Shown in pieces: positions 1-37,865 of a stretch of 37,865 nucleotides of DNA; positions within the stretch are counted from its first letter, which is position 1, and every line of letters starts with the position of its first letter. Where the stretch lies: positions 1-37,865 of IMG/VR virus record IMGVR_UViG_3300047548_001782. The stretch is one strand, 5' to 3'. The notes under the pieces are model-generated. The model did no database searches. It was not told the origin of the DNA and worked only from the letters and a program-made list of their open reading frames with translations. The DNA comes from a virus. The translations under genes and the position numbers were made by a program.

Positions 1-30
1 TTAAATTTTTAGATTTTAAATATTTTGATA

Positions 31-618
31 TCATAGTAAAATTTTATTATTATAAATTATATCTAAATCCAAATCAATTAGGCTTGCAATATTTTCACAT
101 TCTTCAATTTCTTTATGAATTTTGTATTCTAATTCAAATAAATTTTGAATATGATTTTGTATTTTGGAATACAGGTTTAAAAACATTTTAGAATCAAATT
201 CAAAAAATCCACTCAATGTTTTCCAATTAAATTTTAAATTTTCATTCATTAAACACTCATAATATTTCATTATAATACTCAATTTACATCTTTCAGTTAA
301 TTGAATTGAAAATGAACCATTAATTTCTAGTGGGATTAATTCAATTTCTTTTCTATTTTCTGAAACCTTATCTTTCCATTTTGACTTTACTGAATTTAGT
401 ATAATACTATCATAATATAAACTCTTTATAGTATTTTTATTGTCATTGCAAATTTTAACAAATCCTACATTTGAGTAACCTGCCCAAGATAAGTCATAAA
501 GTTCTTCTTTAGTTAAAAAAACTATTCCCGTTATATTATTCCAATTGATATCTAAATTAATTGGTGGTCCTAATATTTTTGATTCATTGGGATTTATTTC
601 AAAATACAAATCATCCAT
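31..618 (-). CDS. Hypothetical protein, 195 aa
   Basis: I do not recognise this protein. It is soluble-looking, rich in Ile, Asn, Leu and Glu, with no signal peptide or clear membrane segment. A helical stretch around residues 150-180 is acidic and could be a coiled coil. The ATG gives MDDLYFEINPNES; there is no good Shine-Dalgarno before it. The gene is noticeably more AT-rich than the structural genes upstream of it, so it may be an accessory gene acquired at the edge of the late cluster. A 42-nt AT-rich gap separates it from the next gene upstream. The open frame is long and clean, so it is probably real. Function unknown. Confidence 0.6.
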   Translation of the reverse strand: MDDLYFEINPNESKILGPPINLDINWNNITGIVFLTKEELYDLSWAGYSNVGFVKICNDNKNTIKSLYYDSIILNSVKSKWKDKVSENRKEIELIPLEINGSFSIQLTERCKLSIIMKYYECLMNENLKFNWKTLSGFFEFDSKMFLNLYSKIQNHIQNLFELEYKIHKEIEECENIASLIDLDLDIIYNNKILL

Positions 619-660
619 ATCATGTTACTTTTAAATTAATAATTAATATTTTATATTTTA

Positions 661-1140
661 TTATTCCTCGTCATCAATGACAACTTCTACTTTATTTTTT
701 TTTCTTTTTTTAGATACTTTTTTTTCTTGTTCTTCCGATAAAGCATTTTCAGTACCTTCTTCACCAGATTCTAGTGCCTTTCTTCCAGAATCCACTTCAT
801 CTATTTGCCAACGAGCTGAACCTACCCAATATCTATTATCAGTATTGACATCCCACCCCCTCCAACTAGCAAAATCTTGCTTTGGTCTAAGTGCTACTTG
901 AAGACCAGCAGCAGCAGCTAATTGCTCTATAAATTCAACTGCTTCTACTGGTTGTAATAAGCACCATAGACTACTAAAATCCCCTCTCATTGAAACTTCA
1001 ATAATTCCACCAAATGCAGTTCCAACGGTAAAAGAACGAGCTCTATTTTTATTGGATTCTAAATTTGCCAATTCAGATTCTTCATAAAGAGCATTAATTT
1101 TTTTTCTTGTTTTACTTTCAGATTGCTTTTTTGCTACCAT
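661..1140 (-). CDS. Conserved phage hypothetical protein, 159 aa
   Basis: The start is set at the ATG of MVAKKQSESKTRKK because GGAGG lies 6 nt upstream (1147-1151). A TTG four codons further upstream is in frame, but it would lie inside that ribosome binding site. The N-terminus is Lys/Arg-rich. The middle (about residues 40-115) is a compact Trp-containing domain with motifs SMRGDFSSLWCLLQ and RYWVGSARWQ. The C-terminus is an acidic then Lys-rich tail (KKRKKNK) ending in VVIDDEE, which is probably disordered. It follows the collagen-like gene by 21 nt and is likely cotranscribed with it. No family assignment can be made; by position it could be a small virion or assembly protein. Confidence 0.65.
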   Translation of the reverse strand: MVAKKQSESKTRKKINALYEESELANLESNKNRARSFTVGTAFGGIIEVSMRGDFSSLWCLLQPVEAVEFIEQLAAAAGLQVALRPKQDFASWRGWDVNTDNRYWVGSARWQIDEVDSGRKALESGEEGTENALSEEQEKKVSKKRKKNKVEVVIDDEE

Positions 1141-1145
1141 AATTT

Positions 1146-1151
1146 CCTCCA
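1146..1151 (-). promoter_or_regulatory. Ribosome binding site that fixes the downstream start
   Basis: On the minus strand the sequence reads TTGGAGGAAATTATGGTAGC. The GGAGG core is ideally spaced from ATG GTA, which makes MVAKK the start. The in-frame TTG overlaps the Shine-Dalgarno and is unlikely to be used. Confidence 0.7.
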
Positions 1152-1161
1152 AAAAAAATTA

Positions 1162-2829
1162 TTATTGGGCATACCACCTTATAGTTATATATCCACCATC
1201 AGGAACAGTTAGTGAATATGTTGTTAATGGATTTATTGCAACATCATTATAAACAGTTGTGTTTGGTAAATTTCCTGGGTTACCGATGCTAGATGTTCCT
1301 GGTGAACCTGCAGACCCAGGAACTCCATACATAGCAGAGTTTATTGTATTTGTTTTAGTTCCTTGACGACTTGATAGAGGATATTTTGTATTTGCAAAAC
1401 TATTGGGATTCTTATTTCCCTGAGCACCTACAGATCCGAAATTACGACTTCCATCTGCACCTCTTGCTCCATTACCACCGGAACCTGCACCTCCCGCACC
1501 ACCAGCTCCGCCTCCTCCACCACCTGCTCCTCCACAGCAAGGATCATAACCTGGAGTGCCCTGAGCATCCCCACTACATCCTCCTCCACCACCTCCACCA
1601 CCTCCCTGACCTGATGCATTTCCTCCTCCTCCACCAGCTTTTGTTCCACCTTGAGTTCCACCATCTCCACCAGCTCCACCGGCTCCACCAGATCCACCAG
1701 GTCCACCTGCTTTTGTTCCACCGGGCCTTCCTGTTCCTGGGCTGCCTCCAGCCGATCCACCAGATCCACCATCAGAATTTGTCCTTCCGTCATTGCTTGC
1801 ATTTCCTCTATTTCCTCCACCTCCACCATTTCCTGCCGATCCTCCATTACCAGCAGTCCAGTTAGCCCTAAATCCTGCCTGTCCTGGGTTTCCAGTTCCA
1901 TTATTTCCTGGTGAACCTACATTCCCAGCATCACCACCAAAACCAAAATTGCCGGGATTTCCTGGAGTACCTGCTGCACCACCAGGACCACCTTGCCCGT
2001 CTTGCCCTGGATTTCCTGCACCTGCTGGTCCACCAGCACCACCTGGAAAAGTTCTCCCAAATCCACTACCAGTATCTCCAACTGCTCCTATAGTTCCTGG
2101 ATTTCCCGCAGTTCCAAAACTTCCTCCAGTTGTAAAGTTACCTGGATTTTTATTTCCCGGATTTCCTGGAGATGCAGCAACAACATTGCTTCCTGGATTT
2201 AAGTTTCCTCTGCTACCAGCACTTCCCGGACTTCCTGCACCTGCCCCAGAACCATTGGATCCTGCTTGTCCTGGACTTCCTGGGTTGGCTTGCGCTGTAC
2301 CTGCACCACCACCTCTTCCTGCATTTCCGGCACTACCATCTCTACCTGGGAAACTGGATTCTCCTTTCTGTCCTCCTCCACCTCCTCCACCTCCTCCACC
2401 AGATCCACCAGGTCCACCACTTCCTGCCTGACCATCTCTACCTGGAGGGAACTTACCTCCTCCACCTCCACCACCACCACCGCCAGTTCCCGGTGATCCT
2501 GAGTTTGCAAATCCTTGTCCACCTGCACCTCCTAAACCTGCAGTTCCTGCATTTCCTGCAGGTCCTCCGGGACCACCAACTCCATCATTTCCTGCATTTC
2601 CTGCTTCTCCTGCAGGTCCATTTACTCCGTCAGTTCCTCTATTTCCTGCCGCACCACCAACTCCAGCTGTTCCTGGATTTCCTGGTTTCCCTGGTCCACC
2701 TACTCCTTCAAGGTTAACCGTTCTAAGTTTATATGATGGTGCTGTCCAAGTTGCAGGAGCAAAAAAAGTAACGGAACCCGGAGGAACCATCGTTGCTTTT
2801 GCTGTTCTTCTATTAATTCCAAATGACAT
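1162..2829 (-). CDS. Collagen-like / polyglycine-rich tail fibre or adhesin, 555 aa
   Basis: About 430 central residues are Gly-dominated. From about residue 42 there are some 20 uninterrupted Gly-X-Y triplets (GGP GKP GNP GTA ...), then blocks of NPG, SPG and TPG, and polyglycine runs of about ten residues near residues 115 and 150. The N-terminus (PPGSVTFFAPATWTAP) and C-terminus (TTYSLTVPDGGYITIRWYAQ) look like small beta segments that flank glycine-rich phage tip proteins. A Cys cluster (GGCSGDAQGTPGYDPCCGG) sits in the last third and could form disulfides. Strict triplets suggest a collagen triple helix, while the polyglycine blocks resemble the polyglycine-II packing of T-even gp38-type adhesins; either fits a trimeric host-contact protein. 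It lies 6 nt downstream of a prolyl-hydroxylase-like oxygenase on the same strand. The role as adhesin is inference. Confidence 0.7.
   Translation of the reverse strand: MSFGINRRTAKATMVPPGSVTFFAPATWTAPSYKLRTVNLEGVGGPGKPGNPGTAGVGGAAGNRGTDGVNGPAGEAGNAGNDGVGGPGGPAGNAGTAGLGGAGGQGFANSGSPGTGGGGGGGGGGKFPPGRDGQAGSGGPGGSGGGGGGGGGGQKGESSFPGRDGSAGNAGRGGGAGTAQANPGSPGQAGSNGSGAGAGSPGSAGSRGNLNPGSNVVAASPGNPGNKNPGNFTTGGSFGTAGNPGTIGAVGDTGSGFGRTFPGGAGGPAGAGNPGQDGQGGPGGAAGTPGNPGNFGFGGDAGNVGSPGNNGTGNPGQAGFRANWTAGNGGSAGNGGGGGNRGNASNDGRTNSDGGSGGSAGGSPGTGRPGGTKAGGPGGSGGAGGAGGDGGTQGGTKAGGGGGNASGQGGGGGGGGGCSGDAQGTPGYDPCCGGAGGGGGGAGGAGGAGSGGNGARGADGSRNFGSVGAQGNKNPNSFANTKYPLSSRQGTKTNTINSAMYGVPGSAGSPGTSSIGNPGNLPNTTVYNDVAINPLTTYSLTVPDGGYITIRWYAQ
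2372..2398. repeat. Perfect 9-bp tandem repeat x3 in the polyglycine coding region
   Basis: CCTCCTCCA occurs three times without interruption and encodes part of a polyglycine run in the collagen-like protein. Neighbouring stretches are similar imperfect CCT/CCA triplet tracts. Such tracts are prone to in-frame length change by slippage. Confidence 0.75.
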
Positions 2830-2835
2830 TTTCTT

Positions 2836-3432
2836 TTAATCGAAGTAAAACCAACCTGTTATTATATATTTTGCTTTATCACCATGAACAACATTACCCC
2901 TGTGTGAATGGGTAAAAGCTGCTGGCCAGATAAGCATTGTATTTTCTTGTGGAGGAACTCTCATTTTTTGGTATAAAAATTCTGTTTCCCCTGCAGCATC
3001 CTCATCTAAAGAATTCAAATATAAAATATATGTTAATACTCTATTTGCGGAATCACCATCACCCTGTTCTCCATGCCATATATGATAACCTGCTCCAGGA
3101 ACAGTTTTCTGCATCTTTACTGATGTACATTTTATGGACATATCCTGTAAAGTGTCATACTCGGACAAGTATGAATCATAACAATTCTGAAGACCTTCAA
3201 AAAATACATCAATACAGGAATTGCCATTAAATGGTGATGGGTGGTGATTTTTTAAATTTAAAAATAAGAATTCATCATTTTTTGTTGATTTTTTTGCCCC
3301 TTCACTATCTTGACGATTTCCACAATAACCACCAGCACTAAATCTCTCAAATTCGGATATCATATGTGAGCAAAAACCATCAACATATACATTATTATAC
3401 ATTCCAATAAACTCATGATAGTTGCTATTCAT
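2836..3432 (-). CDS. 2OG-Fe(II) oxygenase, prolyl-4-hydroxylase-like, 198 aa
   Basis: This is probably an Fe(II)/2-oxoglutarate-dependent hydroxylase. The jelly-roll core is visible from about residue 100. A likely iron ligand pair lies in YHIWHGEQGD (His120-x-Glu122, HxE instead of the common HxD). It is followed by the strand RVLTYILYLN, then GETEF, a distal His in FTHSHRGN (His175 or His177), and a Lys near residue 186-188 before YIITGW that would bind the 2-oxoglutarate carboxylate. The order and spacing match the phage/prolyl-4-hydroxylase branch of the superfamily. It is the promoter-proximal gene of a unit with the collagen-like fibre gene (6 nt gap), so that fibre is the obvious candidate substrate. 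The enzyme family is well supported; the substrate is inferred from adjacency only. Confidence 0.82.
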   Translation of the reverse strand: MNSNYHEFIGMYNNVYVDGFCSHMISEFERFSAGGYCGNRQDSEGAKKSTKNDEFLFLNLKNHHPSPFNGNSCIDVFFEGLQNCYDSYLSEYDTLQDMSIKCTSVKMQKTVPGAGYHIWHGEQGDGDSANRVLTYILYLNSLDEDAAGETEFLYQKMRVPPQENTMLIWPAAFTHSHRGNVVHGDKAKYIITGWFYFD

Positions 3433-3460
3433 TATTTTTTCATTAATTACTCATATAATT

Positions 3461-3468
3461 TATTTATT
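3461..3468 (-). promoter_or_regulatory. Putative T4-like late promoter box (AATAAATA)
   Basis: The minus strand reads CTAATAAATAAATT, with the box 28 nt before the oxygenase start. It matches the NATAAATA late promoter of T4-like cyanophages. AT-rich background lowers certainty. Confidence 0.5.
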
Positions 3469-3471
3469 AGT

Positions 3472-6400
3472 CTATGTTGAGTAATTATATAGTGCTACTG
3501 CACCATACCAAGTAGTTCCCTGATCTGGGGTTACAAAAATCCAAACATCAGTTCTAGATGCTTCTAAAGTTCTTACTGGTGCTAAACCATTAGGGAACTT
3601 AAAGTTAGTTGGCCAAGAAACAGAAAGATTTGCAGAGTTATTTCTTAAATATAAAGTAAAACTAGAAGCAGTAGTTGCACCAGTCAGCACATTGGAAACA
3701 GTAAACGAACTATTTCCAGTAATATTAACAGTAAATACATTAGCAACGTCTAAATCTAAATTTATTGCTCCACTTCTATTACCTAATGCTTGAACTGTTT
3801 CACCATAATTTCTCAGAACAAGTCTAGTTACGTTCACTCCATTGAATGTGCTATCTGCATTTACATCTATTGATGTAAATCTAGCAGATGCTCTTGTTGT
3901 TATACCAATTGGTGTATTATCAATATTACCACCATTAATGTCAACATTATTTCTAATAGTGGTAATTCCCGATGTACCACCAATATTCACCCAAGAAGCA
4001 GCACCAGCAAAATCTACTCTAGTAGCATTGGTATTAATTAATTTAAATAATCCAGTAGTAGTTGTAGTTAAATCATCACCATCAACATTTAAATCACCAT
4101 CAATGTCTACATTATTTCTTATTCTTGTGGTTCCTGTTGTAGCTCCAAGAACTATATTTGTTGCTGCACCAAAAATATTTGCTGTTGTTACTGTGGAATT
4201 TAGTAGATTAAATGTAGTTTGATCAGTTGTAATGTCACCACCATTTACTGCTAGATCCCCACCAAATTGACCATTGCCACCAACAAACAGTCTCTTAGCA
4301 ACTCCAAGACCACCTTTTACTACTAATGCACCAGTATCAGTGGAATCGGACTCTTTAGTACCACGTATAGTAGTTGTTGATTGATCATTATCAATCGCAA
4401 TATTAACATTTCTTGCACCAAAGAATGCATTTACTGTTGGATTTACTGAAGGAAGTAGACTGAAAGATTGAACTCCAGGAGCATCAATCAAATCACCATA
4501 CATTATAATATCGTTAAGAACAGTTAGAGTTCCATTTGATTCAACTTTTAATTTTGTTTCACCAACAGCATCAAAATTCTCGCTTCCATAAGCAACAGTT
4601 GTTGTTGGGTTCGCAAGTTTCCAAGAATAACCATCACTAGTATCAATACCAGCATACCAACGACGATTTGCATTATTATTCGTAATATCCCAGGACAGTA
4701 CAACATCCCCAGTACCACCTTGATTAATTTTGAAGTGAGCACCAGCAAGATTTTGCCCAGAGTTATTCTGGAATGTTGTTACTGTTCCCGAAGCACCAAC
4801 TCTTATTCTTTCTAATCCATTTGTACATAAAGAAATTGTAGAACCAAAATCAGATGCATTTAATTTAAGAACTCCACTGCCTCTGTGTAAGATTTCAGAA
4901 TCAACAGCACTACCAATACCTGCCGGACGGATGATCTTTAAAGCACCATCAGGATAAACTCTATCGTCATTATGTAATGACAGAGATGAACCAAGATTTG
5001 TACTTCCAACACCAAGTCTCAAATCTCTAGCATTATTGATTGATGCCTTAATCTCACCACCAATTGAAGTCGTAAAACCAGAAATTAATTCAAACTTATT
5101 GCCATTTACAATTAAATCATCAATAATATTTGTGATTCCACTAAAACTATTAATTGTTAAGTTTCCAGCTGTGGTGTCAATTGTGTTGTCATTAGTTACT
5201 GCGATTTGAATATTTCCAAAATCTGCTCCTGGTCCATAAATGTTAGAATTAAACTGAACAACTCCATCAAATGTAGAAATTCCAACTACTTCTAGATCAT
5301 TTAATCTGGATATACCAGAATAGTGAATCTGAGTGTAATTTGTTGTAAGACCAGTTACTGGGTCTAAACCAGTGGCATAAAAATATCCAGTTCTATTGAC
5401 AAAAATATTTTGGAAAGTAACATTTCCTAATGTTTGTGGTTGAGTGAAAATTACACTTCCATCTACAGTTAAATTCTCTACTCTACTTTCACCACTAACA
5501 ACAAAATCAAAGTTTGTATTGTCTGGAGTATTGACGGATAGTTTATCAACACCCATATATAAACTACCAGCATCTCTACTGATTAAACCAAATGGTCTCC
5601 ATTCAGTTCCAACACGAACATGACCAATATATTCATCTGGATTAGATAGTAAAGATATATCACCAGGACGAGAAGATGGAATAGTAAGTGAAGTTGGGGT
5701 AGATATACCAACTGTAATTAGTTTTGGTTGAGATGCAGTACCCTTTATGAATAGATTTTTGGTTTCAATACCAAATTCAGATAAATTAGTAACTTTTTGA
5801 GTAAAGTTTACTGGTCCATAGAATTGGGAAGTTTGATTGTTACCTTCACCACCTTCAACTGTAATTCTTTGTCTTACAAGTAATTCATCAAAAATTCCAC
5901 TTGAAGATGATCCACCCTGTCCCTGTGCATCATCTCCAGTATATGTAAGAATTGGAGCATCAACTACTGTTTGTTCACCAGTTGCAGAACTTAACTTGGT
6001 TGCACCAGAATAGAATTCACCAATATCATTCATTCCGGTGTATACAACAGTTCCACCTCTTCTTTCTTTTGACTGAGAGACAATAACTTCATCATCAGAA
6101 AGAACTCTATCTTGCTTCTGAGGCATACCAGTTGAATAGTTACCAGGACCATAACCAAGATACTCAAAGGTATGACTTGATGCTCTCATAAATGAAGGTC
6201 TACGTAATTCTGATGGAATTACCTTTATTTTTTTCGCAATAGATCCAGAAAGAGCATTGCCCTTAAATGTTCCTAGCTGTCCCCTTAAAACAGTAAATGG
6301 ATTTTCATTGCCCGCAATCCTTATAATTTCACTATTAATTACAAAATAATCTCCTCGTTTTATTCCACTAGGATCAGAAAAACTTACTGTACTACTAGTT

Positions 6401-9400
6401 AAATCTATTGCGGTATTAATATAAGCATCAAAACTATCATACAAATACAATCCTCTAGAGAAAAGATTTTCTTCACCGTTTCCTAGACTTCTTCCATTTG
6501 AGCTAAATCCTCTCTTAAGAACAGATCCCTGAGTAACTCCTGATATTTCATTTGTGGATCTAGAAATAAAGGTAAAAGTAGTTAATCCTACAATATCTTT
6601 AATTACCGCATATCCATTTAAATTTGAATTACCACTTTCAATGATTTTAATTTTATTTCCTGGTAATAATCCATGAGCAGACTGAGTAGTTACTGTAGTT
6701 ATTCCTGTATCAGTATCGCTTAATTCTGCATTTAAAATTGAGATTGGTCCACTGGAAATAACCACAAATGGACTTTGGTTGTTTGTATTTTGTATATAAG
6801 ATGGTAATTGTTTTTCTGTATATAATAGCAATTCTTTAGAATTGGGTACAGATAATACCCTATATACATCATTTAAATCTTTTTGGAAAAATCCACTAAG
6901 TTCCACAGAATAATCTTTTGCATCTACGATAGATGTTACTGTAACAATACTTGGAGAACTACCTCCAGGAATACTGAGAGTATCATTGACACTATATGCA
7001 CTTCCAGAATCCAATAATTCAACATTAGTTACTTGTCCAGATGCATTGGTCTCTACTTTAACAGTTGCTCCTCTACCATTTGATATTACTTGCTGAAGAG
7101 TTCTTGCATATAAAGTAGAAGACGCTGGATATCCAGATCCAGAACTAAATGTAAACGATTTTATAGAATTTAAGTTATGTTCTATTTCAGTTCGTGCAGA
7201 AATAGTTGTACTTCCAATACCAGTAACTTGTGCATCTGTTAGTGCTATTCCAATTCTTGCATTTTTGACATAATATGATATTGCTTCTTTTGTTATGGAA
7301 TTCTTTTTATCATTTGTTATAACTCTTCCAATAACAGATAAATCGGAATAACTTACTGCTGCATCTGGATCTGATTCAATATTATCACGATCTAGTTGTG
7401 GATATAAGTTTCTTACATCCTGATTAAATTTTTTGTCTGATAAATTAAATCCTACTTGCTCAGATGGTGAAACGTTTGATGCAAGAGCAGTTAAGTGATA
7501 AACACCATCTTGACCTTCTTGACCAGGAATATGTTTCTTGATCTGGGTACTTCTATATACAAAAAATGTATCTTTATAAGATTCTCTTGAGACTACTGGG
7601 AGACTTTCTCTTTGTTGTCTTGTAGTTCTGGAATTAATATCATTTGTAAATGATCCGGGGTTAGTAGTAACTCCAGAAATTGAGTAAGTGAACTGCTTTG
7701 AATTAAGAACGGATGTAATTGTATGGAATCCATTAAATGTAGAGGTTATTCCTATTGCATCTGGATTATTTGTACTTCTTATTTTTTGTATCTTTACATT
7801 ATCACCAACATACATTCTATGAGGAAGTTCTGTAGTGATAGTGACTTCTTGCTCACCATTAATAATTACACCACCAGAAGCATTGACAATAATCTTTTCA
7901 TTTCTTAAATCTCTGGAACTAGTCAATACATCATTGGTATATGAAATGCTTGTTACACCAACTGTTTTGGATTCTTGTAAAATAAATCCAGCAGTTGGTT
8001 GTCTTGCATTTGTGAATTCTTTTGGAATAACATATCTAAGTCGGTATATTTTATCATTAATTGAACGACTATCTGATATTCTTCTTATGAATGTTGATGA
8101 AGTTTCATTTCCAAGAACAACAATACCAGTATCTAAGATTGCATAATATATTTCGTTTTCTGATGGAACCAAAGATCCTGTGATATACCAATTATTTTCT
8201 GCGGGATCCCATTGTATTGGATGTCCAATTTCACCTGGTAGTTTATCTGAAACTCTACTTACAATTTTTAATCTTCCACCATTATTATTAATTCCCAAAA
8301 TAGGAATTCCCGATAAAGCATCATTAAGTGATTGTGCTACTTTCAACTGTGATGATCCAAATCCATCTGTGATTGCATAATATATTCCATCATTCTCCAG
8401 TCCATCTGGTACTTGTCCAGTATCACTAGTAATTCTTATCTTTTCACCATTAATTAATTGGTGATTAGTAGTTAAAGTAAATAAATTTGATACAATATTA
8501 TTGGTAGAACCAGTTCTTTCTATATCATATTCTTTAAACGCAGAAACTCCATTTCCACCATCCACTGGCATTAATATTGGTGTGGTGTAAGTTGTTTGTG
8601 CTGTACCAATCGTGATGGTTAGATTTAATTTATCATCTCTTGATGCACCTAACCTATAACCATCTACTTGGTGTACAGGTAAAATTTCCTCATTAGTTGC
8701 TCCAAAAATATATAATTTACTTATATCTGATGAATTTATAATTTTTTCGGTATCTAAGGATACCCAAGATACTACGTTTTCTTCTTCTGGTATCTCTCTT
8801 GGTGGTAAAATGTGAGTAACATATCCAACATCATCCCTATCAAAGGATTCTACTTTAAACCCTTCCGATTCTAATGATGTAGCACCAAAGTTTGAGTTTG
8901 AGTTGGTGATAGACATATCAGAACCAGACTCAGTTAAAAAGTGTCTGGCAAAACCAATAGCAAAAACGGAAACGTTTTGGATGAATGCATCATTAGATGC
9001 ACGAATATGGTAGTTCTCGTACTTAGGTTTAAATATTGATCTGGAATTAGTATGTAATGGTCTATCTACACTATTGAGAGGAAGTGTAGCATTATCATAA
9101 AATGCACCATCTTTATATAAGATGAATGCATTATTATCTTTTTGTAGAGAAACTCCAGTAAACTGAGCAACAACCATTGATTTGAATCCTGTTGCTTTAG
9201 CACCATCTGCCCACAATCCGTTCATTCCATAAACAGATCTAAGGGAACAGTTGAAAATATATGGAGAAGCAGAACTTACTGTATCACTTCCTACAGTCAA
9301 GGATGCAGTATCAATATCATTAACAGAAGGTAAAAATTCAGATGGCGCTTCATTGGTAACATAAGTAAATGTAGTTAATCCAACTACTTCTTTAACTGTA

Positions 9401-10434
9401 AATGATCCATTGTATGAATCTGGATCTACAGTCACTCCATTTATGATAAATGGACTATCAACGAAAAGGTTGTGAGGAACTGTTTCTCCAGTCTGAAGAT
9501 TGGAAGTCGTAACAGTAATTATATTAAAGTCTCCTGTTCCATCTCCATTACCAGATCTAATACTTGAAATTCCAAGTGGATTTGGGTCTAAAGATCCAAC
9601 TATTCTAAATTCATCAACGTTTGGTTCAAAATCAAAAGATGTTGGATAATCTGATAAACTTCTACCTGTAATATCACCATATGCCTTAGTGACCTTGTAG
9701 TAATACATATCAAGGTCAGTCAAATAAGTTTGATAATTACCAAGATTTACTTTGTTTACACCATCCGCATAAGCAAACGTAGTTACTTTATGGTGTGAGT
9801 AATTTGGAACTACTCTTGATGTTGGGGAATAATTTTTATATACGGTCTTTGTTGGATCTCCATCAAATATACTAAATGCGGTAAAGTAACAAGTACCTGT
9901 AACGTTAAAAATACTTGTGACATCAATATCCTCATCTTCTGGATCGGGAACAAACAGAGGACGAATTTTTGTCTTTCTTAAATCTAATCCAATAATTGAT
10001 GTTCCTCTAGGGAGAATAACACCACCAGTTACTGAATTAAATTTATATAATTCATTTCCTGCGTCAAGTATATCATAATTTGTAAATTCACTTAACTCTG
10101 AAATTGTGTCTGGTGTCCAGGTATTTGGTCCTGTTCTTCTTTTATATACAGCAGTTCCATTGATATTTTCAACTGATACTCCTGGTCTATTATCAATATA
10201 ATGAGTACCAGGATAAACTAGAATGGTTGTTCTATCAATTCTATCGTTATTTCTTCCTTGCTGATATGAAAACCTTGCTGCTTCAATTAGAGCTCTTTGG
10301 ATTGTTTTGAAAGGTCTTGTTAATGAGTTACCCTGATTTTCAAAACTGTCAGTAGCATCAAAATCTGATGGGTTTACATATAAAATATTACCTTCAGCAT
10401 TTTTGAGAAAATTCTCTAACCTAGATAGTGGCAT
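3472..10434 (-). CDS. Very large virion structural / tail-fibre-like protein, 2320 aa
   Basis: This is the largest gene in the window. The N-terminus (MPLSRLENFLKNAEGNILYV) is of a type seen in big cyanomyovirus structural proteins. Residues about 30-530 look like a right-handed beta-helix (pectin-lyase-like), with PFKTIQRALIEAA and ILVYPGTHY near the start and ITNSNSNFGATSLESEG near residue 515. Later parts are a string of beta modules. An H-L-x-x-G/V-D type module recurs near residues 328, 658, 871 and 1255, often ending in TTFTY or TTFTF. A GSGY module lies near 1100-1150, and an SSHTFEYLGYGPGNY module near 1418. From about residue 1700 the protein turns fibre-like, and near 2090-2200 there are tandem units ending in TTRIRNNVDI and TTIRNNVDI. 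It is probably a tail fibre or baseplate-attached appendage; which T4 part it replaces cannot be told. Confidence 0.75.
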   Translation of the reverse strand: MPLSRLENFLKNAEGNILYVNPSDFDATDSFENQGNSLTRPFKTIQRALIEAARFSYQQGRNNDRIDRTTILVYPGTHYIDNRPGVSVENINGTAVYKRRTGPNTWTPDTISELSEFTNYDILDAGNELYKFNSVTGGVILPRGTSIIGLDLRKTKIRPLFVPDPEDEDIDVTSIFNVTGTCYFTAFSIFDGDPTKTVYKNYSPTSRVVPNYSHHKVTTFAYADGVNKVNLGNYQTYLTDLDMYYYKVTKAYGDITGRSLSDYPTSFDFEPNVDEFRIVGSLDPNPLGISSIRSGNGDGTGDFNIITVTTSNLQTGETVPHNLFVDSPFIINGVTVDPDSYNGSFTVKEVVGLTTFTYVTNEAPSEFLPSVNDIDTASLTVGSDTVSSASPYIFNCSLRSVYGMNGLWADGAKATGFKSMVVAQFTGVSLQKDNNAFILYKDGAFYDNATLPLNSVDRPLHTNSRSIFKPKYENYHIRASNDAFIQNVSVFAIGFARHFLTESGSDMSITNSNSNFGATSLESEGFKVESFDRDDVGYVTHILPPREIPEEENVVSWVSLDTEKIINSSDISKLYIFGATNEEILPVHQVDGYRLGASRDDKLNLTITIGTAQTTYTTPILMPVDGGNGVSAFKEYDIERTGSTNNIVSNLFTLTTNHQLINGEKIRITSDTGQVPDGLENDGIYYAITDGFGSSQLKVAQSLNDALSGIPILGINNNGGRLKIVSRVSDKLPGEIGHPIQWDPAENNWYITGSLVPSENEIYYAILDTGIVVLGNETSSTFIRRISDSRSINDKIYRLRYVIPKEFTNARQPTAGFILQESKTVGVTSISYTNDVLTSSRDLRNEKIIVNASGGVIINGEQEVTITTELPHRMYVGDNVKIQKIRSTNNPDAIGITSTFNGFHTITSVLNSKQFTYSISGVTTNPGSFTNDINSRTTRQQRESLPVVSRESYKDTFFVYRSTQIKKHIPGQEGQDGVYHLTALASNVSPSEQVGFNLSDKKFNQDVRNLYPQLDRDNIESDPDAAVSYSDLSVIGRVITNDKKNSITKEAISYYVKNARIGIALTDAQVTGIGSTTISARTEIEHNLNSIKSFTFSSGSGYPASSTLYARTLQQVISNGRGATVKVETNASGQVTNVELLDSGSAYSVNDTLSIPGGSSPSIVTVTSIVDAKDYSVELSGFFQKDLNDVYRVLSVPNSKELLLYTEKQLPSYIQNTNNQSPFVVISSGPISILNAELSDTDTGITTVTTQSAHGLLPGNKIKIIESGNSNLNGYAVIKDIVGLTTFTFISRSTNEISGVTQGSVLKRGFSSNGRSLGNGEENLFSRGLYLYDSFDAYINTAIDLTSSTVSFSDPSGIKRGDYFVINSEIIRIAGNENPFTVLRGQLGTFKGNALSGSIAKKIKVIPSELRRPSFMRASSHTFEYLGYGPGNYSTGMPQKQDRVLSDDEVIVSQSKERRGGTVVYTGMNDIGEFYSGATKLSSATGEQTVVDAPILTYTGDDAQGQGGSSSSGIFDELLVRQRITVEGGEGNNQTSQFYGPVNFTQKVTNLSEFGIETKNLFIKGTASQPKLITVGISTPTSLTIPSSRPGDISLLSNPDEYIGHVRVGTEWRPFGLISRDAGSLYMGVDKLSVNTPDNTNFDFVVSGESRVENLTVDGSVIFTQPQTLGNVTFQNIFVNRTGYFYATGLDPVTGLTTNYTQIHYSGISRLNDLEVVGISTFDGVVQFNSNIYGPGADFGNIQIAVTNDNTIDTTAGNLTINSFSGITNIIDDLIVNGNKFELISGFTTSIGGEIKASINNARDLRLGVGSTNLGSSLSLHNDDRVYPDGALKIIRPAGIGSAVDSEILHRGSGVLKLNASDFGSTISLCTNGLERIRVGASGTVTTFQNNSGQNLAGAHFKINQGGTGDVVLSWDITNNNANRRWYAGIDTSDGYSWKLANPTTTVAYGSENFDAVGETKLKVESNGTLTVLNDIIMYGDLIDAPGVQSFSLLPSVNPTVNAFFGARNVNIAIDNDQSTTTIRGTKESDSTDTGALVVKGGLGVAKRLFVGGNGQFGGDLAVNGGDITTDQTTFNLLNSTVTTANIFGAATNIVLGATTGTTRIRNNVDIDGDLNVDGDDLTTTTTGLFKLINTNATRVDFAGAASWVNIGGTSGITTIRNNVDINGGNIDNTPIGITTRASARFTSIDVNADSTFNGVNVTRLVLRNYGETVQALGNRSGAINLDLDVANVFTVNITGNSSFTVSNVLTGATTASSFTLYLRNNSANLSVSWPTNFKFPNGLAPVRTLEASRTDVWIFVTPDQGTTWYGAVALYNYST

Positions 10435-10462
10435 TTTATAACCGCAGTATATTTCTTCTTCA

Positions 10463-10471
10463 TTTATTTAG
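10463..10471 (-). promoter_or_regulatory. Putative late promoter box (CTAAATAAA)
   Basis: The minus strand reads GTCTAAATAAATG, ending 28 nt before the ATG of the 2320-aa gene. It has the TAAATA core of T4-like late promoters and the same spacing as other candidates in this window. Confidence 0.45.
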
Positions 10472-10483
10472 ACACTAAACCCA

Positions 10484-11101
10484 CTAGGCAATTGATTTAA
10501 TGTCTTTTTCCCATTTTAATTTTTGTTCAAGTTCTTTATCAAAAATCATAAGATATCTATGCTTTCTAGTTCTTTCTCTCCACTCACCATTTTCACCTTT
10601 AACACTTCCCCTTGAGTGCTTTGTTCCATCAGCATAGTAAAAATCTTTTTTTGGAGCAGTTAACCCATAGTATTGAAAATTGCAAGCTCTGTATATAACT
10701 CCAGTGTGCTTACTAGAGTCAGCGTAACTAAGAATAGCACGAACTGTGGCATCTTTTCTAAATCTCCTTATACAACGACTGACGAACCAAGATGTTATAT
10801 TATACTCTTCTTTTTGGATATCAGGATGTATACAAAGTCGTGAGAGTTCGTATATTCCCTCTTGCTGATTTCTTTCTAGACCAAATGCACCTACTGCAAT
10901 TTCTGGAACTGGGAGACCAGTAAAAATGCAAGCACCAAGACACCCGCCAATATTAAGGATGTCTGTGAATGAGTTGCGGTATAATCCATAATTGAAACCA
11001 GATTTAAAATCTTTAGATTCGTCTTTAAGATAATGGTAAGTATAAAGAAGATTTTTGATATCTTCTTTACTTACTCTATCTATATAAAAATCGGATTTCA
11101 T
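10484..11101 (-). CDS. mom-like: Mu Mom-like DNA adenine modification protein (GNAT fold), 205 aa
   Basis: This protein resembles the Mu Mom family, which converts adenine in phage DNA to a methylcarbamoyl form and blocks restriction enzymes. Visible hallmarks are TYHYLKDESK near the N-terminus (His23-Tyr24, the expected conserved His-Tyr), GCLGACIFTGLPVPEIAVGA (residues 53-72), the YELSRLCIHPD segment with Arg89, SWFVSRCIRRFR (104-115), and the best signature, ILSYADSSKHTGVIYRACNF (123-142), with Asp128 in the SYAD motif. The fold is a GNAT acyltransferase variant. It lies inside the structural cluster but has no structural-protein features, and follows three small non-structural ORFs. Chemistry and target are inferred from the family; a generic GNAT acetyltransferase is the alternative. 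Confidence 0.75.
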   Translation of the reverse strand: MKSDFYIDRVSKEDIKNLLYTYHYLKDESKDFKSGFNYGLYRNSFTDILNIGGCLGACIFTGLPVPEIAVGAFGLERNQQEGIYELSRLCIHPDIQKEEYNITSWFVSRCIRRFRKDATVRAILSYADSSKHTGVIYRACNFQYYGLTAPKKDFYYADGTKHSRGSVKGENGEWRERTRKHRYLMIFDKELEQKLKWEKDIKSIA

Positions 11102-11147
11102 CTAGGCATTTCTACTCAATTTGTGTGCATTCTAAAATAATTATCTA

Positions 11148-11411
11148 TTAGTCGCAAGGAAGCTCTTCTGGATTTTCTAAATCTAAATCAAATAATAATG
11201 GATGGCACTCTTCCATTATTAGATAGTTGGACCAAAGAAACATATCTTCTACGGAATAATCCATACTTCCTTGTGCTTCTACTTGGATATATGGGTCATC
11301 CTGCATTACTGTCGGTATATCATCAAATGTAAAAGGAACTCCATTTATGAAATACATATCAACAATAATTCCCTCGTGATAGCAATAATGGGAGGTGATT
11401 TTGTATTTCAT
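11148..11411 (-). CDS. Hypothetical protein, 87 aa, acidic
   Basis: Small acidic protein beginning MKYKITSHYCYHEGIIVDMYF and ending NPEELPCD. I recognise no domain. It has two aromatic-rich beta-like segments and an acidic C-terminal third. It belongs to the small non-structural cassette that also holds the Mom-like gene, which starts 46 nt further on. A TAAATA-type box lies just upstream. Function unknown. Confidence 0.6.
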   Translation of the reverse strand: MKYKITSHYCYHEGIIVDMYFINGVPFTFDDIPTVMQDDPYIQVEAQGSMDYSVEDMFLWSNYLIMEECHPLLFDLDLENPEELPCD

Positions 11412-11431
11412 TACACCATTTGACTACAAAA

Positions 11432-11439
11432 TATTTATT
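11432..11439 (-). promoter_or_regulatory. Putative late promoter box (AATAAATA)
   Basis: The minus strand reads AACAAATAAATATTTT, 20 nt before the ATG of the 87-aa gene and overlapping the stop codon of the gene upstream. The spacing is shorter than at the other boxes, so it is less certain. Confidence 0.35.
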
Positions 11440-11641
11440 TGTTATAAATTGGTGGATGATACTTTAAATACTCAAGAAATGTCATTTTCATTTCTTTGTG
11501 TGTCATTCCGCAATGCTTTGCGGCAGCAGGCAGAGTCATTTTTGCACAGAATAATGCTTCGTTTGCTTCTTTAACATTTTCTGGCGTTGTTTTTACAGGC
11601 ACTTCTACTAGTTCTGCTTTATTAATTTTCAAAAGACTCAT
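11435..11641 (-). CDS. Small HTH-like protein, 68 aa
   Basis: The start is taken at MSLLKINKAELVEV, whose ATG overlaps the TGA of the gene upstream as ATGA. The upstream in-frame extension is Cys/Ser/Arg-rich, overlaps the real neighbour and is rejected. GGAG lies about 10 nt before the start. Residues about 36-60 (MTLPAAAKHCGMTHKEMKMT) have the spacing of a helix-turn-helix: a helix with AAA, a turn at CGM, then a basic helix. The protein ends LKYHPPIYNK. The tight coupling suggests it works with its 55-aa neighbour. A small DNA-binding or regulatory role is a guess. Confidence 0.65.
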   Translation of the reverse strand: MSLLKINKAELVEVPVKTTPENVKEANEALFCAKMTLPAAAKHCGMTHKEMKMTFLEYLKYHPPIYNK

Positions 11642-11805
11642 GCTACAAGTTCTCCACGAAGTTCTGCAAGTTTTGCTTCTGCAAGACATTGAACACAAGT
11701 CCAATATGTTTCACCACTAATTGGAAAATTTTCATCAGTAAAATGCTCTGCCATATCTTCCTGAAGTGCTCGCAGGTCATTTAGTGATTCACGGGAAATT
11801 TGCAT
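11638..11805 (-). CDS. Small CxxC protein, 55 aa
   Basis: A short ORF reading MQISRESLNDLRALQEDMAE at its start and WTCVQCLAEAKLAELRGELV near its end. It has one CxxC pair (Cys37, Cys40) and a helical C-terminus. Its TGA overlaps the ATG of the 68-aa gene (ATGA), which is strong evidence that both are translated. The first ATG has only a weak ribosome binding site, while Met18 at 11754 is preceded by AGGA about 6 nt upstream, so a 38-aa product is possible. A single CxxC could bind metal as a dimer or be redox active; nothing more can be said. Confidence 0.6.
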   Translation of the reverse strand: MQISRESLNDLRALQEDMAEHFTDENFPISGETYWTCVQCLAEAKLAELRGELVA

Positions 11806-11868
11806 TTTTGGGTGGATCTTCTTTACCCAACTAGTTTAGCACAGACCGATTGGAAAAATTCAATTAGT

Positions 11869-11890
11869 GTGCCACTTTTTGAAGTGGCAC
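11869..11890 (-). terminator. Strong hairpin after the 187-aa structural gene
   Basis: A 9-bp perfect stem, GTGCCACTT/AAGTGGCAC, with a 4-nt loop. On the minus strand it begins one base after the stop of the 187-aa gene. The T-run (GAATTTTT) is some 9 nt beyond the stem, so it is either an imperfect terminator or an mRNA-stabilising end. It separates the structural block from the small accessory cassette. Confidence 0.55.
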
Positions 11891-11891
11891 C

Positions 11892-12455
11892 TTATGCACC
11901 AATATAAGTTAATGTGGAATTATTAAAATCTATAATTGCTCTTGCGAGTCTTTGACCGTTTGTTGCAGTATTTTGAGTCCTTAAAGTTAGTAATCTAGCA
12001 AATGATTTGGATGATGGGAACTCGTTTTCTGCAGTTGGATTAGTAAAACTCAATCCAACATCAATCATAGTTCCACCTTGATATGCATCCATATTCATAA
12101 TGATTGGGTTATTCCCAACTGTTCCATACCAAAATGCTCTCAAATCAACTTCAATAGAAGTCAATGTTGGAAATGCTTGAAGCATTTTTGCTTTATCAAT
12201 ATAAAATGATTCTGTCCCAACCCCAGTTTGGTCTCCTGCCCAATATGCAACAGTAATACCATTTACAACTAGAGTACTATTGGCACCCCATCCCAAAAGT
12301 CCTGGAACTGCAGGATTTAAAATACCTGCTCTAATGTCAAAGTCACTACCATCAGTGTTTCTATAATTGAAAACAAAATAATCTCCATAAAGAACTGCAG
12401 GGTCTCTGAATTCAGATGAACGAAAGTTTTTTGATAATCCGAATGAAAATGGCAT
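11892..12455 (-). CDS. Putative virion structural protein, 187 aa
   Basis: Beta-rich protein without Cys, signal or membrane segments. It starts MPFSFGLSKNFRSSEFRDPA and contains YFVFNYRNTDGSDFDIRAG and WGANSTLVVNGITVAYWAGD. The Gly/Asn/Thr-rich, beta-strand character and the position at the end of the fibre cluster suggest a fibre tip, receptor-binding or decorating protein. It follows the 779-aa gene by 17 nt and is followed by a strong hairpin, so it is the last gene of this transcription unit. I do not recognise a named family. Confidence 0.6.
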   Translation of the reverse strand: MPFSFGLSKNFRSSEFRDPAVLYGDYFVFNYRNTDGSDFDIRAGILNPAVPGLLGWGANSTLVVNGITVAYWAGDQTGVGTESFYIDKAKMLQAFPTLTSIEVDLRAFWYGTVGNNPIIMNMDAYQGGTMIDVGLSFTNPTAENEFPSSKSFARLLTLRTQNTATNGQRLARAIIDFNNSTLTYIGA

Positions 12456-12472
12456 AATAATATGTAATAATA

Positions 12473-14812
12473 TTAACTGAAGTTGAGAGAAGATGAACCA
12501 TAAACTCTAACAGTTCCTGCACTATCTCTAACAATTGCAAAACTTAAGAAGTCCTCGTTATCTGTTGTAATTGGTGCAATACCACCATTCCAACGAACCC
12601 CACCAGAAATTGCAGATCCATTAACAGTACAGTTTTCTCCGTATGTTAAGAGAGAACTAGAATCTATGATTAAAGTTATTGTAGTTGATTTACCATTTTC
12701 TGTGCTAATTCCCGTGAATGCCCAGGTAGAAACAGACTCTGGCAAAGTTCCAACAATGATAGATGAATTGGAACAATCAATATTCAATGTTCCAGAAGAC
12801 ATTGAGAAATTAGTTCCAAATGAACTTGATACTTTTTCTGTTACTGCTTTTTCAAAATTTGCAAGTCCATCTAATCTACTATCTCCGATTAAATGCAATT
12901 TGGATTTTGCTAATGTAGTTCCAATACCAATTGATCCAGATGATGTGATAGTCACATCACCATTAAATCTTGAAGAACCACTTACTTCAAACTTCTTAGA
13001 TAATGCAGAAGTTCCAACCCCTACATTACCATTAAGTCTCCAAATGTTATCAAATTCATCTATTGCCCAACGAGATGCAACATATAACTCACCGTCCTTG
13101 AATAATGTACCAGTAAAGTTAATATTTCCAGCAACGTCAACTGAGAATCCAGGTTGAGTTGAACCAATACCCAATCTATTGGATGATGGCAAGTAAACAA
13201 GACCAGAACTATCTACATAAGAGAATCCAATATCTGAAGTATTCGCAGCAAATGTTACGTAATGAATATCAGATGAAGATGGGATATCTGTTATAAGAGT
13301 TGAGTTTGCTGCACCCACTGTAACGTTAACTGCAGGTGCCCAAACTGCTGGATTAGGTCCTTGGGAAGTTAAAACCTCTCCAGTATTTCCTCTACCATTT
13401 GATGCATAAATTACCTCATTAAATCTAACATCACCTCTAACATCAAATGCGTATTCTGGTAGTGTTGATCCAATTCCAACACGATTGGAATCAGAATTTA
13501 CGTATAGAGTATTCCCATCAACCTCGAGATCCCCAATTAGAGTAGATTTAGTTGAGACTCTTAAATTATTTGTTGTTATAATTCCAGTTATATTTGCATT
13601 ATTGAAGGTTCCAACTCCAGATACATTTAGGTTTGTTGCTATCCCAGTTGTTATAGTTGCAATACCTATAGTAGCACCTGTAGTTGAAACTATTCCCGAA
13701 TTAATTCTAGATGCATTAAGTGTTGATGCTGTAGCTACACCGATTGTTGTATTTGTTATGGATGCGACTCCAACAGTTGCTAAACCAACAAATAAATTTG
13801 TGATACTACTAAATCCGACAGTTGAAACTCCTAAGGTTGTAAATGAAGATGCAAATGAAACAATATTTGCAGAAGTTGCCGTTAGGATACCAATAGTGGA
13901 TGCAGTTGAAACTAAAAATGTACTAGTTGTTCTAGTTGCATTTAAAGTAGAAATTGTGGAAACACCAGAAATATTCGCATCAGTAACATTTAATGTAGTT
14001 ATATTTGCAGTGGAAAGTGTAGAAATTCCAGAAGAAATTATATTAGTAGATGATATTTTATTTGAACTAATATTCGTAATGAGTGAAGTATTAATTCCAG
14101 TGAGATCTATAGCATCTATTCTGTTTACATTTATATAATTACTTCTTAATTTTCCAATAATACTAAAATTACTTAAAGTTTCCTCCGATGGGAGAGTAAA
14201 AGATCCAGAAAGATTGGATCTTGAATATAAATTATCTGCTGTTATGTCACCGACAATGTGCAACTTAGAAGTTGCTAAAGTAGTTCCAAAACCAACATTT
14301 CCATTGGAAGTAAAGAATCGTAGTCCAGTTGCTCCAGCAAGAAGTCCATTATCCCCTCTGTATTGGATTTCTCCTGTACTTCCAAATCCAGGTGAGGTAA
14401 TTCTTACTGTTGCAATACCTGTCTGTTGGGTTGATGCAATACTTATTCTATCTACAGTAACACCAAGTCCAACAAAATTGAAGGTAGTAAAACTACTTGC
14501 TGCACCAACAAGCGTTCCGTCATCAAAAACTGTAATTGCACCAGGAACAAGACCCAATCCAAGACCAGTGAGTGCTCCAGGTGGAACCCAATATCTACTT
14601 GGATTTTCTTCGTCTTGTTGCCCAAAAGAAGCAAGAATAAACGCATCTCTTTGGGGGAAAGAACCCTTTGCCCCTATTGACGATGGGCCAACCAGAGGAT
14701 CCCCTAGATCTGGCTCTGCTTGCTCTAGAGACAAATACTTATATCTAGTTGTTGATAATCCAGCATTTGAGATTTTTTTAACTCTTTTGCTTAAAAATTC
14801 AGAACTACTCAT
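12473..14812 (-). CDS. Tail-fibre-like structural protein with Ser/Thr repeats, 779 aa
   Basis: The N-terminal about 100 residues form a conserved-looking head (FPQRDAFILASFGQQ, then RYWVPPGALTGLG). Residues about 220-430 are an unusually simple Ser/Thr/Ile/Asn/Ala region of repeating units such as STANITTLNV, GVSTISTLNA and GVATASTLNA, each about 17-20 residues. This pattern suggests a fibrous beta-solenoid or trimeric shaft. Three VGIGST/LGIGST/IGIGTT units (near residues 450, 547 and 640), each followed by a D/H-V-x-G strand, resemble shaft repeats of other phage fibres. It starts 5 nt after the 118-aa gene. A host-contact fibre is likely. It shares one module with the 1221-aa protein. Confidence 0.7.
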   Translation of the reverse strand: MSSSEFLSKRVKKISNAGLSTTRYKYLSLEQAEPDLGDPLVGPSSIGAKGSFPQRDAFILASFGQQDEENPSRYWVPPGALTGLGLGLVPGAITVFDDGTLVGAASSFTTFNFVGLGVTVDRISIASTQQTGIATVRITSPGFGSTGEIQYRGDNGLLAGATGLRFFTSNGNVGFGTTLATSKLHIVGDITADNLYSRSNLSGSFTLPSEETLSNFSIIGKLRSNYINVNRIDAIDLTGINTSLITNISSNKISSTNIISSGISTLSTANITTLNVTDANISGVSTISTLNATRTTSTFLVSTASTIGILTATSANIVSFASSFTTLGVSTVGFSSITNLFVGLATVGVASITNTTIGVATASTLNASRINSGIVSTTGATIGIATITTGIATNLNVSGVGTFNNANITGIITTNNLRVSTKSTLIGDLEVDGNTLYVNSDSNRVGIGSTLPEYAFDVRGDVRFNEVIYASNGRGNTGEVLTSQGPNPAVWAPAVNVTVGAANSTLITDIPSSSDIHYVTFAANTSDIGFSYVDSSGLVYLPSSNRLGIGSTQPGFSVDVAGNINFTGTLFKDGELYVASRWAIDEFDNIWRLNGNVGVGTSALSKKFEVSGSSRFNGDVTITSSGSIGIGTTLAKSKLHLIGDSRLDGLANFEKAVTEKVSSSFGTNFSMSSGTLNIDCSNSSIIVGTLPESVSTWAFTGISTENGKSTTITLIIDSSSLLTYGENCTVNGSAISGGVRWNGGIAPITTDNEDFLSFAIVRDSAGTVRVYGSSSLNFS

Positions 14813-14817
14813 CTTAA

Positions 14818-15174
14818 TTATTGATTAAATGTTTCTAGGACGCTAGTTAAAAACTTAAGTTTATCAGTTCCTGTTCCACTAACAGAAATGGTATCACCAG
14901 TTTCCAATACCAATTTACCAGACAAAAGGTTTGCCGTATCACTTGGGGGCAATTCAAAGTTTTTAACCAGTTCTGTTGTAACAGTTCCAATACCAGCAAC
15001 TGTTCTATTGTGATAAAAACTAAAGGTGTGTGCAACAGTATCTAAATTTGCACATTGTGCCAACAAAATAACACCAACAAATCCAACGGGTGCTTCATAA
15101 ACAACATCAGTTGTTACACCAACTACTTTTGTTACTGTTCTAAAATTATTTACTGCAGCATTTGCAATTGCCAT
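14818..15174 (-). CDS. Small virion structural protein, 118 aa
   Basis: A compact beta-sandwich-like protein: MAIANAAVNNFRTVTKVVGV, then VVYEAPVGFVGVILLAQCAN, TFSFYHNRTVAGIGTVTTEL, and GDTISVSGTGTDKLKFLTSV. The alternating hydrophobic strands and the position between two fibre genes (17 nt and 5 nt gaps) point to a fibre-associated or decorating protein. An AGGAGG ribosome binding site lies a few bases before the ATG. No named family is recognised. Confidence 0.65.
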   Translation of the reverse strand: MAIANAAVNNFRTVTKVVGVTTDVVYEAPVGFVGVILLAQCANLDTVAHTFSFYHNRTVAGIGTVTTELVKNFELPPSDTANLLSGKLVLETGDTISVSGTGTDKLKFLTSVLETFNQ

Positions 15175-15191
15175 TTACGTTAAACCTCCTA

Positions 15192-18100
15192 TTATGTTAG
15201 TGCAAGGATGAAAGGTGTCATTGTTGTGAATAGTGCCTTTGTGAAATCTCGTCCAGATATTGAACCTGTTGCCTGATTAATAACAACACCATCACCAATT
15301 CTAAAGTTACCAGCTTGGTCTGTGCTTGTGAATACGACTAATCCACCATTTGTTTGTACAACTTCATTCTCTTGAACGGTTACTCCACCTTGAGCAGGTC
15401 TTGCACCCCCAATAGTATTTCCGGCACCAATGAATTCAAAAGCATGAGAAGAAGCAAGTTGTAAACTTACTCTTGAGAAATATGCGGTACTTCCAGAACT
15501 TACTGTATTATTTAGGTTTTGTGTCAAACTGACAGTTGAAATACCAGCAGAAGGTAAAGTTGCACTCTGAACTGTATAATAAAGTGGTTCTAATCCATCA
15601 ACTTCTGCAGTTGCAGTAGTTCCAGATGGTGGAGGGGCAATAGTAATATTTGGGGCAGAAACATATTGAGTTCCATTAGTGACCACAGTTATTTCTGTAA
15701 CAGAACCATTTACTATAGTTGCTGTTGCCTGTGCCGTAATTCCATTAGGACCAGTTGGAGACTCAATTGTAACTCTTGGTGCAAGTAGATATCCAGAACC
15801 ACCATTAGTTACTCTGATTGTTGCAATAGTATTGTAGAGAGTATCAAAGTATATTGCTTGACCATCATACGGACGATTTGTTCCCACTCCAGAAATAATA
15901 ACTTCATTTTGTCCTCTGCTTGCTTCTTGTAAAACTTTTCCAGTATATCTGTATATGGATTTTGTTGTTTGATCTCCAACTCCTTCTGATATCAGTCCAT
16001 AAGTTCCAAATGAAGAGTTGGAGTTTGTAATATCACACTGACCACCAGAAGCAGTATAGATTGCAATATCATCGCAAATTGTAAAGATAGATACCAACTG
16101 GGCATAAGCACCATTAGTAATTGATACACCAATACCACCTTGATTGTATTGAGTGTATGAGTCAACTGACATTGATCCAGTTACACCGATATCATCTTGG
16201 TCTCCTGGTTCTGCTGCAAATCCATCAACCTTCATACCAATACTCTTTGGAATGAAGTTGGTGCAGTTCCTAATATAAGGTCCTTGAGTAATTGGTCCAA
16301 CTCCAGGAGAGAATGATGGATCATTAGGAATTGTACTGCCCGCACCAGCATTTCCTGGGAATGTCGTATTGATTCCTGCACCAAGAACACTAAGACCTTG
16401 ATTAATAATTGTTGTTACAATACCGACACAAGAATAAATTGCAGAAACTACGTTAGCACAACCATTTAATCCATCATTAAATCCTGTAACTGGATCTACC
16501 TGCATTGATAGATCTTTAACTTGAGTAAATGTATTTTGATAGTTTCCATATTTTTGAACAGTTCCACCAGAAACATAAGTATGTGGAAGTGTTGATTGTC
16601 CAACAATAACTTCAAATTGATTTGGATTTATTACTCTCTTTACAGAGAAAATATTTCCAAGATTGCCCGATGGATAGAAAAGTGTTCCTGGACCAGATGG
16701 GCAAGTAAATCCCAAACCAGCAACTCTAACAGAATCTTCAACTGTTAGTCCATGGTTTGTTGCTGTAATTGTAACCACTCCAACTGCATTATTGTAAACA
16801 GCAGCAGTAACATTAGTTTGTACTCCTACTGCCTTTCCTCCCCAGGTGGAATTATTAATTACAGCACGAGCAATTCCTGCAGCATAACGAATACCATCAA
16901 TAGTTTCTGTTTTAACACCAACAATATGCTGGAGTGCTCCTACTTCTGTATAATATGACTTTCCTGCTCCTACACATTTAGAGTTGCCACCTCTAGTAAT
17001 ATCGTGACAAACTGCTTTGAAAATAGATTTAATATCCTCGGCACAATTTTGTGCCGTTCCAATTCCCATTGAGAATGAACCACCATTATAATCAGTGCTT
17101 GTCAAATATCCTACAGTTTCTTTGGCAATATAATCCAAATTCAAACGAATCATTCTTGCTGCATCAAAGAATCTATCAGAAGCAACACCTGATAAAGGTT
17201 GGAAAGCAACTACTGCAGCACCATTTTGAGAATCTTGTCCTTGGAAACTTAAATCGGTAATATGAACACTATTATTTACATGAAATAAATCCAATCCTGG
17301 ATTTTGTGGACTTACGATACAGTTGCGAAGTTCTGCACCTTCTACCGCAACATTTCTTCCAAGAATAATTGGATTATTTTCTACATATATTCCTGGGAAT
17401 ACTTTAATTGTATCTCCTGAAAGTGCAATTGCTGCTGCTGCTTTTATTGTACGTTTTGTATCGTTCTCTGCTAATCCAGTATTTGAATCACTTCCTGATT
17501 GTGATACAAATATTGTTTTTCCTACTGGTCTAAATGCAGATACTGTTACTCTTCCCTGTCCTCCAGATGGTGATAATGTTATGCCAATCCCTGCTACAAC
17601 TGAAGTTACAATTCCAGATAATGTAGAACCATCTCCGAGATATTCTAATACATTAAGAGTATCTGCATTTACTGAAGTAAATGAAGTTACTCCAGTTACT
17701 GTAAGATCCTCTAAAACTGATTCTCCATTAACATTAACACCATTGGTAATTAAGACATTGCCGGATAGTGTTCCGACACCAGACAACGTAAGGTCTTGGA
17801 AAAATCCAACATCTAAAGAATCAACGAGTAAGGATTTTGTTGATGTATCAATTCCAGCAAGATTAACAAAGAATCTTTCGGAATTTATTATCTCAGTTGA
17901 ACCAATAGAAATTGAATTAAAAGTTGCAATTCCTGTTACATTAACATTAGTTGCATTAATCTGTGGAGAATTCAGAGAACTATCAAGGGAGGAGAATGTA
18001 ATATTTCCAATAGTTGCGATTCCAGTTACATTTAAATCATTTAAAGTAGTTTGTTCCTCAACATTAAGGTTTAAGAATGTTGTTAATCCAACATTAAATC

Positions 18101-18857
18101 CAAGTGCTTCTGCTAATGTGTCACTTGTAATTGTATCAACTCCGACAAGTCCATTCAGATTGGTGATATTTGCCTCATTAACTATTAATGTGGTAATACC
18201 TGCAATTCCATATACATCTAAATTGTATGATGGATTATCTGAATTAATTCCAAGTCTATTTGTTGATGGAATATAGACTAAAGAATTTGAATCTGTATAA
18301 ACACTTGCATCTGTATCGGTAAACTCTGAATATAAAATATAATGCTTTTCTTCTGGTAATATACTAGAATTACTAATAGAAAGAGATGTTGCCGCACCTA
18401 CCGCATTAAATGCAGTTCCAGTAATATCAATATTATAAACTCCACTTAATCTTCCACTATCAATAACTCCATCTAAGATATTTCCAGCATCAGACAAATA
18501 ATTTGCAGTACCTGCCGATCCCGTAATACTAATGTCGTATTCACCACTCAATCTACCTCTCGGGAGTGTTCCCGAAAGAACATTTGCCGCATTCTGCAAA
18601 TAAAGTGATGTTGTTACACCAATATCATATGTTCCACTCAGCCTAGATGGATTTATTACTCCAGTAATAATATTTGATGCGTTAGCCAGAAAAGTTGAAG
18701 TAGTAGCAGTTCCTGCCAGATCTCCGATAAATTGACTGGATGAAATCGTTGTGGCACCAACGATACTATTATTGGTTAGATTTAAATTGTCAAATGATGC
18801 TAATTCTTCTATTTGCCTAGTATCTGGATTAGCAATTAAGGGATATCTGTCTGCCAT
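15192..18857 (-). CDS. Large tail-fibre-like structural protein with beta-helix, 1221 aa
   Basis: The N-terminus (MADRYPLIANPDTRQIEEL) leads into three near-repeats of about 35 residues with the core LSGxYDI/N (residues 60-160). Residues about 440-960 contain a pectin-lyase-like right-handed beta-helix: KTIFVSQSGSDSNTGLAEND, AIALSGDTIKVFPGIYVENN, and DITNSNSSFGTYGLISEG near 945. Two GGSGY/GTQY units lie near residues 1022 and 1066, and the C-terminus has SSHAFEFIGAGN near 1136. The last two types also occur in the 2320-aa protein. No catalytic triad is visible, so the helix is probably structural or glycan-binding. It precedes the 118-aa gene by 17 nt. A fibre or baseplate appendage is the best guess. 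Confidence 0.72.
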   Translation of the reverse strand: MADRYPLIANPDTRQIEELASFDNLNLTNNSIVGATTISSSQFIGDLAGTATTSTFLANASNIITGVINPSRLSGTYDIGVTTSLYLQNAANVLSGTLPRGRLSGEYDISITGSAGTANYLSDAGNILDGVIDSGRLSGVYNIDITGTAFNAVGAATSLSISNSSILPEEKHYILYSEFTDTDASVYTDSNSLVYIPSTNRLGINSDNPSYNLDVYGIAGITTLIVNEANITNLNGLVGVDTITSDTLAEALGFNVGLTTFLNLNVEEQTTLNDLNVTGIATIGNITFSSLDSSLNSPQINATNVNVTGIATFNSISIGSTEIINSERFFVNLAGIDTSTKSLLVDSLDVGFFQDLTLSGVGTLSGNVLITNGVNVNGESVLEDLTVTGVTSFTSVNADTLNVLEYLGDGSTLSGIVTSVVAGIGITLSPSGGQGRVTVSAFRPVGKTIFVSQSGSDSNTGLAENDTKRTIKAAAAIALSGDTIKVFPGIYVENNPIILGRNVAVEGAELRNCIVSPQNPGLDLFHVNNSVHITDLSFQGQDSQNGAAVVAFQPLSGVASDRFFDAARMIRLNLDYIAKETVGYLTSTDYNGGSFSMGIGTAQNCAEDIKSIFKAVCHDITRGGNSKCVGAGKSYYTEVGALQHIVGVKTETIDGIRYAAGIARAVINNSTWGGKAVGVQTNVTAAVYNNAVGVVTITATNHGLTVEDSVRVAGLGFTCPSGPGTLFYPSGNLGNIFSVKRVINPNQFEVIVGQSTLPHTYVSGGTVQKYGNYQNTFTQVKDLSMQVDPVTGFNDGLNGCANVVSAIYSCVGIVTTIINQGLSVLGAGINTTFPGNAGAGSTIPNDPSFSPGVGPITQGPYIRNCTNFIPKSIGMKVDGFAAEPGDQDDIGVTGSMSVDSYTQYNQGGIGVSITNGAYAQLVSIFTICDDIAIYTASGGQCDITNSNSSFGTYGLISEGVGDQTTKSIYRYTGKVLQEASRGQNEVIISGVGTNRPYDGQAIYFDTLYNTIATIRVTNGGSGYLLAPRVTIESPTGPNGITAQATATIVNGSVTEITVVTNGTQYVSAPNITIAPPPSGTTATAEVDGLEPLYYTVQSATLPSAGISTVSLTQNLNNTVSSGSTAYFSRVSLQLASSHAFEFIGAGNTIGGARPAQGGVTVQENEVVQTNGGLVVFTSTDQAGNFRIGDGVVINQATGSISGRDFTKALFTTMTPFILALT

Positions 18858-18917
18858 TACTTATTTTTGTAATAGGATAATTCTTCTTATAATATATAGT
18901 TCTCTTAGAAAAAAGTA

Positions 18918-20648
18918 TTATTTCTTTTCATATGGAGTGTAATCAAAACTTTCTACTTCAGATATCTGCTTTGTAAGCAAATCTATTTCCTCTCTCAACC
19001 TTGCTGCCGATACTAATAGAGACCAAGCATAAAGTTCTTTTTCCGACCTTCTATTCCTCATAACTTCAGACCTATTAACAAGTTGTTCTGCTTGAGGTCT
19101 GTTTTGACTTATAGTATTAGCTAAGTTGGATTCTGCGGTTGTTATTGCTGCATCTAATGCTTGGCACGCAGCACCACTGGGATTTTTTCCACTTGGACCA
19201 ACACTTGCATAAGAAATTGTTGGACCACTTGTTCCCCCAACAGTAACTACTGTTCCCTCAGATGCATATGAGGTAGTGCAAACTACTGGATCTTCTCCTC
19301 CTCCAGTACAAACAGTCAATGTTGGCCATTGAGTTGTACCAACATTATAACTCACCCTACCAGCTCCAACCGCAGGTTCATCTCTTAATGTACATTCTTT
19401 AGTTTCGGGATTCCAGGTTGCATTTTTTCTTGGTGTGCCATCACTCTTAAACAAACAATCATTTCTAGTCTTTAAAAGTGGATTAATAACAGTTTTGTTT
19501 GAGTCATATCTTTCGGTTTCATTTGGATCTCCGGAATCATCATAAAAAACACTATTTCCAATACCAACATCTCCCGATCCAATTATTCCAATTTTTACAG
19601 GATTATTTGGACTTTTTAAATAATTAAATCCAGCATCAATATCTTGATCATTTCTTATGACATACATTTGAGTGCTTCCATAAGAAGCTAATGCTGAAGT
19701 AGATATAAACAATGCTGGAACTTCTGTTAATATCCCTACCCTAAAAGTTCCTTCTTCCAGATAATTTTGAGCTGGTTTATCCAGTATCAATGTGGGCACT
19801 TCTAAAGTGGAGGTTGTCAAAATGCCAATGGAATCATAATATTCTATAATTTGATTTGCTGTACCAAATCCAGTTATAGTTGTCCATCCATCCGAAGATA
19901 AAACACCACCGAAACTAGGGTCATTTCCAGTTACATTGGGATCCATTACGACCATTCCAACTTCTACTAAACTAATATCACCTGCACCAAAATTACGAAG
20001 AATATTTGAACCAGTATCAATGCCACAAATTAAAGTCGTAACTATTCCAACAATTTCTGTTGTTCCAAATCCAGTGACTTCAGGCAAATCCCCAGTGGTA
20101 AATACTGTTGGATTATCAAAAGAATTTATCAAAGTATCATTAATTTGGATTTCACTTGGAACTCTAGTTACTGGTTCTCCATCAACACCAACAATACCAA
20201 CTATTTTTGACCCCTCCGTGACAAGTGCATCAAATTCAGCAATTAATGAAGATCCATAATCTCTTTGTGATGGTTTACTATAATATTTTATTCCTTGAAA
20301 TGGTTCAAAATCTGCAGTACTTTTATTTTTTACTACAGTATATGTGGTAAAATCAACCTCTCCACCATCACCAATGGGCCTAGTAAAAGTTTCACCCTCT
20401 TCCCAGATTAAATCTGTTCTGCAATCTGCTGCTATTCTTGCATCATATGCAGCTTGAATGGAAGGAACTACTTGATTTATATTATTAATAAAAGGTAATG
20501 CTGCAGAGTCTAATCCTTTAATAACTCCTGTTAATTGGTCAAGTTCAATATCTACTATTGCTAATCTATCTAAAACACCTTCTCTTGCTTTCTTCTTTCT
20601 TTCTAGATCTTGTTTCATCTCATTGATGATTTCTTGTGATATTGACAT
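18918..20648 (-). CDS. Virion structural protein with terminal coiled coils, 576 aa
   Basis: Both ends are helical: residues 1-60 (INEMKQDLERKKKAREGVLD onward) and about 490-570 (AITTAESNLANTISQNRPQA, then LREEIDLLTKQISEVE) look like coiled coils. The middle is beta-rich, with VEVGMVVMDPNVTG and several Gly-rich strands, and contains scattered Cys (CRTDLIW, CGIDTG, NDCLF, KECTL, VCTTS). The architecture of two helical arms around a beta body suits a trimeric connector between baseplate and fibre. No named T4 homologue is recognised. A late-promoter-like box precedes it, so it may head the fibre transcription unit. Confidence 0.65.
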   Translation of the reverse strand: MSISQEIINEMKQDLERKKKAREGVLDRLAIVDIELDQLTGVIKGLDSAALPFINNINQVVPSIQAAYDARIAADCRTDLIWEEGETFTRPIGDGGEVDFTTYTVVKNKSTADFEPFQGIKYYSKPSQRDYGSSLIAEFDALVTEGSKIVGIVGVDGEPVTRVPSEIQINDTLINSFDNPTVFTTGDLPEVTGFGTTEIVGIVTTLICGIDTGSNILRNFGAGDISLVEVGMVVMDPNVTGNDPSFGGVLSSDGWTTITGFGTANQIIEYYDSIGILTTSTLEVPTLILDKPAQNYLEEGTFRVGILTEVPALFISTSALASYGSTQMYVIRNDQDIDAGFNYLKSPNNPVKIGIIGSGDVGIGNSVFYDDSGDPNETERYDSNKTVINPLLKTRNDCLFKSDGTPRKNATWNPETKECTLRDEPAVGAGRVSYNVGTTQWPTLTVCTGGGEDPVVCTTSYASEGTVVTVGGTSGPTISYASVGPSGKNPSGAACQALDAAITTAESNLANTISQNRPQAEQLVNRSEVMRNRRSEKELYAWSLLVSAARLREEIDLLTKQISEVESFDYTPYEKK

Positions 20649-20678
20649 ATTAAAAGATAATAACAGACAATTTTTTAA

Positions 20679-20686
20679 TATTTATT
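20679..20686 (-). promoter_or_regulatory. Putative late promoter box (AATAAATA)
   Basis: The minus strand reads AGTAAATAAATATT, 30 nt before the ATG of the 576-aa structural gene. It has the same core and similar spacing to the boxes before the oxygenase at 3432 and the plus-strand gp4 operon. Confidence 0.5.
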
Positions 20687-20688
20687 TA

Positions 20689-21372
20689 CTATAACTCCAA
20701 CCACTGAGATGGGTGTGTGCATCCTTGATGGTGTTTATAATGCTCTGGTTTAAGAGTAACTCTTAAATCACCAGCAATAGCACACCTTTCATTGACTCTG
20801 GGAATAGTTTTTTTGGTATGATGATAAGTTCCTGTTGGCATTATTAACACAGTACCTTCGTGTGGAGTTATGGTATAATGATTGCAGTTAAACTTATTAA
20901 ACCCAGTCATTACATTATACTCATCCGCAACATCAAACCATCCCTCGCATACTTGATTTGCATTGTCATCTGGAACTCTACTTACGACGAACTTATCAGA
21001 TGTGTCGTCAGTGTTTAAATAATAAACAAAACTTATATTTGCTTCATTATGCTTATGAAATGCTAATGGTGGGGTAGTATCATCTCTATGGTATACCACC
21101 CAAGATTTTACTATATGATAGTCCATTAAAGTATAGTCAATCCCCAAAACTTCAAGATACTCATTTAATGCATCCTTTAGGGAGATGAAAAATTGCTTAT
21201 ACTCTTCTTTTAGATGCACGAATATTCTTGAAGATGCCTCTGGAGACTCATATTCATATCCATTAAACCAATATTTCTTTAAACTTTCGTAGTGCTTTTC
21301 CTTAAATTCTTTATGGCAACTTATAGATGTCTGATGAACTGCTAAAGGAAAAACTTCGTGAGTTTTTCTCAT
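20689..21372 (-). CDS. Second 2OG-Fe(II) oxygenase-like protein, 227 aa
   Basis: The predicted double-stranded beta-helix core has LAFHKHNEANISFVYYLNTD (residues 103-122), with His106/His108 and Glu110 as candidate iron ligands. It is followed by ITPHEGTVLIMPTGTYHHTK (168-187) with the distal His at 184/185, and Arg196 in NERCAIAGDL as candidate 2-oxoglutarate binder. The pattern resembles phage 2OG-FeII oxygenases of the PF13759 type (HxH ... FP..H ... R). It is only distantly like the oxygenase at 2836-3432 and is not a duplicate by eye. It lies between two structural genes (8 nt after the 290-aa gene), so a virion-protein substrate is plausible. A sugar or metabolite substrate is the alternative. 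Confidence 0.7.
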   Translation of the reverse strand: MRKTHEVFPLAVHQTSISCHKEFKEKHYESLKKYWFNGYEYESPEASSRIFVHLKEEYKQFFISLKDALNEYLEVLGIDYTLMDYHIVKSWVVYHRDDTTPPLAFHKHNEANISFVYYLNTDDTSDKFVVSRVPDDNANQVCEGWFDVADEYNVMTGFNKFNCNHYTITPHEGTVLIMPTGTYHHTKKTIPRVNERCAIAGDLRVTLKPEHYKHHQGCTHPSQWLEL

Positions 21373-21380
21373 AATTTAAA

Positions 21381-22253
21381 TCACAACTTATATTCTGTAT
21401 TATCTCCTGGATAGTCATTAGGTGTCAAACCTTTATATTCTGGAATATTTTTAGCAACATCTTTTCTTTCTGCTGTCACCGTATAATAGCATTTAATTGC
21501 TCCACCAGTGTTATTTTTTATGAAAATAGTATTCTCATCTTCTATTCTATCAACATATAATTCTTGATGCATTCTAATTGGAGTTAGTTGTACTCCAATT
21601 GTATTCATATCAACTAGACCTTTCCAGTAATCTGGAAGATCTATTTTATTTGAACCATCTAGATAACCACGAATATAAACTTCTGCTGCTGGTCCTTCTA
21701 GGCAAACATAACGAAGTCTATGGTCCTTCTTGGTTGGGTGAAGAATATCAAATGGTTTTTTGGAAAGTGCAATACCATAAGTTTGTACTAAACTAGTTCC
21801 TCCAGCAAAGAAATCTGCTGCAGTTACAATTCCATCAAAAGTTCCAATTGAATGAACAATTAGTGGAGCATTATTAATTTTATAACTATTACCAACATTT
21901 ATTGAATTACTTAAACTAATAGAGTTTTTTAAACTAAGAGCATTTTTAATTGTTACTCCTTGTTTTGTGCAAATGCCAGTAAATAAACTTACCGCAAAAA
22001 CATTCAAACTACCAATAATATTAGTAATTCCAGTTACCTCAAGGGATGCTGGTGCAGAAAGACCAGGAAGTGGAGGTCCAATCATACAAGCAGCACGGGC
22101 AATGCCAATCTGTGGAGTTGCCCCAATAAAAACAGGACCATTTAAAACTGCTGTTCCTGGTAGGACTCTACTTGATGCAGTTAAAAAGGAGGTATCAACC
22201 GCACCAACAATGAGTTTATCACCAATATTTCCAATAGATGCTGTTAATGCCAT
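21381..22253 (-). CDS. Virion structural protein with conserved C-terminal domain, 290 aa
   Basis: The N-terminal half is beta-rich and Gly/Ser/Asn-rich, including the small repeat NALSLKNSISLSNSINVGNS. From about residue 165 a compact domain begins: KKPFDILHPTKKDHRLRYVC, then LEGPAAEVYIRGYL, IDLPDYWKGLVDMN, and CYYTVTAERKDV. This domain recurs at the ends of many tail or fibre proteins in marine T4-like phages, and appears as a terminal domain or intramolecular chaperone in related fibres. No Ser/Lys protease motif can be assigned with confidence. It starts 1 nt after the spike-like gene, indicating translational coupling. Probably baseplate or fibre attached. Confidence 0.65.
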   Translation of the reverse strand: MALTASIGNIGDKLIVGAVDTSFLTASSRVLPGTAVLNGPVFIGATPQIGIARAACMIGPPLPGLSAPASLEVTGITNIIGSLNVFAVSLFTGICTKQGVTIKNALSLKNSISLSNSINVGNSYKINNAPLIVHSIGTFDGIVTAADFFAGGTSLVQTYGIALSKKPFDILHPTKKDHRLRYVCLEGPAAEVYIRGYLDGSNKIDLPDYWKGLVDMNTIGVQLTPIRMHQELYVDRIEDENTIFIKNNTGGAIKCYYTVTAERKDVAKNIPEYKGLTPNDYPGDNTEYKL

Positions 22254-22254
22254 A

Positions 22255-22812
22255 TTATGCGAAGTACTCTAAAAACTTTTTAATATTTCCTAATGCATTT
22301 AAAATTGTACCAACAAGAGAACCCTGAGTTATATCAGTTAATGATGATGCAGAAGATTGAACACCTGCTGACATATCAGTATAGGAACCAATCATTTGAG
22401 CACCACTAACTGCAGTAATATCAACATTAGTGCCCTTAACTCTAGCTGTTGGGGCATCTGTCTCTAAAATTTTTCCTGCCTGCATGGTAATTTCACCACT
22501 ACCATCTTGAGCAACCAATCTTATATGTTTTGCTAGTAAAGTAATTTGTCCACCAGGAGCACGAATTTCTATATCACCATTATCTGCATGAATTATTTTA
22601 GCAACTTCTTTTTCGTTTAATTTAGATCCGCATATTTCTACAGAACTTCTATCGTTTATATTCCAGAAATCACCTGTTTTATAATAACAAAATCCAGTGG
22701 CTTCATCTGTAATCATAGAATATGCCACTTCCTTTCCAGCTTCAACATTTCCCCCTTGGATTCTATATCCAAATCCTTGTTGCCACCACTCTTTTGCTTG
22801 TTGTTCTGACAT
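22255..22812 (-). CDS. Beta-helix spike-like protein, 185 aa
   Basis: After an N-terminal head (MSEQQAKEWWQQGFGYRI), residues about 70-135 consist of short regular strands: GDIEIRAPGGQITLLAKHIR, LVAQDGSGEITMQAGKILET, then ARVKGTNVDITAVSG. This recalls the triple-stranded beta-prism needle of T4 gp5 and VgrG proteins. The gp5 gene immediately upstream lacks such a needle at its end, so this ORF may supply the spike shaft or tip as a separate chain. The C-terminus is Ser/Thr-rich with a short helix (LNALGNIKKFLEYFA). The role is inferred from repeat pattern and neighbourhood. Confidence 0.55.
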   Translation of the reverse strand: MSEQQAKEWWQQGFGYRIQGGNVEAGKEVAYSMITDEATGFCYYKTGDFWNINDRSSVEICGSKLNEKEVAKIIHADNGDIEIRAPGGQITLLAKHIRLVAQDGSGEITMQAGKILETDAPTARVKGTNVDITAVSGAQMIGSYTDMSAGVQSSASSLTDITQGSLVGTILNALGNIKKFLEYFA

Positions 22813-22833
22813 TTTATAATGAAGATATATTCT

Positions 22834-22841
22834 GTATTTAG
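22834..22841 (-). promoter_or_regulatory. Putative late promoter box (CTAAATAC)
   Basis: The minus strand reads AACTAAATACAG, 21 nt before the ATG of the spike-like gene and immediately after the end of gp5. The core fits TAAATA, but the spacing is short. Confidence 0.3.
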
Positions 22842-22842
22842 T

Positions 22843-25443
22843 TTATATACAATCAACTACTTTAATAATTCCTTGCTGATTCACGGTAATTATTGGTTGC
22901 TTCAGTTTTGGTGAAAGTGTTAATATTGGGAACAATCTAGCACCTTCTCCTGTTCTTGTATTAATTGTTAAATCTGGTAACTCACCAAATTCTGTAGTAC
23001 AAGTTGTTGATTTTACCCCGATTATCGCTCCAGATTGAGAAACAATGACATCAAAAGTACAATTGCCAACATTTACTCTATCACCATCAGTATATCCTGT
23101 CCCTGGATTTCTAATAACAATACTAGTGACAACACCAACAATACCTGTTCCAATTCCAGTTTCACCACCAAAATCTGTGCTTATGCCAGGGAATATTGGT
23201 CTGGAAATAGTTGTATTTCCGATTCCAGTTCCACCACCATCACCTGGAATGAATGTTCCTAAAGGTGATTCTACAGGATTATTTGGTGCAGGAGCAAGAA
23301 CTGGAGATAATTCATTACTGAGAATAACTGTTGCTCTAGCAACTTTTAATCCTTCTGGATCTAATAAATCAAAATTAACAACTTCCGCATTTTCATTAAT
23401 ATTATCCTGCCTAAATTTAAATGATTTTGTTGCCTTCCCTGAACTTAATTTGACACTTCCATATAAACTATCAACACCTTCAATATCTTCAACAGTTATA
23501 TCTCCCAAAATTTCATAATCAAGAACAGTTCCATCTGGAAGATTCTCGGCACTTATATTAAAAATTACCGTTTCACCCTCATAAAAACTATACTTATTTG
23601 CTGTTACTAAGTAAGTAGGTGCTTTTATAATTGAATTCAAATTCGGTTTACAATACCCTGTTCCTGAATTATTTAAATATATCCCAGTCACTTGACCATT
23701 TACTACTTCTGCTGTTGCTTGACCACCAGATCCATGATTTGTATTATCACGTATTACTATCGTTGGTGGTTTAGAATAACCTTTTCCTGGATTTATTATT
23801 TCTATTGCTAATATACCACCCGAATCACTGACAATAGGAACTGCTTGTGCCTGAACACCATCCCCAAAAATTTCAATTTCTGGAGGAAGACAACTGTTTG
23901 CTGTCATTCCTGGAGGTAATGGGAGTTGATCTTTTTGTTTCTTTGGTCTCAATGCCTTTTCTGTGCAATCTTTATATGGAGAATTTCCCCTATAACCATA
24001 TAGTGACATTTGACCCATAGCAAGATTCAAGTTTGAATTTATACCCTTAAGGACATTCATACTCTTAAGAGTTCTATTCCAACTATCGGATCCTCCCTTT
24101 TCTGGTCCACCACAGGGAGACCATTGCGTTGGAGTTTCGCACTGCAATCTATCACAAGACAAAAAGCTCAGAATTTGTTGGGCAATTGAGGATACTTTCC
24201 CTAAAATTTCACTAACTTGTCCAACTGCACCAAGTAACCAATTTAATCCAGAAAAAATGGGGGCAAGGAGACTCTCAATAGAATCCATTAACTTAGTAAG
24301 AATTGCACCAACTGCTTGTTCAACCGCACATAAAGGAGCATTAATTGCTTTACCAACCATTTTGGCAAGCATATTTGTAATAAAATCCAGTAATAATGGT
24401 AGTAACTTTTCAAAAACACAAAATATAATATCTACAATATTTTTAGTTGCACCAGCAATTGGGGGTTGCTGAGGCAGTGGAACTATTAATCCAATAAATT
24501 GTCCAAATAATTTTGTAACCAAACCAATAATACCATTACGCATATTATTGATAATGAACTTAATTATACCTACTATATTACTTGCAAATTTTCTTATTTC
24601 TGTAGTAATATCTACTAAAGTGTTTAGAACTGGGTCAATATAAGTATCAATTGCTTTTTCTAATCTATTAACAAATGCAATAAAATCTTGAATTACTTTT
24701 GATATTTTTGCAATTATATTGTCATTACAACCATTTTCTCTAACTATTTTTAATTGGCAACCCTTAAGAGTAAACTGTTGTGTTGCTAATGATTTTCTTA
24801 TTAGCTGATCCCCACCAGGTTTATTCTGCTCTCTTGCTGCAGGTACTGGATCCCCAACTGTACTTGATGTTTGAATGCCAACTTTTGGATCAGCTGCATC
24901 CTTTGGTTCTTCTTGAACTGCTTGATTTTTTTCTCTTATCTGAGTTGCACCTTGAATGAGTGGTCCTTGGTGTCCTGTAAAAGGTTTAAATTGTGAACTT
25001 TTTTCTTTTGCTAAAAACTCAGGAGTTGCAAAATTTGTTACACTCTCATTTCTATATAAACAACCAACAATAATTGGTTGTTGGGCATCTTCACCATCTA
25101 AGAAGAAACCATAAACAGTTTCTCCACCCACGAGCATCATTGTTTTTCCAACACTTCCTTGAGCAGTCCCATTTTCTGGAGACATGGAAACATGTGCCCA
25201 AGGAAGATCAATATCAGGAAGAATATCTCCATCAAATGTATGATATCCTACTATTCTAACTTTACAACGATATGCCCAACTTTCCCCTATCTTTGGGTTC
25301 CCTTTATCGTCTCTCTTATTTTCTCCAGCGTCAAATTTTGACTTTTCATTTCTCCAAACAGCAGCAGGTGCTACTTGGCCTATCCACCAAATAAATCCGT
25401 CTCTTCCTAAGAAGTTTGATTTTAATAAAGATTCTTCAATCAT
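22843..25443 (-). CDS. gp5: gp5-like baseplate central spike/hub protein without lysozyme domain, 866 aa
   Basis: The N-terminus (MIEESLLKSNFLGRDGFIWW) and the following OB-fold (YRCKVRIVGYHTFDGDILPD, WAHVSMSPENG, GETVYGFFLDGEDAQQPIIV to about residue 130) identify the cyanophage gp5 type. T4 gp5 next carries a lysozyme domain, which is absent here. Instead residues about 240-440 are long amphipathic helices, then a Cys-containing conserved segment (CDRLQCETPTQWSPCGGPEK). Next come two GxGY modules (near 554 and 598), a Calx-beta-like domain (YSFYEGETVIFNISAENLPD onward, about 625-710) and a third GTGY module near 781. Lytic activity is supplied by two other proteins nearby. Its start overlaps the end of the 69-aa gene by 8 nt. 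Confidence 0.82.
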   Translation of the reverse strand: MIEESLLKSNFLGRDGFIWWIGQVAPAAVWRNEKSKFDAGENKRDDKGNPKIGESWAYRCKVRIVGYHTFDGDILPDIDLPWAHVSMSPENGTAQGSVGKTMMLVGGETVYGFFLDGEDAQQPIIVGCLYRNESVTNFATPEFLAKEKSSQFKPFTGHQGPLIQGATQIREKNQAVQEEPKDAADPKVGIQTSSTVGDPVPAAREQNKPGGDQLIRKSLATQQFTLKGCQLKIVRENGCNDNIIAKISKVIQDFIAFVNRLEKAIDTYIDPVLNTLVDITTEIRKFASNIVGIIKFIINNMRNGIIGLVTKLFGQFIGLIVPLPQQPPIAGATKNIVDIIFCVFEKLLPLLLDFITNMLAKMVGKAINAPLCAVEQAVGAILTKLMDSIESLLAPIFSGLNWLLGAVGQVSEILGKVSSIAQQILSFLSCDRLQCETPTQWSPCGGPEKGGSDSWNRTLKSMNVLKGINSNLNLAMGQMSLYGYRGNSPYKDCTEKALRPKKQKDQLPLPPGMTANSCLPPEIEIFGDGVQAQAVPIVSDSGGILAIEIINPGKGYSKPPTIVIRDNTNHGSGGQATAEVVNGQVTGIYLNNSGTGYCKPNLNSIIKAPTYLVTANKYSFYEGETVIFNISAENLPDGTVLDYEILGDITVEDIEGVDSLYGSVKLSSGKATKSFKFRQDNINENAEVVNFDLLDPEGLKVARATVILSNELSPVLAPAPNNPVESPLGTFIPGDGGGTGIGNTTISRPIFPGISTDFGGETGIGTGIVGVVTSIVIRNPGTGYTDGDRVNVGNCTFDVIVSQSGAIIGVKSTTCTTEFGELPDLTINTRTGEGARLFPILTLSPKLKQPIITVNQQGIIKVVDCI

Positions 25444-25645
25444 CGAAAATTCTACATTCAGGTGCGTCTGGGTTTAAATCACAAAGCAACTCAAAATGAG
25501 TTGGGACTGCATTTTCTTCTGGATGGTTCTTTTGATATTCCAGCAATTCGGACAGATAATTTTTTAAATATCTGCTTCTCTGTCTATTTATTGAAGGACT
25601 TTCTAGTTCTTCGCAGATATCGTTAATTAGATTTTGAAGTTCCAT
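25436..25645 (-). CDS. Small conserved-type hypothetical protein, 69 aa
   Basis: Helical acidic protein starting MELQNLINDICEELESPSIN, with LKNYLSELLEYQKNHPEEN in the middle and ending LNPDAPECRIFDD. It sits between the gp27-like hub gene (7 nt gap) and gp5 (8 nt overlap), a position that implies translational coupling and a role in hub or spike assembly. No family is recognised. Size and helix content would suit a small assembly chaperone. Confidence 0.65.
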   Translation of the reverse strand: MELQNLINDICEELESPSINRQRSRYLKNYLSELLEYQKNHPEENAVPTHFELLCDLNPDAPECRIFDD

Positions 25646-25652
25646 TTTTTAC

Positions 25653-26960
25653 CTAAGCATTTTGTGATCCATAAAGACCATAACTATCTCTAATCAACCT
25701 TAAACTGGAAACTACCTGCTGTGCTTCAAAGTGATGTCTTACTTCTTTGATTAAATAGTAACCACTTTGGTCTCTATCTGGTTCCTTTTTGTCTGTTCTT
25801 TCTATTGCAGGAAATTCCGCATATATTATATCACCAGCTTTTAGATTGATATTACAGGGCACATTCATATTTAGTGCTTGAGTGAACAAAATGTTATACC
25901 TAGAAAAGGATTTTGCCATATCTGCAACATCTCTTCCCGAGTCTTTTGTAACTCCTTCATTATCAAGAACACCTCTATCTGAAGTTCTAAACATTATTCT
26001 TGTTATTGCTTCATCAAATCCTTCGGGAACAGGAATGCTATCATTTGTTCCTAATTTATTTTTTATTTCTGATTTTAAATAATAAGTGAATTGATCTAAT
26101 GAATTGGTGTATAAATCATAAAAATATGTTTTATTGGCATACATTCCAACACGAAGAGATTTCATTAAATCAATATTTTTTTCAAATCTATAATTCAATA
26201 TTTTAAATTCATTTACTACTTTATTTTGTTCATTAATTTCACTGTAAAAATAATATGGTATATTTTTTAAGTCGGAAGATGATTGCCCTATTTGTGCATT
26301 TGAAACTAAATTATCAATACTCTTAAAATTAAATCCATCTTTATTTTCATAAAATAAAAATCCAGCAGTTCCCTTTGCTAATCCATCTTTATCTCCACCA
26401 GAAACACCTCCAGAATATTGGGGCATTGCTTTGGGGCATAGCCAAGTTAAAATATGAAAAGGTTTTTTCTGATTTCCAATAAAGGAATATGAATTGGCAG
26501 TACCTTCTATATTTTCTTCTTTGTATTTTTCTGTTTTTAATACATCTTTTAATATACTTTCAACCGTAGTTTTTATATTTCCATTATATTTTTTCTGACA
26601 TCTTACAGTTTCATTTGTTAGTCCTTCTCTAGATACTAAACTCAACTTAAACATTTCACTAGTGGTTGATTGATTCATCCCACTTGCTTTATAAACATAC
26701 ATTGAATTTTCACCATCTAGTTCAAATTCACCAAATGCAGTATCCAAAGAAATCGCAACCCTTTCCCCACCACGAATGGGTAAAATATTCAACAGTGAAG
26801 AACTATTGAATAAGTTAATTTCCATAGTAACACAAGGAGATAAAATATCTTCAAAATAATCAATAAAGATTATTGAGTTAGTAACATCAACCTTAGTCTC
26901 ACCATCAGTTGATTCTATTACTACTTGCTTGAAACTTAATCTTGATACTGCTACTGACAT
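25653..26960 (-). CDS. gp27: gp27-like baseplate hub protein, 435 aa
   Basis: T4 gp27 is a trimeric ring that joins the gp5 spike to the tail tube. This protein has the hub character: early strands RLSFKQVVIESTDG, VDVTNSIIFIDYFEDILSPC and TMEINLFNSSSLLNILPIRG, all typical of tube-like hub domains. A central domain follows (KTTVESILKDVLKT, FHILTWLCPKAMPQYSG), then a C-terminal tube-like domain (VPCNINLKAGDIIYAEFPAI, QSGYYLIKEVRHHFEAQQVV). Length is close to T4 gp27 (391 aa). Position just before gp5 agrees. Its ATG overlaps the TAA of the M23 protein gene as TAATG. Confidence 0.8.
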   Translation of the reverse strand: MSVAVSRLSFKQVVIESTDGETKVDVTNSIIFIDYFEDILSPCVTMEINLFNSSSLLNILPIRGGERVAISLDTAFGEFELDGENSMYVYKASGMNQSTTSEMFKLSLVSREGLTNETVRCQKKYNGNIKTTVESILKDVLKTEKYKEENIEGTANSYSFIGNQKKPFHILTWLCPKAMPQYSGGVSGGDKDGLAKGTAGFLFYENKDGFNFKSIDNLVSNAQIGQSSSDLKNIPYYFYSEINEQNKVVNEFKILNYRFEKNIDLMKSLRVGMYANKTYFYDLYTNSLDQFTYYLKSEIKNKLGTNDSIPVPEGFDEAITRIMFRTSDRGVLDNEGVTKDSGRDVADMAKSFSRYNILFTQALNMNVPCNINLKAGDIIYAEFPAIERTDKKEPDRDQSGYYLIKEVRHHFEAQQVVSSLRLIRDSYGLYGSQNA

Positions 26961-28930
26961 TATGATCCTGAGAGATTAGTTAACAACATAGTTTTCATTA
27001 AACTATTTACCACCTGACCTTCTGTTGGTCCCGGAAGAACAACAGTTCCTCCTCCACCACCTCCTCCTGATATAATTACTGGTCTTTGTGGTGAAGAACC
27101 ACCACCAGAAGAACCAACAAAAATTGGTATATAAGTCATAGATGATTGACCTGGTGCATTATATGCTGGATATGATTCAACAGATTGAACCATTTGTTTT
27201 GTTGGAACCCCCATCACATACTGTTGATATTCCATTATTTGTTCTGGAGTCATTGAACTAATATCTAATTCAGCACCACCAACTGCTCTTACTTTTTGCA
27301 TTGATTGAACTTGTTTCAATATATTCTCACTACCTTTATTTTCATCTCCAATAAATCTTGCTCCTTTGTATTTTTCCTGCAATCCTTTCATTGAAGTTGC
27401 ATCCATACTGGATGCTTTTTCTACGGTTGCACCCGATTGTTTTGTTACTTGTTCTATTGCTGCCCTAACATCACCTTGTTGTTGAGATGGTGGAACAACA
27501 ACAACGTTATATCCTTTACTCTTTAGATCTTCAATAGACTTTTTGATATTTTCTGCAGCTTTTTTGGGGTCAGTATCGTTGGTTCCTGCAGTTATTACTG
27601 CTGTTGGTGCTCCAGACTGCATTCCTGCTGGTTTTTTTGAAACTACTTTTACATTGCCACCAAACCTAAAATACTTATCACCCTCACTATTTGGTATTGA
27701 TACTGGTTTTCCTCCTTTAAGGATTTCAAAGTGAACGTGAGGACCAGTTGATCTTCCTGTACTACCAACATTACCAATTACTGTTCCTGGTTCTATTGCT
27801 TGCCCACTTTTAACATTTATTTTGCTCATATGCCCATAGAAACTAGCAGTTCCACCTGGATGAGAAACAGTAACAGAATATCCATATCCATCTATCCAAC
27901 CTGCTTGAGATACTTGCCCAGGTTGAATTACACTTATTGGCAATCCATTTGGTCTTGGATAATCAACCCCAGTATGCATCCTGCCCCATCTCCAACCATA
28001 ACCAGATGATACATCTTTACTTGGGAGTTCTCCACCTTCTGCTTTTATGTCTTGCAATTCTCCAGGAAGATCTTGTGGACTAGGAAGGGCTTCTGGATCT
28101 GTTCCATAATCCATTGGCATATCTTCTGCACCCGCAGCAGTCATAACAGACCTAAACGTTTGATTAGCAAATTTTTCAAAATTCTCAACAGATTCTGAAA
28201 ATCTTCTTAGAAGTGCAGGAACTCTCTTATCATCTTGTGCTAGTGCTTTTTGTCGTTCTTCTTGTGCTTTTAGTCTTTCTTCTTGTTTCTTTTGTAGGTC
28301 TGGTTTTCCTGATGTTGCTTCTACTGCCCTATCTGCAGCATAACCACCAAGAAATCCCCCTGCCATACTTCCAAGGACAAATCCAACTCCAGGAATAGGA
28401 ATAAGGGTCTGACCAATTGCTCCACCAAGCAATGATCCAGCAAGAGAACCACCAGCACCTGCTGCTGCTTTACCTACACTTTCACCCTCTTTAAGTCCAG
28501 TCGCAAAATCAAGTCCAGAAAAAATAGCATTTGCAATTCCAATTGAACGGAATCCACTAAATCTTAATTTTGACCCCAAAGCAGTTGGTGCTTTTGGTTT
28601 TCCTGGAGGACCTTTTGGTTTACCTACATCACCACCACCTGGGAAAAAATTACTAACAAAACTAGCAGCATCAAATGCACCTGATGCAAGATTTCTTAAA
28701 AGATTTCCTGCAGAACCAAAATTTGATGCAATGTTTATGTTTGCTAATTCTTTTATTTTATTTTCTTTTGGTAATTTTATAGATTCAATCTGATCTACAT
28801 TGATATCTAAAAAGTCAATTAAACCTTTATAACTTCTTTTTACCTCCGAAAAATTTCTATCGGAAGTATTTCCCATTAAAGAAATGGAATTAGCAGCAGC
28901 AATTAGGGGTGAAGAAACTGTTTTTGCCAT
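26960..28930 (-). CDS. Tail protein with M23 (LytM-type) peptidase domain, 656 aa
   Basis: Residues 155-205 form a Gly/Ala-rich hydrophobic segment (GSLAGSLLGGAIGQTLIPIP, then GSMAGGFLGGYAADRA), a glycine-zipper-like stretch that could insert in or cross a membrane. Residues about 205-230 are a charged helix. Residues about 308-405 are an M23 metallopeptidase: MHTGVDYP gives zinc ligands His319 and Asp323, YGHMS gives His367, and GPHVHFEIL gives His398/His400. This domain should cut peptide cross-links in the cell wall during DNA injection. After it comes a segment with AVITAGTNDTDP (about 444-455), possibly SGNH-like but lacking other blocks. The C-terminus is Pro/Gly-rich. Its ATG overlaps the stop of the lysozyme-like gene (TAATG). 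It may share the tape-measure role. Confidence 0.8.
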   Translation of the reverse strand: MAKTVSSPLIAAANSISLMGNTSDRNFSEVKRSYKGLIDFLDINVDQIESIKLPKENKIKELANINIASNFGSAGNLLRNLASGAFDAASFVSNFFPGGGDVGKPKGPPGKPKAPTALGSKLRFSGFRSIGIANAIFSGLDFATGLKEGESVGKAAAGAGGSLAGSLLGGAIGQTLIPIPGVGFVLGSMAGGFLGGYAADRAVEATSGKPDLQKKQEERLKAQEERQKALAQDDKRVPALLRRFSESVENFEKFANQTFRSVMTAAGAEDMPMDYGTDPEALPSPQDLPGELQDIKAEGGELPSKDVSSGYGWRWGRMHTGVDYPRPNGLPISVIQPGQVSQAGWIDGYGYSVTVSHPGGTASFYGHMSKINVKSGQAIEPGTVIGNVGSTGRSTGPHVHFEILKGGKPVSIPNSEGDKYFRFGGNVKVVSKKPAGMQSGAPTAVITAGTNDTDPKKAAENIKKSIEDLKSKGYNVVVVPPSQQQGDVRAAIEQVTKQSGATVEKASSMDATSMKGLQEKYKGARFIGDENKGSENILKQVQSMQKVRAVGGAELDISSMTPEQIMEYQQYVMGVPTKQMVQSVESYPAYNAPGQSSMTYIPIFVGSSGGGSSPQRPVIISGGGGGGGTVVLPGPTEGQVVNSLMKTMLLTNLSGS

Positions 28931-30813
28931 TATCCGTCAACAATATTATAGATTATTTTTGAATAAAGAATTAGGAAATTATCCGTATTTCCTGCAGGCA
29001 AGAATGGAGCAGTTGGACCTTGTGCTCCAGCAGGTGCCGCAGGACCAGAAGATGGAGATTGCGAACCAGAAGATTTCTGTTGTGGCATCTGTGTACTGAA
29101 ATCAAACGGCATCACATTTACACTTGGTGCTGCTTGTGATGGTGGTGGTTGAGAAACTTTAGTTGCCATATTTTTCAATTCTTCTCTCTTTTCTGGTGAT
29201 AATGCCCAATCTGGTAAATCGGGACCACCCATTCCCTTTGCTTGAACTTGTGCTCTTGCTTCTTTAAGATTTTCTTTATAAAGTTTTGCTGTTCTGCCTA
29301 AATTTCCTCCTTGCCCATAATATTCACCCAAACCTGCCCATTCTTTTTGTAAAACTTTAAAATCTGCAGGAGTTAATTCTTTACTTACATCAATTCCCCT
29401 CTTTTTCTTAGCTAGATATAAAATCATTTGATTTTGTAATTCTGGAGTAAATTTAACTTTACTTGGATCCATTCCCATTTCACGGACAATTTGCTCAGGA
29501 TATAAAAATTGTCCAGCACCAACAGCTGCAGAATTTCCTCCTTTCCATCTTCCTCTTCCTTCTGCCAAAAATTTTTCTTGTATTTTTTTAACTTCCGTTA
29601 CTGTTTTTGTTGATAAATCCCCACCGTACTGACTTCCACCAAAGAATGTATTATAACCTTGTGATCCAGCAGTTCCTTCTGCTTCTCTTACTGTTGCTAT
29701 AAATGCCTTTTCTTCTGGAGTGCCTGTGATTATGTCTTTAGCATTAAGTGGACCTGATTTACCTTCTGTAGAAGTAGGAGCACCAGGACCACTTGAAGTA
29801 GAAGGGGCACCACTAGGACTGGTTTTGGCACCACCTCCTCCTCCAGAAGTTCCACCAGACTTATCATTAGAACCTTTGATTAAACTATTAACCGCAGAGG
29901 TAAATGATTCTACAATTCCACCAAGACCTTCAACTAGACCACCCATAAATCCAGGTTGTCTTTGAACAGATGCAACACCAGTATCTGCAAGAGCATTTAC
30001 TGCACCAGCACCTGCTGCTAAACCACCAGCACCAAGAGCAAACATTCCACCTTTCTTCATTAAATTGCCAAGTCCTTTGGGGGCATTTTGCTTCAATCCT
30101 TGCCCAGGAACTTTTACATCAATATTTAATCCTGGACTTCCAGATGGTGATGCAGTAGGAAGATTTGATAGTTGTCCAACTATTTTATTAATCGTGTTTC
30201 GAATTAATTTTGCAACTTCAAAACTATCTGCAAATATCTTTTGTAATGATTTTAAATTTGTATCTAAATTATCTAAATTTTTCTTACTTGCAAAAAACTG
30301 AATGAAGTCTAAAGCACCTTTAAATACCTTTAAGAAGTTTCCAAGAATACCAGTTGGTTTTGCATCATCAACTTCAGAAACTTTTTTTCTATATTCTTCA
30401 ACAAGTTTAGTTATAGTTGAATCTGCCTGTTGAGTTATATTTGTAACGGCAGATTGTAATTGCGTTATATTGTTTTCTTGCTTTGTGTAAAGAGGTTGTA
30501 TCTCTCTAGTTACCTCAGAACGAACTTGCTCTACTTTTGCATCTACATTTTTATTGACTATATTAGTTACACTTTCTATCTGGTTAGAAACTTGACTTAA
30601 GATATTTGAAGAAATTGTATTAACAATGGAACTTAAGTCTGGTGTTGCTGGTCTAACCGATGCCCTTTGAAATCCTACAACATTATTTGCAGCACTAGAA
30701 ACAACAGAACTGCCAAGAGGAGCACCACCAGAAACAAAGTTCTGAAAGGAAGATGGGGATACCTTTCTTCCTCCTACAATTTTTTCTGGTGATAGCAGGG
30801 AACTAACTGGCAT
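28930..30813 (-). CDS. Tail (tape-measure region) protein with lambda-lysozyme-like muramidase domain, 627 aa
   Basis: Residues about 55-145 are a long coiled coil (ILSQVSNQIESVTNIVNKNV onward). Residues 160-215 form a hydrophobic helical region and 245-300 a Gly/Ala-rich segment (GLGNLMKKGGMFALGAGGLA). A low-complexity Ser/Gly/Pro linker (about 315-355) precedes a domain at about 365-525. There, AFIATVREAEGTAGSQGYNT (Glu379 is the expected catalytic acid), FFGGSQYGGDLS, AVGAGQFLYP and LQKEWAGLGEYYG match the layout of the lambda R lytic transglycosylase. It should cleave the glycan strand, complementing the M23 peptidase encoded next. Placement right after the tail chaperone pair suggests it is, or is part of, the tape measure. 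It overlaps the 60-aa ORF by 11 nt. Confidence 0.77.
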   Translation of the reverse strand: MPVSSLLSPEKIVGGRKVSPSSFQNFVSGGAPLGSSVVSSAANNVVGFQRASVRPATPDLSSIVNTISSNILSQVSNQIESVTNIVNKNVDAKVEQVRSEVTREIQPLYTKQENNITQLQSAVTNITQQADSTITKLVEEYRKKVSEVDDAKPTGILGNFLKVFKGALDFIQFFASKKNLDNLDTNLKSLQKIFADSFEVAKLIRNTINKIVGQLSNLPTASPSGSPGLNIDVKVPGQGLKQNAPKGLGNLMKKGGMFALGAGGLAAGAGAVNALADTGVASVQRQPGFMGGLVEGLGGIVESFTSAVNSLIKGSNDKSGGTSGGGGGAKTSPSGAPSTSSGPGAPTSTEGKSGPLNAKDIITGTPEEKAFIATVREAEGTAGSQGYNTFFGGSQYGGDLSTKTVTEVKKIQEKFLAEGRGRWKGGNSAAVGAGQFLYPEQIVREMGMDPSKVKFTPELQNQMILYLAKKKRGIDVSKELTPADFKVLQKEWAGLGEYYGQGGNLGRTAKLYKENLKEARAQVQAKGMGGPDLPDWALSPEKREELKNMATKVSQPPPSQAAPSVNVMPFDFSTQMPQQKSSGSQSPSSGPAAPAGAQGPTAPFLPAGNTDNFLILYSKIIYNIVDG

Positions 30814-30985
30814 TTGCTTGTTGCTGTTGTTTCAACTTTTCGTCTTCTATATGCTGTTGTAGTAATCCAACGTAAATATCACGTTCCCAGGGCATCATAT
30901 TTTCAATCTCAGTCAATGAATATTTATGGAACTGCATCAAAGCAAAATTAATTTTAAAATATGACTCAAGTTCCATGTGAGCCAT
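30803..30985 (-). CDS. Short ORF in the -1 frame after gp26; probable tail-chaperone 'T' extension, 60 aa
   Basis: Begins MAHMELESYFKINFALMQFH and contains YSLTEIENMMPWERDIYVGL before a Gln-rich end. The S-L-T-E-I-E-N-M-x-x-W-E-R pattern resembles the C-terminal part of frameshifted tail assembly chaperones (lambda GT type). No Shine-Dalgarno precedes the first ATG: the upstream bases are TTTTTTCGGCTAATT. The frame is open upstream of that ATG to the slippery site in gp26 and lies in the -1 frame relative to gp26. It is therefore more likely translated as a gp26 fusion than on its own. Independent expression by reinitiation across the 2-nt gap remains possible. Confidence 0.7.
   Translation of the reverse strand: MAHMELESYFKINFALMQFHKYSLTEIENMMPWERDIYVGLLQQHIEDEKLKQQQQANAS
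30963..30983 (-). promoter_or_regulatory. Possible frameshift-stimulating RNA hairpin
   Basis: On the minus-strand RNA, GGCUCA pairs with UGAGUC around a 9-nt loop (6 bp including one G-U). It starts 10 nt after the slippery heptamer. It is a weak stem, but placed where stimulatory structures are found. Confidence 0.35.
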
Positions 30986-30987
30986 AA

Positions 30988-31716
30988 TTAGCCGAAAAAA
31001 CTTGTTAGTCCCTCTAGTTTAACAGTATTTTCTACACCTGTTTTTGGGTTTTTAACAGTAATTGTATGAGACAATTTGGGCATTGTCTCAAAGAAAGTTT
31101 CAATTTGTTTGAATTGGGTAGAATTCATTTGTTCTATGAAATCAACTAATTCTTTTTTAGTGCAATCTGCTGCTGCCCAAGAATCTTCATCATTATAAAT
31201 CATATCAATGCAAGAAGCAATAATATCAAAAGATTTTTCAATATTTGATTCACTTTGTGTTGAACCAAAATCAAAATTGTTTTTAATAAATTGATCCAAT
31301 GAAGGATACTTCATTCTTAAAATCAATTTACTATCAAGGTGAATATCTACTTTATGATTTGGATCTTTTTGTACTTTAATTTCATCAATATAAACTGTTA
31401 CTGGAACTTGTGTTTCACCATCATCATAACAAGTAACGATCAAATCAATACTTTCACCGACAGATTTTCCCCTAACATTGAGGAAAATATACTCAATATC
31501 AAAAGTTGGAAGTTCCTCTACTTTGATTCCCTTCGTAATAATACATTCTTTTAGTACTTGTTTAATTGCATTAGTAATTTGCTTAGTATCTTGACTTTCT
31601 AATGCAAGAATAAGTATTTTTTCTTCTCTTACTAAAAATGGTCTATACTTTATAGTTTTTCCAGTTGACGGCAAATCCAACTCATAAGTTGGTGCAGAAA
31701 TTTTTGGTAATGGCAT
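30988..31716 (-). CDS. gp26: gp26-like baseplate hub / tail assembly chaperone, 242 aa
   Basis: Matches the T4 baseplate protein family (PF12322 type; T4 gp26 is 208 aa). Key segments are the N-terminal KISAPTYELDLPSTGKTIKY with RPFLVREEKILILALES, then VEELPTFDIEYIFLNVRGKS, SKLILRMKYPSLDQF and IASCIDMIYNDEDSWAAADC. Members bind and chaperone the tape measure or hub during tail initiation. The zero frame ends AGT TTT TTC GGC TAA. The T TTT TTC heptamer is a canonical -1 slippery site, and the -1 frame continues into the 60-aa ORF. A minority gp26 fusion of about 304 aa is therefore predicted. A CTAAATAT box lies 27 nt before the ATG. Confidence 0.85.
   Translation of the reverse strand: MPLPKISAPTYELDLPSTGKTIKYRPFLVREEKILILALESQDTKQITNAIKQVLKECIITKGIKVEELPTFDIEYIFLNVRGKSVGESIDLIVTCYDDGETQVPVTVYIDEIKVQKDPNHKVDIHLDSKLILRMKYPSLDQFIKNNFDFGSTQSESNIEKSFDIIASCIDMIYNDEDSWAAADCTKKELVDFIEQMNSTQFKQIETFFETMPKLSHTITVKNPKTGVENTVKLEGLTSFFG
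30994..31000 (-). promoter_or_regulatory. Candidate -1 programmed frameshift heptamer (U UUU UUC)
   Basis: The last sense codons of gp26 are AGU UUU UUC GGC UAA. A -1 slip on UUU UUC gives UUU UUU, then CGG CUA AUU AUG GCU CAC, reading straight into the 60-aa ORF. It lies just before the gp26 stop, as in lambda G/GT. Confidence 0.65.
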
Positions 31717-31743
31717 AATAATCCATAAAAAAATCAGTTATTA

Positions 31744-31751
31744 ATATTTAG
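31744..31751 (-). promoter_or_regulatory. Putative late promoter box (CTAAATAT)
   Basis: The minus strand reads GGTCTAAATATTAA, 27 nt before the gp26 ATG and overlapping the end of the gp54-like gene. Core and spacing agree with other candidates here. Confidence 0.45.
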
Positions 31752-32515
31752 ACCCTTAAAGTACCCCTATTTCTTTCAATAACATATCTAGAATAGTCAA
31801 ATGTCACTGTAGTTTTTGTTATCGTTGAACCCTCATACGATAAAGGAAGTGCTGTAATATTAGTTGGAAAAGCATCAATCATTCTATATGTGATTGAAGG
31901 TACATTTCCGAGAGCACCTCCAGATATTGCAGGGTTTTGTCTAAAGTTTCTTTCAAACTTAATTATAGAAATAATTCTCTTATATGTATTTGGATATCTC
32001 ATTTTAAAGAAATTTTCTCTATCTTTTGCTGCACCCTGACCAAAAGGAGTTGATGGATATATTCCACCAGAAGTATATACTGGATTGATATAATTCATCC
32101 ATTCTTCAAATAATCTTATTAATCTGTAATCATTATCAACATAAAATGTCATTGTAAATTCTGGATATATTCTTCTCATTGGGAATTTTTCAATAACTCC
32201 CTGACGACTTCCTGATTCCTCAGTAACATCAAAAGTTGCTCCTGGTAAAGATGCTTCAGAGCAAAAGAAATCATAATATGTATTTTGTGCTGGGTCTGTA
32301 GTTAAATCTGCTTTTCTAAGCCATTCCATCAATTCTTGATCTCCACCTTGCCCACCTTGTCCATTAGTTAAGTGCAAAGAAACTTTAAATTGACTTGTTT
32401 GAGATAATGCACCAAAAACATCTATTGCTCCAGCAAGAGTTGGATTAACTCTTGGTGAAGTAGTTTTCATATAAAGTGGGCCAATCTCAGGATATCCTGC
32501 TCCTTCTCCTGCCAT
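31748..32515 (-). CDS. gp54: gp54-like baseplate tail-tube initiator (gp19-type tube fold), 255 aa
   Basis: Contains the signature of T4 tail-tube-like proteins: YDFFCSEASLPGATFDVTEE (about residues 80-99), a GSRQGVIEKFPMRRIYPEFT segment, then TFYVDNDYRLIRLFEEWMNY (about 120-140). The C-terminus has DAFPTNITALPLSYEGST, followed by VTFDYSRYVIE. T4 gp19 and gp54 share this tube fold; position at the start of the hub genes, next to the gp48-bearing operon, favours gp54, which caps the baseplate and starts tube polymerisation. A second tube protein (gp19) remains possible. It is divergent from gp4 with a 37-bp gap, and no strong Shine-Dalgarno is seen. Confidence 0.75.
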   Translation of the reverse strand: MAGEGAGYPEIGPLYMKTTSPRVNPTLAGAIDVFGALSQTSQFKVSLHLTNGQGGQGGDQELMEWLRKADLTTDPAQNTYYDFFCSEASLPGATFDVTEESGSRQGVIEKFPMRRIYPEFTMTFYVDNDYRLIRLFEEWMNYINPVYTSGGIYPSTPFGQGAAKDRENFFKMRYPNTYKRIISIIKFERNFRQNPAISGGALGNVPSITYRMIDAFPTNITALPLSYEGSTITKTTVTFDYSRYVIERNRGTLRV

Positions 32516-32517
32516 CG

Positions 32518-32525
32518 GATAAATA
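32518..32525 (+). promoter_or_regulatory. Putative late promoter of the gp4-gp48-gp53 operon (GATAAATA)
   Basis: GATAAATA lies 27 nt before the gp4 ATG in the 37-bp divergent gap. It is the best match to the T4-like cyanophage late box (NATAAATA) in this window and the only non-coding space in which this plus-strand operon could start. Confidence 0.6.
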
Positions 32526-32552
32526 TTCTTTAAGAAAACATCTATACTATGT

Positions 32553-33020
32553 ATGCCTCATAAAGACGATTCTGGATATAGACAAGGAAAATTTAGACCA
32601 TCAAAACCAGAAAAGTATAAAGGTGATCCAACAAATATAGTTTATCGGTCATCATATGAGTTGAAATTTATGCAATATTGTGACCTAACAGAAAGTGTGA
32701 ACGAATGGAGATCAGAAGAATTTTTTATTCCTTATATTTCACCAATAGATAATAAAGTTCACCGATACTTTCCTGATTTTTTCGTAAAATATAAAGATAA
32801 AACTGGAGAAAATAGAACTTTAGTTGTTGAAATAAAACCACAAAAAGATTTAAATATGCCAGAACAAAACCCAAAAAGAAAAACTAAATCCTGGGCATAT
32901 AGAGTAAAAACCTGGGCAATAAATCAGGCAAAGTGGAAAGCAGCAAAAGAATTTTGTGCAGATAGAAAATGGGAATTTAGAATCCTTACAGAAAAAGAAT
33001 TGGGGATAACAGTAAAATGA
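32553..33020 (+). CDS. gp4: gp4 head completion protein (nuclease-fold), 155 aa
   Basis: Same size as T4 gp4 (150 aa), which completes filled heads before tail joining. The start KDDSGYRQGKFRPSKPEKYK is followed by IVYRSSYELKFMQYCDLTES, in which the RSSYE and a Glu are typical of the nuclease-like core. YFPDFFVKYKDKTGENRTLV then VEIKPQKD supply the PD...(D/E)xK-like acidic and Lys positions (Asp74 region and E-I-K). The C-terminal basic helix (KWKAAKEFCADRKWEFRILT) closes the domain. Nuclease activity is not established. It is the first gene of a five-gene plus-strand operon and overlaps the next gene by 4 nt (ATGA). Confidence 0.85.
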   Translation: MPHKDDSGYRQGKFRPSKPEKYKGDPTNIVYRSSYELKFMQYCDLTESVNEWRSEEFFIPYISPIDNKVHRYFPDFFVKYKDKTGENRTLVVEIKPQKDLNMPEQNPKRKTKSWAYRVKTWAINQAKWKAAKEFCADRKWEFRILTEKELGITVK

Positions 33021-33514
33021 TTTCCGAAGAACTAAAAGAAAGGGCAGGAAAAAGATTTAGAAGCACTAATTGGTGGACAAACCAATTAATGAATGAACTT
33101 AGTTCATATCAAAGAAACAATATAAATGAATTTGATACAAATTTTATAGTTCCTGGTGATTTAGTATTCTTCCTTTATTCTGCTAAGTATCCACAAAAAT
33201 ATGAATGGTGGGACCAACATCCATTATCATACATCATAGAAGTAAACCCAAGAGAAGGATACTTTGTTGGGGCAAATTTACATTACCTGAATCCACAATA
33301 CCGAGGAGGAGTTGCAAAATCATTGATAAATAAATTAGGAATATCAAATGCCCCCAAAAAAACCTTACACAAATATCTTTTTTCTGGTGTTGTGACAGAA
33401 ATGTTTAAGGTTCCAAAAAATGACTGGGTGGGTGTCTCATTATTGCCAACAGAAAGTTTTGTTGATAAAAGAGGACAAAAAGTACCAAAGTATAGAGTGT
33501 GGGACTCACCATAA
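33017..33514 (+). CDS. Conserved T4-like phage protein of unknown role, 165 aa
   Basis: Conserved-looking features are NWWTNQLMNELSSYQRNN, the hydrophobic FIVPGDLVFFLYSAKYPQKY, SYIIEVNPREGYFVGANLHY and LNPQYRGGVAKSLINKLG. The combination of 'PGDLVFF-Y-AK' and 'G-NLHYL' recurs in small proteins next to gp4, gp48 or gp53 in T4-like phages. I cannot attach a proven function; names such as DNA end protector have been used loosely for relatives. ATGA overlap with gp4 and zero gap to gp48 show tight coupling. It is probably a virion assembly factor. Confidence 0.7.
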   Translation: MISEELKERAGKRFRSTNWWTNQLMNELSSYQRNNINEFDTNFIVPGDLVFFLYSAKYPQKYEWWDQHPLSYIIEVNPREGYFVGANLHYLNPQYRGGVAKSLINKLGISNAPKKTLHKYLFSGVVTEMFKVPKNDWVGVSLLPTESFVDKRGQKVPKYRVWDSP

Positions 33515-35008
33515 ATGGCATCACAAATTTTAAAAGAATACATAATAAATTCAACAAAAAGACAGGCAGGAGCACCATGTCCAACCTCGGATTATGATTT
33601 GAGGTATGACCCAGAAAATGGAAATGTTGATGTAGTAAGAAGAGTGGGAATTAATATTTTCAATCAACCAGATTTAAATGATCCTTGTGAATATATTTTT
33701 AGAAATGGTTCATTTACTCAAAATGCAATAAGTACATTTGGGCAAGCAAATATTGATGCGTTGTATGAAGATATCAAGAACGAAGTAAAAAGAAAAAGAG
33801 CAGTTTTGGGAGGAACTGCAGGAGGAGCAATAAAACCATCATTTTTAGATGTCGCAAGAGCTCCTGTGGTTGGACAACCATCACAACTTCCCCAGGCAGT
33901 ACAACCAAATACTGGAGGTTTAGCAGGTGCTAATGGTGGTGGATTGGGACTTTCTCAACCACTTTCATTCCCTGGTGTAAGAGAAGATGAGTTATTTGGT
34001 AAAGCAGCAAAAGGTCTTCTCGTCTACCCTCGTGACTTATTGGAAACACGACAAGATATATTACAAATAAATCAATACAGATACCAATCCCCATCAGGTA
34101 ACAGTTTCCTTAATGGAAACGTTAAAGATATTTTACTTAATGGATTACAAAGAAATAGTGCCGTATTAAAGGGTGAAGATAAAATTGTAATTCTTCCTAT
34201 GCCAAACGATGTAAAAGATAATAATTCTGTTTCTTGGGGTCCAGATAATATGAATAATCTAGCTGCGGCAGTTGTTTCTAATATAATGTCTCAACCCGGT
34301 GTAGAAGCAGCAAAACAGGTAGTTGGACAAATAGGACAACAGTTGACAGGGTTCAATGCAACACCATTATTGACAATGATACAATTAGCCAATCAAGCAG
34401 GTGGACTAAGTGCATTAGACAATACAGCAGTGGCAGAACAACTAAAAACTGCCTTGGCATCTTGGGCTGCAAAACAATCTGGATTTGAAATACCACCAGA
34501 AACAATCTTAGCAAGAGGTTTGGGCATAGTTCCAAACTCAAACTTGGAACTATTATTCAATGCACCAACATTAAGAGACTTTAATTTTGGATACAAATTA
34601 ACTCCAAGAAGTAAAGAAGAAGCAAAAAATGTAAGAAGAATTATTAGATTCTTTAAACAAGGAATGGCAGTAAGAAAATTAAATCCAGCTGGTGGTGCTG
34701 GTGCTGCTTCTTTATTTTTGGGAACTCCAAATATCTTTAAATTAACCTATAAAAGTAATGGTGGAGCAATAAAGGGTGTAAATAGAATTAAACTATGTGC
34801 TTTAACTGGATTCAGTGTCAATTATACTCCAGAAAGTCAATGGGCTTCTTATGTTGATGAAGAAGCACCTGGGCAACCAATTTCAATAACAATGGGAATG
34901 TCATTTACTGAAATTGAACCAATATTTGATACAGATTATCAAAATGATATAGCAGAGGGACTTACTCCAGATTTAAGTCCAATTTCCGATGATGACGTAG
35001 GTTACTAA
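33515..35008 (+). CDS. gp48: gp48 baseplate tail-tube cap protein, 497 aa
   Basis: Recognised by the segment VILPMPNDVKDNNSVSWGPD (about 228-247), ALASWAAKQSGFEIPPETIL near 310-330, and the C-terminal tube-like region FNFGYKLTPRSKEEAKNVRR through VNYTPESQWASYVDEEAPGQ. T4 gp48 (364 aa) sits on the central hub and is the platform for gp54 and the tail tube. This version is longer, with an extra N-terminal part and a Gly/Pro/Gln-rich linker (about 100-155). It starts directly after the stop of the previous gene and is followed by gp53 after one base. Confidence 0.85.
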   Translation: MASQILKEYIINSTKRQAGAPCPTSDYDLRYDPENGNVDVVRRVGINIFNQPDLNDPCEYIFRNGSFTQNAISTFGQANIDALYEDIKNEVKRKRAVLGGTAGGAIKPSFLDVARAPVVGQPSQLPQAVQPNTGGLAGANGGGLGLSQPLSFPGVREDELFGKAAKGLLVYPRDLLETRQDILQINQYRYQSPSGNSFLNGNVKDILLNGLQRNSAVLKGEDKIVILPMPNDVKDNNSVSWGPDNMNNLAAAVVSNIMSQPGVEAAKQVVGQIGQQLTGFNATPLLTMIQLANQAGGLSALDNTAVAEQLKTALASWAAKQSGFEIPPETILARGLGIVPNSNLELLFNAPTLRDFNFGYKLTPRSKEEAKNVRRIIRFFKQGMAVRKLNPAGGAGAASLFLGTPNIFKLTYKSNGGAIKGVNRIKLCALTGFSVNYTPESQWASYVDEEAPGQPISITMGMSFTEIEPIFDTDYQNDIAEGLTPDLSPISDDDVGY

Positions 35009-35009
35009 T

Positions 35010-35858
35010 ATGCCATACTTCAGAGAACTTCCAAATTTAAAATACGCATCAGTTTTTAATGAAAGAACTGGTATAGATGAATATACTCTTGTAAAAAACA
35101 TATTCAGAAGACCAAAAGTAAGAGAAGATATTAAGAATATAATTACTGGATTTACCTATTATCAAATAAAAGATAATGAAAGACCAGATCAAATAGCAGA
35201 AAAATATTATAAAGATTCTGGATTGGATTGGGTAATATTATTAACAAATAATATTACGAATATAAATGAGCAATGGCCATTAGATAATGATTCTTTGTAC
35301 AAATACTTATTAGATAAGTACGGTTCGGAAGAAGTATTGTATGATGTGCATCATTACGAGACTATTGAATACAAAGACGAGTTTGGTAGAGTTTTAATAG
35401 AAGGTGGATTAATTGTAGATACATTCAGTTCTACTGAGGTAACTACCAATACTTCGTCAACTAGTTATCTGCTAGATTCATTTCCATCGGCAAAATCAAA
35501 TACTATTGTAAAAGTAAATTTAAATCAAAGACTATCATTTTATGATAGGAATGGAAGAGAAATTACAACAGATATAACAGATATAAGAACAACTGTATCT
35601 TATTTAAAAATAAGAAATCCCGAAAAAACAGGAACAAAAGATGTAGCAATATTTAATGCGTTAACAAATTGGCCAGAAAGTTGGAGTGGAATATTGAGAG
35701 TCAACTTAAGAAGTGGCCAAACATTTGATATAAATGTTGATGATGTTGTTTTAGATAATAAAGTTGTATTATCGGATAGACTTTATGAAATAACTGGAAC
35801 TCTAGTTGATGGTGAAGTTAAACCTACTTTCAACTTTACCAATGAAGTACTTCAATAA
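35010..35858 (+). CDS. gp53: gp53 baseplate wedge protein, 282 aa
   Basis: The N-terminal half is gp53-like, with a LysM-like segment: YYQIKDNERPDQIAEKYYKD (about 50-69), DWVILLTNNITNINEQWPLD, and YKYLLDKYGSEEVLYDVHHY. T4 gp53 is 196 aa and binds the wedge gp6-gp25 ring to complete baseplate wedges. About 90 extra residues at the C-terminus (from about residue 190: VSYLKIRNPEKTGTKDVAIF onward) form an additional beta-rich domain. Start MPYFRELPNLKYASVFNERT is typical for cyanophage gp53. Confidence 0.87.
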   Translation: MPYFRELPNLKYASVFNERTGIDEYTLVKNIFRRPKVREDIKNIITGFTYYQIKDNERPDQIAEKYYKDSGLDWVILLTNNITNINEQWPLDNDSLYKYLLDKYGSEEVLYDVHHYETIEYKDEFGRVLIEGGLIVDTFSSTEVTTNTSSTSYLLDSFPSAKSNTIVKVNLNQRLSFYDRNGREITTDITDIRTTVSYLKIRNPEKTGTKDVAIFNALTNWPESWSGILRVNLRSGQTFDINVDDVVLDNKVVLSDRLYEITGTLVDGEVKPTFNFTNEVLQ

Positions 35859-35871
35859 ATAAAAATAAAAA

Positions 35872-36162
35872 ATGCCATATCCAATTCCTGGTGTAAAAGT
35901 TTTCATTGAATCTGATGCTCAATTGCTAGAATATTTGGATACTAATGGAAACATAGTCAATGTTGTTAATGAAGCAGTTGCTGTATCAAATTATGACTAT
36001 GAAGTTAAAATAAACGAAGAAAAAAGAAAAATACTTTTACTTAGACCAGAGTATGTATCAGTTCTTATAACAGATACTAGAAATATGATGAAATATGATA
36101 AATCTTCTCAGTTTGTAGATAGGAATACTAAGAGAGCATTTAATCCAAGAAACAATAGATAA
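35872..36162 (+). CDS. Conserved-type small protein at operon end, 96 aa
   Basis: Short protein starting MPYPIPGVKVFIESDAQLLE, with EAVAVSNYDYEVKINEEKRK and ILLLRPEYVSVLITDTRNMM in the middle and a basic C-terminus (RNTKRAFNPRNNR). It has a compact beta character and no signal or membrane segment. As the last gene of the gp4-gp53 operon, 13 nt after gp53 and right before the terminators, it is likely a baseplate or neck accessory. No named homologue is recognised. Confidence 0.65.
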   Translation: MPYPIPGVKVFIESDAQLLEYLDTNGNIVNVVNEAVAVSNYDYEVKINEEKRKILLLRPEYVSVLITDTRNMMKYDKSSQFVDRNTKRAFNPRNNR

Positions 36163-36165
36163 AAA

Positions 36166-36209
36166 CCCGCAAAATCCTCATAAGAGAAAATTTTGCGGGA
36201 ATTTTTTTT
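36166..36209 (+). terminator. Bidirectional rho-independent terminator
   Basis: A perfect 10-bp stem CCCGCAAAAT/ATTTTGCGGG (36166-36175 with 36190-36199) is followed on the plus strand by AATTTTTTTT. On the minus strand the stem is followed by TTTTT. It lies between convergent genes and should stop transcripts from both sides. Confidence 0.9.
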
Positions 36210-36210
36210 C

Positions 36211-36243
36211 GACCCCTTTTTTATTTTAAGGGTCAATTTTTAT
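36211..36243 (+). terminator. Second, weaker terminator
   Basis: GACCC(C)TT pairs with AAGGGTC (36211-36234), followed by AATTTTTATT. It backs up the stronger terminator just upstream for plus-strand transcripts. Confidence 0.55.
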
Positions 36244-36479
36244 TAGCAAGGGTAGTATTGAACTTCTTTGAATGTTCTAACATAAGGCTCAATTCTTCCA
36301 TCACCAGAAATTACTTCTTCACGAAGAACTTCTCTTCTGCAATTACCATATACTCTTGGAGCATAATATGAAGGAGCATAATAATATCCTCCTCTAAATG
36401 GTCTCCAGAACTGATTCCAAGTAATTGCCTCCACTGGGGAGGCAACGAAAATTGCAAGAAGAAGAATCAGAGATTTCAC
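36243..36479 (-). CDS. Small exported protein with signal peptide, 78 aa
   Basis: The N-terminus MKSLILLLAIFVASPVEA is a clear cleavable signal peptide with a likely cut after VEA (residue 18). The mature part of about 60 residues is Tyr/Arg-rich (ITWNQFWRPFRGGYYYAPSY, then YAPRVYGNCRREVLREEVIS) with two Cys (one the last residue) that could form a disulfide. It should go to the periplasm or envelope of the host. The ATG overlaps the gp32 stop as ATGA, so it is translationally coupled to the ssDNA-binding protein gene. A role in superinfection exclusion, lysis or envelope remodelling is possible but not shown. Confidence 0.75.
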   Translation of the reverse strand: MKSLILLLAIFVASPVEAITWNQFWRPFRGGYYYAPSYYAPRVYGNCRREVLREEVISGDGRIEPYVRTFKEVQYYPC

Positions 36480-37414
36480 GACTCGGCAAGTTTTTGGAAG
36501 TAAGAAAGAGCATCATCTTCATCTTCGTCATCACTATACTTAGACGAAGGAACTTCTGCATCATCAAATGTAGATGAACGAGAGGACGAAGAAGTAGAAA
36601 TTTCACCACGACGTTCACGTTCCCACTCTTCCTCTTCAGCAACAACTTCAGGGTCTTGAGACTTAGGAACACCACGAAGACCAAGAGTGTAATCAAGACG
36701 CTTCTTCAGGTCTTCATAAGACTTGAACTCTTTAGGGTCAGTGAAATCATTTAGATTACTCAGAGACTTATAGATGCGTTCCAGTTCATCATCATCTCCA
36801 TCAAGAAGTGCAGAGGGAGATGCAAACTCGGACTTATCGTAGTTCCAATAACCATCCTTCTTGACGAGTTTCAGTTTAAAGTGAGCACCAGTCCAGAAAT
36901 CAAAGGGATTGATGGGAGTTTCATCTTCAAACTCAGGTTGCATTGCTGCAAGAATCTTGTCATAGATTTTCTTGCCAAACTTATAGAGGAATACTTTTCC
37001 CTCATTATCAGGATTGGCAGGATCACGAACAACATAAATGTTTGCGTAATAGGAAAGTTTACGCTTCTGCTTACGTGCTTCTTCCTTATCACGGTCAGAA
37101 CCAGAGTTCCACAGAACACGATTCTTTTCACAGACAGGACATTGCTGACCAAGAGTGGTGAGGCAGTTGTCAATCAACCAACCACCAGGACCTTGGAATG
37201 CGTGAGACCATACTTGTGCCCAAGGTAGTTCACAACCTTCGGGGGCAGGGAGGAAACGGATAACTGCGGAACCTACACCGCTTTTATCCATTACAGGTTT
37301 CCAAAAACGGTCGTCATCCTTGGAACCACCATCATTCAGTTTTTCTACTTGTTTGATGAGTTTCTCGGTCAGGGAACCCATCTTGGATTGCTTTTTAAGA
37401 TCAGCAAAAGACAT
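36476..37414 (-). CDS. gp32: gp32 single-stranded DNA-binding protein, 312 aa
   Basis: Homologue of T4 gp32 (301 aa), which coats ssDNA in replication, recombination and repair. The N-terminal basic cooperativity region (MSFADLKKQSKMGSLTEKLI) is followed by the OB core. Zinc ligands are visible as His71, Cys84, Cys92 and Cys95 (WSHAFQGPGGW ... DNCLTTLGQQCPVCEKN), with the same 12-residue His-Cys and 2-residue Cys-Cys gaps as T4. The LAST-type motif KRKLSYYAN (117-125) follows. The C-terminus is a Ser-rich linker and acidic tail (SKYSDDEDEDDALSYFQ) that recruits replication partners in T4. GGAG lies about 7 nt before the ATG within a repeat-bearing leader. Confidence 0.97.
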   Translation of the reverse strand: MSFADLKKQSKMGSLTEKLIKQVEKLNDGGSKDDDRFWKPVMDKSGVGSAVIRFLPAPEGCELPWAQVWSHAFQGPGGWLIDNCLTTLGQQCPVCEKNRVLWNSGSDRDKEEARKQKRKLSYYANIYVVRDPANPDNEGKVFLYKFGKKIYDKILAAMQPEFEDETPINPFDFWTGAHFKLKLVKKDGYWNYDKSEFASPSALLDGDDDELERIYKSLSNLNDFTDPKEFKSYEDLKKRLDYTLGLRGVPKSQDPEVVAEEEEWERERRGEISTSSSSRSSTFDDAEVPSSKYSDDEDEDDALSYFQKLAES

Positions 37415-37415
37415 T

Positions 37416-37467
37416 CGTATTCTCCGTATTAATTGTATTAGAAGTGTGTGCCGTATTGGTACGTATT
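37416..37467 (-). promoter_or_regulatory. Repeated AATACG leader of gp32 (possible autogenous operator)
   Basis: On the minus strand AATACG occurs four times and AATACA once in the 52 nt before the gp32 start. The starts on the plus strand are 37416, 37425, 37434 (variant), 37452 and 37462, giving a 9-10-nt rhythm. The leader has few G/C pairs and should be unstructured, as expected of a cooperative gp32 translational operator that overlaps the GGAG ribosome binding site. Confidence 0.45.
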
Positions 37468-37486
37468 AAGTCTAGCAGGAAGGAGG

Positions 37487-37819
37487 TCAGTCGTCAAGGG
37501 TTTTCTCAAGATACTCAATCTGAGATTCAAGAACTTTAAAAAATTCATCAACTGTTCCGTTCTTACCCAACCCAAAAAGTTGAGCGGACTCAAGAATCCT
37601 CTCTTTCATTTCAACTGCTTCTGGATCGTCGGAAAGAGACAACCTAAAAATAAACAGTTTTTGTTTTTCTAAAAACTGTTTCATTAAGTCAAGATGTTCT
37701 TTCTTTCCATTTTTATCATAGAAAGAAAGATTCATAACTTGCTCAAAAAGTTTCTGTTGAATTTCATCAAGTTCCATTATAGATTCTCTGACTACTTCCG
37801 AATCAAAAAATCTACTCAT
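37487..37819 (-). CDS. DUF1825-like protein in the gp33 position, 110 aa
   Basis: Starts MSRFFDSEVVRESIMELDEI and continues FYDKNGKKEHLDLMKQFLEK, then LFIFRLSLSDDPEAVEMKER; it is entirely helical. The FFDSE start and overall layout resemble DUF1825, a small family found mainly in cyanobacteria and their phages. In T4 the late-transcription coactivator gp33 is encoded shortly upstream of gp32, and cyanophage genes at this place are often called gp33. I see no direct motif match to T4 gp33, so that name rests on position and size. AAGGAGAT before the ATG is a strong ribosome binding site. ATGA overlap with the gene upstream. Confidence 0.65.
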   Translation of the reverse strand: MSRFFDSEVVRESIMELDEIQQKLFEQVMNLSFYDKNGKKEHLDLMKQFLEKQKLFIFRLSLSDDPEAVEMKERILESAQLFGLGKNGTVDEFFKVLESQIEYLEKTLDD

Positions 37820-37865
37820 AATACTATCTCCTTAAGAATTTGCTTGAATTTAGACTCATCAATAT
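37816..37865 (-). CDS. Partial gene, C-terminal 15 residues only
   Basis: The frame running in from the window edge ends in IDESKFKQILKEIVL and a TGA that overlaps the next ATG as ATGA. Tight coupling to the DUF1825/gp33-like gene supports it being real. Too little is present to identify it. Confidence 0.55.
   Translation of the reverse strand, partial: IDESKFKQILKEIVL

Follow-up and report, generated by a model that had tools for sequence, protein, structure and literature searches.

The window analysed here is the whole of a 37,865-base uncultured virus record, one end of which carries a block of genes transcribed from the minus strand in the order 2320-aa tail fibre, 198-aa oxygenase, 555-aa Gly-rich protein, 159-aa protein of a family that we call NRARS, and 195-aa tail-fibre-associated protein, after which the contig ends, Table 1. 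The oxygenase and Gly-rich genes are direct neighbours with a gap of 6 nt, just as the earlier note on this DNA had read them. The NRARS protein has no match in the PDB or in Pfam. A motif scan showed that the motif near the C-terminus of the tail fibre (DVWIFVTPDQGTTWYG...) recurs directly 5' of the oxygenase block in many relatives. On the other side of the block, two related loci (L126 and L020) have Phage_tail_APC (PF16778) proteins at the position of the 195-aa gene, and in a group of smaller phages the gene following NRARS bears this same tail assembly chaperone domain, while in the window itself the evidence for fibre assembly downstream consists solely of the phrog_10508 match and a weak DUF4376 match. 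The Gly-rich protein is thus encoded together with a tail fibre and an assembly chaperone, in the sense of a fibre motif upstream and PF16778 downstream in relatives.

Table 1 Genes of the block in order of transcription, with positions in the window
Feature	Position	Strand	Evidence
Tail fibre protein, 2320 aa	3472..10434	-	phrog_529 tail fiber; C-terminal motif DVWIFVTPDQGTTWYG... (motif scan)
Predicted prolyl-4-hydroxylase-family 2OG-Fe(II) oxygenase, 198 aa	2836..3432	-	PF13640; PDB profile matches; AF2/Foldseek; H120/E122/H177/K188
Gly-rich, X-Pro-Gly-rich putative tail-tip adhesin, 555 aa; proposed substrate	1162..2829	-	31 PG/44 Pro; AF2 beta core; Pam3 match; linkage in 59/59 loci
Small conserved NRARS family protein, 159 aa; cassette marker	661..1140	-	Conserved motif family; independent search anchor
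Probable tail-fibre assembly chaperone-like protein, 195 aa	31..618	-	phrog_10508 tail fiber protein; weak DUF4376

The source of the window is most likely a T4-like cyanophage, since its gp32-like protein is 68.7% identical to the counterpart in Synechococcus phage S-SCSM2R, and psbA is present on three related contigs (112, 207 and 74 kb) that bear the same genes. Two further features of the window deserve mention. A second 2OG-Fe(II) oxygenase gene (20689-21372, minus strand; phrog_81, PF13759 E 3e-7) lies between baseplate and fibre genes, apart from the block, and a gene for a Mom-like DNA modification protein (10484-11101, minus strand; PF25680 E 5e-22) sits among the tail fibre genes.

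The oxygenase and its glycine-rich neighbour

The 198-aa protein had been recognised as a 2OG-Fe(II) oxygenase from an HxE pair, a distal His and a Lys, and this assignment is borne out by matches to PF13640 (E 9e-12) and phrog_61 (E 3e-36), with H120, E122, H177 and K188 invariant in 69 of 69 relatives. The residues of a two-His-one-carboxylate iron site and a basic residue predicted to bind 2OG are present, with Glu replacing the usual Asp; the resulting HxE pair is less usual for prolyl 4-hydroxylases (P4Hs) than HxD but not disqualifying, since a D315E variant of PHD2 has been crystallised (4uwd, among the structures in the Foldseek listing). When a profile built from 38 relatives was searched against the PDB, only five sequences matched, all of them named P4H (E 4e-8 to 1.5e-7), the best being the viral P4H of PBCV-1 (E 4e-8) and the Bacillus P4H (E 4.5e-8). 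The AF2 model (pLDDT 89) is a double-stranded beta-helix with P4H/PHD topology: its top Foldseek match is again the PBCV-1 enzyme (5c5t, E 2e-11), and VIA aligns it with the P. putida P4H and PHD2 at Z 17-20 and an rmsd of about 3 over about 180 residues. Profile and model together predict a 2OG-Fe(II) oxygenase of the prolyl-4-hydroxylase family.

Homologues less closely related to the enzyme (about 35% identity) occur in other contexts, without Gly-rich neighbours, and any claim about adhesin hydroxylation is therefore limited to the present clade. HTVC027P and two single-cell marine viruses carry the enzyme with no Gly-rich gene beside it, and in the cultured relatives S-RSM4, ACG-2014e and Sf-CH1b the gene follows tail-fibre-like genes and the next genes are not Gly-rich. 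In the cultured cyanophages of loci L001, L002 and L003 the enzyme gene comes directly after tail-fibre-like genes and more 2OG oxygenase genes lie within a few genes, and a role in fibre modification may therefore extend beyond the Gly-rich arrangement.

The 555-aa protein is 36% Gly and contains 44 Pro, 31 of which are followed by Gly, compared to 16.0 +/- 3.0 expected by shuffling (none of 2000 shuffles reached the observed number). Its description as a run of strict Gly-X-Y triplets with dozens of NPG, SPG and TPG was overstated: the longest unbroken runs comprise 19 and 13 triplets, with poly-Gly and non-triplet stretches elsewhere, and the three tripeptides add up to 19 (10, 7 and 2, respectively), the 31 being the count of all X-Pro-Gly. 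Since the triplet runs extend to at most 19 and the long uninterrupted Gly-X-Y region of a collagen is missing, the protein is, judged by its sequence, not a collagen. The label collagen-like survives as a statement on composition only: Pfam returns no collagen match, and what the model predicts is a beta core into which Gly-rich stretches are inserted. The matches to collagens returned by a profile of the Gly-rich family were rejected as low-complexity, composition-driven hits with huge bias terms.

In the AF2 model of the monomer, the core is assembled from residues of about 15-65, 244-285 and 500-555 (pLDDT mostly 80-98), and two long Gly-rich insertions are modelled with low confidence. 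VIA matches the core best to the fibre of cyanophage Pam3 (7ypx, Z 6.7, rmsd 2.7 over 83 residues, 23% identity), which is suggestive, although a Z of this size lies in a range that can reflect a common arrangement. Plain Foldseek found no significant match for the Gly-rich model, which is poor outside the core. The Gly_rich_2 family (PF21722) matches neither the window protein nor its relatives in L008 and L017, and it does match Gly-rich proteins of two loci without the oxygenases (L038 and L051). As far as the model can tell, the protein most resembles the glycine-rich tip adhesins Pam3 gp24 and S16 gp38, and putative adhesin of this type is a better description than collagen.

Conservation of the cassette in relatives

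A scan seeded with the oxygenase returned 39 loci, and wherever the enzyme was 52-78% identical and the downstream flank was available, the Gly-rich gene was next or next but one. As an independent test of linkage, we searched with the NRARS family alone and obtained 78 non-redundant loci. The Gly-rich gene adjoins NRARS in all 69 of those with at least 1.3 kb of 5' flank, and both the Gly-rich gene and the P4H-type enzyme are present in all 59 with at least 3 kb of flank. Among the 34 loci with wide flanks, a PKHD-type enzyme is found in 30, and at least three of four oxygenase families in 28. By comparison, any of these four families occurs in 3 of 119 control loci picked for poly-Gly DNA. 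The pairing of oxygenase and Gly-rich gene is not a matter of chance.

The expectation that the pair would be found adjacent in relatives thus holds throughout the 59 loci, but not for cultured cyanophages: tblastn searches of 50,697 phage records with the NRARS protein, the window Gly-rich protein and a Gly-rich protein of the group C loci described below gave no match, with the proviso that low-complexity filtering weakens searches with Gly-rich queries. The number of enzymes, on the other hand, had been underestimated, as the cassette carries two to four 2OG oxygenases. Those of a single cassette belong to different families (PF13640 and PF13759). The layout is P4H-Gly-NRARS-x-PKHD-HYD3 in T4-like phages and HYD4-PKHD-P4H-HYD3-Gly-NRARS in smaller phages, such as one of 62 kb (G008) whose portal protein is related to those of HTVC027P, DSL-LC04 and Planktothrix phages; the content of the cassette is kept even though the order changes. 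Where the window contig breaks off, the closest relative (L004, with an enzyme 78% identical) continues with a PKHD-type and a third oxygenase-like gene, and the best explanation is that the window contains one end of the cassette. Distances between P4H-type enzymes are correlated with those between the NRARS proteins in both groups of phages (r of 0.78 and 0.54, 0 of 2000 permutations), which is the pattern expected of co-inheritance.

Among GTDB genomes there is a single cassette locus, L126, on a phage-like contig in a Verrucomicrobiales MAG. Downstream of its cassette (L126 7119-9617) lie a gene for a tryptophan halogenase (PF04820 E 3.5e-102) and another that shows a sulfotransferase-like PKAGSTS motif. 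We considered a halogenase or sulfotransferase as a cassette member and dropped the idea, the motifs being present in this one cassette locus only.

Position of prolines in the glycine-rich proteins

If the enzymes require a Pro that precedes Gly, then PG should outnumber GP in the Gly-rich proteins linked to them, and not in other Gly-rich proteins. This is what we observe. The 76 linked proteins contain 1342 PG and 317 GP, with PG in excess in every one of them, whereas 37 unlinked phage Gly-rich proteins contain 209 PG and 233 GP, with PG in excess in 15 of 35 (Mann-Whitney p 3e-11, where the 76 linked proteins form one family and are not independent). When only G-X-Y-G sites are counted, Pro is found 885 times at Y and 151 times at X in the linked proteins, and 120 times at Y and 169 times at X in the unlinked ones. 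Proline at Y is the pattern expected in the presence of a hydroxylase, because bacterial collagens that lack one carry Thr at Y and keep most of their Pro at X (PMC8968730). Prolines in PG are conserved at 65% and other residues preceding Gly at 48% (13 pairs), which agrees with selection, but the signal is weak because prolines elsewhere are conserved as well (75%). The X position shows a feature of its own: Asn occupies 45% of the G-X-Y-G sites in linked and 14% in unlinked Gly-rich proteins, and could possibly be a second hydroxylation target or reflect a structural rule.

Two outliers among the proteins initially counted as unlinked were strongly biased towards PG, with 61 of 71 and 26 of 32 prolines before Gly. 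One of them already had a PKHD-type gene nearby, and the other came from a clipped locus; once this was extended, genes of the PKHD and HYD4 types appeared a short way downstream of the Gly-rich one. In the stretches read, these group C loci (L259 and L260) contain no P4H-type or NRARS gene. They support the association of a hydroxylase with an adjacent PG-type adhesin, and as their proline bias occurs without a P4H-type enzyme, the bias does not single out that enzyme. L260 provides an internal contrast, as one and the same phage encodes a GPQ-type collagen-like fibre protein (2039-4366; 119 GP, 8 PG) and a PG-type Gly-rich adhesin (5166-8678; 61 PG, 2 GP), the latter followed downstream by a PKHD-type gene and, close beyond it, two glycosyltransferase genes. 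Between the Gly-rich and PKHD-type genes, each of the two group C phages has a further gene of about 240 aa (L259 5215-5934, minus strand; L260 8729-9454, plus strand), with a weak DUF6065 match in L259.

Proposed modification of the adhesin and known systems

Taken together, gene content, linkage, conserved active sites, the predicted enzyme fold and the proline bias of the linked proteins lead us to propose, with a probability of roughly two in three, that the cassette serves to hydroxylate the phage's own receptor-binding Gly-rich adhesin. Its presence in some cyanobacterial and other aquatic phages, with two to four hydroxylase-type enzymes around one Pro/Gly-rich adhesin, suggests chemical modification of the fibre tip. 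Catalytic activity, the choice of substrate, the role assigned to each enzyme and a place for the product at the tip of the virion fibre, where its modification could affect binding, are our inferences. Most likely, the oxygenases would act on the adhesin while it is unfolded or held by its chaperone, hydroxylating chiefly those Pro that precede Gly, often in N-P-G, and possibly residues of other kinds. Once modified, the Gly-rich insertions might pack as a bundle of extended helices at the fibre tip, with hydroxyls on the exposed lattice or loops changing stability, hydration or receptor contacts. On balance we also lean, by a small margin, towards a more general form of the proposal: a widespread system of so far uncultured phages, with two to four 2OG oxygenases dedicated to hydroxylating the adhesin at many Pro and possibly Asn sites, as a phage counterpart of collagen maturation on a non-collagen Gly-rich fold.

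The earlier note had proposed that a phage enzyme modifies the fibre protein encoded beside it, the two forming a self-contained pair within a tail gene cluster. The invariable pairing and a proline bias specific to the linked proteins support this idea, but the group C loci keep the P4H-type enzyme from being singled out. It is therefore possible, though we rather doubt it, that the adhesin is indeed the substrate but that the PKHD-type enzyme takes the prolines, with the P4H-type enzyme modifying another position or residue, for example the Asn at X. Such a division would suit L259 and L260, the striking enrichment of Asn and the different families of the enzymes within one cassette; yet it is the P4H-type profile that finds the proven P4Hs, and it is this enzyme that accompanies the adhesin in every NRARS locus with sufficient flank.

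It has been proposed that P4H-domain genes of cyanophages, some of them near uvsX/uvsY, act in DNA repair (PMC2984593), and a bacterial P4H structure was solved in complex with EF-Tu (4iw3). One could also speculate that the true targets of the oxygenases are host proteins, nucleotides or metabolites, that their adjacency to the adhesin reflects a shared late operon, and that the PG pattern is a structural need of a Gly-rich fold; the distant homologues without Gly-rich neighbours would fit. We find this unlikely, as the linkage survives changes in gene order, the PG bias is absent from other phage Gly-rich proteins, and the two unexpected PG-rich proteins turned out to be oxygenase-linked. 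Improbable, too, is that hydroxylation is only a first step, preparing the fibre tip for the attachment of sugars or other groups. Hydroxyproline does carry glycosylation in plant cell-wall proteins, and L260 has its two glycosyltransferase genes, but an unsystematic look at the cassettes brought up no such gene as a regular part of them. A true collagen triple helix stabilised by hydroxyproline is very improbable despite the two unbroken runs with some Pro at Y and the compositional profile matches to collagens, because the triplets are repeatedly broken, long poly-Gly runs intervene, those matches are low-complexity, and the N-terminal, central and C-terminal segments of the modelled beta core would close the chain on itself, as in the loops of gp38 and Pam3 gp24 rather than a rod. 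The earlier observation was thus largely right with its details overstated, and its interpretation right in its core and wrong in the collagen picture.

Marine phages often carry prolyl-hydroxylase-like genes for which there is no explanation so far, and a survey states that viral use of prolyl 4-hydroxylase "remains cryptic" (PMC9301287). The present locus offers a concrete substrate candidate for one clade of these enzymes. Its parts, a viral P4H and an adhesin of the gp38/Pam3 type, are of known kinds, in a combination of which we found no description in the open-access literature, nor did we find there any report of phage adhesin hydroxylation. If the proposal is correct, phages would enzymatically tailor their receptor-binding fibre tip after translation, and the properties of the adhesin during infection, perhaps with them the recognition of the host, could vary with O2, iron and 2-oxoglutarate. 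The cassettes would then also be compact sets of enzyme and substrate with which hydroxylated glycine-rich protein materials could be made in bacteria.

Among known systems, the 2OG-Fe(II) oxygenases of PHROG 61 from marine phages are of the same family as the window enzyme and have an EGLN3-like structure; their function is unassigned in that source, where we met no adhesin linkage (PMC12774648). The vCPH of PBCV-1 (5c5t/5c5u) shares with the window enzyme, as its top Foldseek and best profile match, a virus-encoded P4H fold, but belongs to a eukaryotic algal virus and is only about 17% identical. We know of no fixed adjacent substrate and no multi-oxygenase cassette for it. Mimivirus collagens undergo lysine hydroxylation and glycosylation. 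With its own hydroxylase, mimivirus is likewise a virus modifying its own GXY proteins (mentioned in PMC8968730), although a giant virus of amoebae. The P4H of Bacillus anthracis (5hv0, 3itq) is thought to act on surface GXY proteins such as the collagen-like exosporium protein BclA, and favours Pro at Y in (PPG)n (PMC8968730), but this is a cellular spore-surface system in which a single enzyme serves a true collagen-like trimer. On the side of the adhesin, cyanophage Pam3 gp24 recognises its receptor through a Gly-rich domain and is served by a chaperone of its own, gp25 (PMC9608196), whereas the whole Pam3 fibre is one protein; the words "proline" and "hydroxy" are absent from the text of that paper. 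The gp38 of phage S16, to which we liken the window protein by its layout, has a smaller Gly-rich domain and no hydroxylase described with it, but it is likewise a Gly-rich tip adhesin encoded with the fibre, with a beta core and Gly-rich loop extensions that pack as polyglycine II helices, forming a polyglycine-sandwich adhesin at the fibre tip (PMC6851490).

Follow-up and report, generated by a model that had tools for sequence, protein, structure and literature searches.

The closest described arrangements are the G/G-T genes of phage lambda, the dnaX gene of E. coli and the tail assembly chaperone (TAC) genes of T4-like phages. The lambda heptamer reads G GGA AAG. The gp26 locus described here would share with lambda a -1 slip shortly before the short form ends, a small C-terminal domain added by that slip and an adjoining tail tube gene; it differs in its heptamer and in its contractile-tail, T4-type setting. 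The E. coli dnaX cassette comprises a Shine-Dalgarno (SD)-like element about 10 nt upstream, a slippery heptamer and a downstream hairpin. Our site resembles this cassette in its heptamer flanked by an SD-like motif and a predicted hairpin, but its heptamer is U-rich whereas that of dnaX is A-rich, and the slip in dnaX yields a shorter product. Frameshifting is reported by Vladimirov, Gautam and Davidson (2022) to be conserved in several groups of T4-like phages, with genes 26 and 51 serving in T4.

A passage in PMC12846349 presents poly-T sequences as known -1 signals in the TAC-N genes of T4-like phages and credits them to Vladimirov et al.; according to a passage in PMC10885494, which credits the same authors, frameshifting is replaced in some T4-like phages by two separate genes, one for the short form and one for the longer, fused form. 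Neither gp26 nor gp51 is mentioned anywhere in PMC8718954. The preliminary description of this DNA had known of no described case in a T4-like setting. This was wrong: to judge from articles citing it, the work of Vladimirov et al. (Virology 2022) treats these genes, and the phage analysed here would be one more example of their T4-like TAC-N/TAC-NC pair (Vladimirov, Gautam & Davidson 2022, Virology 566:9-15). The frameshift mechanism itself is established, and its use has been reported for other phages, T4 relatives among them. The SD-like element, the relatives lacking a start codon and the non-slippery Phe-Phe codons in relatives of T4 are possibly new.

The gp26 locus and its -1 reading frame

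The window, that is the whole 37,865-nt stretch of the IMG/VR virus record IMGVR_UViG_3300047548_001782, belongs to a T4-like cyanophage and carries a gp26-type ORF followed by a short ORF in the -1 frame (Table 1). Profile searches matched the gp26 ORF to PF12322 (E 1e-72; 244.8 bits against a curated cut-off of 24.5 bits) and to phrog_150 (E 6.4e-80). Its 3' end reads AGT TTT TTC GGC TAA, and the -1 frame continues as CGG CTA ATT ATG GCT with its first stop only at 30803-30805. The preliminary description had proposed this gp26 end, the heptamer and a stop-free -1 reading into the 60-aa ORF; coordinates and codons were all confirmed, and no SD core was found before the 60-aa ORF, again as proposed. 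When the two readings were joined in silico, the resulting 304-aa fusion contained LTSFFRLIMAHMELE.

Taken together with the comparative data given below, gp26 very probably is a tail assembly chaperone gene in which a -1 slip on U UUU UUC adds the 304-aa TAC-NC to the short TAC-N. The majority of ribosomes would stop at TAA and release TAC-N, while a minority would slip one base back on the heptamer, enter the -1 frame and complete TAC-NC. Pairing with an SD-like element upstream and a hairpin downstream would aid the slip. The C-terminal helical domain of TAC-NC would then be the protein known from cyanophages as 'gp51'. By analogy with lambda G/GT, a mixture of TAC-N and TAC-NC may hold the tape measure protein, as the presumed partner of the pair, during tail assembly.

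Table 1 Features of the gp26 locus and further ORFs of the window
Feature	Position	Strand	Remarks
Upstream neighbour, tail tube protein	31748-32515	-	PF23849 E 5.5e-15; phrog_45 E 6.8e-36
gp26-type ORF, short form (TAC-N)	30988-31716	-	242 aa, zero-frame product; PF12322, phrog_150
Predicted frameshift fusion, long form (TAC-NC)	30803-31716	-	304 aa, joined in silico
SD-like AGAGGGA, putative dnaX-type stimulator	31009-31015	-	8 nt 5' of heptamer
Slippery heptamer T TTT TTC	31000-30994	-	next letters GGC TAA
-1 reading after the predicted slip (TAC-C domain)	30803-30994	-	63 codons + stop; phrog_634 E 4.5e-28
Downstream hairpin	30960-30986	-	9 bp (one G-U), starts 7 nt after heptamer
60-aa ORF, cyanophage 'gp51'	30803-30985	-	begins 2 nt past gp26 stop, -1 frame
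Downstream neighbour, 627 aa	28930-30813	-	ATG overlaps -1-frame stop; no SD core
Tail-region protein, 656 aa	26960-28930	-	M23 peptidase domain at residues 317-410
69-aa ORF amid tail genes	25436-25645	-	CP12 domain (PF02672, E 7.6e-9)
Two 2OG-Fe(II) oxygenase-like genes	2836-3432 and 20689-21372	-	phrog_61, phrog_81
Very long ORF	3472-10434	-	2320 aa

The last four rows of Table 1 are side observations on the window. CP12 is a regulator of carbon metabolism.

Conservation of the predicted slip site and access to the C-terminal domain

Relatives were collected from seven scans of viral contigs and from 13 GenBank regions. The two largest contig scans contributed only their best 80 matches each (best 80 of 597 and best 80 of 599 confirmed stretches), so that close relatives are over-represented; from GenBank, 11 of the 1065 records matching gp26 were examined, together with P-SSM2, which was reached by a search with the 60-aa ORF. 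There were 287 sequences in the set, made up of the window and 286 loci, and 286 of the sequences had a tblastn match. Sixteen were left out because they had no match, had T4 gp26/gp51 as their best match or reached no stop within the stretch; 271 loci were analysed. The following counts refer to 132 representatives, dereplicated at 90% gp26 identity and including the window; they are not independent trials because the rows are related.

An in-frame T TTT TTY was found within the last 24 gp26 codons of 124 of the 132 representatives, as TTTTTTC in 113 and as TTTTTTT in 11. Exactly one codon separated heptamer and stop in 113/124. Beyond the slip point the -1 frame was open for 46-73 codons, into the same C-terminal domain, in 123/124; in the remaining locus (L012) it reached the contig end after 37 codons. 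The check suggested earlier, whether heptamer and -1 phase persist in relatives, thus turned out in favour of the proposed slip. That the T run is no more than a consequence of AT-rich codon choice for Phe-Phe has next to no probability. Phe is indeed coded more often by TTT than by TTC throughout these genes (978 vs 423), and the codons for the amino acids preceding the site end in T in about 61% of cases elsewhere in the genes; yet only 5 of 122 other Phe-Phe pairs of the same genes read T TTT TTY, relatives of T4 retain the pair as TTC TTT, and the -1 frame is both open and homologous.

Eight of the 132 representatives were without the canonical heptamer, having no Phe-Phe at this place and NTT TTY instead. 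They retained NTT TTY, one codon and the stop, and their -1 frame was open beyond this point and encoded a related domain. Four best matched a Kuttervirus, two (L169, L172) are named Ackermannviridae and two (L168, L173) are unclassified Vibrio phages; L171, also classed as Ackermannviridae, had the heptamer TTTTTTT. The canonical heptamer was absent from the gp26 genes of Kuttervirus type and of Miltonvirus (L167, L169, L184-L201), in which ATT or GTT TTC, one codon and the stop were present and the -1 frame was nevertheless open and homologous.

A stutter of RNA polymerase on the T run would also produce a fusion, from altered mRNA, and six or seven consecutive T might in principle suffice as its site. 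Such transcriptional slippage is very improbable here: the T stretch is short and kept in phase (113 TTTTTTC, 11 TTTTTTT), the eight non-canonical relatives have just four or five T, and the SD-like element described below would be expected to act on ribosomes.

The annotations of many relatives imply two separate proteins, with the 60-aa gp51 made alone by termination-reinitiation at TAA-TT-ATG; of 11 annotated records examined from phages other than T4, 7 list a small separate gene in the -1 frame, and the joined product is marked in none of the 11 in the stretches examined. An ATG does occur within eight codons after the slip point in 97/124 representatives, as the fourth codon and usually 2 nt past the gp26 stop codon in 78/124, so that separate initiation would be possible there. 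An SD core 5-18 nt ahead of this early ATG, however, was found in just 1/97; where the gp26 ORF has its first ATG, the figure was 50/123. Moreover, 25/124 representatives had no ATG, GTG or TTG within the first eight codons, five of them none within 20 codons, and 22 of the 25 were also without a start upstream in that frame. No ordinary start gives access to the whole C-terminal domain in Aeromonas phage 65 or in Kuttervirus Marshall, although an ATG is present at the junction in the Kuttervirus-like loci L198-L200. Frameshifting is the simplest way to the whole domain in the phages without a start. Separate synthesis would furthermore require another cause for the codon constraint on the heptamer, and in T4 the same domain forms the end of a gp26-like protein; we consider it improbable. 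Separate initiation, transcriptional slippage and chance through codon bias were all rated low against frameshifting.

Elements flanking the heptamer

In 111/124 representatives the heptamer was preceded, at a distance of 5-16 nt, by the end of an SD-like 4-mer, and in nearly all of them this distance was 8-11 nt. The count expected from synonymous shuffles, which preserve codon use but not relatedness, was 74.4 ± 5.4, with a maximum of 86 in 100 runs.

For the downstream side, a stem of 6 bp at 10 nt had been proposed. A hairpin is predicted, but it has 9 bp from 7 nt after the heptamer, and the six are its inner pairs. Its arms TATGGCTCA/TGAGTCATA gave -9.2 to -9.3 kcal/mol when 35-60 nt were folded; with 80 nt, the lowest-energy structure consisted of other pairings (-14.4). 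Over the 124 representatives, the 45 nt starting 7 nt downstream had a mean z of -1.86 vs dinucleotide shuffles, and four control windows had mean values of -0.08 to -0.53. For a consensus structure downstream, no pairs were predicted by RNAalifold or, on 39 rows, by the fold_alignment tool, and Rfam returned no match at the gathering threshold.

The stem of the window was found with at least seven of its nine pairs in 35/39 close relatives and in 7/48 and 0/21 more distant relatives, and the register of the hairpin varies among relatives. Over the 39 close rows (38 distinct), this stem had 89.2% of its cells paired vs 25-51% in slid versions. It exceeded all 500 shuffles in cells paired, double-changed cells and covariation score; the other two of the five measures, pairs with a change on both sides and further pair types, were not above the shuffles, and double changes occurred at only one stem pair (G-U to U-G, 10 rows). 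Both kinds of element are thus enriched around the heptamer and would be putative stimulators of slippage.

Relation to T4 gp26 and gp51, predicted fold and neighbouring genes

In T4, gp26 (208 aa) and gp51 (249 aa) are encoded on opposite strands. According to a section of a T4 tail review, both are hub assembly chaperones (PMC3004832). Both matched PF12322 (E 8.8e-64 and 3.9e-52), and T4 gp51 further matched phrog_634 (E 1.2e-23) as well as phrog_150, of which positions 13-280 of 282 were covered. The profile of the cyanophage-type fusion aligned with T4-type gp51 from near the start to the end (E 1.8e-19), free of gaps at the slip point, where the fusion side reads SFFRLIMAHMELESYFKINF; its alignment with T4-type gp26 extended only as far as the slip (E 8.3e-25). 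Consistently, the C-terminal domain alone matched T4-type gp51 (E 6.8e-8), but there was no match to T4-type gp26 (E 0.57). By these alignments, T4 gp26 and gp51 are paralogues, gp26 corresponding to the short form and gp51 to the long form as a one-gene version of the fusion.

The T4-type set comprised eleven loci, two of which (L180, L181) had no gp26 row above the cut-offs. In these T4 relatives gp51 is a gene of its own, and the Phe-Phe at the junction was coded TTC TTT in 7 of their 9 rows; of the other two, one (L176) is cut by the contig end and one (L179) has Phe-Ile. In T4 itself the -1 frame is stopped immediately at the junction. T4 therefore has two genes for what seems to be achieved in its relatives by a single slip site.

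The structural model of the window gp26 (pLDDT 86.6) ends in a short helix at residues 237-241. The model of a T4-type gp51 (pLDDT 86.9) has a helix at the equivalent place (196-203), followed by three more. With the gp26 model, the first two Foldseek matches in the PDB were the HK97 tail assembly chaperone 2ob9, with weak E values of 0.91 and 1.1. The VIA search placed 3fgx (Z 8.0), 2ob9 (Z 8.0) and 3klu (Z 7.1) on top, with alignments of 84-86 residues at 3.8-4.3 Å and the next match at 4.8, although, as the tool itself notes, models that have no clear relatives often reach a best Z of 7-8. All three structures are listed as phage tail assembly chaperones in a part of PMC9603447. The N-terminal domain of gp26 is accordingly modelled with a TAC fold, at a Foldseek E of only 0.9 and at Z values that are common. 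Sequence searches returned no solved relative of gp26. For the T4-type gp51 model, no TAC was among the best 50 of 145 Foldseek PDB rows or among the VIA rows listed (best Z 4.8); its matches in BFVD were mostly gp26/gp51 relatives, together with one 'tape measure chaperone'. Because of the paralogy of gp26 and gp51, the collinearity of gp51 and the structural TAC matches, gp26 and its fusion may be regarded as a lambda G/GT-type pair of TAC-N and TAC-NC. The G/GT strategy put forward in the preliminary description, with a -1 slip yielding a tail chaperone and its fusion, is on comparative grounds strongly supported for this phage.

In lambda and many tailed phages such genes lie just ahead of the tape measure gene, and the next gene here had been described as a long coiled-coil tail protein. 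The tail tube gene lies directly upstream of the locus; the 627-aa downstream gene matched no tape-measure family in profile searches. Among 115 loci examined, a next-gene ATG was found in 107; it overlapped the -1-frame stop in 66/107 and was without an SD core in 92/107. The missing SD core says little alone, since gp26 is also without one in 73/123. The overlap would lie at the very stop where frameshifted ribosomes terminate, and the arrangement would allow a coupling of the next gene to the slip. That the slip serves twice, for the long chaperone and for the supply of the next tail protein, is a rather unlikely extension of the model; if true, the chaperone ratio and the downstream tail protein would be tied to one slippage rate.

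Instead of existing as a free protein of 60 aa, the 'gp51 baseplate hub assembly catalyst' of cyanophages most likely forms the C-terminal part of a frameshift product. This would tie gp26 and gp51, the hub proteins of T4, to the logic of lambda G/GT.
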